Source: Bryobacterales bacterium
Lineage (GTDB): Bacteria; Acidobacteriota; Terriglobia; Bryobacterales; Bryobacteraceae
DNA length: 47,304 nucleotides
NCBI GenBank assembly: GCA_947467185.1
Contig: CANIHR010000005.1
Coordinates: 1-47,304, forward strand
Direction: 5' to 3'
Below the pieces are notes generated by a model. The model was not told the DNA's origin and made no database searches. It worked only from the letters and a program-made list of their open reading frames with translations. Shown one piece after another: positions 1 through 47,304 of the stretch (positions are counted from its first letter, which is position 1; each line of letters begins with the position of its first letter). A program made the translations under genes and the position numbers.

Positions 1-34
1 CCAAACCGGCCGTTCCGCAAGCGTCCGTAAGGAT

Positions 35-52
35 GCGTTGGTAACGCTTTTT
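35..52 (+). terminator. Possible intrinsic terminator of an upstream gene
   Basis: A short hairpin with stem GCGTT/AACGC and loop GGT is followed directly by TTTTT. It lies just before the tRNA gene, so it could end a transcript entering from the left edge of the window. The stem is only 5 bp, so the call is weak. Confidence 0.3.
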
Positions 53-61
53 CGTTAAAGC

Positions 62-137
<76 letters not shown>

Positions 138-570
138 AATTTCTCAATAACTTAGGCGTTAGTTGGGTTGGCGCCTGGAATCATTGACTGCTATCCTGAC
201 AGGCACCGGCGGCTGGAATTGACTCCATCGCGGTCGCTACCGACTGTCGTTGCTCGTGCAGGAAGTTGGTTTAGCGGTTCAGCATTGAGAGGTTTTCCCA
301 GCCCAGGGCGGCCTGGATAGCCCGAGGCTCCAGGAACTGCCGAGCCTCCACTCAACGCCTATTTCGGCCGCCCCGGCCCTGAACTTTCGTCCGAACCGGC
401 CAGACATGCGGCGCTATGCTCGACGCGCAGGCAAGACGACATCGCAGATGAGTGCCTCGTCGTTAGTGGGAAAGCCGAAAAATCACCAAGCGTGCTCCCT
501 CTCCCGCAGCACTGCCATGTCCAGTACGACTCACCCAAACAGTCAAAGCTCCGGCACATCCGAGGGCCAC
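138..570. other. Intergenic stretch without a recognisable gene
   Basis: About 430 bp between the tRNA gene and the NHL remnant. The short open frames on both strands show no recognisable domain, signal peptide or coding-like pattern. No tRNA, hairpin-plus-T-run or clear repeat was seen. Because it lies next to a truncated gene, it may be decayed coding sequence, but nothing in it can be named. Confidence 0.5.
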
Positions 571-1056
571 TCAGGGCTCAGGAGCGAAGACAAGAACTTT
601 GCCCCTGCGCTTATCCACCAGGTAGACGCGCCCACGCGAATCCACATGGATCGCATCCACGCGTTGCATCTGGTCTACCGCCTCGCCCCTCTGCCCAAAT
701 GAACTAAGCGGGGTGCCGTCTTCCGCAAATACTCGTATGAGCGTGAGTCGGGCATCCGCCACGAAGTACAGGTGGCGCCTGGAGTCGAAGGCAAACGCTC
801 CAGTTGCTCGGATGCCATCCCACCGGAACTCGCGTCGGTACCGGCCTCCGGGGCTGAACTCGCCCACGATATGCCGGAAGTTTCCGAGCACGTAGATCTG
901 ACTGTTCACAACCGAGATGGCCGTCGGCTGTGTCATTTGGGGCGGCAGGCTGAAACGTTCGAGCTCTTCGCCCTCGCGATTCAGGGCGACAATCCGTGGT
1001 TGTGCGGAGTCCACCACAAAAATGGTGGCTCCATTATTGGCGAGAGCCAGGCTCAC
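571..1056 (-). pseudogene. NHL-repeat (beta-propeller) protein, truncated at the N-terminus
   Basis: The translation shows at least three NHL-type blades, for example IFVVDSAQPRIVALNREG, HLYFVADARLTLIRVFAEDG and RVYLVDKRRGKVLVF. NHL proteins form propellers, are usually secreted or membrane-anchored in this phylum, and bind partners of varied kinds. About 161 residues is too short for a whole propeller, and no signal peptide or start region is present. The only nearby start, a GTG at 1056, falls inside the motif LLESPVSLALAN, where a valine is expected within a blade. The frame stays open further upstream into the ric gene region. The GTG overlaps the stop of the small upstream gene (GTGA), so translation may still be coupled. 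It is best read as the 3' part of a larger gene whose 5' part has been lost. Confidence 0.55.
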
Positions 1057-1223
1057 TGGTGATTCCAGTAGTCGCCCCGCCTTGCGAGGTAGAGCCAGAC
1101 GTTGAGTGCCAGAAAGCCCAGCTGCAGGCCTCGCCGCAGAGTCTGGGAAGACTCCGGGAGCGCTCGTCGGAGGAGTTTTCGGCGCGGCGGCGAGGCAGGC
1201 GGGGCTGGGCTTAAGGCGGGCAT
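1053..1223 (-). CDS. Small membrane-protein stub (56 aa), resembling the first helix of NapH-type 4Fe-4S proteins
   Basis: The ATG at 1223 directly follows the TAA of ric (TAAATG), and the reading frame ends at a TGA that overlaps the GTG of the NHL remnant. The N-terminal half is rich in Pro, Ala and Arg. Residues about 30-46 form one hydrophobic segment (LQLGFLALNVWLYLA) preceded by arginines. This pattern resembles the N-terminus of polytopic membrane 4Fe-4S proteins of the NapH/CcoG kind. Everything that would normally follow (further helices and CxxCxxCxxxC clusters) is missing. It may be a real small protein or the 5' remnant of a deleted gene. The resemblance is from memory of the family, not from an alignment. 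Confidence 0.4.
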   Translation of the reverse strand: MPALSPAPPASPPRRKLLRRALPESSQTLRRGLQLGFLALNVWLYLARRGDYWNHQ

Positions 1224-1955
1224 TTAGTGCACGGTACTGTTGCTGCTTTCGAGCGCGGTGGCGCGGGGGAAGAGGATGTTGTTTTCGAGGTGAATGTGCT
1301 GGTGGAGGTCGCGCTCGAAGTCTGCGAGGCCGGCATAAGCGCCGATGTACGTGGGGCAGGCACCGGGTGGCGGCTGGTAGCCGGATGAGAGTTCGCGAAG
1401 GCGGGCGAGCAGGGCACCGGCGTCGTCATGTTCTGCGAGCATCATGGAAATAGGTTGCTCGACGGTGCTGAAGCAAGCGGAAGGGAGGGTGCCGCCCTTC
1501 TCCACCGATTGTTCCAGACGGTTGAGGTAAGGAAACAGAATCTGCTCCTCTTTGAACATGTGACTGGAGAGTTCCTGTTCCAGGGCGGCGAAGACTTCCT
1601 CGATCTCGCGGACTTCGGGATGCTGCGCGGCGTGGCGAGCCACCACTTTCGCCAGAAGGCCCAGAATGCGGGGCATTTCGCGACGGACGTAGGTGTGGTG
1701 CGTGTCGAGGATGTGGGTGATGAGGGCGCGGAGAGACTGGGTAGCCCAGTCTGTGGTGGTAACGGCCACCGGGGCGTCGAGCAGCGCCAGGAGGCTGAGG
1801 ACCCGTTCGGGTTCGATACCCGCGGTGGTGCAGGCATCGCGGAGCGTTCGCTTCCCCCCGCAGCAATAGTCGATGCCCAGGGCTTCAAAGACCCGGATAG
1901 TGGCGGGGGCTTCGGTGGCGTATTCGCGAACGGTTTTCTCTGCGATCAGTTGCAT
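1224..1955 (-). CDS. ric: Iron-sulfur cluster repair di-iron protein (RIC / YtfE / ScdA family)
   Basis: This 243-residue protein has the family's two-part layout. An N-terminal DUF542/ScdA_N domain (about residues 1-70) carries the motif IDYCCGGKRTL. A C-terminal hemerythrin-like domain has spaced histidine/glutamate ligands (ITHILDTHHTYVRREMP, SSHMFKEEQILFPYL, EHDDAG, DLHQHIHLENNILFP). RIC proteins are cytoplasmic and help restore Fe-S clusters damaged by nitric oxide or oxidative stress. A perfect palindrome lies 46 bp upstream of the start (2002-2015) and could be the binding site of a stress regulator. The gene is followed without a gap by the small membrane stub. Confidence 0.93.
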   Translation of the reverse strand: MQLIAEKTVREYATEAPATIRVFEALGIDYCCGGKRTLRDACTTAGIEPERVLSLLALLDAPVAVTTTDWATQSLRALITHILDTHHTYVRREMPRILGLLAKVVARHAAQHPEVREIEEVFAALEQELSSHMFKEEQILFPYLNRLEQSVEKGGTLPSACFSTVEQPISMMLAEHDDAGALLARLRELSSGYQPPPGACPTYIGAYAGLADFERDLHQHIHLENNILFPRATALESSNSTVH

Positions 1956-2001
1956 GGTTTGCCTCTGAATCGAGAGTACGGCCGGGCGGGGGAATGGCGC
2001 A

Positions 2002-2015
2002 GTGACTTAAGTCAC
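2002..2015. promoter_or_regulatory. Perfect 14-bp palindrome upstream of ric, candidate operator
   Basis: GTGACTTAAGTCAC is a perfect inverted repeat in the 69-bp space between glnK and ric. The half-site TGAC with four central bases has the shape of sites bound by Crp/Fnr-superfamily regulators, including NO-responsive members. ric genes are commonly under nitrosative-stress control. The regulator is not in this window, so the assignment is inference. Confidence 0.45.
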
Positions 2016-2024
2016 GAGTCGCGA

Positions 2025-2363
2025 TTATAGGGCCGATTCGCCGCGGTCGTTGTTGCGAATCCGGATCGCCTCGCCAACGTTATAGACGAAAATCTTGCCA
2101 TCGCCGATGTTGCCGGTTCGGGCCGCGTTCATGATGGTGTCAATGACTTCATCCTTGCGGCTCTCCGGCACTACCATTTCGAGCTTGGCTTTGGGTAGCA
2201 GGTCGACATGGTACTCGCGGCCACGGTAGATTTCCTTGTGGCCTTTCTGGCGGCCATGGCCCCGGACTTCGGTGATGGTGACCCCATCGATGCCGGCAGC
2301 TTTGAGGGCTTCGCGGACGTCGTCGAGTTTGAAAGGCTGGATGATGGCTTCAATTTTGAACAT
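2025..2363 (-). CDS. glnK: PII nitrogen regulatory protein GlnB/GlnK
   Basis: This 112-residue protein has the full length and core of PII signal proteins. It starts MFKIEAIIQPFKLDDVREAL and has a T-loop with Tyr51 in GREYHVD, the uridylylation site in proteobacterial PII. The B-loop region AARTGNIGDGKIFV and a C-terminal RIRNNDRGESAL follow. PII trimers bind ATP/ADP and 2-oxoglutarate and block AmtB by inserting the T-loop into the channel. The gene follows amtB by 14 bp on the same strand, which supports the GlnK (AmtB-partner) role, although sequence alone does not separate GlnB from GlnK. Confidence 0.95.
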   Translation of the reverse strand: MFKIEAIIQPFKLDDVREALKAAGIDGVTITEVRGHGRQKGHKEIYRGREYHVDLLPKAKLEMVVPESRKDEVIDTIMNAARTGNIGDGKIFVYNVGEAIRIRNNDRGESAL

Positions 2364-2377
2364 GCGGGTCCTCGTTG

Positions 2378-3775
<1,398 letters not shown>

Positions 3776-3793
3776 ACAAGGTCTCCTGTATGT

Positions 3794-3815
3794 GGCACTG
3801 CGACGTGGAAGTGCC
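3794..3815. promoter_or_regulatory. Inverted repeat in the amtB leader
   Basis: GGCACT and AGTGCC are separated by 10 bases, just upstream of the amtB ribosome-binding site. A second small inverted repeat (TCTCT-N5-AGAGA) lies at 3827-3841. Either could be an operator for nitrogen control or a leader hairpin. No known consensus is matched, so the function is open. Confidence 0.25.
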
Positions 3816-3857
3816 GAATTAGACATTCTCTATGAAAGAGAGGGGTGTGGGCAACTG

Positions 3858-5249
3858 TTATTTGCCGGCGACCTGTAGAAGCGTTTTGTAGATGAGTTCG
3901 GTACCTTGCCGCAGGCTTTCAATGCTGACGCGCTCGTCGTTGCCGTGCATCCGGGTGAGATCTTCGGCGCTGATCGGGTACGGGTAGATACCGTAGACCG
4001 GAATGCCGCGGCTGCGCCAGGCGGCGGAGTCGGTGCCGGCCTGGAACAGGTACGTGGTGACCGGGACGTTGGGGAAGATTGCGTTCGACTGCTGAACAAG
4101 GGCGCGGAAGAGGTCGGAATCCTTCGTGGAAGGTGCGGGCCGGGGCAGGGCACCGCGCCCCGCTACCGGAGTGATGGTGACGCGCGGGTCGTTGACAACG
4201 GCCTTCATTTCGGAGATCAACTCCTCGACATTCGTGCCGGGAATGGTGCGAAAGTTGAGCGTGGCCTCGGCGGAACCGGGGATGACGTTGCCGCGGAAAC
4301 CGGCGTTCAGGAAGACCGGGGCGATCGTGTTGCGCATAATCGCGTGGAGCAGAGGGTCTTTGCTGATCTCCTGGTCGGCGATGCGGACCTTTTCGGGATC
4401 GGTGCCGGCCACCAGGTCGTGGAAATACGTGGACATGGGGGGCTTGCTGGTTTTCTCCAGGGTGGTGAAGAACTCTTTTGTGCTTTCGATCAGCTTCGGC
4501 TGGGTATCGTAGTCCCCGATTTTGCCCATGGCTTTGGCCAGAGTGAAGATGGCGCTGTCGGGGCGGGGCATGGAGGCGTGGGTGGAGGTTCCCTTTGCGG
4601 TCACCAGCAGAGAAACGCCCGACTTATCCGACGTGGAGATACTTACGTAGCGGACCGTGCCGTCCGGATTCCTGATGATCCAGCCGCCTTCGTTCAGAGA
4701 GAATTCGCAGTCGATCTTATCGAAGTGGTCTTTGGCCAGCCAGGCAGTGCCGTAGCTGCCACCTTCCTCATCGGCTTCCGAAATGAAGATCACGTCGCGG
4801 GCGAGCGGGACCTTGTTCTTCGCCAGCATCATAACGGCTTCGGCGAAGACGGCGAGGCCTCCTTTGAAGTCGATCGCGCCGCGTCCTATTACGTAGCCGT
4901 CCTTCACCGCGCCTTCGAAGGGGTCGACGGACCACTTTTCGCGCTCCACGCCGACGACGTCCGCATGGGCGGCGAGGAGGATCGGCTTCTTGCTGCCATC
5001 TCCCTTCAGCCGGGCGATGAAATGCGCTTTGGCGGGGTCGGGCGTGGGGATGATGTCGATCTGGAAGCCGAGGGGTTCGAATTTTGTCTTCAGGAGTGCG
5101 GCGAGTTTGGCCTCATTGCCCGGCGGATTGCTGGTGTTGACCCGGATCACTTCGGTGAGAAGTTTCGCGGTGTCGTTCAGCGGCGTCTGGGCAGACGAGA
5201 GGAACGCAGTCGTGAGGAAGAGTGTGGCGGCTGTGAATCTGAGGCGCAT
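3858..5249 (-). CDS. Exported M20-family metallopeptidase
   Basis: The protein starts with a signal peptide (MRLRFTAATLFLTTAFLSSAQ) and has the M20 di-zinc peptidase layout. The metal-binding motifs are LLAAHADVVGVE (H-x-D), GRGAIDFKGG (bridging Asp), SEADEEGG (catalytic and ligand Glu) and a C-terminal RMHGND (His). A dimerisation (lid) domain lies between, containing GTSTHASMPRPDSA. M20 enzymes cleave the peptide bonds of small peptides or acylated amino acids, here outside the cytoplasm. The start at 5249 places the signal peptide correctly; a further ATG 30 bases upstream gives an unlikely extension. The substrate cannot be deduced. Confidence 0.88.
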   Translation of the reverse strand: MRLRFTAATLFLTTAFLSSAQTPLNDTAKLLTEVIRVNTSNPPGNEAKLAALLKTKFEPLGFQIDIIPTPDPAKAHFIARLKGDGSKKPILLAAHADVVGVEREKWSVDPFEGAVKDGYVIGRGAIDFKGGLAVFAEAVMMLAKNKVPLARDVIFISEADEEGGSYGTAWLAKDHFDKIDCEFSLNEGGWIIRNPDGTVRYVSISTSDKSGVSLLVTAKGTSTHASMPRPDSAIFTLAKAMGKIGDYDTQPKLIESTKEFFTTLEKTSKPPMSTYFHDLVAGTDPEKVRIADQEISKDPLLHAIMRNTIAPVFLNAGFRGNVIPGSAEATLNFRTIPGTNVEELISEMKAVVNDPRVTITPVAGRGALPRPAPSTKDSDLFRALVQQSNAIFPNVPVTTYLFQAGTDSAAWRSRGIPVYGIYPYPISAEDLTRMHGNDERVSIESLRQGTELIYKTLLQVAGK

Positions 5250-5330
5250 CAGTGACCTTATATAAATGGAATCCGGCACGGGGCGGAATAGTCAGCGAGC
5301 CTGGCTGATGGTGAACGCTATTGTGGCACG

Positions 5331-6185
5331 TTAATTGAGGCCCAGTCTCCAGCCGAGCCTATTTTCGTTGAGCCACGTGATCTTTGGCTTGCTGCTGCCA
5401 ATGACGAACGCTGCCGGGGCTTCCCCATACTGGGCCACGCGTTGGGCGAGCCACGAACCGGGTGCGGCATTACCGGCGAGTGCGATGGGGGTGCCGTCGA
5501 ACCAGGCGACTTCCGCTCCCAGGCTGGTGTTCGTCTCTCGACGTGGCGACGGCAGACCGTACGCCTACCGGTACAACGTGATGGCGGAGTCGAGGTCCTT
5601 AACTCCGATCACGACGTGGGAGACTCCCGTGTATTTTGTGGTGGTGGGTTTGCCGGACGGATTGACGCGGGCGTCACGGGAAGTGAAGTCTCTGATAAGA
5701 AATGGAAAAAGTGAACCCCTCGGGCCAGGTCCGACGGTTGCGGTCTCCCAGTCGAGCTTGACGCCATCTGGCCGGACTCGTCCGGAATGGTCGATGGTGC
5801 CGCCTCCGATACCCACTAACTTCAGGCGTGCGAGTTCCGCGGGAACGTCGGGAACCTGAACGGCGAAGGCGCACGGACTCGCGTTGCTCCTTAAATAGGC
5901 GGACCAGGCGTGTTCCTCCACCGCTTTCGGATCGGCATGCTTCTGGATTCCCATCAATTCCAGATAGGAGCCGTCCGGGAAGCTGACGATGGCCATCTCA
6001 CTGGCATGGTTGGCGTGTGGTCCTCCGTATTCGGTGGGGACACCGGTAACCTGCGTAAAGGTCCTTCGCAGGGCATCGAGATCAGTTCCGGCGATCGTCA
6101 CGTGGTCAATCCGGATTTCGGCGGCGGCCAACGGGAGAGCGAGGAGCGTGAGGGCAAATCTCAGGTGCAGCCACTGGATCGACAT
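5331..6185 (-). pseudogene. Exported VOC (glyoxalase-like) protein interrupted by an in-frame TAG
   Basis: The frame opens with a signal peptide (MSIQWLHLRFALTLLALPLAAA) and a VOC-type unit beginning IRIDHVTIAGTDLDAL. A second unit begins GVSHVVIGVKDLDSAITLYR. At codon 207 (5565-5567) this frame meets TAG. It then continues without any shift for 77 more residues of sensible sequence (AYGLPSPRRETN, then TPIALAGNAAPGSWLAQR) to a TAA at 5331. In related proteins the pattern around this point is YRxxYGLP, so TAG most simply replaces a lysine codon (AAG) or similar. Only a base substitution is needed. It could be a recent pseudogene or a sequencing error; a shortened protein may still be made. It is divergent from the NTF2-like gene, 16 bp away. 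Confidence 0.8.
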
Positions 6186-6201
6186 GGATAGACTGTAACC
6201 C

Positions 6202-6678
6202 ATGCGTACTTTGCTTTCGTTATTTCTTGCCACTGCTCTCTGGTGTATGGCGCAGCCTTCGGGCGAGGAACAGGCGATTCTGGCCAGGGTTCAGGCGGTC
6301 TTTGATGCCATGGCCGCCCATGATTCGGCAGCGGCTGCGGCACTGGTGATTCCGGAAGGCAGGTTAGCCGTTTCGCGGGCCAACGGAACTGTCTCAATCA
6401 GTACTTTGGGCGAATTCGCCGCCCGCCTGTCGGCCACAAAATCCACCCTCCTGGAGCGGATGTGGAGTCCCAAAGTATTGATTCGAGGTGGGATGGCTGT
6501 TGTCTGGACAGAATACGACTTCCATCTGGACGGTAAGTTCACCCACTGTGGCATCGACAGTTTTCAGCTGGTGAAAACGGCGGATGGCTGGAAGATCTCG
6601 GGCCTTGCCTACACGGTGGAACCCACAGGATGTGCGCCGAGTCCGCTGGGTCCACCGTCATCCCCATCAACAAAGTAG
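6202..6678 (+). CDS. Exported NTF2-like (DUF4440/SnoaL-type) small protein
   Basis: This 158-residue protein has a signal peptide (MRTLLSLFLATALWCMA) followed by a cone-shaped NTF2-like fold. The fold shows as a long N-terminal helix (EEQAILARVQAVFDAMAAHDSAAAAALV), a middle region ending in GGMAVVWTEYDFHLDGKFTHCGIDSFQLVKT, and the family-typical DGWKISGLAYTVEPTGC. Such proteins are often of unknown role; some are isomerases or ligand binders. It is divergent from the VOC gene and may share a control region with it. The cysteines near residues 113 and 149 could form a disulfide outside the cell. Confidence 0.75.
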   Translation: MRTLLSLFLATALWCMAQPSGEEQAILARVQAVFDAMAAHDSAAAAALVIPEGRLAVSRANGTVSISTLGEFAARLSATKSTLLERMWSPKVLIRGGMAVVWTEYDFHLDGKFTHCGIDSFQLVKTADGWKISGLAYTVEPTGCAPSPLGPPSSPSTK

Positions 6679-6810
6679 GGTTCCCACCTCTCCGTGGGTG
6701 TACGGAAGTCCATGTAACGAAAGCGTTAAATCCTACACTCCCGATCTGCTATCCTATCCACCATAAAAGCCCCAATAGCATTTTGGGGGGGGCAGATTCG
6801 GGAAGGTTAC

Positions 6811-9800
6811 ATGAATAGAACAAAGGAATCGCAAATCGCAAAGCGTCTGCGAACCGTGCTGGTGCTTGGTGTTTTAGCATCTGCCGCCGCATTCGCACAG
6901 GAAAACTCAGGACAAATCGGTGGTACCGTCATGGACGCCACCAGTTCCGTTATCGCCGGAGCCAAGGTTGTTGCGGAAAGCCCCACCAACCCGCGCGCCG
7001 CCGAAACAGTCAGCGACGGCCAGGGTGCTTACACTCTGCCCGGTCTGCCGGTTGGTACCTACTCAATCACGGTCAGCAAGGAAGGCTTCTCCACCCTCAA
7101 GCAGGCCAATATCTCGGTCACTCTGGGTTCCAGAGTTGACTTCAGCCCCCGCCTCGCGGTGGGTTCGGTTAGCCAGACGGTCGAAGTCAGCGAATCCGCT
7201 ATCTCGCTCGACGTCACCTCGGCGCGTACCTCAACCAGCATCACCAAGGAAACCTTCGACGCTCTGCCGAAGAGCCACAACTTCAACAGCATCCTGCTGC
7301 TCTCTCCGGGCGTCCGCCTGGAAGCGAAGTCTGGTTCGGCTGGTGTTGGTGGTATCTCGGTTGACGGCGCCTCCGGCTCCGAAAACGTGTTCATCATCGA
7401 CGGTGTCGAAGTCTCCGATACCCTGAACGGCTCGCTCCGCGGCGTTCACAACGTGCCCTTCGAATTTCTCCGCGAAGTTCAGGTGAAGAGCGCTGGTTTC
7501 GAAGCCGAATTCGGCGGCGCGACCGGCGGCGTGGTCAACCTCTCCACCCGCTCGGGCAGCAACGTGTATCACGGTGAAGCCGGTATCGCAATGCAGAATA
7601 GCCAGTGGAATTCGCGCCCCCGCGGTTTCTACCAGGGTTCGCCTCTAAACGCCGATGCTCTCGACTTCTTCGCCCCCAAGAAGGACACCTACCGCACTGT
7701 CTTCCCGGCGCTCACCCTCGGTGGCGCTCTCGTGAAGAACAAGGTCTTCTTCTTCGGCGGCTGGGTTCCGGAATTCTTCCGTCAGGAACGCATTAACAAG
7801 TACGGCGGTACCGTTGGCACTCGTCAGTACATTCGTGAAACGGTCAACCACTACGGCCTCGGCAAGCTCGATTGGGCTGCTTCCTCCAAGGTGCAGGTCG
7901 CTTCTTCCTGGATCTGGACCCCGAACCGCGTGAAGGGTGGCCTCGCCAATACCGACACCCGTATCGCGGCTCCGTCCAACGATCTCTCCGTCACCGGTGG
8001 CTTCAGCCCCGCGCAGACCTACTCCGCTTCCGTTACCTACACTCCGACCGTGAAGTGGCTCGTCAGCGTTCGCTACGGCTACAAGTATCTCAACGACAAG
8101 GCGGGCAACTATGGCATCAGCGGCCAGCCGTTTATCAGCTTTGTGACAGCCAGTTCGGCGTCTCCGCTCGCTGTTCCCGCTGAATTTGCCGGTTCCGCCG
8201 GTTTCTCAAACGTTTCCAGCACTCTGGCGATTGCTCGCGACATCACGACCCGCCACAACCTGTACCTTGACAACTCTTACGTTCTCGGCAAGCACTCGCT
8301 GAAGTTTGGCTATGCGATCAACCGCCAGGCGGAAGACATCAACTCCGACTACACCAATGGCCGCTTCCGGATCTTCTGGGGCGATAAGTACAGCCGCGGC
8401 AGCATCACCAACTTCACCGGTCCCTACGGCTACTACATCTGGGAAGACGGCGTTCGCTCGAACTCCAACGTGAAGGGTATGAACCAGGGCTTCTACCTCC
8501 AGGACGCCTGGCGCCCGACGCGCAACGTCTCCATCAACCTCGGCATGCGTGTGGAAAACGAATACCTCCCGCCGTACAAGGCCGTGCAGGCTGGCCTCAA
8601 GATCCAGAAGCCCGTCGCGTTCGGCTGGGGTGACAAGCTCGCTCCCCGCATCGGCGCGGCGTGGGACATCAAGGGTGACGGTAAGTGGAAACTCAGTGGC
8701 AGCTTCAACACCACTTACGACGTGATGAAGTTCAATCTGGCACAGGGTTCCTTCGGTGGCCAGTTCTGGATCACCCACGTTTACTCCCTCGACAACCCCA
8801 ATGTGTACTCGCTCGGCAAGGCCAATCCCGGCGCTCTCGGCAAGGAACTTCTCAACTATGACAACCGAACGGTCGATATCGATCCGACCGGGGTCATCCT
8901 TGGTAACGATCCCGACCTGAAGCCCTACGGCCTCCGCGAATACACTGTTGCTCTTGATCACCAACTCGGCAACCGTCTGGTGGCCAGCGCGCGCTACACC
9001 CACAAGAGCCTCATCCGCTCCATCGACGACATCGGCGTTCTCGATAAAGACGACAACGAAGTCTACCTGATCGGCAACCCGGGCGAAGGTCTCACCCGCG
9101 ACACCAAGAGCGTCTATGGTGCCAAGACTCCGAATGGCAAGGAATTCCTCGTTCCGAAAGCCACCCGTGATTACGACGGGTTGGAATTCGCGGTCCGTGG
9201 CCAGGCCATGACGAACCTCAACATCAACGCTTCTTACACCTACAGCCGCCTGTGGGGCAACTACGCCGGTCTCGCCAACTCTGACGAAAACGGCCGTTCC
9301 AACCCCAACAACGATCGTGCGTTCGATCTGCCGTTCTATTACTTCGACGCGTCCGGCAGCCAGAAGAACGTTTTCGGCCGTCTGGCGACCGATCGTCCCC
9401 ACACCCTGAAGCTGTTCGCTTCCTACATCCTGAACACCAAAGCTGGTCAGACGATGTTCGGCCTCAACCAGATCGCTTACAGCGGCACCCCGCTGTCGAC
9501 CACGGTTATCTACCAGTCCGCTCCGACCTATCCGAATGGCCGTGGCGACCTGGGCCGTACCCCCGTTATGACGCAGACCGACCTTCAGATCAGCCACACG
9601 ATCAAGGCTTCGGAACGCTATTCGATCAAGCTTGAAGCGAACGCCATCAACGTCCTGAATCAGGCTATTGCCCAGAACTACTCGACGCAGATCAACCGCA
9701 CCGGCGCCATCACGGCCGCTCAGTTGCCTGTGAACGCGTTCTTCGCTGGTTACACCCTGTCCAAGTTTGTTGGACCGGCCAACCTGGCTGGCAACGCGAA

Positions 9801-9879
9801 GTACAACCCGGCCTACAACCTGCCGACTCTTTATCAGGGCCCCCGTGACCTCCGTCTCGGGATCCGGATTATCTTCTAA
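6811..9879 (+). CDS. TonB-dependent receptor with N-terminal carboxypeptidase-regulatory domain (Oar-like)
   Basis: This 1022-residue outer-membrane protein has a signal peptide ending near AAAFAQ (residue 30). A carboxypeptidase-regulatory-like domain (about 34-120) follows, with GQIGGTVMDATSSVIAGAKV and GAYTLPGLPVGTYSITVSKEGF. A plug domain (about 130-240) contains NSILLLSPGVR and GGATGGVVNLSTRSGSN. The long beta-barrel ends in IRIIF, a C-terminal aromatic residue as required for BAM insertion. Oar-like receptors are strongly expanded in Acidobacteriota and probably import polymers or glycan or peptide fragments; the ligand is unknown. No SusD partner is nearby, and the gene stands alone with its own terminator. 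The codon choice is uniform and biased to C-ending codons, which suggests high expression. A weak hairpin (CCCAC/GTGGG, 6683-6698) and a C/G-tract hairpin near 6770-6790 lie in the upstream gap. Confidence 0.93.
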   Translation: MNRTKESQIAKRLRTVLVLGVLASAAAFAQENSGQIGGTVMDATSSVIAGAKVVAESPTNPRAAETVSDGQGAYTLPGLPVGTYSITVSKEGFSTLKQANISVTLGSRVDFSPRLAVGSVSQTVEVSESAISLDVTSARTSTSITKETFDALPKSHNFNSILLLSPGVRLEAKSGSAGVGGISVDGASGSENVFIIDGVEVSDTLNGSLRGVHNVPFEFLREVQVKSAGFEAEFGGATGGVVNLSTRSGSNVYHGEAGIAMQNSQWNSRPRGFYQGSPLNADALDFFAPKKDTYRTVFPALTLGGALVKNKVFFFGGWVPEFFRQERINKYGGTVGTRQYIRETVNHYGLGKLDWAASSKVQVASSWIWTPNRVKGGLANTDTRIAAPSNDLSVTGGFSPAQTYSASVTYTPTVKWLVSVRYGYKYLNDKAGNYGISGQPFISFVTASSASPLAVPAEFAGSAGFSNVSSTLAIARDITTRHNLYLDNSYVLGKHSLKFGYAINRQAEDINSDYTNGRFRIFWGDKYSRGSITNFTGPYGYYIWEDGVRSNSNVKGMNQGFYLQDAWRPTRNVSINLGMRVENEYLPPYKAVQAGLKIQKPVAFGWGDKLAPRIGAAWDIKGDGKWKLSGSFNTTYDVMKFNLAQGSFGGQFWITHVYSLDNPNVYSLGKANPGALGKELLNYDNRTVDIDPTGVILGNDPDLKPYGLREYTVALDHQLGNRLVASARYTHKSLIRSIDDIGVLDKDDNEVYLIGNPGEGLTRDTKSVYGAKTPNGKEFLVPKATRDYDGLEFAVRGQAMTNLNINASYTYSRLWGNYAGLANSDENGRSNPNNDRAFDLPFYYFDASGSQKNVFGRLATDRPHTLKLFASYILNTKAGQTMFGLNQIAYSGTPLSTTVIYQSAPTYPNGRGDLGRTPVMTQTDLQISHTIKASERYSIKLEANAINVLNQAIAQNYSTQINRTGAITAAQLPVNAFFAGYTLSKFVGPANLAGNAKYNPAYNLPTLYQGPRDLRLGIRIIF

Positions 9880-9905
9880 GTCGACAGTACAAACCGCAGT
9901 AGTGG

Positions 9906-9935
9906 AAAGGGGACCGGGCAACCGGTCCCCTTTTT
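9906..9935 (+). terminator. Intrinsic terminator of the TonB-dependent receptor gene
   Basis: AAAGGGGACCGG pairs perfectly with CCGGTCCCCTTT around a GCAA tetraloop of GNRA type, and TTTTT ends the structure. It is 26 bp past the receptor stop codon. It also lies 3' of the convergent peroxiredoxin gene, but the flank on that side has only three T residues. Confidence 0.92.
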
Positions 9936-9938
9936 GCG

Positions 9939-10457
9939 TTATTTCGCCAGTTGAGAAATCGCGTCGAGAACTTCGGCCGAGTGCTTCGAAGGGCTGACTC
10001 CCAACCAGACTTTCGCGACCCTGCCTTCCGGGTTGATCAGGAAAGTATTGCGTGACGAGAGTTTCACCAGCAACAGGTTGGTGAGTGAACCGTACTGTCG
10101 CGAGACCGTCGTTCCGGTGTCGGCCAGTAACTTGAACGTCAGCCCCTGCTTCGCGCAGAAGTCCTTGTGGCTATCTGCAGTGTCCACGCTCACGCCTACA
10201 ATGACGGCATGCTTTTGGTCGTACTTTGCCTGGTCGCGCTGGAAGTTATGCGCTTCTATTGTGCAGCCCGAAGTTCCGTCTTTCGGGTAGAAGTAGAGTA
10301 CGACCCACTTACCCCGGAAGTCATGGAGGCTGATCTTACTACCGTCCTGCGACGGGAGCGTGAAGTCGGGAGCTGGTTGCCCCACGGCGGGTGGCGCGGG
10401 GTCGGCGGCGAATGCCAGGGCGGCAAACAGGAACGCGGACGCGAGTTTTGTTTTCAT
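9939..10457 (-). CDS. Exported peroxiredoxin of the Bcp/PrxQ type
   Basis: A signal peptide (MKTKLASAFLFAALAFA) is followed by an AhpC/TSA domain. The peroxidatic site PKDGTSGCT fits the PxxxTxxC pattern, and WVVLYFYPKD precedes it. The enzyme reduces peroxides with a cysteine thiol and here would act outside the cytoplasm. The resolving cysteine that many PrxQ proteins have five residues after the peroxidatic one is a His here (CTIEAH). Another Cys in DFCAKQGL could serve, or the enzyme may be 1-Cys. The start at 10457 is supported by AAGGAA just upstream; the frame is open further 5' but without a better site. Confidence 0.88.
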   Translation of the reverse strand: MKTKLASAFLFAALAFAADPAPPAVGQPAPDFTLPSQDGSKISLHDFRGKWVVLYFYPKDGTSGCTIEAHNFQRDQAKYDQKHAVIVGVSVDTADSHKDFCAKQGLTFKLLADTGTTVSRQYGSLTNLLLVKLSSRNTFLINPEGRVAKVWLGVSPSKHSAEVLDAISQLAK

Positions 10458-10523
10458 AGTTTCCTTTGGTCTTTCCTCTAGGATGCGCCCCGCCATCGCT
10501 TCGAGTGCGCGATATTGGATTAT

Positions 10524-13181
10524 GTGATCCGTAATACCGCTACGCTTCTCCTCCTCGCCTTACCGGGCGCCCTTTTCGCCGCTGATGCGCCGCCGAAGCT
10601 GAGACTTACTGAAGTCCAGTCCGCCGAGCCCAAAAGCTACAAAGTCGATTTGAGCCTGGATCCGGAAAAGACAACCTTTACCGGACATATCTCTATCCAG
10701 ATGGAGATTGGCAAACCGCTGCAGACTTTGTGGCTGAACCAGAGCAAGATTCAGATTAAGAGCGCCGTGCTCACCGCCGGAAGCAAGAAGCTAACTGCCG
10801 AGACAGTACCCGGCGGAGAAGAGTTTGTCGGGTTAAAATTCCCGTCGCCGGTTCCCGCTGGCCCGGCCAGTGTCTCCATCGACTACTCCGGCGTAATTAT
10901 CGAAAAGAACAGCAGCGCGATCTTCCGTCAGGTGGAGAGTGGTAATTGGTATATCTTTTCCCAATTCGAGCCCACTGATGCGCGTGGCGCGTTTCCGTGT
11001 TTCGACGATCCGTATTACAAGACTCCGTGGCAACTGACCCTTCACATTCCTGCCGCTTCGAGCGCTGTCAGCAACACGCCGCCTGAATCCGAAAAGAACG
11101 CCGGTGGCACGAAGACGATTGTCTTCCGCCAGACGAAGCCCCTGCCGAGCTATCTGGTGGCGTTCGGTGTCGGGCCGTTTGAGTATGTTCCGGCCGGCGT
11201 GGCGGGTAAGAACAAGATTCCGGTTCGGATCGTCGTGCCGAAGGGTAAATCGGGTGAAGCGAAGTATGCCGCGGAAGTGACGGCCACCATCCTGAACCGT
11301 CTGGAAGATTACTTCGGTATTCCGTTCCCGTATGAGAAGAGCGACCAGGTCGCGATTCCGAATACCGTTGGTTTCGGGGCGATGGAAAACCCGGGCATGG
11401 TGACGTATGTTCAGTCGCTCATTCTGGCTGACCCGAAAACCGACCGCATTGGCCGGCAGCGCGAATACGCCATGACTGCGGCGCACGAACTGGCGCACCA
11501 GTGGTTCGGCGATCTGGTGACCACCGCCTGGTGGGACGACATCTGGCTCAATGAAGCCTTCGCCACCTGGATGGAACGGAAGCTGATTGACGAGTGGAAG
11601 CCCGAGTGGAAGACGCGCATCTCCGACGTTGGCGCCAAACTGGGCGCGGCTGAGGAAGACAGCCTGATTTCGGCACGGAAGATTCGCCAGGAGATTCTGG
11701 CGAAGGACGACATTCTCAACGCCTTTGACGGCATTACCTACCAGAAGGGCGCGTCGGTCATCGGCATGTTCGAAAACTGGATGGGCAAGGAAGAGTTCCG
11801 TAAGGGTGTCCAGTCGTATCTGAAACAGTACGCGTGGCGGGCGACGACTGCGGGCCAGTTCCTCGACTCCCTCAGCACTTCCAGCAAGCGCAACGTCACG
11901 AAGTCGTTCTCCACGTTCCTGAATCAGGCGGGCGTGCCGACGCTGGCAGTGTCGCTCGATTGCAAAGATCCCGCAAAGCCACTGCTCGAAGTGGAGCAGC
12001 AGCGCTTCCTGCCGATGGGGTCCAAAGGTTCGTCGGATCAGACTTGGAATATTCCGATGTGCGTTCGCTACGGGACTGGTACCGAAGGCCAGACGCAGTG
12101 CACGCTCATTACGGAAAAGAAGCAGACGCTGGCGCTGGAAAAGGCGAAAGGTTGCCCGGCCTGGGTACAGGCGAACGATCAGGCCGTCGGCTACTACCGC
12201 GTGGAATATAAGGGCGGCCTGCTGCAGTCTCTGATCGCGGGCGACGCCCTGAAGCGTCTGAGCGCGGTGGAACGTTCGGACCTGATGGGTAATTCCAAGG
12301 CCCTCGCCGATGCGGGTAAGCTCACCGCGGCCGACACACTGGCGCTGGCCGAGACTTTCCATAACGATCCCGAGCGGAACGTGATGCAAATGTCACTCGA
12401 TCTGGCGCTGTCGGCAGCGATGACGCTGGTGCCGGAAAACCTGCAGCCGAATTACCAGCGCTACCTGCAGAAGAACTTCCAGGCGAAGGCTCGTGAACTG
12501 GGCTGGATCGCAAAGCCGGGTGAACCCGAAGAAACCACTCTGTTGCGCCCCACAATGGTGCGTATGATGGCAACGTGGGGTAACGACAGGCAACTGGCGG
12601 ATGAGGCCCGAGTGCTGGCCGATAAGTGGTTGCTCGACCATAGCGCGGTCAGTCCCAATATGGCCGGGGCGGTGCTGCGTGGTGCTGCTTACTACGGTGA
12701 CAAGGCGTTTGCCGAAAAACTTCTGGCAGCATTGAAGACGGAGAAGGATAAGCAGGTTCGCCAGAGCCTGTTGAGCGGCCTGAATTCATTCCGGCAGCGT
12801 GAGGCGATTCTGGTGAGTATGAAGGCGCTGGTAGCCGGCGAGGTGCCGTTCCTCGAAGGCGGCAGCCTGTTGTTTGGTGGCCAGTCACAGGATGCAACGC
12901 GCACCATGGCGCTGGACTTCCTTCGCGCGAACTGGGACGCTGTTGTGAAGAAGATGCCGACCGGCGGTGGTTTTGATTTTGGCGCGGTACTGCCGCGTGT
13001 TGGGGCGTCTTATTGCACGGTGCCCCTGCGGGATGAATTAAAGACTTTCTTTGCTCCGCGTGTGGAGCAGTTTACGGGGGCTCCCCGTGCGCTGGACCAG
13101 ACGCTGGAAGCGATTGATTTGTGTATTGCGAATAAGGCGGCACAGAGTGCAAGTGTCGCGGCGTTTTTAGGAAAATACTAA
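10524..13181 (+). CDS. Exported M1-family aminopeptidase
   Basis: A signal peptide (residues 1-20, NTATLLLLALPGALFAAD) leads into a full M1 metallopeptidase of about 885 residues. GAMEN is at 285-289. The zinc site HELAH is at 321-325 with the third ligand Glu344 in LNEAF, which gives the exact HEXXH-X18-E spacing. An all-alpha C-terminal ERAP1-like domain makes up the last third. It removes N-terminal amino acids from peptides, here in the periplasm or outside. I chose GTG at 10524 because it gives a clean signal peptide; a TTG at 10515 in the same frame is possible. The stop is 1 bp from the rlmB start, so the two are probably cotranscribed. Confidence 0.9.
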   Translation: MIRNTATLLLLALPGALFAADAPPKLRLTEVQSAEPKSYKVDLSLDPEKTTFTGHISIQMEIGKPLQTLWLNQSKIQIKSAVLTAGSKKLTAETVPGGEEFVGLKFPSPVPAGPASVSIDYSGVIIEKNSSAIFRQVESGNWYIFSQFEPTDARGAFPCFDDPYYKTPWQLTLHIPAASSAVSNTPPESEKNAGGTKTIVFRQTKPLPSYLVAFGVGPFEYVPAGVAGKNKIPVRIVVPKGKSGEAKYAAEVTATILNRLEDYFGIPFPYEKSDQVAIPNTVGFGAMENPGMVTYVQSLILADPKTDRIGRQREYAMTAAHELAHQWFGDLVTTAWWDDIWLNEAFATWMERKLIDEWKPEWKTRISDVGAKLGAAEEDSLISARKIRQEILAKDDILNAFDGITYQKGASVIGMFENWMGKEEFRKGVQSYLKQYAWRATTAGQFLDSLSTSSKRNVTKSFSTFLNQAGVPTLAVSLDCKDPAKPLLEVEQQRFLPMGSKGSSDQTWNIPMCVRYGTGTEGQTQCTLITEKKQTLALEKAKGCPAWVQANDQAVGYYRVEYKGGLLQSLIAGDALKRLSAVERSDLMGNSKALADAGKLTAADTLALAETFHNDPERNVMQMSLDLALSAAMTLVPENLQPNYQRYLQKNFQAKARELGWIAKPGEPEETTLLRPTMVRMMATWGNDRQLADEARVLADKWLLDHSAVSPNMAGAVLRGAAYYGDKAFAEKLLAALKTEKDKQVRQSLLSGLNSFRQREAILVSMKALVAGEVPFLEGGSLLFGGQSQDATRTMALDFLRANWDAVVKKMPTGGGFDFGAVLPRVGASYCTVPLRDELKTFFAPRVEQFTGAPRALDQTLEAIDLCIANKAAQSASVAAFLGKY

Positions 13182-13182
13182 C

Positions 13183-13911
13183 TTGGCTGTCATTACCGGA
13201 ATTAACCCTGTTACCGAGGCGCTGCGCGCCCGTCGCCCTTTGGAGCGCATCCTGGTTGCGCGAGGCCTTGGCGGGGCCCGTGTTCAGGAAGTGATCGATT
13301 TGGCACGTAAGGCGAGTGTGCCGCTCCGTTTTGAGGACCGCGGCGCGCTCGACCGACTGTCGAGCGTGAAGGCCCACCAGGGCGTGATTGCGCTCGGTGC
13401 GGCGAAGCAGTACGCAACGCTCGAGGACGTCGCGCCCGCGTCACAATTGCTGGTGGTGCTGGATGGTCTGGAAGATCCGCACAACCTGGGTGCCGTGGTG
13501 CGAACCGCGCATGCCGCCGGTGCCGGGGCGGTGATCATCCCCGAGCGTCGCGCTGTCGGGCTGACCGATGTGGTGGCGAAGGCCGCTGCCGGCGCCCTGG
13601 AGTATCTGCCGGTCGTCCGGACCGTCAACATCAACCAGACTCTGCGCACGCTGAAAGACCAGGGCTACTTCATCTATGGACTGGATGAACGCGGGACCGA
13701 AGTTTACAATCGCGTGGCCTGGGCCGACAAAGTAGTTCTGGTGATGGGAGCGGAAGGCAAAGGCCTCCACGATCTGGTGAAGAAGAATTGCGACGTGCTG
13801 CTGCGTATCCCGATGGTGGGGAAGATCGCGTCGCTGAACGTGTCGGTTGCGACCGGCGTGGTCCTGTTTGACTGGTTCAACCGGGCCCCCAAAGAAGCGG
13901 ATTCCAAATGA
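13183..13911 (+). CDS. rlmB: 23S rRNA (guanosine-2'-O-)-methyltransferase RlmB (SpoU family)
   Basis: This 242-residue protein has an N-terminal SpoU substrate-binding domain (VITGINPVTEALRARRP) and the three SpoU/TrmH motifs. Motif 1 is LEDPHNLGAVVRTAHAAGAG, motif 2 is VLVMGAEGKGL and motif 3 is IPMVGKIASLNVSVATGVVLFD. These motifs form the trefoil knot that binds SAM. RlmB methylates the 2'-O of G2251 in 23S rRNA. The start is TTG, one base after the upstream stop, and the end overlaps the next gene (ATGA). Other TrmH-family rRNA methyltransferases are the main alternative. Confidence 0.9.
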   Translation: MAVITGINPVTEALRARRPLERILVARGLGGARVQEVIDLARKASVPLRFEDRGALDRLSSVKAHQGVIALGAAKQYATLEDVAPASQLLVVLDGLEDPHNLGAVVRTAHAAGAGAVIIPERRAVGLTDVVAKAAAGALEYLPVVRTVNINQTLRTLKDQGYFIYGLDERGTEVYNRVAWADKVVLVMGAEGKGLHDLVKKNCDVLLRIPMVGKIASLNVSVATGVVLFDWFNRAPKEADSK

Positions 13912-14996
13912 AACTCTCTACAAAGCTGATTCCCCTCGCGCTGGTGGCGGCTTGTGCCGCGTCAGCGCAAACCGCTCCGGCTCCTTACAAAATGGCGGTG
14001 GTCGGATTGGTTCACTCCCACGTCTGGGGCCACCTGAATGAAATGATCAAGGGCAAAGATGTGACGCTGGTAGGCGTTGCTGAACCGAATGTCGCCCTGC
14101 AGGCGGAGGCGAAGAAGGCCGGCGTGGCCGATGCCCTGATCTCGTCGGACTACAAGAAAATGCTCGACGAAAAGAAGCCCGATCTGATCTGGGCTTTCGT
14201 TGAGAATAATCGTCACCTGGAGATAGTGGAAGCGGCTGCGGCCCGCCACATCAACGTGATCTTCGAAAAGCCGCTTGCCTCTACCTACAAGGACTCCCTG
14301 AAGATCCAGGAGATCGCAAAGAAGTCGGGAATTAAGGTGATGTGCAACTACCAGATGGCGTGGTGGCCGGCGAACTACACCGCGAAGAAGGAAGCGGATT
14401 CCGGCTCGCTGGGTAAGGTTTATCGCCTGCATGGTGTGGTCGGACACGGCGGCCCAGGTTCGGAAGGCGTGCGGAATGGCGCGTTCTTCGCCTGGCTGAC
14501 GGACCCTGTCAAGAATGGCGCCGGGGCTTTGATGGACTTTGGCTGCTACAACGCGCTTTGGTCGCTCTGGTATCTGGGGCGTCCCGAGACCGTGTACGCA
14601 CACGTCAATCATCTGCGGCCGGACGTATTTCCGAAAGTGGAAGACAACGCCGATCTGATTCTGGGCTACAAGAACGGCGTTGGGGTCTTCGAAGGCAGCT
14701 GGGATCTTCCCCGGAGCTATCAGGATCTGGAGGTCTTCGGTATTAAGGGCAGCGTCTACATGAAGAACGGCAGCGTGGACCGGCAGGAAGGCCGTAAAAT
14801 CTCGCCGGTTGCCATTACGCCGCTGGCTCCGGAAGATTCCGAACCGATCGCTTACATGGTGAGCCGGATGCGGCAGAACAAGCCGATTGAAGGCATGACC
14901 GCGCTCGATATCAACGTTGACGTGATCGAGATCATTGAAGCGGCGAAGGAATCGATCCGGACCGGTAAAGCGGTCGCTCTGGCTCCGCGCAAGTAG
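13908..14996 (+). CDS. Exported Gfo/Idh/MocA-family oxidoreductase
   Basis: A signal peptide (KLIPLALVAACAASAQ) is followed by a Rossmann domain starting KMAVVGLVHSHVWGHL. The family's EKPLAS motif carries the catalytic lysine, and a C-terminal Gfo/Idh/MocA alpha/beta domain follows. These enzymes use NAD(P) to oxidise or rearrange sugars and related polyols. Exported members usually keep a tightly bound cofactor. The first glycine loop is GLVHSH rather than GxGxxG, as is common in this acidobacterial/planctomycete subgroup. It overlaps rlmB by 4 bp and ends just before a convergent PilZ gene. Confidence 0.85.
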   Translation: MKLSTKLIPLALVAACAASAQTAPAPYKMAVVGLVHSHVWGHLNEMIKGKDVTLVGVAEPNVALQAEAKKAGVADALISSDYKKMLDEKKPDLIWAFVENNRHLEIVEAAAARHINVIFEKPLASTYKDSLKIQEIAKKSGIKVMCNYQMAWWPANYTAKKEADSGSLGKVYRLHGVVGHGGPGSEGVRNGAFFAWLTDPVKNGAGALMDFGCYNALWSLWYLGRPETVYAHVNHLRPDVFPKVEDNADLILGYKNGVGVFEGSWDLPRSYQDLEVFGIKGSVYMKNGSVDRQEGRKISPVAITPLAPEDSEPIAYMVSRMRQNKPIEGMTALDINVDVIEIIEAAKESIRTGKAVALAPRK

Positions 14997-15005
14997 TGCG
15001 CTCTC

Positions 15006-15038
15006 AATGCTCCGCGCGGCTAGTGCGTGCGGGGCATT
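15006..15038. terminator. Convergent hairpin, probable terminator
   Basis: AATGCTCCGCGCG pairs with CGTGCGGGGCATT (13 bp with two G-T pairs) around a GCTAGTG loop. It lies between the convergent oxidoreductase and PilZ genes and runs into the last codons of the PilZ gene. T-runs are short on both sides, so the efficiency is uncertain. Confidence 0.5.
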
Positions 15039-15367
15039 TGTAGCGTGACCGTGTCAAGGTTCGTGAGGTGCGCCGGCACTGCAAGGTCTGTGGACCACGG
15101 AGTGTCGGCCGCGAACTTGATGCCGATGAAGTAGCCGAATTCCCCTGCCACGCAGTAGCGAACCCGCCCGTCAAACCTTTGCCCCCGAAACGTCAGCATG
15201 ACGACAGACCCGACGGGGATGGGCTCTTCCAGTTGGACGCAGCCGCCAGTGTGGCAGATATCTTCGAGGATGGCCTCGCCGGTCTCGTGGCGGTCGGCTC
15301 CAATGGTCCAGTTCACCCGCGCCAGTTCCGCACAAAGAAACCGGTTTTGCACACGTCGTTCCTGCAT
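15020..15367 (-). CDS. PilZ-domain protein (c-di-GMP binding candidate)
   Basis: This 115-residue single-domain protein has both PilZ signature sites. RVQNR at residues 5-9 fits RxxxR. EDICHTGGCVQ matches the (D/N)xSxxG motif except that Ser is replaced by Cys. A beta-rich body with FDGRVRYC and YFIGIKFA follows. PilZ domains bind cyclic di-GMP and regulate motility, secretion or envelope functions. The Ser-to-Cys change may weaken binding, so c-di-GMP responsiveness is not certain. A fair ribosome site (AGAGG) precedes the ATG. It is on the same strand as ribA and 56 bp from it. Confidence 0.75.
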   Translation of the reverse strand: MQERRVQNRFLCAELARVNWTIGADRHETGEAILEDICHTGGCVQLEEPIPVGSVVMLTFRGQRFDGRVRYCVAGEFGYFIGIKFAADTPWSTDLAVPAHLTNLDTVTLQMPRTH

Positions 15368-15423
15368 GGACCTCTTATCGGCAGGATTGTCGGATTAGTT
15401 TAGTTTTCGTCGCGGGGGAACGC

Positions 15424-16056
15424 TTACTCGAACAGGTGACCCATCTTTTCGCGCTTGGTCTCCAGGTACCCACGGCGCGATTCGACGACTTCCGCGATGC
15501 ACGGCACTCTCTCGGCCACGCGAATCCCGGCGTTTTCCAGCGCCTGCACCTTTTCGGGATTATTCGACATCAGGCGGACGGCGGTGATTCCCATTGCCCG
15601 CAACACCGCACCCGGCAGCAGGTAACTGCGCAGGTCGCTCTCAAAGCCGAGGCGCTCGTTGGCTTCGACGGTGTCTGCACCCTCGTCCTGCAGTTCGTAG
15701 GCGCGGAGCTTGTTCATCAGCCCGATACCGCGGCCCTCCTGGTGCTCGTAAAGGATAATGCCCCGGCCAGCGGCGGAAACTTCGCGGAGGGCGATCTCCA
15801 ACTGGGCGCGACAGTCGCAACGGAGGCTGTGGAAGACGTCGCCGGTCAGGCACTGCGAGTGGATGCGGAGCAGGGGGGCTTCGTCGCCCGGAATGTCGCC
15901 CATCTTCAGAACCACGGCTTCTTCCACTTCGACGACGCCATTGACTACTGTCCGGCCTTCAAAACCGAGGATGCGGAAATGCCCGTACTCGGACGGAAAA
16001 TCGGCTTCGGCGGCCTTAATCAGTTCAAAAGTCGGGGTCGAGTCTGTTTCAGAGGC
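15424..16056 (-). CDS. ribA: GTP cyclohydrolase II
   Basis: The protein has the standalone RibA length (about 210 residues). The zinc-binding cysteines lie in SQCLTGDVFHSLRCDC, followed by ILYEHQEGRGIGLMNKLRAYELQD and NPEKVQALENAGI. The enzyme converts GTP to 2,5-diamino-6-ribosylamino-4-pyrimidinone 5'-phosphate, the first step of the riboflavin pathway. It is not fused to RibB. I chose the ATG at 16056. An upstream in-frame ATG at 16101 overlaps a TATAAT sequence (minus strand, 16105-16100) that would fit a -10 box, which would put the longer start at or before the transcript start. No other rib gene is nearby. Confidence 0.9.
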   Translation of the reverse strand, partial: ASETDSTPTFELIKAAEADFPSEYGHFRILGFEGRTVVNGVVEVEEAVVLKMGDIPGDEAPLLRIHSQCLTGDVFHSLRCDCRAQLEIALREVSAAGRGIILYEHQEGRGIGLMNKLRAYELQDEGADTVEANERLGFESDLRSYLLPGAVLRAMGITAVRLMSNNPEKVQALENAGIRVAERVPCIAEVVESRRGYLETKREKMGHLFE

Positions 16057-16118
16057 CATGTGTCGGAGGGAGACGCGCGGAGAACTGCCCGCTTCATTCA
16101 TTATAGTTAGGACGCCCG

Positions 16119-17414
16119 ATGGAACAGTATTTGATCACTTTGCTCGTCAAGACCGGCCTGGTGGCCGCGCTGGCGAGTTTCGGCGTCCGCAGCCAGGCGG
16201 TAAAGCGAATGCTGCAGCGCGAGGAACGAACTCTGGCGCAGAGGGTGCGGCTGACCTCCTGGTTTGCCGCGATGTTCCTGCCTGGCGTGGCAACGCGGGT
16301 TGTGACCAGGAACTATCCGGCGCTCGACCTGGGTCTAGAAGGCAGCCTGCTGGCTGGTTTGACTGGCGGCTACGTCTGTGGCTGGATGACGGGCATGGTT
16401 CTGGCTATCCCGGGCATGCTGAACGGCGAAATTCTCTCGCTGCCGGTTTTTTCGATTGTCGGCCTTGCCGGCGGGCTCCTGCGTGACTCCGCGTCGGACC
16501 GCGAGGATATCTGGCGTTTCTCTCCGTTCCCTGACGTCAATATCTACCGCATATTCCAGCCAGGTCGCGATTTCCGGAGCGCATTGCTTCATGCCTGGTT
16601 CGCGCTGGCGGTACTGGCGGTGGAGTTTCTCCGTCAGGCGCTGGGGACGGCTTTTCCGAACCCGCCCCGTCTCTTTACCCTCGGGAGACTGGGAGATCCC
16701 GCGCCCATGCTGGCCGGACTCTACGTTTCCACGTACTTCTGCATCACTCTGCCGCTCAAGGTTTGGAGCAACACCCGGAGCGAGGTCCAACTGGAAGAGC
16801 AGCGGCGGTTATTGCTGCAGGCCCGGCTGGAGGCGCTTTCCAGCCAGATCAACCCCCACTTTCTGTTCAATACGTTGAATTCGGTATCCACCCTGATCCG
16901 GTTGGACCCCGAACAGGCCCGGACCATGGTGATGCGCCTGGCCCGCATTATGCGAAAACGGCTGCAGAGTCCCGAACACTTCACGGCCCTGCGCGATGAG
17001 ATCGAGTTCATCGACGACTACCTCTCCATCGAGCGGGTTCGCTTTGGCGAAAAGCTCCGGATCGTGAAACGGATCGATCCCGATGCGGCAGAGATTTCGG
17101 TCCCCAGCATGTTGCTTCAGCCCCTTGTCGAGAACTCAATCAAGCACGGGATCTCCAGCAAGGTGGAAGGTGGCACCATCACGCTGAGCGCCCGGCGTCT
17201 GGGCGACAGGCTGATCGTCGAAGTTGAAGATGACGGCGTCGGGATCTCGGAGACCGACCTCGCTCTGGTTTTCAGCAAAGGAATCGGCGTCAGCAATGTC
17301 CGCGAACGCCTGGAGGTACTGTATGGTCGCGACTACCGCATGAATATCGACAGCCGGGAAGGGCGGGGAACCCGGATTGAGATCGAGCTTCCGCGCATCC
17401 GGCAGAGCGCGTAA
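16119..17414 (+). CDS. LytS/YehU-type membrane sensor histidine kinase
   Basis: The N-terminal part (about residues 1-215) holds five or six membrane spans of the 5TM-LYT type, with ARMKR-like charged loops replaced here by short basic loops. The cytoplasmic part has a His_kinase domain with INPHFLFNTLNS, where His247 is the likely phosphorylation site. It also has an ATPase domain with LLQPLVENSIKHGI, EDDGVGIS and GVSNVRERLEVLYG. LytS-type kinases normally pair with a LytTR response regulator. No such regulator is encoded next to it, so the kinase is an orphan in this window. It is divergent from ribA. Confidence 0.9.
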   Translation: MEQYLITLLVKTGLVAALASFGVRSQAVKRMLQREERTLAQRVRLTSWFAAMFLPGVATRVVTRNYPALDLGLEGSLLAGLTGGYVCGWMTGMVLAIPGMLNGEILSLPVFSIVGLAGGLLRDSASDREDIWRFSPFPDVNIYRIFQPGRDFRSALLHAWFALAVLAVEFLRQALGTAFPNPPRLFTLGRLGDPAPMLAGLYVSTYFCITLPLKVWSNTRSEVQLEEQRRLLLQARLEALSSQINPHFLFNTLNSVSTLIRLDPEQARTMVMRLARIMRKRLQSPEHFTALRDEIEFIDDYLSIERVRFGEKLRIVKRIDPDAAEISVPSMLLQPLVENSIKHGISSKVEGGTITLSARRLGDRLIVEVEDDGVGISETDLALVFSKGIGVSNVRERLEVLYGRDYRMNIDSREGRGTRIEIELPRIRQSA

Positions 17415-17548
17415 CCTTTTTGCCCGGCTACAGGAACGGACCAGTAGGTAGACGGGGCCTACCCAGGGTTCGGTTTCAGGATTCGTAAAGACGGGTATGG
17501 TAATTTAAAAGTTACCCCCTTGGTATTTTGTAGTTCCTTTCCTTCCAG

Positions 17549-17998
17549 ATGGATCAAATTCTGCACGACGTAGCTGGGTTGGTTGTTAGCGGCCTGCCCA
17601 CTTTTATCCTCGTAATCCTCCTCACGGTTTGCGTTAAGTACCTGTATTTGCAGCCCCTTGATAGGGTGCTTGCGGAACGGTACAAGCTGACCGAGGGTGC
17701 GCGTAAGGCGGCCGAAGAGAGCCTCCGGAACGCCGATTCCCGCATTTCTGAATACGAGACAGCGCTTTCGAAAGCCCGTTCGGGCATTTATCAGGATCAG
17801 GCCGACTTCCTTCGCAAGGTTCACGCCGAGCAGAGCGCGCAGGTTGCCGCTGCCCGGGCTGAAACCGAAGCGCGCGTCGCCGCTGCCAAGGCGGGCGTCT
17901 TCGCCGAAGCGAAAACGGCTCGCGAAGGGCTGGACTCGCAGAGCGATGTCCTTGCCACGCAGATCGCTGATTCCATTCTGCGGGGGAGGGTTTCCTAA
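17549..17998 (+). CDS. atpF: ATP synthase subunit b' (first b-type subunit)
   Basis: This 149-residue protein has one N-terminal membrane helix (LPTFILVILLTVCVKYLYLQPL). A long charged, Ala-rich coiled-coil helix follows, as in the peripheral stalk b subunits. Because a second b gene follows directly (TAA then ATG), this pair is of the b'/b heterodimer type seen in photosynthetic and several other bacteria. No good Shine-Dalgarno sequence precedes the ATG. An imperfect palindrome, GGTAATTTAAAAGTTACC (17499-17516), lies in the 134-bp upstream gap and may belong to the operon control region. Which of the two is b and which b' cannot be fixed by reading alone. Confidence 0.85.
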   Translation: MDQILHDVAGLVVSGLPTFILVILLTVCVKYLYLQPLDRVLAERYKLTEGARKAAEESLRNADSRISEYETALSKARSGIYQDQADFLRKVHAEQSAQVAAARAETEARVAAAKAGVFAEAKTAREGLDSQSDVLATQIADSILRGRVS

Positions 17999-18628
17999 AT
18001 GAGTTCCCGCTTTAAGGTTTGGTTGGGTTCGTTTTTTCTCGCTGCTTGCCTGGTTGTAGTTCCCGCCGTTGCTCAGGAAGGTGGCCATGAGGCCACTCAC
18101 GAAAAGTCCGGCGAAGGCGAACACAAAGAAGGCGAGCACAAAGATCTCGAAGTCTGGAAGTGGGCCAATTTCGTCATTCTGATGGGCGTTCTCGGCTATC
18201 TGATTTCGAAAAATGTCGGTCCCATGCTGGTTGCCCGGTCCGCTGAGATCCGTGAGGGTCTGGCGGCAGGTGAACGTGCGAAGGCGGAAGCCGACGCCAA
18301 GTCCGTCGCAGTGGACGCCCGTCTGGCGGGTCTTGAAAAGACCATCGCGGGGATGCAGGCCGAAGCTCGCGAAGAGCGCGAACGGGAAGCCGGGCGTATC
18401 CGGAAAGAAACCCAAAACGAATTGGCGCGCTTGCAGCGCCATGCGGAAATGGAAATCGAGTCGGCAGGTAAACTGGCCCGCCTCGAAGTCCAGCGCCATG
18501 CTGCAAAGCTGGCAATCGATCTGGCAGAGCAGAAGCTACGGGCGCGTATGTCGCCGGAGACTGAAAAGACTCTGCTGGATCGTTTCGTAAAAGATATCCA
18601 CTCAACGGCCCCAGAGGTGCGGCAGTGA
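17999..18628 (+). CDS. atpF: ATP synthase subunit b, with N-terminal signal-like extension
   Basis: This 209-residue protein begins with a signal-peptide-like segment (FFLAACLVVVPAVAQ). A charged stretch rich in His, Glu and Lys follows (residues about 27-50, including GEGEHKEGEHK), then the membrane helix WANFVILMGVLGYLIS and the long stalk helix. The stalk links the a subunit to delta/F1. The extension is unlike the short periplasmic end of most b subunits. The ATG follows the previous stop without a gap, and the end overlaps atpH (GTGA). Confidence 0.88.
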   Translation: MSSRFKVWLGSFFLAACLVVVPAVAQEGGHEATHEKSGEGEHKEGEHKDLEVWKWANFVILMGVLGYLISKNVGPMLVARSAEIREGLAAGERAKAEADAKSVAVDARLAGLEKTIAGMQAEAREEREREAGRIRKETQNELARLQRHAEMEIESAGKLARLEVQRHAAKLAIDLAEQKLRARMSPETEKTLLDRFVKDIHSTAPEVRQ

Positions 18629-19176
18629 CATCCACCGCGGTTGTAAATCGTTACGCGAACGCTCTGGCGGACGTGGTTGTCTCGCCAAGTGCCGGCATTG
18701 AAGCCCCTGTTGCCATTGAGCAACTGCGCTCCTTCGGCGCCATGGTCGATTCTTCGCATGAGCTGCGGATTGTGCTCGCCTCCCCGGCTGTTTCCTCGGC
18801 CCGCAAGCGTTTGGTGATTCGCCGCCTGGCGGACACCATGAATCTGCATCGCATTATCCGGAATTTCCTCCTGGTTTTGACCGATCACCGACGTGCGGAC
18901 GCCCTCAAAGAAGTGATCGACGCGTTTGATATCGTGCTCGACGAGCGCCTGGGTTATCTGCGTGCGGACGTTAGTTCGGCAACCGAACTGGCTGAAGCGC
19001 AGAAGAGCCAGCTGGCGGTCGAGCTGGAGCGCCTGGCTGCGAGCAAGGTGCGGACGAAATTCTCAGTGGACCCCAGCCTGATCGGTGGCGTGACGGCGAA
19101 GGTCGGTTCCAAAGTTTACGACGGTTCAGTCCGCGGGCAGTTGGCGGTTTTACGCCAGCGTCTGCAGGTCAACTAG
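18625..19176 (+). CDS. atpH: ATP synthase subunit delta
   Basis: This 183-residue protein has the OSCP/delta pattern. It has an N-terminal helical domain (VNRYANALADVV, LRSFGAMVDSSHELRIVLASP) and the C-terminal signature DPSLIGGVTAKVGSKVYDGSVRGQLAVLRQ. It joins the b stalk to the top of the alpha/beta hexamer. The GTG start overlaps the atpF stop by 4 bp, indicating translational coupling. Confidence 0.95.
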   Translation: MTSTAVVNRYANALADVVVSPSAGIEAPVAIEQLRSFGAMVDSSHELRIVLASPAVSSARKRLVIRRLADTMNLHRIIRNFLLVLTDHRRADALKEVIDAFDIVLDERLGYLRADVSSATELAEAQKSQLAVELERLAASKVRTKFSVDPSLIGGVTAKVGSKVYDGSVRGQLAVLRQRLQVN

Positions 19177-20733
<1,557 letters not shown>

Positions 20734-20736
20734 TCC

Positions 20737-23072
<2,336 letters not shown>

Positions 23073-23075
23073 GCC

Positions 23076-23489
23076 ATGTCTGCTTTGAATCCAGAGCTGC
23101 TCCATCTTCAGGTTGTTGGACCGGAGCGCATGCTCGTTGACGAGCAGGTGAGCGAAGTCCAGATCCCGGCGCGCGACGGTTATATTGGCGTGCTGCCGGG
23201 CCATGCGCCGCTGCTCTCGGCTCTGAAGCCGGGTGGAGTTCTCACCTACGTGGCTGGCGGACAGACGAAGAAGCTGGCGGTTTACGGTGGCTTCGTCGAA
23301 GTGCTGGCAACCTCTGCTCGTGTTCTTGCCGACGGTGCCGAATTCGGCGCGGAAATTAAGAAGGACGCGGCGCAGGCTCGTCTGGCCGCTGCGGCGAAAG
23401 CTGCGGAACAGATTTCACAGGACACTGACCAGCAGGCTGCTCAGGATGAGCTGCTGCGGGCACAGGCCGCAGTGGAAGCTGCCAGCTAG
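23076..23489 (+). CDS. atpC: ATP synthase subunit epsilon
   Basis: This 137-residue protein has the beta-sandwich typical of epsilon (LHLQVVGPERMLVDEQVSEVQIPARDGYIGVLPGHAPLLS, where GYIGVLPGHAPLL is the family signature). A C-terminal helical pair rich in Ala and Gln follows. It regulates ATP hydrolysis by F1. It is the last gene of the operon and is followed by a strong terminator. Confidence 0.95.
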   Translation: MSALNPELLHLQVVGPERMLVDEQVSEVQIPARDGYIGVLPGHAPLLSALKPGGVLTYVAGGQTKKLAVYGGFVEVLATSARVLADGAEFGAEIKKDAAQARLAAAAKAAEQISQDTDQQAAQDELLRAQAAVEAAS

Positions 23490-23511
23490 ACCAGTTCGAA
23501 TCTTACTAAAG

Positions 23512-23548
23512 CGCGGCGCGAGAGGGCTCCTCTCTGCGCCGCGTTTTT
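23512..23548 (+). terminator. Intrinsic terminator of the ATP synthase operon
   Basis: CGCGGCGC plus GAGAGG pairs with CCTCTC plus GCGCCGCG around a GCT loop. There is one bulged T at 23535, and TTTTT follows. The stem of about 14 bp is very GC-rich. Confidence 0.92.
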
Positions 23549-23582
23549 GTTTGCGCTCCTATTTGGCGCTACCATAAAACAA

Positions 23583-23771
23583 ATGAGTGTTTCCGAGGGT
23601 ACCTGGCGCGATCCCATTGTGGAACTCTACAAGAAAGACGTTGACCGTACTCTGCTGCGGGAGAATTTGCGTCTGAGTGTGGAAGATCGGTTTCGGCGGG
23701 CTATGGCCCTTGCGAAGTTTGCAGATGAGTTGCGGAAGGCTGGCCGCGAAGCTCGGACTCAACGAGCATGA
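23583..23771 (+). CDS. Small protein, first gene of a nucleotidyltransferase pair
   Basis: This 62-residue, highly charged helical protein contains DPIVELYKKDVDRTLLRENL and then SVEDRFRRAMALAKFADELRKAG. Short proteins of this pattern often precede a nucleotidyltransferase-fold gene in Acidobacteriota and may be its partner or antitoxin. That function is inference. The stop overlaps the ATG of the next gene (ATGA). An earlier in-frame start at 23547 lies inside the terminator T-run region and is unlikely. Confidence 0.65.
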   Translation: MSVSEGTWRDPIVELYKKDVDRTLLRENLRLSVEDRFRRAMALAKFADELRKAGREARTQRA

Positions 23772-24248
23772 CTGATTTTGAAGGCCTCCTCGGCGCGCTG
23801 GACCGCCATCGGGTCGAGTACATTGTGGTCGGAGGGGCCGCCGCTATTGCTCTTGGGTCGGCGAGACTGACACAGGATCTTGATGTTGTGTATCGACGCA
23901 CCGATGACAACCTTACCAGGCTGGTCAATGCCTTGAATAGCTACCAGCCATATCTGCGCGGTGCACCTCGTGCCGTTTACGTGGGACAAAGTGACTCTTC
24001 AGCACGGCCTCAACTTCACCCTGGTGACCTTACTCGGAGATATCGACCTGCTTGGTGAAATTCCAGGCGGGGGCACCTGGTCAGATTTGATTGACGGATC
24101 CATTGAATTACATCTGTTTGGCGGGGTATGCCGGTGCCTGAGCCTGGAGCAGTTGATTCGCGCCAAGCGGGCTGCGGGCCGCCCGAAGGATATGGAAGTT
24201 CTGGCGGAACTGGAAGCGATCAGGGAAGAGTCGTCAAACTGCGGATAG
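23768..24248 (+). pseudogene. Nucleotidyltransferase-fold protein, frameshifted
   Basis: The first 65-70 residues have the nucleotidyltransferase core: VEYIVVGGAAAIALGSARLTQDLDVVYRR with the GG...GS and DLD metal-binding pattern. After YLRGAPR (about 23965) this frame turns to nonsense. The expected continuation, PFTWDKVTLQHGLNFTLVTLLGDIDLLGEIPGGG to RAKRAAGRPKDMEVLAELEAIRE, is found in another frame that ends at 24248. Related proteins read RGAPPGLPF here, so a few bases have probably been lost (net loss of 2 modulo 3). The family resembles AbiEii-like nucleotidyltransferases of two-gene modules. The gene is probably inactive unless the shift is a sequencing error. Confidence 0.75.
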
Positions 24249-24803
24249 TGGCGTTTCCAGGCGTTCCACCGCGCTATGCATCATCGGCTTTGCCAGTTCC
24301 TGCACCCATGGTATCCGGATTCGGTCGTGAGAGTAGACGAACTTAGCCTTGATCTGCTCCGTGCGGAATTTGCCGGACTTTGCGTAGCCGAGGAACAGGT
24401 CGATATTCACGTCGAGAAAGCTGAGGCTGTCGGCGGCCTGGACCAGATCAGCTTCGGGCCAGCCGCCAAACTCGTGGACCTTGATTAGCTCCTGTACGTC
24501 CTGAATGAACGCCGGATCGCAATCCTGCGTGGCCAGCCAATCGCCGACAATTCGGGCGCTGCGGTTCGAATGTGCGACGTAGTAGTCGTAGTCCTCATCA
24601 CCGTTCCATATCGGCATGTCCGGACCCGGAAACGCGCGCTCCATGTCGTGGGTCAGTGTCGCGATGCGCACTGCTTCTCGTGAACCCGGCGCAATACGAT
24701 CCAGCCACTCCAGTGAGTTGACCATGTGCAGGCTGTTATGAATGTACGTATCGAGAACCCACTTCGTTGTGGTTTCGAGCAGGTTAGTCTTCAAGGATTG
24801 CAA
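24234..24803 (-). CDS. HD-domain protein
   Basis: This 189-residue protein has an HD phosphohydrolase-like pattern. It has an early His in YIHNSLHMVNSLEWL, the HD pair in IATLTHDMERAFPG, a further His in YYVAHSNRSARIV, and a late Asp in VQAADSLSFLD. HD proteins bind metals and often cleave phosphate esters of nucleotides; the substrate is unknown. The start is TTG at 24803 (another TTG follows at 24794), overlapping the cyclase gene by 20 bp. Its 3' end overlaps the broken nucleotidyltransferase gene on the other strand. Confidence 0.7.
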   Translation of the reverse strand: MQSLKTNLLETTTKWVLDTYIHNSLHMVNSLEWLDRIAPGSREAVRIATLTHDMERAFPGPDMPIWNGDEDYDYYVAHSNRSARIVGDWLATQDCDPAFIQDVQELIKVHEFGGWPEADLVQAADSLSFLDVNIDLFLGYAKSGKFRTEQIKAKFVYSHDRIRIPWVQELAKPMMHSAVERLETPLSAV

Positions 24804-25503
24804 CCGCTCGAACAGGCGCCGCCGTCGTGTTGACCCACTTGATCGGGAACAGGCTCAGCTTGAAACCGTGCCCCGGCAGTTTGTCCAGGTTGGTCATGTT
24901 CTCCAGGTGATAGTATTCGCGTTCGCGCATCACCAGATGAGCTTCCCAGAACTGCTTCCGCTCGAACATTGCCCACACCGGGGGGTCGAACGTGACGGCG
25001 TCGATGCCTGTCATCTTGATGCCCTGGTCGAGGAGCCAGTTGGTGGCTTCCCCAGTCATGCCGCAGTGGTCGGTGAGGTACTTCTCACTCTCCTGATACG
25101 CTCCGGCACCCGTGTGGATGAGGACGATATCGAGCGGCTTCAGCGTGTAGTTAATCTTCGCCAGAGCCTGCTTCACATCGTTCACGGTAATGCCCGCACC
25201 GAACGGCAGATGACGGAAATCCAGGCAGACCCCGTCGCCGAAGCAGTATTCCAGCGGGATCGTTTCCGGCCCGCCACCACTCTTGCGGAAGTGACGAAGC
25301 GCGTCGACGTGGGTTCCGATGTGGTCACCGGTGACAACCATATACGACGCGGCCAGGCAGTCCGCGCCATGACGAGCCGCACCGATCCGTTCGGCGAACT
25401 CCTCCCATGATTCGTACATGGCCAGCGAGGGCCGAACGACACGCGGGAACGCCACCATGTCGTTGTGAACTTTCATGCTGAGGTCGATGAGTCTGGTTGC
25501 CAT
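24784..25503 (-). CDS. Cyclase-family protein (kynurenine formamidase-like metal hydrolase)
   Basis: The 239-residue protein contains the family motif HIGTHVDALRH (HxGTHxD), which binds metal in kynurenine formamidase and related cyclases. VLIHTGAGAYQESEKYL and the later GIDAVTFDPP are also typical. These enzymes hydrolyse formyl-kynurenine, isatin or related amides and lactones; the substrate here is unknown. I chose the ATG at 25503 (MATRLIDLSMKVHNDMVAF). A longer open frame extends upstream, but its sequence is not protein-like. It overlaps the HD gene and is part of the five-gene minus-strand cluster. Confidence 0.85.
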   Translation of the reverse strand: MATRLIDLSMKVHNDMVAFPRVVRPSLAMYESWEEFAERIGAARHGADCLAASYMVVTGDHIGTHVDALRHFRKSGGGPETIPLEYCFGDGVCLDFRHLPFGAGITVNDVKQALAKINYTLKPLDIVLIHTGAGAYQESEKYLTDHCGMTGEATNWLLDQGIKMTGIDAVTFDPPVWAMFERKQFWEAHLVMREREYYHLENMTNLDKLPGHGFKLSLFPIKWVNTTAAPVRAVAILED

Positions 25504-25531
25504 AGATCGTCTGTATTCTATCCAGGTCAAT

Positions 25532-26848
25532 CTAACGGGCGTCGCTGCAGTACATTTCCATGCCGAGGGCATTGCGGCGCTGGAAACCCTTCCAGAACAG
25601 ATTGCCTGCCGCATCCTTACCGGTGCTGTAGGCGGCTGCGTCGGCACCCTGTGCGGCGTTCCACTTGCCGTCATTCGAGAGCACTACTTCCTGCTTCAGG
25701 TATGACCGGCGGCTCTCGTCTTTTTTCAGATACAGGTCGAGGAAAGCCGTAATGAAGTGCTGGTTCACGCCGATCATACGGTCTTTGCGCCAGACCGGTT
25801 CGTCGTAGAACTGGTCGACCTGAAAGCTGTTGACGCCGGCTGGGACAGGGTTCCCACCGGTATTGTGCCGCGCATTCTGAAAGACCAGCATGCATCGCTC
25901 AGAGTTGACAGCGCGCTCGAACGCCCGCTTGACGCCCGCTTCGTAAACCGCGACATCGTCGTGATCCCCCGTAATAAACAGGGACGGAATGCGGATGCCA
26001 GCCAGACCGCGCTCATCCCAGGCATTAAAGGGTGGCTGTTCACCCCAGGGAGCAATGGCCACGATGGCACGAATGTTCTCGCGGTGGATCGCCTGGAATT
26101 TTGGGCTCTCGGCCATCAGGTCGTCGGCATAGCCTCCGGGGATCGTCGTGCTAATCGGGCTGGCCTTGCTGTACCCGGCACCGGCGGAAGTCAGTGCTCC
26201 ATAGCCGCCCATCGAATAGCCGACGATCGCGGTGTTGGTGGCATCGGCCAGACCGTTCAGGAAGCTGTCGGGCTTCTTTGAAAGTTCCCCGATGCTCTCA
26301 ATGGTGAACAACTGGTCAGTCGACCGGTTCAGCAGCGTGCTGGGGAATGGCCGAACTTCTCCGAAGACGGAATCGGTATGGTCGATGGTGACCACTACAT
26401 AGCCCTTCGACGCCACATTCTCCGTGAGATACGTCAACAGGGTTCTCGAGCCTGGGTAGCCGTGAGAGACGACCACCAGCGGGAACTTCTGCCCGGCCAC
26501 GGGAGGGGCATCGCGCAGGGCTTTCCCGGGGAAGTCGAAAGTACCCGGCACGTTCTGGGTGCCTGCAATCCGGCTGGTGTAAACCGTCTTTTCTTCCTGT
26601 CCGGCAGGAATCGTGGCCGGATACCAAATTTCGAGCTTCAGTGCGCGATCCGCCAGCGGCGCCTTTCCCGTAGCCTTATCGAACTTCAATATGTCCGGCT
26701 GGGCCCGGTGCACGATATCCAGTGTTCGCACCCCAACGGCGAAGGTACCGCGTTTGGCCAGTTCCGGGGCATCCGGACCGGGGACGCTGTAATACTGCTG
26801 GGCGCTGAGGGTGAGACACAGAACGAAAAAGGACCGCAGAGTACGCAT
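25532..26848 (-). CDS. Exported alpha/beta hydrolase (PAF-acetylhydrolase/dienelactone-hydrolase-like)
   Basis: This 438-residue protein has a short signal peptide (RTLRSFFVLCLTLSAQQ) followed by an alpha/beta-hydrolase fold. FPLVVVSHGYPGSR gives the oxyanion region, and the nucleophile elbow is GYSMGG (Ser). The acid is probably in SLFITGDHDDVA, and the His in ARHNTGGNPV. The layout resembles secreted PAF acetylhydrolase-like esterases. The native substrate is unknown. It lies 4 bp after the dehydrogenase gene in the same operon. Confidence 0.8.
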   Translation of the reverse strand: MRTLRSFFVLCLTLSAQQYYSVPGPDAPELAKRGTFAVGVRTLDIVHRAQPDILKFDKATGKAPLADRALKLEIWYPATIPAGQEEKTVYTSRIAGTQNVPGTFDFPGKALRDAPPVAGQKFPLVVVSHGYPGSRTLLTYLTENVASKGYVVVTIDHTDSVFGEVRPFPSTLLNRSTDQLFTIESIGELSKKPDSFLNGLADATNTAIVGYSMGGYGALTSAGAGYSKASPISTTIPGGYADDLMAESPKFQAIHRENIRAIVAIAPWGEQPPFNAWDERGLAGIRIPSLFITGDHDDVAVYEAGVKRAFERAVNSERCMLVFQNARHNTGGNPVPAGVNSFQVDQFYDEPVWRKDRMIGVNQHFITAFLDLYLKKDESRRSYLKQEVVLSNDGKWNAAQGADAAAYSTGKDAAGNLFWKGFQRRNALGMEMYCSDAR

Positions 26849-26852
26849 TGCT

Positions 26853-27803
26853 TTAATTATGTCCAGTGGGCTTTGGCGGTGGCGTGAACCAGTTGCGAAC
26901 CGTTTCGGCGACGAACCGGTCGCGGCGCGCTCGCACGTCCTCCACGTCCTTCTTTGACCAATCGTAAAAGCCTTTGCCGGTCTTTACTCCGAGATTTCCT
27001 TCTTCTACCTTTTGCCGGTAAAGCTCCGGCCCGCGGGGCGCGTTACTCAGATCCGGAACCACGTAGTCGATCACGGAAAAGCCGAGGTCGAGCCCCACGA
27101 TATCCTGATGTTCGAAAATGCCGTAGACAGGCAAGCGAAGGCCGAAACCCGCCTTCGCGGCCAGATCGACATCCTCCACGTCGGCGATGCCCTCGGCCAC
27201 GATATTGACGGCCTCCCGCAGCAGGGCCATTTGCAGACGGTTGCCGAGCTGGCCGGGGCGGTCCTTCTTCACAACGACGGGAACTTTGCCACAGGCGGAC
27301 AGGAAAGCGCGTACAACTTCCACCGTTTCCGGTGCAGTCTTTTCTCCGACAACGAGTTCCACCAAAGGCATCAGGTGCGGTGGATTCCAGAAGTGCGTGG
27401 TGAGGATGCGTTCCGGGTAACGGCAGCGGCTGACCACGGCGGAGATGCTCAGGCCGGAAGTATTCGAGGTCAGAATGGTGGTGGGCGGCGCCGCAAGGTC
27501 GAGGCGTTCAAAGATGCTGCGTTTGAGCTCCAGCTCCTCATAAACACTCTCGATCACCAGATCGGCGGTGCCGACGGACTCCTCAAATGCCACAGATGGC
27601 TCAATGGATAGCTCCCTCGCCACTGCCAGGCCGTTCGCGATCACGCCCTGGGCCATCTCATGTGCTCTTACCACCGCGCGTGTGGCATTTTCCTCGGTAC
27701 GGCTCAATATGGTCGTCCGCAGCCCGCCCAGCGCCAGCACGGCAGCCAACCCTGGCGCCATCATGCCGCTACCCACCACCACCGCCGATTCCAGTTGCTT
27801 CAT
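26853..27803 (-). CDS. 3-hydroxyacyl-CoA dehydrogenase family protein
   Basis: This 316-residue protein has an NAD-binding domain with VVVGSGMMAPGLAAVLALGG (GxGxxxxG variant GSGMMA) and TSNTSGLSISAV. The catalytic His/Glu region is TTHFWNPPHLMPLVELVVG. A C-terminal helical dimerisation domain follows, with LGNRLQMALLREAVNIVAEG and GVKTGKGFYDW. The family oxidises 3-hydroxyacyl-CoA to 3-ketoacyl-CoA (or acts on 3-hydroxybutyryl-CoA). It is preceded without a gap by the small exported protein and followed by the hydrolase. Confidence 0.85.
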   Translation of the reverse strand: MKQLESAVVVGSGMMAPGLAAVLALGGLRTTILSRTEENATRAVVRAHEMAQGVIANGLAVARELSIEPSVAFEESVGTADLVIESVYEELELKRSIFERLDLAAPPTTILTSNTSGLSISAVVSRCRYPERILTTHFWNPPHLMPLVELVVGEKTAPETVEVVRAFLSACGKVPVVVKKDRPGQLGNRLQMALLREAVNIVAEGIADVEDVDLAAKAGFGLRLPVYGIFEHQDIVGLDLGFSVIDYVVPDLSNAPRGPELYRQKVEEGNLGVKTGKGFYDWSKKDVEDVRARRDRFVAETVRNWFTPPPKPTGHN

Positions 27804-28154
27804 CTATTTCAGCTCAATGACGAGAGTACGGTACGTCTTTTTATCCAGATTGGTCAGCACCGGGGCAACTTCGCCCTTGTTGTGCCAGATCACGTCTCCC
27901 GACTTGCGCACACGGATCTCTTTCGCCCCGGTGTCGGGATCAATTCGCTCATAGCGGGAATCGTCGAGGAAGACAATTACCTGGTCGGAGCCCCGAATCG
28001 ACTTCTCGCGGGGCGACGCTGGTTCGTAATCCAGCGCACTGATTCGCACGCGGGCGTTCTCCAGCTTCACATTTCGGGCGACATCAGCGCGTCCAATCGC
28101 CCATCCGGTGACCAGCGCGCCCGCAATGACCCACCTGCTCGTTTTGATCCTCAT
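27804..28154 (-). CDS. Small exported protein with cupin-like features
   Basis: This protein of about 116 residues has an N-terminal membrane/signal segment (TSRWVIAGALVTGWAIG). The rest is beta-strand-rich and cupin-like (ENARVRISALDYEP, DQVIVFLDDSRYERI, KSGDVIWHNKGEVAPVLTNL). The usual paired metal histidines of cupins are mostly missing, so a catalytic role is doubtful. Such small proteins are common in Acidobacteriota and of unknown function. The stop directly abuts the dehydrogenase start. It diverges from glgC. Confidence 0.6.
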   Translation of the reverse strand: MRIKTSRWVIAGALVTGWAIGRADVARNVKLENARVRISALDYEPASPREKSIRGSDQVIVFLDDSRYERIDPDTGAKEIRVRKSGDVIWHNKGEVAPVLTNLDKKTYRTLVIELK

Positions 28155-28188
28155 CACGCCGTAACGTACCACAGTGATAATGTTTCAG

Positions 28189-28218
28189 TTGCCAACTGCT
28201 TTCGGTAGCTGGCACAAT
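28189..28218 (+). promoter_or_regulatory. Possible glgC promoter
   Basis: TTGCCA (28189-28194) and CACAAT (28213-28218) are 18 bp apart and resemble the -35 and -10 boxes of the housekeeping sigma factor. The transcript would start very near the chosen ATG, which is a reason for caution. Confidence 0.25.
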
Positions 28219-28227
28219 GACACTGCC

Positions 28228-29481
28228 ATGCAATTACGCGTCCTGGGACTAATTCTCGCCGGAGGTAAGGGTACGCGGCTCTATCCTTTAACGAAGGAAA
28301 GGGCCAAGCCAGCCGTCCCCTTTGGCGGCAAGTACCGCATCGTCGACTTTGTACTGAGTAATTTCGTGAACTCGGGGATCTACTCGATCTACGTGCTGAC
28401 GCAGTTCCGGAGCCAGAGTCTGCTCCAGCATCTGAATGAAGGCTGGCAGACTGGGGGCCTCCTCAAGAGCCAGTTCATCATCCCCGTTCCGGCGCAAATG
28501 CGGTCGGTCGGCGAAACCTGGTATCAGGGTACGGCCGACGCCATTTACCAGAACATCAACCTGATTGAACAGGCTGACCCGCATGTAGTTGCGATCTTTG
28601 GCGCGGACCATATCTACCGCATGAACATCGGCCATATGGTCGAGTATCACCAGCATCTGGATGCCGCCTGTACAATCGCTGCCTTGCCCGTCCATAAGCG
28701 CCACGCCCACGAGTTCGGCGTCATCGAAACCGACGACAGCAACCGGATTGTCGACTTCCACGAGAAGAACCCGGAGGCACCCACCATTCCCGGCCGCCCG
28801 GAACATGTGTATGCCTCCATGGGCAACTACCTGTTCTCCACACGTGCCCTGTTGAAGGCCCTCCACGAAGACGCGGCCGACGAAAACAGCACCCACGACT
28901 TCGGTCGAGATATTCTGCCCCGGCTAGTCGCGGAAAATCAGGGTGTCTACGCCTACGACTTCCAGAGCAACCGGATTCCGGACGACCCGATTGGCGAAAA
29001 CTACTGGCGCGATGTCGGTACTATCGACGCTTACTGGGAAGCCAGCATGGACCTGCGCGCTGTGAAGCCGGCACTCAACCTCTACAACCGGAAGTGGCCT
29101 CTGCGGACCAGCAGCTACCCCGATCCTCCGGCGAAGTTCACCTTTGACGACCAGAATCGCCGCGGGGAAGCCGTCGATTCCATCGTGTCGGGTGGCTGTA
29201 TCCTTTCTGGTGGACGTGTGAAGAACTCCATCCTTAGCCGCGGGGTGAAGGTTCACGCCGGTGCCTACGTGGAGGACTCGGTCATTCTCGATAACTGCGA
29301 TATCGGTCGTCGTGCCCGGATTCGGCGGGCGATTCTCGATAAAAACGTTAAGGTGCCGGAAGACGCGACGATTGGTTACGATCTGGCGCAGGATTCGAAA
29401 CTGTACCACGTGACCGAAAGCGGGATTGTGGTGGTGGAAGGCAATCGGTCACCGGTCGAGATCTCGACCATGTTCGTTTAA
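28228..29481 (+). CDS. glgC: Glucose-1-phosphate adenylyltransferase (ADP-glucose pyrophosphorylase)
   Basis: This 417-residue protein starts with the nucleotide-binding motif LGLILAGGKGTRLYPLTKERAKPAVPFGGKYRIVDFVLSN, a hallmark of GlgC. It has FGADHIYRMN with the catalytic Asp, GEKNP-like regions replaced here by DFHEKNPEAPTIPGRPEHVYASMGNYLF, and a C-terminal left-handed beta-helix (VSGGCILSGGRVKNSILSRGVKV). It makes ADP-glucose for glycogen synthesis and is normally allosterically controlled by glycolytic intermediates. I chose the ATG at 28228 over an upstream GTG/ATG because the protein core begins there. It stands alone, with its own terminator. Confidence 0.95.
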   Translation: MQLRVLGLILAGGKGTRLYPLTKERAKPAVPFGGKYRIVDFVLSNFVNSGIYSIYVLTQFRSQSLLQHLNEGWQTGGLLKSQFIIPVPAQMRSVGETWYQGTADAIYQNINLIEQADPHVVAIFGADHIYRMNIGHMVEYHQHLDAACTIAALPVHKRHAHEFGVIETDDSNRIVDFHEKNPEAPTIPGRPEHVYASMGNYLFSTRALLKALHEDAADENSTHDFGRDILPRLVAENQGVYAYDFQSNRIPDDPIGENYWRDVGTIDAYWEASMDLRAVKPALNLYNRKWPLRTSSYPDPPAKFTFDDQNRRGEAVDSIVSGGCILSGGRVKNSILSRGVKVHAGAYVEDSVILDNCDIGRRARIRRAILDKNVKVPEDATIGYDLAQDSKLYHVTESGIVVVEGNRSPVEISTMFV

Positions 29482-29502
29482 CGGATTCTGCGGTGAGTAG
29501 TG

Positions 29503-29532
29503 AAGGGGCCCGCTGACTAGCGGGCCCCTTTT
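29503..29532 (+). terminator. Intrinsic terminator of glgC
   Basis: AAGGGGCCCGCT pairs perfectly with AGCGGGCCCCTT around a GACT loop, ending in TTTT. It lies 21 bp past the glgC stop. Confidence 0.92.
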
Positions 29533-29656
29533 CTGTTTGTGGTGTGTCGGGAGTGATATCGCGGTTCCGGAATACGGAATATTCGTTTGGCACTGAAACA
29601 GAGAGTCAGTCTCCCGGGGCCGCGTTTTTGTTGGATCCTGATAAACTGAACCCGAT

Positions 29657-30517
29657 ATGGAATCCACCAGACGTCAGTTCTTTGCCGCCTCCGCAGGGGC
29701 GCTGGCCGTTTCGCAGAGCCTGCAGGGGGCCGGTCTGACGGCGAAAGATGTCCTCGAACGTATCCAGAAAAATGTCGGGGTGCCGTGGCGCGTGGAGACG
29801 GTGGACACCATCAAGTCCGGCAGCCTGGATACGCCTGTCACCGGCATCGCCACCACCATGATGGCGACGCTGGATGTGTGCCAGAAAGCCGCTGCGGCGG
29901 GGAAGAATTTCGTCATCACGCATGAGCCGACATTCTATGCGCATGAAGACAAGACCGACGCGATTCAGGACGATCCGGTTTACCGGTTCAAACAAGACTT
30001 TCTGAATAAGAACAAAATGGTGGTGATGCGCTTCCATGACCACTGGCACGCGCACAAGCCCGACGGCATCTTCACCGGCATGACCGAGCAACTCGGCTGG
30101 ACGAAGAACGTGGATCCGCAGAATGCGCGACAGTTCATATTCGATGGTCTGTCGCTCTCCGACCTTGCAGGTCAGATCAAAGGGAAGCTCGGAATCAAAG
30201 CGATGCGTGTAGTCGGAGATCCGAAATTACCGATCCGCAAAGTGGCCGCCAACTGGGGCTATGCGGGCGGCTTCAGGGGCTTCACGCGGTCTGACATCGA
30301 TGCGCTGATTGTGGGCGAATCCCGTGAGTGGGAGATGGTGGAGTACGCGGCGGACGCGATCACCTCCGGCCAGAAAAAGGCTCTCATCATCCTCGGCCAT
30401 ATCCCGTCCGAACAGGGAGGCATGAAGTACTGTGCGGAATGGCTGAAGGGCTTCATTCCCGAAGTTCCCATTGAGTTTGTCCCGGCCGTGGAACCTTTCT
30501 GGACGCCTGGCGCCTGA
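29657..30517 (+). CDS. Exported Nif3-like dinuclear metal-centre protein
   Basis: This 286-residue protein starts with a Tat-type signal (STRRQFFAASAGALAVSQ). The rest resembles the NIF3/YbgI family. KNFVITHEPTFYAHEDKTD stands where the family has a HHPxxF-type metal site. MRFHDHWHAHKPDGIFTG takes the place of the second His site, and a C-terminal LGHIPSEQGGMKYCAEWL carries His and Glu. NIF3 proteins are usually cytoplasmic hexamers of unclear enzymatic role, so an exported form is unusual. The first metal motif is HEPT, so metal binding may differ. The gene stands alone on the plus strand, followed by a degraded TPR gene. Confidence 0.78.
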   Translation: MESTRRQFFAASAGALAVSQSLQGAGLTAKDVLERIQKNVGVPWRVETVDTIKSGSLDTPVTGIATTMMATLDVCQKAAAAGKNFVITHEPTFYAHEDKTDAIQDDPVYRFKQDFLNKNKMVVMRFHDHWHAHKPDGIFTGMTEQLGWTKNVDPQNARQFIFDGLSLSDLAGQIKGKLGIKAMRVVGDPKLPIRKVAANWGYAGGFRGFTRSDIDALIVGESREWEMVEYAADAITSGQKKALIILGHIPSEQGGMKYCAEWLKGFIPEVPIEFVPAVEPFWTPGA

Positions 30518-30957
30518 ACTGGTAGGGCTGCTGCTCTGGCTCGCTCAGGCGCCGCCGCCGGCAAGCCAGAAACCGGCACGGAGTTTTGGTGTTCTGACCC
30601 GCGAAGTGAAGACGACCCTGACCGAACCCCGGCTTTGGTACCAACTCGGGTTGGCTCGCTCTACCTCAGGGATTATTCCGCCGCCATCACCGCCTGCGAA
30701 AGGGCGCTGGCGCTCCATCCAGGCTTCCAGGACGCCTGGAACCCCCTCGGGGAGGCCTGCGCGGCATCCGATGACATGGCGGGCGCGCAAACGGCCTTCT
30801 GCGCCACTTAAAGCATCCATCCGGCCCTGTATGAGGTCACAGGAGAAGCTGGCGCGACGGCTGGCGGGCCCGGAGGCATCTGGAACTGGCGGCTCGCGAT
30901 GAAGATCCCGCGGTTCGCCAGTGCGCGCTGCAGCAGTTACGCCAGCGGTGTCAGCTG
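30516..30957 (+). pseudogene. TPR-repeat protein, degraded by frameshifts and a stop
   Basis: Three pieces in different frames form one TPR-like protein. Frame one gives SFGVLTREVKTTLTEPRLWYQLGLA. A shift near 30655 leads to LYLRDYSAAITACERALALHPGFQDAW and then EACAASDDMAGAQTAFCAT, which stops at TAA (30809-30811). The same frame goes on as SIHPALYEV. A third frame yields RARRHLELAARDEDPAVRQCALQQLRQR. The TAA probably arose from TTA by one substitution. Such TPR proteins are common in Acidobacteriota. No start codon fits the first piece, whose 5' end touches the Nif3 stop. The 3' end overlaps the GNAT gene on the other strand. Confidence 0.7.
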
Positions 30958-31575
30958 ATTCCCGTTCGCATCGAAATTATCCGGACGGAGCCACTTGCGG
31001 AAGGCTTCCTTCCGGGCTGGCCACTCACTGTCGAGCATGGAGAACCATGCGGTGTCGCGGTTCTCGCCCTTGATCATCATGTGCTGCCGGAAGATACCTT
31101 CGAACTGGAAGCCAAGTCGTTGTGCCGCTCGTCGCGAGGGTTCATTCCGCGCATTGCACTTCCACTCATAGCGCCGGTTTTTCAGGCTCTCGAAGATGTA
31201 ACTGGCAAACAGGTACATCGCCTCGGTGGCAATTCGAGACTTCTGCAACTCCGGGCTAAACATAATGCCGCCCACCTCGATGACGCCATGCTTCGGGTCG
31301 ATTCTCATCAGGGATGCCAGCCCCAGCGCCTGGCCCGTTGCGGCGTTCAGGATCGTGAAAAACAGGGGGTCGGCAGTGCCGGCTTTCGTCCGAAGGCCCG
31401 TCTCCAGATCACCTTTTGAGAGATAGGGACCATCGGGCATCCAGGTCCACAAGGCGGCGTTTTCCTCGCCGCCGATGCGCGGCCAGAGGTCGTCGATATG
31501 GGCTGCCGGATCCAGAGGCACCAGGACCGCATAACGGCCCGCCAGCGGAATTCGTTCCGGAGGCCGCGCGATCAC
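30937..31575 (-). CDS. GNAT-family acetyltransferase
   Basis: This 212-residue protein has the Acetyltransf_3-type layout of RimJ/RimL-like enzymes. GLASLMRIDPKHGVIEVGGIMFSPELQKSRIATEAMYLFASYIFESL holds the acetyl-CoA-binding beta-bulge region. YEWKCNARNEPSRRAAQRLGFQFEGIFRQHMMIKG is the conserved second half. Such enzymes acetylate protein N-termini or small amines. The GTG start overlaps the stop of the RND adaptor gene (GTGA), so it is probably cotranslated with the efflux system. Confidence 0.85.
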   Translation of the reverse strand: MIARPPERIPLAGRYAVLVPLDPAAHIDDLWPRIGGEENAALWTWMPDGPYLSKGDLETGLRTKAGTADPLFFTILNAATGQALGLASLMRIDPKHGVIEVGGIMFSPELQKSRIATEAMYLFASYIFESLKNRRYEWKCNARNEPSRRAAQRLGFQFEGIFRQHMMIKGENRDTAWFSMLDSEWPARKEAFRKWLRPDNFDANGNQLTPLA

Positions 31576-32942
31576 TTCGTCTGCGCCTTCGCCGGGGCCT
31601 TGATGAGGACGGTCTTCACTTTCACACCTTCCAGAACACGGTCGCCGGCATTGATCACAACAGAGTCGCCTTCATTCAGACCTTCCAGCACTTCCACGGA
31701 TTCACCTGCATCACGGCCCAGTTTCACCAGTTGGATATGGATCGTGCTGTCGGGGCGAACCAGCGCTACCTGAGGCCCCTGGGCCCGAATGAGAAGGGCT
31801 TCGGCGCGCACCACTACCGGGGGCTCACGCCGCGGCGTCCTGAACTGAACCTGCGCGTACATACCAGGCATCAGCTGGCTGCCGGCATTATCTACCTGCA
31901 CTTCGGCCAGCAGCGTACGGCTGGAGGGGTCGAGCGCATCAGCCGTGTGCGTGATGGTGCCGATGAATTCCTTCGAAGGCAGATCGGGCACCTTGATGGT
32001 CGCCTTCACGCCCACCTTCATGCCCGCGGCTTCGGCCTGCGGCACGTTGATGTAAGTCCGAACCCGCGATGTCTGGGCGATGCGGAAGAGCAGCGTGCTG
32101 CCTTCATTCACCAGGGCACCGGTGTCCACGTTGCGAACCGTGATGACACCCGAGAACGGCGCCGTAACTCTCTGGTGACTCTCCACTTCTCTCAGTCGGC
32201 CCACGTTGGCGGCCGACGCATTAACGGAGCTGCGCGCCGCATTCACGGCCTTTTCCAGCGCCAGTACGTTGGCCTTCTGCGCCGCATGCTGCGCCTGAAA
32301 GTTGTCGTTTTCCTGCTTCGAAACAGCGCCACGCTTCACCAGAGCGGCATAGCGCTCGGCTGTGGTGCGGGCCAGTTGTTCATTGGCCCGGCCCTGCTCC
32401 AGACTCGCGTTCGCCTGTTCCTGCACGGCCCGAGCCTGCTCCAGAGCGGCCATCGACTGCTGCAACTGCTGCGTCAGTTCCGGCGCGTCTACTTCGGCCA
32501 GCAATTGACCTTCCTTCACGTGGTCGCCAATATCCACCAGACGCCGCTTCAGATAGCCCGTTGCGCGAGCCAGAATTGGAGCTTCCGTCACCGCCTGAAT
32601 GTTGCCCGGCAACACCAGTTGGAAGGTGCCTGAGGCCCGTTCCGCTTTCGTGATATTGACCAGCAGATCCTGCGCTGTATCGTCCTTGGCGCGCTCCACC
32701 AGTTGGGATTGACGCTCCTGCCTGGGCATGTACCCCAGGAAGAACGCGGCCACCGCGGCTCCGATTCCCACAATGGCGATGATGGCCAGGGTGACGCCGG
32801 AAGGCCGACTGACCTTGTGGTGCGCGGGTTTATCGTGCGAAAGCCGCTTTTCCTGCTCTGCCACCTTACTGCGGAGAGCGGCGATTTCAGCTCTCAGTTC
32901 TTCTTCGTTTTGGTGGTCCTGCTCCATGCGGTTTCCGTTCAC
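31572..32942 (-). CDS. RND efflux periplasmic adaptor (MFP) subunit
   Basis: This 456-residue protein begins with a cytoplasmic coiled-coil-like stretch (EELRAEIAALRSKVAEQEKRL), then one membrane helix (VTLAIIAIVGIGAAVAAFFLG). The adaptor core follows: GNIQAVTEAPILARATGYLKRRLVDIGDHVKEGQLLAEVDAP (lipoyl-like), a long alpha-hairpin, and beta-barrel and membrane-proximal domains. It bridges the inner-membrane permease to an outer-membrane channel, which is not encoded here. The GTG start overlaps the permease stop by 4 bp and is preceded by AGGA. Confidence 0.9.
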   Translation of the reverse strand: MNGNRMEQDHQNEEELRAEIAALRSKVAEQEKRLSHDKPAHHKVSRPSGVTLAIIAIVGIGAAVAAFFLGYMPRQERQSQLVERAKDDTAQDLLVNITKAERASGTFQLVLPGNIQAVTEAPILARATGYLKRRLVDIGDHVKEGQLLAEVDAPELTQQLQQSMAALEQARAVQEQANASLEQGRANEQLARTTAERYAALVKRGAVSKQENDNFQAQHAAQKANVLALEKAVNAARSSVNASAANVGRLREVESHQRVTAPFSGVITVRNVDTGALVNEGSTLLFRIAQTSRVRTYINVPQAEAAGMKVGVKATIKVPDLPSKEFIGTITHTADALDPSSRTLLAEVQVDNAGSQLMPGMYAQVQFRTPRREPPVVVRAEALLIRAQGPQVALVRPDSTIHIQLVKLGRDAGESVEVLEGLNEGDSVVINAGDRVLEGVKVKTVLIKAPAKAQTK

Positions 32943-35900
32943 GCTTGTCCTTCCGTCAGGTAGATGCTCACGTCGGCGCGTTCTTCCTCTTCAATCTTCT
33001 GGTCAAAGTCCACGGGGGGCTTCTTGCGCAGCAACTTGTAAACCACCGGCACCACGAACAGGGTCGTGAAGGTGGCGAACAGGAGACCGCCAATCACGGC
33101 GCGACCGAGGGGGGAATTCTGCTCGCCGCCCTCACCCATCCCGAGAGCCATCGGGACCATGCCGATGAGCATGGCTGCCGCAGTCATCACCACGGGACGG
33201 ATGCGCGTGCTGCCGGCCGAGAGCGCCGCTTCCCGCGCATTCATACCTTCGAGCCGCTGATCGTTGGCGAATACGACCACCAGAATACTGTTCGCCGTCG
33301 CCACGCCGATGCACATGATGGAACCCATCAGCGACGGCACACTGAAGGTCGTCTGCGTGACAAACAGAATCCAGATAATACCCGCCAGCGCACCCGGCAG
33401 CGCCGAGAGGATGATGAACGGGTCGAGCCAGGACTGGAAGTTCAGCGCCATCAGGAAGTACACCAGGATGATCGCGAAGATCAGCCCCAAACCCAGGCGC
33501 GTGAAGGAAGTTTTCATGGTGGCAGCCTGACCGCGCAGCTCAATGGTGGCGCCTCGCGGTAGTTTCGGCGTTACTTCTTTGACGATTTTTTCCACCGCCG
33601 CCGTTACACTGCCCAGGTCCTGATGGTCAATATTCGCGTAAACGTCGTAAACGGGAACCGAGTTGTAGTGGTTCACGATCTGCGGGGCGACGGTACGGCG
33701 GGTGCCGGCCAGATTGGAGAGAATCTGGGCGTTGCCGGCCAGATTGGCAGTCGCCAGATTGCCGTAGGCCGCAGTCGACTGATTGGGGCCGGTGCTGATG
33801 GAGGCGGCGTTCGCGCCGGAGGTTCCCATGGAGGCGTCCGGGGTGCGGGCGGTGAAGCCCGTAAGCGGAGCGATTGGGGTGCGCAGCAGGGCGTCGATCG
33901 AATCGATACGCCGCTGGGGAGTTTGTACGGCGACCTGATAGTTGACGCCGGTCTGCCAGTTCATCCACTGCGTGGGCGCGATCTGGCCCGAACCCGACAG
34001 CGAGATCAGCATGGAGTTCGAAACATCGCGCTGCGTAAGGCCGACCTGGCCAGCCTTCTCGCGGTCAACGTTCACGGTGATTTCCGGGTAGTCCAGAACC
34101 TGGTGGATATGGACATCGGCCGCGCCTGGGACCTTGCTGAGTTTGGTCTGCACGAGGCGCGCCATCGCGATACCGGCTTCCGTGTTACGGGTGGCGATCT
34201 GCACGTCGATCGGGGCGGGCAGGCCGAAATTCAGAATCTGGTTGGTGATGTTGGCCGCTTCAAAGAAGAACACCACATCGGGGAACGTCTCGTTCAGCCG
34301 CTTCCGGAGGGCTGTGGTGTAATCCGCCGTGCTGCCTTTCCGCTCGGGCTTCAGCGAAATCATGATTTCGCCGTCGCTGACGCCCAGGGTGGGGATGTCT
34401 CCGTAAGCCAGGCTGGAGCCGCCGGCGGGGAGTCCAATACTGTCGATGACCGTCTCCAGCTCACTCGGCGGAATTACTTTTCGGATTTCCGCCTCAATAT
34501 TGGCGAACACGACTTCGGTCTCTTCCAGGCGCGTGCCGGCGGGCGCTCTTGCATGGAGTCTCAACTGGCCCGAATCCACCGTCGGGAAGAAGTCGCTGCC
34601 GATAAAGTTGATCAGCCCCAGCGAGCCGAGCGAGAACAACAGGAACATGCCCAGGACCACCTTCGAGTGATCCAGACACCAGTCCAGCAGCCCAGTGTAG
34701 AAAGCACGCATTCGCTCAAATGCGTTGTTGAAAACGTAGTGCGACTTCCAGATAAGGCCCGTGCCACCCGCAGATTCCCCGTGCTCGCCCATCAGGTAGA
34801 GCTTCATTTCGGGGCCAAGCATGAAGTGCACCATATTGGGCACCAGGGTCCGGGACAACACATATGAAGCGAGCATGGCGAACACGACCGCCAGCGCCAT
34901 CGGAGTGAAGAGGAACCGTGCAGCGCCGTTCAGCAGGAGCACCGGCACAAACACCACGCAGATACAGAGCGTTGATACCAGCGCCGGGGTGGCGATCTGG
35001 TGTGCTCCGTCCAGCACTGCCCGCACCAGCGGCTTTTTCATGCCCATGTTCCGGTGGATGTTCTCGATGGCGACTGTGGCGTCGTCCACGAGGATTCCGA
35101 CCGCCAGCGCCAGGCCACCAAGCGTCATCACGTTGATGGTGTGGCCCGTCAGGTTGAGGATGATCAGCGACGTCAGAATCGACAGGGGAATCGAGACGCA
35201 GACAATGATTGTGCTCCTCCAGCTGCCCAGGAACAGCAGGATCATCATGCCCGTCAGACAGGCCGCAATCACGGCTTCTTTAACCACGCCTTCAATCGAC
35301 GCACGCACAAATACGCTCTGGTCCGCCAGCAGTCGCAGTTCCAGTTCCGGTGGCAGCGTCAGCGCAATCTTCTTCAGCTGCGCCTTCACCGAGTTCACGA
35401 TGTCGATCGTGGAAGCCCGGCCGTTCCGCATGATGGTCATCAGCGAGCCGCGGCTGCCGTCCACCCGCACCATGCTGGTCTGCACCGCCGAACCGTCGCG
35501 AATATTGGCGACATCCTTCATGTAGACCACCGCGCCGTTTACCACTTTTACCGGTAATGCGCCAAGTTCATCAATGGCGCGCGGGCTGGAGTTCATGCGG
35601 ATCGTGTAATCGCGGTTGCCGAACTTGGCTGACCCGCCTGGCAGAATCAGATTCTGCAGGTTGAGGGCATTGGAAACGTCGGTGGCGGAAACGCTCTTCG
35701 CGTACATGCCTTCCGGATCCAGGTCGACCATGATCATGCGAAATTTGCCGCCCGCCGGACCAGGAATCGTGGTGCCCTGCACGGTCGCCAGCCCCAGCCG
35801 GACGAAGTTGCTGCCGTAATCGAAAAGTTGTTGCTCGCTGAGGGTCTTGCTGCCGAGGCCTAACTGCAAAACCGGGACGCTGGAGGCGTCGTACTTCACG

Positions 35901-36286
35901 ACGGAGGGTGGAAACATGCCCGGAGGCATCATGCGGAGGGAAGACTGCGATCCGGAAACGACCTGTGACTGCGCCAGTTCCACGCGGGCATTCGGCTGCA
36001 GAAACAGGCGCAAAATCGACACACCGTTGTAGGACTGCGACTCGATGTGCTCGATGTCGTTGACGTTGGAGGTCGCCTGGCGTTCGAACAGCGTTACCAC
36101 GCGCTTTTCCATCTCTTCCGCCGACAACCCGTTGTAGTTGAAAACCACGCTGAGAACAGGAAGGTCGATGATCGGGAAGATGTCCACCGGCATCGTATAG
36201 ATGGACACGCCGCCCAGCAGCGTGATCATCAGCGCCATGATGACAAAGGTGTAGGGCCGGGTAAGGGCGAGCCGAACGATCCACAT
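32939..36286 (-). CDS. RND multidrug efflux permease (HAE1/AcrB type)
   Basis: This 1115-residue inner-membrane protein has the 12-helix RND plan with two large periplasmic loops. The N-terminus contains RPYTFVIMALMITLLGGVSIYTMPVDIFP. The middle helices carry GGLALAVGILVDDATVAIENIHR, whose Asp pair is the proton-relay motif of helix 4. The second half includes IILVYFLMALNFQSWLDPFIIL. It expels drugs or lipids using proton motive force. It is longer than most HAE1 proteins because of an Ala/Asn/Ser/Thr-rich insert in the second periplasmic loop (TPDASMGTSGANAAS to NLAGNAQILSNLAG). The adaptor and acetyltransferase follow it with overlaps. Confidence 0.93.
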   Translation of the reverse strand: MWIVRLALTRPYTFVIMALMITLLGGVSIYTMPVDIFPIIDLPVLSVVFNYNGLSAEEMEKRVVTLFERQATSNVNDIEHIESQSYNGVSILRLFLQPNARVELAQSQVVSGSQSSLRMMPPGMFPPSVVKYDASSVPVLQLGLGSKTLSEQQLFDYGSNFVRLGLATVQGTTIPGPAGGKFRMIMVDLDPEGMYAKSVSATDVSNALNLQNLILPGGSAKFGNRDYTIRMNSSPRAIDELGALPVKVVNGAVVYMKDVANIRDGSAVQTSMVRVDGSRGSLMTIMRNGRASTIDIVNSVKAQLKKIALTLPPELELRLLADQSVFVRASIEGVVKEAVIAACLTGMMILLFLGSWRSTIIVCVSIPLSILTSLIILNLTGHTINVMTLGGLALAVGILVDDATVAIENIHRNMGMKKPLVRAVLDGAHQIATPALVSTLCICVVFVPVLLLNGAARFLFTPMALAVVFAMLASYVLSRTLVPNMVHFMLGPEMKLYLMGEHGESAGGTGLIWKSHYVFNNAFERMRAFYTGLLDWCLDHSKVVLGMFLLFSLGSLGLINFIGSDFFPTVDSGQLRLHARAPAGTRLEETEVVFANIEAEIRKVIPPSELETVIDSIGLPAGGSSLAYGDIPTLGVSDGEIMISLKPERKGSTADYTTALRKRLNETFPDVVFFFEAANITNQILNFGLPAPIDVQIATRNTEAGIAMARLVQTKLSKVPGAADVHIHQVLDYPEITVNVDREKAGQVGLTQRDVSNSMLISLSGSGQIAPTQWMNWQTGVNYQVAVQTPQRRIDSIDALLRTPIAPLTGFTARTPDASMGTSGANAASISTGPNQSTAAYGNLATANLAGNAQILSNLAGTRRTVAPQIVNHYNSVPVYDVYANIDHQDLGSVTAAVEKIVKEVTPKLPRGATIELRGQAATMKTSFTRLGLGLIFAIILVYFLMALNFQSWLDPFIILSALPGALAGIIWILFVTQTTFSVPSLMGSIMCIGVATANSILVVVFANDQRLEGMNAREAALSAGSTRIRPVVMTAAAMLIGMVPMALGMGEGGEQNSPLGRAVIGGLLFATFTTLFVVPVVYKLLRKKPPVDFDQKIEEEERADVSIYLTEGQA

Positions 36287-36442
36287 GCAGGTTTATCCGC
36301 CTCCTTAAACGTTTTGGTACTTGGTCCTGGACGTTATTCAGGCATTGTATCGAACGGGGTCCCGCAGGGATTCGGCTTCCGGGGCTGGTCCGTTTTGCGC
36401 CCCACGTGCTACGATACTTTTGTAACGACCTGTACCCCTCGC

Positions 36443-36535
36443 GGAGAGGTGGCTGAGTGGTCGAAAGCAGCGGTTTGCTAAACCGTCGTACTTCTAATAG
36501 AGGTACCAGGGGTTCAAATCCCCTCCTCTCCGCCA
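36443..36535 (+). tRNA. tRNA-Ser (anticodon GCU)
   Basis: The acceptor stem GGAGAGG pairs with CCTCTCC, G is the discriminator and CCA is encoded (36533-36535). The anticodon loop is TTGCTAA with GCT, reading AGC/AGU. A long variable arm (GTACTTCTAATAGAGGTAC) typical of class II tRNAs and a T-arm with GGTTCAAATCC are present. Confidence 0.95.
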
Positions 36536-36719
36536 TCTCCCTGCTGTTCGCCCCCCCTTTCACCCTTGCTCTGCCAGTGTTGGCGACCGCAGCGTTTTGC
36601 GTCCCGATTCCGCACCGCCAATGCGGGTGTTTCGGCCGCGGGCGAGCGAATCCGAACCATGCCGATGTCGAAGCAGGGCTTCAGTTTCGCCTGACGGGAA
36701 GTGTAAACTGTGGGGACGA

Positions 36720-38246
36720 ATGCCCGTTCCCAAGCCATCCCGTCGCGATTTTCTTGCCGCCGCAGCGGTAGGAGCAACCACCCTCGGCCGTGCCGCCACC
36801 CCGGCACGGCCGAACATACTTTTCGCCATCGCTGACGACTGGTCGTGGCCCTTTGCCTCCATTGCGGGTGACAAGACCGCGCAAACGCCGAACTTCGACC
36901 GCATCGCCCGCGAAGGTGTCCTCTTTCGCCAGGCGCATACGGTTGCGCCCACTTGTACGGCGTCCAGAGGCTCTATTCTGACCGGTCAGTGGTTCGCCAG
37001 GCTGGAGAGCGGAGGGGATCTCTGGAGCGCCCTTCCGGCGAAATTCGAGGTTTATCCGGATATTCTGGAACGCGCCGGGTACCGCGTCGGGTTCACCGGC
37101 AAGGGCTGGGACCCGGGTAACTACAAAGCGGGTGGACGCACGCGGAATCCCGCTGGCCCGGAATTCAACCGGCGAACCGCCGACCTGCCCAACAAAGACA
37201 TCTCGAAACTTGATTACACCGCCAACTTTGCTGAGTTTCTGGCGACGCGCACAGCTGGTCAGCCGTTCTGTTTCTGGTATGGCGGCCATGAACCCCACCG
37301 GACCTACGAAGTGGGCTCCGGCCTCAGGGCAGGGAAGCGGCTGGAGGATGTGCGCCTCCCCACTGGTCTGCCCGACTCGCCTGAAGTTCGTGGTGACCTC
37401 CTCGATTACGCACTGGAAATCGAGTGGTTCGACACCCACCTGGGGCGGATGCTCCGGATACTGGAAGACGCGGGCGAACTCGACAACACGCTGGTAGTGG
37501 TGACGGGCGATAATGGCCTGCCCTTTCCCCGAGCCAAGGCCAACCTCTACGAAAACGGTACCCATGTGCCGCTGGCCGTCCGGTGGGGTTCTAAGGTGCC
37601 GGGTGGCCGTGTCGTCGACGACTTCATCAATCTCCCGGATCTGGCACCGACCTTCCTGCAGGCCGCCGGCTTGCAACCCACGTCAGCCATGACCGCGCGC
37701 AGCTTTCTCGATATCCTGACCGGAAAGCGTTCGGGTCGCGTCGATCCGCGCCGGGATCGCGCTTTCTCCGGCCGCGAACGCCACACCATCGCCCAGCCCG
37801 ACAGTGCCGCCGGGTACCCGATGCGTTCCATTCGAACCCGCGACTATCTCTATGTCCGCAACTACCGCCCCGAGCGCTACCCCACGGGCGTCGACACCAA
37901 AGCGGCAAACGCGTACCGTGATATCGACCCCGGCCCCGCGAAGGACTTCATGATGGAGCACCGCGCTGACCCCGCTGTCGCGAATCTCTTCGAGCTGGGG
38001 TTTGGCAAACGCCCGGCAGATGAACTCTACGACCTCCGCGGCGATCGTGCCGAGCAGAAGAATCTGGCGACAGATCCGGCCCGCGCCGCAATTAAGAGGC
38101 ACCTCGCCGCCGACCTGGAAGCCCAGCTAAGAGCATGGAAAGATCCCCGCGCTCTGGGTGGTGGCGATGATTTCGACACCTATCCCTACTTCGGCTCTAC
38201 TTCCCCCACCGATTTCTTCGATAAAGGTGCTGCGCCGAAGCCATAG
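36720..38246 (+). CDS. Exported sulfatase
   Basis: This 508-residue protein has a Tat-type signal (SRRDFLAAAAVGATTLGRA). The sulfatase signature CTASR at residues 79-83 follows, where Cys is converted to formylglycine (Cxx(A/P)SR type). Early metal ligands are in NILFAIADDWSWP, and VVTGDNGLPFPRAKANLYENGTHVPLAVRWG carries the later Asp/Asn ligands. It hydrolyses sulfate esters of polysaccharides or other substrates outside the cytoplasm. The formylglycine-generating enzyme is not in this window. I chose the ATG at 36720 because it gives the Tat signal directly; the frame is open further 5'. Confidence 0.92.
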   Translation: MPVPKPSRRDFLAAAAVGATTLGRAATPARPNILFAIADDWSWPFASIAGDKTAQTPNFDRIAREGVLFRQAHTVAPTCTASRGSILTGQWFARLESGGDLWSALPAKFEVYPDILERAGYRVGFTGKGWDPGNYKAGGRTRNPAGPEFNRRTADLPNKDISKLDYTANFAEFLATRTAGQPFCFWYGGHEPHRTYEVGSGLRAGKRLEDVRLPTGLPDSPEVRGDLLDYALEIEWFDTHLGRMLRILEDAGELDNTLVVVTGDNGLPFPRAKANLYENGTHVPLAVRWGSKVPGGRVVDDFINLPDLAPTFLQAAGLQPTSAMTARSFLDILTGKRSGRVDPRRDRAFSGRERHTIAQPDSAAGYPMRSIRTRDYLYVRNYRPERYPTGVDTKAANAYRDIDPGPAKDFMMEHRADPAVANLFELGFGKRPADELYDLRGDRAEQKNLATDPARAAIKRHLAADLEAQLRAWKDPRALGGGDDFDTYPYFGSTSPTDFFDKGAAPKP

Positions 38247-38294
38247 GTTCACTTGACTCATCCGGGCAACTGTAATAACGTTGCACCTGATCCC

Positions 38295-40280
38295 ATGCGT
38301 TCCTTTGTTTCCGTCGCTTTATCTCTGACCCTCACTTTCTCCGCGCTCGCCCAATCCGGCGCTCAAAACGGAGAGTGGCGCTACTACGGCGGGGACGCCG
38401 GCACCACTAAGTACTCGCCCCTCGACCAAATCAACGCCACGAATGCCAAAGATCTGAAGATCGTTTGGCGCTGGAAAGCGGAGAATTTCGGGAAACGTCC
38501 GGATTTTAACTGGGAAGTGACGCCGCTGATGGTCGGTGGAGTTCTCTATTTCACCGCCGGAACCCGTCGCGACGCGGTCGCGGTCGATGCGGCCACGGGC
38601 GAAACGCTCTGGATGTATCGCCTGGACGAAGGTCCCCGTGGGTCCGTTGTGGCCCGCACCGTCAACCGCGGCCTCGCCTACTGGAGTGACGGGAAGGGTG
38701 ATGAACGCATCATCCTGATCTCTCCGGGGTTCCAGATGGTGGCCCTGAACGCGAAGACCGGCCATGAAATTCCCACCTTCGGCACTAATGGTCGAATTGA
38801 TCTCACGGAAGGCCTGGATCGGGCTGTTGTAAAACCCGGAGTGATCGGGTCCAGTTCTCCCGCCATCGTGGTCGGCGACACGCTCGTCGTAGGCGCGGCT
38901 CTGCTGGCGGGCACTGCGCCCTCCAGCAAGGAAAATGTCCCCGGCTACATTCGCGGCTACGATGCCCGCACCGGAAAGAAAACGTGGACTTTCAAAACCA
39001 TTCCCCGACCCGGCGAATTCGGCAACGACACCTGGGAGAACGACTCCTGGAAGTACACGGGGAACACCGGCGCCTGGCCTCCGCTCAGCGCCGACCTGGA
39101 ACTGGGCTACGTCTATATCCCGGTCGAGATGCCAACCGGCGATTTCTACGGCGGAACTCACCTCGGCAATAATCTGTTTTCCGACAGCCTGGTTTGCCTG
39201 GATGCGAAGACGGGCAAACGGATCTGGCACTACCAGCTGGTGCACCACGACGTCTGGGACTGGGACATAACCGCGCCGCCGATTCTGGTGGATGTGACCG
39301 TGGGGGGGCGCAAGGTTAAGGCTGTCGCTCAGGTCACCAAGCAGGCACATACCTTCGTGTTTGACCGTGTAACCGGGAAGCCGCTTTGGCCCATTGATGA
39401 ACGTCCCGTACCGCAGTCGGATGTGCCCGGTGAGCGGACGTCGCCCACCCAGCCCTGGCCTTCGAAGCCTTTGCCGTTTGACCGCCAGGGGATTGGCCCG
39501 GACGATCTGATCGACTACACCCCGGCGCTGAAAGAAGAAGCCCTGAAGATTGCGTCGCGCTACAAACTCGGGCCCCTCTACACGCCACCCATCGTGGCGG
39601 ACGCTGGCGGTAAACTCGGGACGATGATGCTTCCCCACCATGTGGGCGGGGCGAACTGGCCCGGTGGTGCCGTTGATGCCGAGACGGGGATTCTCTACGT
39701 TTCGTCCGTCACCCAGCCCGATATTCTGGCGGTTTCAGTCGCCGATCCCAAACGTTCCGACATGGGCTATGTGGGAGGCCGTGGCGGGGCAGGTGGTGGA
39801 GCAGCCGCCAATGTGGAGGCGTTCGCGTCGCGTCCGGCACCAAAGGCAAACACGGGTCCGCAGGGTCTGCCTCTGGTGAAGGGACCATGGGGGCGTATCA
39901 CCGCGATTGACCTCAACTCGGGCGATCACGTCTGGACAGCAGCCAATGGCCCGACCCCGGACTACATTACCAACCATCCGGCGCTCAAGGGAATTGATGT
40001 CAGCAATGGCGGCAAGCCCGCCCGGTCGTTGCTCATGGTGACCAAGACTCTTCTTGTGGCACCGGAAGGCAATAACCTTTGGGTTCCTGTTGCGGGTGGC
40101 GGCGGCAATACTTTCCGTCTTTTGGACAAGAAGACCGGCAAGGTTGTTCATGAAATGCAATTGCCGGCGATGGCGACCGGTATCCCCATGACGTATATGG
40201 CGGACGGACGGCAATTCATAGTAGTCGCAGTAGGTGCCGCCGGGGTTCCTGCGGAATTGATCGCTTTGGCGTTGCCCTAA
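38295..40280 (+). CDS. Exported PQQ-dependent dehydrogenase (quinoprotein)
   Basis: This 661-residue protein has a signal peptide (SFVSVALSLTLTFSALAQ) and then an eight-bladed propeller of PQQ dehydrogenases. WRYYGGDAGTTKYSPLDQIN is the typical entry, and DKKTGKRIW-like tryptophan-docking repeats appear as DAKTGKRIWHYQLVHHDVWDWD and DARTGKKTWTFKTIP. The propeller is shortened toward glucose/polyol-type quinoproteins, with no cytochrome domain seen. It oxidises sugars or alcohols in the periplasm and feeds electrons to the respiratory chain. PQQ synthesis genes are not here. It starts 48 bp after the sulfatase on the same strand. Confidence 0.88.
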   Translation: MRSFVSVALSLTLTFSALAQSGAQNGEWRYYGGDAGTTKYSPLDQINATNAKDLKIVWRWKAENFGKRPDFNWEVTPLMVGGVLYFTAGTRRDAVAVDAATGETLWMYRLDEGPRGSVVARTVNRGLAYWSDGKGDERIILISPGFQMVALNAKTGHEIPTFGTNGRIDLTEGLDRAVVKPGVIGSSSPAIVVGDTLVVGAALLAGTAPSSKENVPGYIRGYDARTGKKTWTFKTIPRPGEFGNDTWENDSWKYTGNTGAWPPLSADLELGYVYIPVEMPTGDFYGGTHLGNNLFSDSLVCLDAKTGKRIWHYQLVHHDVWDWDITAPPILVDVTVGGRKVKAVAQVTKQAHTFVFDRVTGKPLWPIDERPVPQSDVPGERTSPTQPWPSKPLPFDRQGIGPDDLIDYTPALKEEALKIASRYKLGPLYTPPIVADAGGKLGTMMLPHHVGGANWPGGAVDAETGILYVSSVTQPDILAVSVADPKRSDMGYVGGRGGAGGGAAANVEAFASRPAPKANTGPQGLPLVKGPWGRITAIDLNSGDHVWTAANGPTPDYITNHPALKGIDVSNGGKPARSLLMVTKTLLVAPEGNNLWVPVAGGGGNTFRLLDKKTGKVVHEMQLPAMATGIPMTYMADGRQFIVVAVGAAGVPAELIALALP

Positions 40281-40284
40281 TCGA

Positions 40285-41388
40285 CTAAAGCCGGACCATT
40301 CGACCATCGCTGAGCAGGCGGAACCGGTCTGTGCGCCACTCTACGGTATTGCCGAACAGTCCCGCGCACCAGACCGCGAAGCCCAGCAGATCTCGAAAGG
40401 GGACGGCCATCAGCCCAGCCTGGCTCGCGCCAAGGGCCCCCAGTGCGCTGGCTGCGGCTGCCAGCCGAATCGCCAGACCTGCGAGCGCTATCGGCCATGC
40501 CCCAAGCACTGCGGCAACCAGGCACCAGAACGTGGCGTGGGTCACGACATAGCCCAGATACCCCCCGGGTCGCGAAATCTGAATCGTTCGGGACCAGCGC
40601 ACCTGATGCCGCCAGACCTCGACCGCGCTACCGGTGCCGAGATTGGTCTCCACCACCATGCGCGCCATCTCGATACGCTTGCCCAGCGCCGAAATTCGGG
40701 CTCCCAGTTGGTAATCGTCCGCCAGATACTCGCGGATCACCTGGAAGCCGCCAATCGCATCCAGTTCCCGCCGCCGGAAGGCCATCGTAGAACCCAGTGC
40801 GAAACCGGTGCTCGAAAGCAGCCGCGCTACCAGCACCGAAGGCGCAAATTCGGTCCCGATTCCAAGCGCCTCAGCGGACGCCGGCAGCGATTCTCCGCGC
40901 CCCCGATAGAGACACGTCACCAGTCCGACGGCCTCATCCTCCAGATACCCCAGAACATGCTTGAGATACCCGGACGGAACCGTGATATCGCCGTCATTCA
41001 CCAGCAGGACCTGATGCCTTGCCTCGCGTGCCAGAATCTCGAGCGAACCGGCCTTCCGGTTCGGCGCTTCGTTCGCTGTCTGCAGAACCCGGATCGGAAT
41101 GTGCGGGAATTCCCGCTGCAGGCGCTCAATGTCTGCCACCGCAGGATCCGCCAAATCCGCCACACCAAACAGGAGCTCAAATTCGGGATAATCCTGCGCG
41201 GCATGTGACCGGATCGCCTCGTAGAAACCCAGATCGCGCCCGCGGACGGGCTTCAGAATCGACACCGGGGGCTGGTAGGATGTCACCGGCCCCTTGCGGC
41301 TGCGAAAACGGGCTGCTCCGGCAATCGCCAGCAGGTTGTAAGCCGCCCCGCATGCTACCAAAACCTCTGCTGGCAACACGGTGTTCAT
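40285..41388 (-). CDS. hpnI: Hopanoid glycosyltransferase HpnI
   Basis: The 367-residue protein begins with a membrane helix (VLPAEVLVACGAAYNLLAIAG) and has a GT2/GT21-like (ceramide-glucosyltransferase-like) domain. It contains VSILKPVRGRDLGFYEAI, LLVNDGDITVPSGYL with the DxD motif, and RHQVRWSRT, a variant of the (Q/R)xxRW motif. Two or three C-terminal membrane helices follow. HpnI attaches an N-acetylglucosamine unit to bacteriohopanetetrol. The ATG at 41388 overlaps the preceding SMR gene by 4 bp. The deacetylase HpnK that normally acts next is not in the window. Confidence 0.85.
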   Translation of the reverse strand: MNTVLPAEVLVACGAAYNLLAIAGAARFRSRKGPVTSYQPPVSILKPVRGRDLGFYEAIRSHAAQDYPEFELLFGVADLADPAVADIERLQREFPHIPIRVLQTANEAPNRKAGSLEILAREARHQVLLVNDGDITVPSGYLKHVLGYLEDEAVGLVTCLYRGRGESLPASAEALGIGTEFAPSVLVARLLSSTGFALGSTMAFRRRELDAIGGFQVIREYLADDYQLGARISALGKRIEMARMVVETNLGTGSAVEVWRHQVRWSRTIQISRPGGYLGYVVTHATFWCLVAAVLGAWPIALAGLAIRLAAAASALGALGASQAGLMAVPFRDLLGFAVWCAGLFGNTVEWRTDRFRLLSDGRMVRL

Positions 41389-41747
41389 TGGGATATGAAT
41401 ACAACTCCGGCGGCGATCAACAGCGCCCCGGTCCATCGCTGCCAGTCCACTTTTTCCTTCAGCAAAACCCTCGCCAGAATGGTTTCCGGGATGAAAGTTG
41501 CCGCCGACATCGGTACCGCAAAGCTCATGGGCGCAATCGCAACCAGCTTGATGAAGGAGAAGAAGGAAACCGCCATTGAGAGCGTGGAGATGATGACGTA
41601 GCGGTTCTGCACCAGCAACGCCAGCGCGCGGCCAATGGCACCCGGGCGGAAGTCGCTGATCTCGCCGTGGTGCTTCATTCCCATGGACCGGAATACGTCG
41701 CCCGCCGTCGTCGCCGCCACCAGCAGAAACACCAGAAACCACTTCAT
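41385..41747 (-). CDS. Four-helix SMR/EamA-type membrane protein 2 of the hopanoid block
   Basis: The 120-residue protein has four membrane helices. It starts KWFLVFLLVAATTAGDVFRSMGMKHHG, includes IISTLSMAVSFFSFIKLVAIAPMSFAVPMSAATFIPETILA, and ends WQRWTGALLIAAGVVFISQ. The ALV-P and LKEKVDWQRWTG segments follow the EamA/SMR pattern. The small size and pairing with a second such gene resemble ArnE/ArnF, the proposed flippase of undecaprenyl-phosphate-aminoarabinose. Start and stop both overlap the neighbours (ATGA). Confidence 0.75.
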   Translation of the reverse strand: MKWFLVFLLVAATTAGDVFRSMGMKHHGEISDFRPGAIGRALALLVQNRYVIISTLSMAVSFFSFIKLVAIAPMSFAVPMSAATFIPETILARVLLKEKVDWQRWTGALLIAAGVVFISQ

Positions 41748-42160
41748 TGCGACTTTGCCTCCGCGGAGGTTGGGTCGGTGCGGCTCACCAGCATGACGCC
41801 CAGCGTAATCAGCCCGATCCCCGTCCACCGGTAAACCGAAATCTCTTCACCCAAAATGAAGCGTCCGGAAAACGCCGTCAGCACGTAGCCGATGGCGGTC
41901 ACCGGCATCACGTAACTCAGATCTGCCCAGCTCAGCAGTGCCATGTGGCTCAACGTCCACACAATCAGCAGGGCCACGCCCGCCGCCACATAGGGATGAA
42001 ACAGCGCACCGATCAGAGCGAGCGGCGTATTGCCGGGGTCGCCCAGTTTCTGCATGCCGTGGGTGAGAAGAGAATTGCCAGCCACGTTGCTCACCACGAC
42101 TATCGCGGTGAACAACCGTGTGCGCAAGCGGAGGTCTTTGTCTCGGCTAGTCGCCGGCAT
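41744..42160 (-). CDS. Four-helix SMR/EamA-type membrane protein 1 of the hopanoid block
   Basis: The 138-residue protein has four membrane helices: LFTAIVVVSNVAGNSLL, YVAAGVALLIVWTLSHMALLSWADLSYVMPVTAIGYVLTAFSGRF and GIGLITLGVMLVSRT. The motif ILGEEISVYRWTG is EamA-like. The ATG at 42160 lies inside the end of hpnJ (14-bp overlap), and the stop overlaps the next gene (ATGA). It probably pairs with the second SMR-type protein. Confidence 0.75.
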   Translation of the reverse strand: MPATSRDKDLRLRTRLFTAIVVVSNVAGNSLLTHGMQKLGDPGNTPLALIGALFHPYVAAGVALLIVWTLSHMALLSWADLSYVMPVTAIGYVLTAFSGRFILGEEISVYRWTGIGLITLGVMLVSRTDPTSAEAKSQ

Positions 42161-43607
42161 CTGCGGAGGCGGCGTGCTGCTGCCGCTGTTCAGCGATGAA
42201 TTTGCGGCGGCGGGACCGCAACGCCATGTATTCCTTCGCTTCCTTCGTGAGGCGTTTGCGCTCATGGGAGTTGAAGATGACCTTGCTGATCATGCGCCAG
42301 ACCACTTTAGGCCGGAAGTAGTATTCGCTGTAGAAGCGCTCCACCCAGTCCATAAGTTCGGCTTCGTCCAGGTTCTCGTAGACCACTTTAGGCAACTGAT
42401 TGCCTTTGGCGTCTACAATGCTGCCGACCGAAATCAGATCATTCTTCTGGGCGTAGGTATAAAACTCGGTACCGGGGTAAGGGTGGGCAATCGAAACCTG
42501 AATGGTTTCGTTGTCCAGCTTCTTCGCGAAATCAATCGTCTTGCGAATACTCTCCGCAGTCTCACCGGGCAGGCCCACGATGAAGTCGCCGTGAATTACC
42601 AGGCCCAGCTTCTTGCAGTTCGCCGTGAAGCGCTCGGCCATGTCGATGGTCGCGCCCTTCTTGATGTTCTTCAGAATCTGCGGATCGCCCGACTCATAAC
42701 CCACGATGAGCAGGCGGCACCCGGCTTCCTTCATCGCCTTCAGGGTGTCGTAATCGGTGGTAACGCGTGACGTGCAGCTCCACGTGAAGTTCAGGTGCTT
42801 CAGCTTCGAGCAGAGTTCAATTGTGCGCTCTTTCCGGTAGTTGAAGGTATCGTCGTCGAAGAAGATTTCCTTCACTTCCGGGAAGTTCTCGATGGCCCAC
42901 TTCACTTCGGCGACGATGTCGTCACTGGAACGCAGACGCCAGCGGTGACCGGAGTGCGTTTGCGGCCACAGGCAGAACGTACACATGGCAGGGCAGCCCC
43001 GCGACGTGTACATCGAGATAAACGGATTCAGCAGGAATGGAACGTTGTAATTGGTAACGTCCAGATCGCGCTTATAGGTCTTGGAAACCCACGGAAGCTC
43101 ATCCAGATTTTCGATCATGGGCGCTTCGGGGTTATTGACGATCTGGCCGTCCTTGCGGAAACTGGCGCCGGGAATCTCTTCCAGCGGGGTGCCGTTCGCG
43201 TAGGCCACAATCTGATGGTCGAATTCGCGGCGAATGATGAAATCGATGGCGTCGCTCGCGTTCAGCGACTTTTCTGGTTCCACGGTTACGGGCGGTCCCA
43301 CGAAGCAAACTTGCAGCTTCGGATTCGCCGCCTTCATCATCGTGGCGATCTTGCAATCGACGTCAAAACCGGGCGTCGACGTAAACAGCACCAGAAGTTC
43401 GAATTCCTTGCCCATCTCGACCGTTTGTTCAATCGAGATCTTATGGGGCGGCGCGTCGACAACCTTGCTGTCGGGCAGCATGCCGGCCGGATAGCAAAGC
43501 CACACGGGATACCAGTAGGACTCGATTTCGCGAGAGGCAGGCCAGCGTGAACTCGCACCACCGTCGAAGCCCTCAAAGGAGGGTGGGTTCAGGAACAGTG
43601 TTCTCAT
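42147..43607 (-). CDS. hpnJ: Hopanoid-associated radical SAM protein HpnJ
   Basis: This 486-residue protein opens with MRTLFLNPPSFEGFDGGAS, the typical HpnJ start, followed by a cobalamin-binding-like domain. The radical SAM motif RGCPAMCTFC has Cys205, Cys209 and Cys212 (CX3CX2C). A TIM-barrel domain includes IVGYESGDPQILKNIKKG and HGDFIVGLPGETAESIRKT. HpnJ converts the sugar-bearing hopanoid head group into the cyclitol ether. It is upstream of the two SMR-type genes and hpnI, all overlapping, so the four genes are probably translated together. Confidence 0.9.
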   Translation of the reverse strand: MRTLFLNPPSFEGFDGGASSRWPASREIESYWYPVWLCYPAGMLPDSKVVDAPPHKISIEQTVEMGKEFELLVLFTSTPGFDVDCKIATMMKAANPKLQVCFVGPPVTVEPEKSLNASDAIDFIIRREFDHQIVAYANGTPLEEIPGASFRKDGQIVNNPEAPMIENLDELPWVSKTYKRDLDVTNYNVPFLLNPFISMYTSRGCPAMCTFCLWPQTHSGHRWRLRSSDDIVAEVKWAIENFPEVKEIFFDDDTFNYRKERTIELCSKLKHLNFTWSCTSRVTTDYDTLKAMKEAGCRLLIVGYESGDPQILKNIKKGATIDMAERFTANCKKLGLVIHGDFIVGLPGETAESIRKTIDFAKKLDNETIQVSIAHPYPGTEFYTYAQKNDLISVGSIVDAKGNQLPKVVYENLDEAELMDWVERFYSEYYFRPKVVWRMISKVIFNSHERKRLTKEAKEYMALRSRRRKFIAEQRQQHAASADAGD

Positions 43608-43639
43608 TCGGTACTTCTATTGTAGGGTAAGGGTTCCCA

Positions 43640-44623
43640 TTAAGAATGTGCCATGATTGGCCTCGGGCGATAAAGCTCCGCCAGCAACTTCAGCTCTTCG
43701 GCATCCAGTTTCATGTCCAGTGCGGCCACTGCATCGGAAATATGCTGTGGTTTGGTCGCTCCGATGATCGGCGAATTGACATTGGCCTGTTGCAGAACCC
43801 AGGCGAGCGCGACCTTCACATTGCTGGTTCCCCGCCGTTCCGCCACTTCTGTGATCCGTTCCACAATTGTGAAATCCTGGGGCGTGAAAAAGTAGCTGCG
43901 TGACAATTCGTCGCTCTGTGCCCGGAGCGTTTCTCCGGACTGTTCACGGTTCCGGTTCCCGGCCACAAAGCCTCTGGCCAGGGGGCTGAATGGAATCACG
44001 CCGATGCCTTCCGCCTGGCACAGCGGCAGCATCTCTCGTTCCTCTTCCCGATAAAGCAGGTTGTAGCAATTTTGCATTGATACAAAGCGCGCCAGTCCGA
44101 ACTTCTCCGACGTCGCCAGCATCTTCATGAACTGCCACGCATACATTGCGGATGCCCCGATATAAAGCGCTTTGCCCGCTTTCACCACGTCGTTCAACGC
44201 CGAAAGCGTTTCCTCAATCGGCGTTTCGTAGTCGAAGCGGTGAATCTGGTACAAGTCGACGTAGTCTGTCTTCAGGCGCTTCAGGCTGGCGTCAATCGAG
44301 TGCATAATGTGCTTCCTCGACAAGCCACGATCATTGGGATCAGTACCCATAGGATTGAATACTTTGGTGGCAAGTACCACCTTGTCCCGCCCGGATGCAA
44401 ACTCTTTAACGGCATGCCCGAGGATCTCCTCGCTGCGGCCCAGAGAATACATGTCTGCCGTATCGAAGAAGTTGATGCCTGCTTCCAGCGCCTGCCGGAT
44501 CAGGGGCAGCGCTTCGTGTTCTTCCATCACCCAGGGACGCCACTGCTTTGAGCCATAGGTCATCATGCCGAGACACAGGCGGGATACTTTGAGACCAGTG
44601 TTACCGAGACGTGTATATTCCAT
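43640..44623 (-). CDS. Aldo/keto reductase
   Basis: This 327-residue protein has the AKR (beta/alpha)8 pattern with the catalytic tetrad. Asp and Tyr lie in FFDTADMYSLG, Lys in VLATKVFNP, and His in DLYQIHRFD. LGNTGLKVSRLCLGMMTYG at the start and SPIIGATKPQHI near the end are typical of the AKR11/YajO-like group. It reduces carbonyls with NADPH. The start at 44623 gives the canonical MEYTRLGNTG beginning. It precedes hpnJ by 32 bp on the same strand; a role in hopanoid chemistry is possible but unproven. Confidence 0.88.
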   Translation of the reverse strand: MEYTRLGNTGLKVSRLCLGMMTYGSKQWRPWVMEEHEALPLIRQALEAGINFFDTADMYSLGRSEEILGHAVKEFASGRDKVVLATKVFNPMGTDPNDRGLSRKHIMHSIDASLKRLKTDYVDLYQIHRFDYETPIEETLSALNDVVKAGKALYIGASAMYAWQFMKMLATSEKFGLARFVSMQNCYNLLYREEEREMLPLCQAEGIGVIPFSPLARGFVAGNRNREQSGETLRAQSDELSRSYFFTPQDFTIVERITEVAERRGTSNVKVALAWVLQQANVNSPIIGATKPQHISDAVAALDMKLDAEELKLLAELYRPRPIMAHS

Positions 44624-44684
44624 AGCTGCTTTGAGTTTATCGGGTTCATCACGCCGCAATCTTCATAGCGCAAAATGGAGTTTC

Positions 44685-46100
44685 ATGCTTATGCGCCAAA
44701 TCCTTCTTGCCATCCTTTTCGCCGCCGGTCTTGCCGCTCAGGCGCAGGACCCCTTTGTGGAAAAACCGTACCTGCAATTGGGCGACAATCCCGCGCTTGC
44801 TGCTCGTGAGAGTCTGGTCCTGATGTGGCACGCCGCCGATGATTCGGCGAAGTGGAGCGTGGAACTGCGAGCCGCGAAGTCGAAACTCTGGCGGAAGGCT
44901 GGTATCCCCGCCGCCCAATTGGTCACGGCTGTGGGCATCGAAAAGCACAAAGTGTTTAGGACGGCGCTGACCGATCTCGCACCGGGCGAAGAGTTCTTCT
45001 ACCGCGTCTACCGCAATGGCAGCGTGGCGTTCGAATCGACAGGGAAGGCTCGGAAATCGGCAACGCAACCTGTCCGCTTTGCCCTCTTCGGCGATTGCGG
45101 TGCGAACACCCAGGGCCAGCGCGGCGTCGCCAACCAGGTCTTCCGCGCACGGCCGGATTTCATCTTTATCCCCGGCGACATCGTCTACAACGCGGGCCGC
45201 ATCTCCGAATACCGCGACAAGTTCTACCCCATCTACAACGCCGAATCGGCCAGCCAGGAACTGGGCGCACCCCTGCTTCGCTCCATCCCGTTCATCGCCG
45301 CTCCAGGAAACCACGATTCGGCGCTCGGCAACTTCCAGCGCTTCCCCGACGCCCTTGCCTACTTCCTCTACTGGGACCAGCCGCTGAATGGCCCCATCCC
45401 GACCGGGGCTTCCTCCACGACCCATATCCTGACCGGTGAAGAGCCCCGAAGTTCTTTCCTCTCGGGTGCAGCGCAACGTTACCCGACGATGGCGAACTTC
45501 TCGTTCGATTACGGCAACGCCCACTGGACCGTCCTCGACTCGAACGTGTACATGGACTGGACGAACCCCGCGCTGGTCGAATGGGTCCGCAAGGATCTTG
45601 CCGCCGCGAAGAACGCGACCTGGCGCTTCGTGGCCTTTCACCACCCCGGCTTCAACTCGTCAAAGTCACATTTCACCGACCAGTGGATGCGGCTTTTGGC
45701 TCCGGTTTTCGAAGAGGCGAAGGTGGATGTCGTCTTCGCGGGCCACGTCCACAACTACCAGCGCAGCTTCCCTTTGACCTTCGCCCCGAAGCCCCGCCCG
45801 GACGGGAAGAAGCTTGGCCCGAAGGGTGAGGCCGACGGCGACTGGAAGCTCGATAAGAACTTCGCCGACGGAGCCGCGAAGCCGCCCGCCGGCGTGATAT
45901 ACATTGTCAGCGGAGCCGGAGGAGCCGGACTCTACGATTCCGCGCAGATGAAGGAACCCAACACCTGGCAGACCTTCACGGACAAGTTCATCTCTGACGA
46001 ACACTCCTTCACGCAGGTGGATATCAACGGCAAGACGCTGGAGCTAAAACAGATCACCTCCACTGGCAAAACTGTGGACGCCTTCCGCATTGCTAAGTAG
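44685..46100 (+). CDS. Exported metallophosphatase (purple-acid-phosphatase-like)
   Basis: This protein of about 471 residues has a signal peptide (MRQILLAILFAAGLAAQAQ). A beta-sandwich N-terminal domain resembles fibronectin type III, and a calcineurin-like phosphoesterase domain follows. The metal motifs are FALFGDCG, FIFIPGDIVYN, AAPGNHDSA, FVAFHHPGFNS and FAGHVHNYQR. It should hydrolyse phosphate esters outside the cytoplasm. The ATG at 44685 has GGAG 4 bases ahead; a second ATG at 44691 is equally possible. It diverges from the aldo/keto reductase. Confidence 0.9.
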   Translation: MLMRQILLAILFAAGLAAQAQDPFVEKPYLQLGDNPALAARESLVLMWHAADDSAKWSVELRAAKSKLWRKAGIPAAQLVTAVGIEKHKVFRTALTDLAPGEEFFYRVYRNGSVAFESTGKARKSATQPVRFALFGDCGANTQGQRGVANQVFRARPDFIFIPGDIVYNAGRISEYRDKFYPIYNAESASQELGAPLLRSIPFIAAPGNHDSALGNFQRFPDALAYFLYWDQPLNGPIPTGASSTTHILTGEEPRSSFLSGAAQRYPTMANFSFDYGNAHWTVLDSNVYMDWTNPALVEWVRKDLAAAKNATWRFVAFHHPGFNSSKSHFTDQWMRLLAPVFEEAKVDVVFAGHVHNYQRSFPLTFAPKPRPDGKKLGPKGEADGDWKLDKNFADGAAKPPAGVIYIVSGAGGAGLYDSAQMKEPNTWQTFTDKFISDEHSFTQVDINGKTLELKQITSTGKTVDAFRIAK

Positions 46101-46112
46101 CTAGTGTTCAAC

Positions 46113-46152
46113 GAAAAAAAGGCCCGCCAGACGAATCGTCCGGCGGGTCTTC
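46113..46152. terminator. Bidirectional terminator between the metallophosphatase and the oxidoreductase beta subunit
   Basis: GGCCCGCC plus GACG pairs with CGTC plus GGCGGGTC around an AAT loop, with one A-C mismatch. On the minus strand the stem is followed by seven T residues (AAAAAAA at 46114-46120). On the plus strand it is followed by TCTTCTT. It therefore ends the minus-strand oxidoreductase transcript well and the plus-strand one less strongly. Confidence 0.85.
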
Positions 46153-46170
46153 TTGTTGCAGCAGTGGTTG

Positions 46171-47220
46171 TTAGACGAACTTGGCCATCAGGCTCTCAAG
46201 AGCCGCTGAACCCGGGCAAAGCTTCTCAAACGGCACATCCACGATCGCCTGTTCCGGGGAACCAGCCATCTCGTGCATATCCGGCACACCTTCATCCGCG
46301 AACAGAATTCCGGTCACAATCTGGCCGGGATGTTCACGAAGGTACGCCATCGCAGCAGCGCGGTCCGTCACATCGTAGTTGTCCGGAACGCGGGTGAACT
46401 GCACCGAACTGCCGTCGTGCATCCGAATCGTGGTCGAACCACTCGGCCCGATATTCGCCACAATTTCCGTGGCGGGCGGAACGTAATCGGACTCCGTCGC
46501 CGCGTGAGTCGCGCCGCGCGAGTACTTGTAGCTCTTGGTGGAACCTTCGTGGTCGTTAAACGTCACACAGGGTGAAATCACATCCACCAGGGCAAAGCCA
46601 CGATGAGCAATCGCCGCCTTCAGGATCGGCACCAGTTGCGCCTTGTCGCCCGAGAAACTGCGGGCCACAAACGTCGCGCCGATGCTGAGCGCCAGCTGAA
46701 TCGGGTCGATGGGCGACATCTTGTTCGCCTCGCCCTTCTTGCTCTTCGAACCGACGTCGGTGGAAGCGGAGAACTGGCCCTTCGTCAGACCATAGACACC
46801 GTTGTTCTCAATCACGTACAGCATGTTGAGATTGCGGCGGATGGCATGGCACAGGTGCCCGAGGCCGATCGACAGCGAATCGCCATCGCCCGAAACACCG
46901 ACGTAAGTCAGCTCCCGGTTTGCGGCATTCGCACCTGTCGCAATGGCGGGCATGCGTCCGTGCGCCGAGTTGAACCCGTGCGCGCCGTTCACAAAATAGG
47001 TTGGGGTCTTCGACGAGCAGCCGATACCGCTGAGCTTGGCCAAGCGATGCGGCGGCGTCGCCAGTTCCCACAGCGCCTTCACAATGGCGGCGGTAATCGA
47101 GTCGTGGCCGCAACCGGCGCACAGCGTCGACATCTGCCCTTCGTAGTCACGAATCGTCAGACCCAGCGCGTTCTTCGCGAGACTCGGGTGCGCAACAAGC
47201 GGTTTAACGATAGATGGCAT
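46171..47220 (-). CDS. 2-oxoacid:ferredoxin oxidoreductase, beta subunit
   Basis: This 349-residue protein binds thiamine diphosphate. It has SGDGDSLSIGLGHLCHAIRRN, then YVIENNGVYGLTKGQ, the GDG...NN motif. The Fe-S cysteines are Cys34 and Cys37 (CAGCGH), Cys68 (GIGCSS) and one in DVISPCVTFND. It converts 2-oxoglutarate or pyruvate to the acyl-CoA with ferredoxin as electron carrier. The pattern fits the KorB/PorB group. GGAGG is 6 bases before the ATG at 47220. It overlaps the upstream alpha subunit by 17 bp. Confidence 0.92.
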   Translation of the reverse strand: MPSIVKPLVAHPSLAKNALGLTIRDYEGQMSTLCAGCGHDSITAAIVKALWELATPPHRLAKLSGIGCSSKTPTYFVNGAHGFNSAHGRMPAIATGANAANRELTYVGVSGDGDSLSIGLGHLCHAIRRNLNMLYVIENNGVYGLTKGQFSASTDVGSKSKKGEANKMSPIDPIQLALSIGATFVARSFSGDKAQLVPILKAAIAHRGFALVDVISPCVTFNDHEGSTKSYKYSRGATHAATESDYVPPATEIVANIGPSGSTTIRMHDGSSVQFTRVPDNYDVTDRAAAMAYLREHPGQIVTGILFADEGVPDMHEMAGSPEQAIVDVPFEKLCPGSAALESLMAKFV

Positions 47221-47304
47221 TGAGTTCCTCCACGTTGGATGCCAGAACATCGAGCACGTTCTTCGCGCTCAGCGGGAAGCCCGAGTACACAAGAATCGGG
47301 CGGA
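47204..47304 (-). CDS. 2-oxoacid:ferredoxin oxidoreductase, alpha subunit (C-terminal end only)
   Basis: The last 33 codons of the gene lie at the window edge and read RPILVYSGFPLSAKNVLDVL, then ASNVEELNAIYR and TAA. The VEELNAIY-type ending is typical of fused gamma/alpha subunits of these oxidoreductases. The gene overlaps the beta gene by 17 bp, as in a shared operon. The rest is outside the window. Confidence 0.75.
   Translation of the reverse strand, partial: RPILVYSGFPLSAKNVLDVLASNVEELNAIYR

Follow-up and report, generated by a model that had tools for sequence, protein, structure and literature searches.

A conserved pair of SMR-type genes in hopanoid head-group operons of Acidobacteriota is a candidate lipid flippase

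HpnN is an RND hopanoid transporter that serves onward transport and outer-membrane localization in Proteobacteria. Small SMR-type proteins have been linked to other lipids. ArnE and ArnF, the flippase for undecaprenyl-phosphate-L-Ara4N, belong to an SMR lipid subtype in which Asn is often found at the central Glu position and the Tyr switch is conserved (PMC9574504), and the mycobacterial SMR-like protein Rv3789, a decaprenyl-phosphoarabinose carrier, has been proposed to flip a lipid-linked sugar (PMC9574504, PMC11127046). EmrE and Gdx-Clo export drugs and guanidinium. The reactions of the hopanoid head-group enzymes HpnI, HpnK, and HpnJ are taken here from published work, in which HpnI is reported to act directly on bacteriohopanetetrol (BHT) (PMC12583986). 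In a hopanoid cluster of Leptospirillum ferriphilum, an EamA-like gene is listed with a glycosyltransferase, a B12/radical-SAM enzyme, and SHC (PMC12654047); in the excerpt of that report, it is a domain name in a list, and no pair, function, or mechanism is proposed there.

Here, we describe two adjacent SMR/EamA-type genes, SMR1 and SMR2, for which we found no prior description in the literature. They resemble ArnE/ArnF in being two adjoining small four-helix genes in an amino-sugar lipid operon and in lacking an EmrE-type central Glu, but they are only 15-29% identical to ArnE and have no ArnC or ArnT partners, their partner enzymes being HpnI, HpnK, and HpnJ. The pair shares its predicted fold with EmrE and Gdx-Clo, yet it lacks the central Glu, matches EamA rather than Multi_Drug_Res, and is predicted to be a heterodimer of fixed opposite topology. 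Rv3789, likened to the pair by description alone, differs in its polyprenyl-phosphate substrate, and HpnN, which is alike in its role in hopanoid localization, is an RND protein unrelated to the pair.

The two genes lie between hpnJ and hpnI in a Bryobacterales contig (Table 1). The first-pass annotation of the window, i.e., the whole 47,304-nt stretch of DNA that was analyzed, had described this order with overlaps of 14, 4, and 4 bp, and the same overlaps were recovered from the open reading frames (ORFs), both 4-bp junctions being ATGA. The CxxxCxxC cysteines of HpnJ are invariant among 10 homologues. In addition to HpnI and HpnJ within the window, the source genome encodes SHC (at C10, 656.7 bits), and its only HpnK candidate is a YdjC protein (at C48) that scores 177.8 bits against the HpnK cut-off of 232.6. 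A second HpnJ copy at C114 was considered as a possible host of its own SMR pair, and none was present at that locus.

Table 1. Genes of the head-group block in the Bryobacterales contig (positions in the window)
Feature	Position	Strand	Basis
hpnJ, B12-binding radical SAM enzyme (bacteriohopanetetrol cyclitol-ether formation)	43607..42147	minus	TIGR03471, 771 bits (cut-off 577.6)
SMR1, four-helix SMR/EamA-type subunit, 138 aa	42160..41744	minus	ORF; 14-bp overlap with hpnJ
SMR2, four-helix SMR/EamA-type subunit, 120 aa	41747..41385	minus	ORF; 4-bp overlap on either side
hpnI, GT21-type glycosyltransferase (bacteriohopanetetrol N-acetylglucosaminyl transfer)	41388..40285	minus	TIGR03472, 350.7 bits (cut-off 310); Glyco_transf_21 PF13506

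A survey of 297 Acidobacteriota genomes, 47 with HpnJ and 250 without it, revealed the SMR1-SMR2 pair in 43 of the former (4 lacked it) versus only 4 of the latter. At 39 of the 48 HpnJ loci in the phylum, hpnJ is followed downstream on its own strand by SMR1 and then SMR2, and at a 40th locus the pair is found likewise downstream on that strand, ~8 kb distant. In 26 of the 39 pairs, SMR1 and SMR2 overlap by 4 bp. Since a ~4.5-Mb genome contains one or two such SMR genes, proximity within 9 kb would arise by chance in ~0.4% of cases per gene; the pair is not a chance neighbor of the hpn genes.

Gene order varies around this core. One genome (G291) has the order hpnK-SMR1-SMR2-hpnI with SMR2 and HpnI fused in one open frame, another (G267) has hpnK-SMR1-SMR2, and a Chloracidobacterium-like lineage has hpnJ-hpnK-SMR1-SMR2-hpnI; C. 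thermophilum has been reported as a cyclitol ether producer (PMC5462960). The SMR2-HpnI fusion is a single case. At three further loci, in genomes with SHC and without HpnJ, a single relative lies directly behind HpnI-like and HpnK-like genes. SMR1, SMR2, and HpnJ are correlated in their distances (r 0.88-0.90), as is also expected from shared vertical descent. The earlier proposal of a head-group flippase would have been undermined by proteins with no tie to hpnI or hpnJ elsewhere; the tie is in fact conserved in several Acidobacteriota families, with the one fusion besides. Given that this link has been kept across many Acidobacteriota genomes, the pair is a good candidate for a flippase of hopanoid head-group lipids.

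We compared the proteins with domain and family models. EamA (PF00892) matched 27 of 27 members of both the SMR1 and SMR2 families, although the scores of the source-genome copies are weak (SMR1, 28.0 bits with the cut-off at 28.2; SMR2, 32.8 bits). At E<=0.01, Multi_Drug_Res (PF00893) matched one of 27 SMR1 members (E 0.0055) and none of 27 SMR2 members. At the position aligned with EmrE E14, SMR1 has A/N/S/G/Q and SMR2 has A/S/G/T in place of the central Glu, an assignment that depends on the alignment register, and a conserved D/N or D/E follows four residues later in SMR1/SMR2. Asn occupies the central position in 9 of 39 SMR1 proteins, including the source-genome copy (Ala in 22 of 39), and in none of 39 SMR2 proteins; at the Tyr-switch position, SMR1 has Y (17 of 39) or F (22 of 39), and SMR2 has L or F. 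At E<=0.01, the NCBIfam ArnE model NF011625 hit every one of the 27 SMR2 members, each below the equivalog cut-off of 92 bits (25.1 bits for the source SMR2), and also 14 of 27 SMR1 proteins; the best family E-value was 9.1e-8. Judged from sequence, the functional family closest to the pair is the glycolipid flippase ArnE, at scores below its cut-off. An ordinary drug or polyamine exporter of the Qac, Gdx, or MdtIJ type, co-transcribed by chance, would have the fold that the pair shares with EmrE and Gdx-Clo, but the replaced central Glu, the PF00893 result, and the linkage to hpn genes across families make this extremely improbable.

The sequence search of solved structures gave nothing better than NIPA2 (E 0.003), and we therefore turned to fold comparison. 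The AF2 models have pLDDT values of 90.3 (SMR1) and 90.5 (SMR2), and their best PDB matches are EmrE (Z 11.8) and Gdx-Clo (Z 12.6), respectively. The top PDB chains for both are EmrE and Gdx-Clo, at Z 10-12.6 over ~100 residues, with weak Foldseek E-values of 0.01-0.04. Both modeled proteins are thus predicted to have the SMR fold, with ~100-140 aa, four transmembrane helices, and the EmrE/Gdx architecture. As in paired SMR proteins, the genes are adjacent and the products are opposite in Arg/Lys bias, which predicts opposite topologies: the K/R bias of SMR1 exceeds that of SMR2 in 39 of 39 pairs (means, +0.67 and -7.4; source-genome copies, +4 and -5), with the SMR1 bias only weakly N-in and negative in 12 of 39. 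Residues G28, M36, D80, P86, R111, and W112 are invariant in SMR1, position 17 of SMR2 is acidic (D/E) in 39 of 39, and the EamA E..RW motif and an intramembrane acidic residue are conserved in the pair. These features bear on the idea that SMR1 and SMR2 transport nothing and instead serve HpnI and HpnJ as a membrane scaffold or as assembly subunits, as the SMR2-HpnI fusion and the very tight gene overlaps might suggest. Such a role is very unlikely, considering the complete four-helix fold, the opposite topologies, and the conserved acidic residue and motif, and Proteobacteria have HpnI with no such subunits nearby.

On balance, we favor the reading that SMR1 and SMR2 together make up an inner-membrane flippase, an antiparallel heterodimer of the SMR fold, for hopanoids that bear an amino-sugar or cyclitol head group. 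From the operon, the conserved linkage, the fusion in one genome, and the predicted fold and opposite topology, we infer heterodimer formation, flipping, the substrate, and a coupling that may be facilitated or proton-linked. HpnI, HpnK, and HpnJ, which convert bacteriohopanetetrol to its N-acetylglucosamine, glucosamine, and cyclitol-ether forms, act at the cytoplasmic side, given a UDP-sugar donor and radical SAM chemistry. The polar amino-sugar or aminocyclitol head would then pass through the SMR1-SMR2 dimer, while the hopane body may remain in the bilayer via the lateral gap that the two TM2 helices leave between them, and the flipped hopanoid would arrive at the periplasmic leaflet for onward transport. 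SMR2 D/E17 (TM1) and SMR1 D80 (TM2-3 loop) are candidate amino-group binding residues. The interpretation in the first-pass annotation is partly supported: the fold, the opposite topology, and the ArnE-like signature fit a heterodimeric glycolipid flippase, with transport and substrate standing as candidate assignments.

The other possibility raised there, a flipped sugar-lipid donor, finds no support in the operon: HpnI is GT21-type, and neither a polyprenyl-phosphate sugar synthase nor a GT-C transferase was recognized in the operon or in the scanned neighbor families at other hpnJ loci. The same absence, together with the reported direct action of HpnI on BHT and the way in which the pair tracks hpnI, hpnK, and hpnJ in Acidobacteriota, weighs against a related view in which the pair, like ArnE/ArnF, would translocate a sugar linked to polyprenyl phosphate, with transfer in the periplasm and hopanoids involved only indirectly. 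We regard this view as unlikely, even though ArnE is the closest functional model, four genomes in which neither SHC nor HpnI was detected retain the pair, and more distant single relatives in Methylomirabilota adjoin ArnT-like PMT_2 transferases (three of three tested loci). The latter suggest that relatives of the pair may carry other glycolipids.

If the hopanoid flippase reading is true, SMR-type glycolipid flippases would extend from polyprenyl-phosphate sugars to triterpenoid lipids. A conserved gene pair in a head-group operon also makes the passage of hopanoids to the outer leaflet or outer membrane approachable by knock-out and reconstitution. HpnN was not detected in the 16 HpnJ-bearing Acidobacteriota tested, whereas Paraburkholderia has it. 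For the claim that an EamA-type heterodimeric SMR protein is a dedicated flippase that, where HpnN was not detected, brings glucosaminyl or cyclitol hopanoids to the periplasmic leaflet, we consider the balance to be about even. Outside the phylum, none of 80 named hpnJ loci, nearly all from Proteobacteria, had the pair beside hpnJ (~9 kb scanned, less at contig ends), and a search of 35 of these genomes found only weak relatives (46-79 bits). There, the head-group pathway would dispense with the pair or employ another flippase.

Strict hopanoid specificity of the SMR pair was rejected, as the four HpnJ-less genomes with orthologous pairs (G169, G201, G215, and G074) have no detected SHC or HpnI, and the family is therefore not strictly bound to hopanoids. 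It could be argued from these pairs that SMR1-SMR2 carries glucosamine-type glycolipids generally and that hopanoids are merely the commonest partner in Acidobacteriota. We think this improbable in view of how rarely the pair occurs without HpnJ in the survey, and no glycosyltransferase or YdjC gene was recognized beside two of the HpnJ-less loci, where the neighbors were scanned in part. In the tree, the copies from genomes lacking SHC and HpnI group with the SMR1 and SMR2 groups.

The window spans all of contig C5 in genome G000, which was placed in Acidobacteriota on the basis of its hpn relatives and gene layout. The first-pass annotation had described an overlapping order hpnJ-SMR1-SMR2-hpnI, where SMR1 and SMR2 encode two four-helix SMR/EamA-type proteins (referred to here as the pair), and this order was borne out by the coordinates, with overlaps of 14 bp (hpnJ/SMR1), 4 bp (SMR1/SMR2), and 4 bp (SMR2/hpnI). 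The four genes are flanked by an aldo/keto-reductase-like gene, whose end lies 32 bp upstream of hpnJ, and by a PQQ-dehydrogenase-like gene in convergent orientation, whose end lies 4 bp past hpnI; both names come from a reading of the sequence rather than from a family search.

Features of the hpnJ-hpnI operon in the window and related genes on other contigs of the same genome (G000)
Feature	Location	Strand	Match
hpnJ	43607-42147	minus	NCBIfam equivalog model, 771 bits, above cut-off
SMR1	42160-41744	minus	weak EamA match
SMR2	41747-41385	minus	weak EamA match
hpnI	41388-40285	minus	NCBIfam equivalog model, 350.7 bits, above cut-off
Second HpnJ	L033:7684-9225 (C114)		760 bits; 44% identical to window HpnJ
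Second HpnI-model protein	L189:6464-7633 (C88)		311 bits; adjoins selB-like gene
Block with MlaD gene and the sole HpnK-like YdjC protein found	L188:4131-7639 (C48)		YdjC protein below HpnK cut-off

HpnJ is present in 47 of the 297 Acidobacteriota genomes. We fetched the loci, built HMMs for SMR1 and SMR2, and mapped them onto the hpnJ loci, which revealed SMR1 and then SMR2 downstream of hpnJ, on the same strand, in 39 of 48 loci. At a 40th hpnJ locus (G130), the pair lies ~8 kb downstream of hpnJ. Counting the hpnJ-linked loci, one genome in which the hpnJ contig runs out and a different contig carries the pair (G195), and two in which the pair stands beside hpnK instead of hpnJ (G291 and G267), the pair was found in 43 of the 47 HpnJ genomes. 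The pair-linked genomes span seven sample families (f1, f2, f10, f32, f50, f70, and f77). A search of all 297 genomes with the SMR1 profile uncovered strong pairs (i.e., those whose first gene scores >= 120 bits) without HpnJ in only 4 genomes, in a comparison uncorrected for the relatedness of the genomes.

Three layouts recur around the pair at the hpnJ loci of the phylum: hpnJ-SMR1-SMR2-hpnI in f1 (the family of the window) and f50; hpnJ-hpnK-SMR1-SMR2-hpnI in f32 and f10, including Chloracidobacterium-like genomes; and hpnJ-SMR1-SMR2 with hpnI elsewhere in the Terriglobia-like f2, where hpnE, hpnC/hpnD, and a zinc alcohol dehydrogenase are the neighbors. C. thermophilum is a reported producer of bacteriohopanetetrol (BHT) cyclitol ether (PMC5462960). 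Altogether, hpnI adjoins the pair in 10 of the 39 loci. The order in G291 is hpnK-SMR1-SMR2-hpnI, with SMR2 and HpnI in one open frame, the single case of such a fusion. Many f2 loci (L037 and similar) also carry genes for a TolC-family protein, an RND-type periplasmic adaptor, and a TPR protein upstream of hpnJ.

AlphaFold2 models of SMR1 and SMR2 reached mean pLDDT values of 90.3 and 90.5, respectively. Their best PDB matches were EmrE and Gdx-Clo, at Z scores of 11.8 for SMR1 and 12.6 for SMR2, to be read with the caution that Z < ~13 calls for in helical bundles and alongside weak Foldseek E-values; SMR entries occupied the top of the structure matches, followed by SLC35B1. Counts of Arg/Lys in the loops, which are individually approximate and use helix limits taken from hydropathy, make SMR2 strongly N-out (mean bias -7.4, negative in 39 of 39) and SMR1 slightly N-in (mean +0.7), and the bias of SMR1 exceeds that of SMR2 in all 39 pairs. 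Published paired SMR genes show opposite biases in >95% of cases (PMC9574504).

Among 27 aligned members of each family, all matched EamA, whereas PF00893 was matched by only one SMR1 and no SMR2 member. The ArnE flippase model was matched by 27 of 27 SMR2 and 14 of 27 SMR1 members (E<=0.01), with the window SMR2 scoring well below the model cut-off. Unlike EmrE, both proteins lack the central Glu; four positions after that site, an acidic or amide residue is conserved, namely D (29 sequences) or N (10) in SMR1 and D (26) or E (13) in SMR2. Invariant residues are D80, R111, and W112 in SMR1 and E98, R104, and W105 in SMR2. In a tree built on few columns, all SMR2 sequences, including those of genomes without squalene-hopene cyclase (SHC), fall into one clade (100/96), and SMR1 forms a grade under midpoint rooting, for which the simplest reading is that a single ancient duplication gave rise to both genes, which were then inherited together.

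By their chemistry, the HpnI, HpnK, and HpnJ reactions take place on the cytoplasmic side, and their product must therefore cross the inner membrane. HpnI attaches N-acetylglucosamine to BHT, HpnK carries out the deacetylation, and the cyclitol ether is the product of HpnJ (PMC12583986). The lipid subtype of SMR transporters carries a lipid-linked amino sugar, and a TM2 portal could keep the prenyl tail in the bilayer (PMC9574504). By analogy, we infer that SMR1 and SMR2 may form a heterodimer that flips head-group-bearing hopanoids, with substrate and coupling likewise inferred; the amino-sugar head would pass through the center of the heterodimer, with the hopane body held in the portal.

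HpnI-like genes are also accompanied by SMR-like genes in genomes where HpnJ was not found at the threshold of the 297-genome search. In G037, G196, and G066, HpnI-like and HpnK-like (YdjC) genes are immediately followed by a lone SMR-like gene; in G235, one follows an HpnI-like gene, and in G274, one lies ~1 kb from an HpnI match. SHC is present in the four genomes searched for it (G037, G196, G066, and G235), and in G066 it shares the contig of the module, at a distance of a few kb. Because these single SMR-like genes accompany HpnI-/HpnK-like genes without HpnJ, their arrangement points to a family that may recognize the amino-sugar head group rather than the product of HpnJ alone. The HpnI-like/YdjC/single-SMR loci are L172-L176; the L175 module is flanked by genes for a PdxB-like dehydrogenase and a DegT aminotransferase, and the same gene types flank the SMR gene of L172.

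The SMR1/SMR2 family is not confined to hopanoids, because the strong pairs of G169, G201, and G215 (f18) and G074 (f43) occur in genomes in which neither SHC nor HpnI was found; the three of these pairs that were included in the tree cluster there with SMR1 and SMR2. In Methylomirabilota, ~28 of 95 genomes hold a single relative at 104-126 bits. Since ArnT-like PMT_2 glycosyltransferase genes stand beside this relative in three Pfam-confirmed loci (L194, L199, and L201), relatives of the pair might serve a polyprenyl-sugar role.

Outside the phylum, the neighborhoods of 80 HpnJ loci, nearly all from Proteobacteria, contained HpnI in 71 cases and HpnK in 54, and the SMR pair in none. The RND hopanoid transporter HpnN was found in Paraburkholderia and was not found in 16 HpnJ-bearing Acidobacteriota at the one threshold used (E<=1e-30); G029 has neither the pair nor HpnN. 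Terriglobia-like genomes also carry, a few kb past SMR2 and adjoining the hpnC/D/E cluster, the genes for an MlaE-type lipid ABC permease and its partner (L036-L039, L041, L043, L050, L066, L070, and L073), a possible substitute for HpnN.

Within the open-access literature, we found no description of the pair or of any hopanoid flippase. A hopanoid survey of Acidobacteria notes, for one strain, two further genes next to hpnJ without naming them; these could be this pair or other genes. One paper on Leptospirillum includes an EamA-like domain among the contents of a hopanoid cluster (PMC12654047).

The second HpnJ of G000 is encoded between uvrB and trpS, is closer to the Proteobacteria-like HpnJ type, and has neither the SMR pair nor hpnI beside it. 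Two HpnI-type genes occur in most HpnJ genomes tested. The C48 YdjC gene of G000 stands immediately after an MlaD gene and those preceding MlaD, in a block conserved in G289 (L216). It is a candidate HpnK for SD3 Acidobacteria, which are said to lack one, and is here tied to a lipid-transport system.
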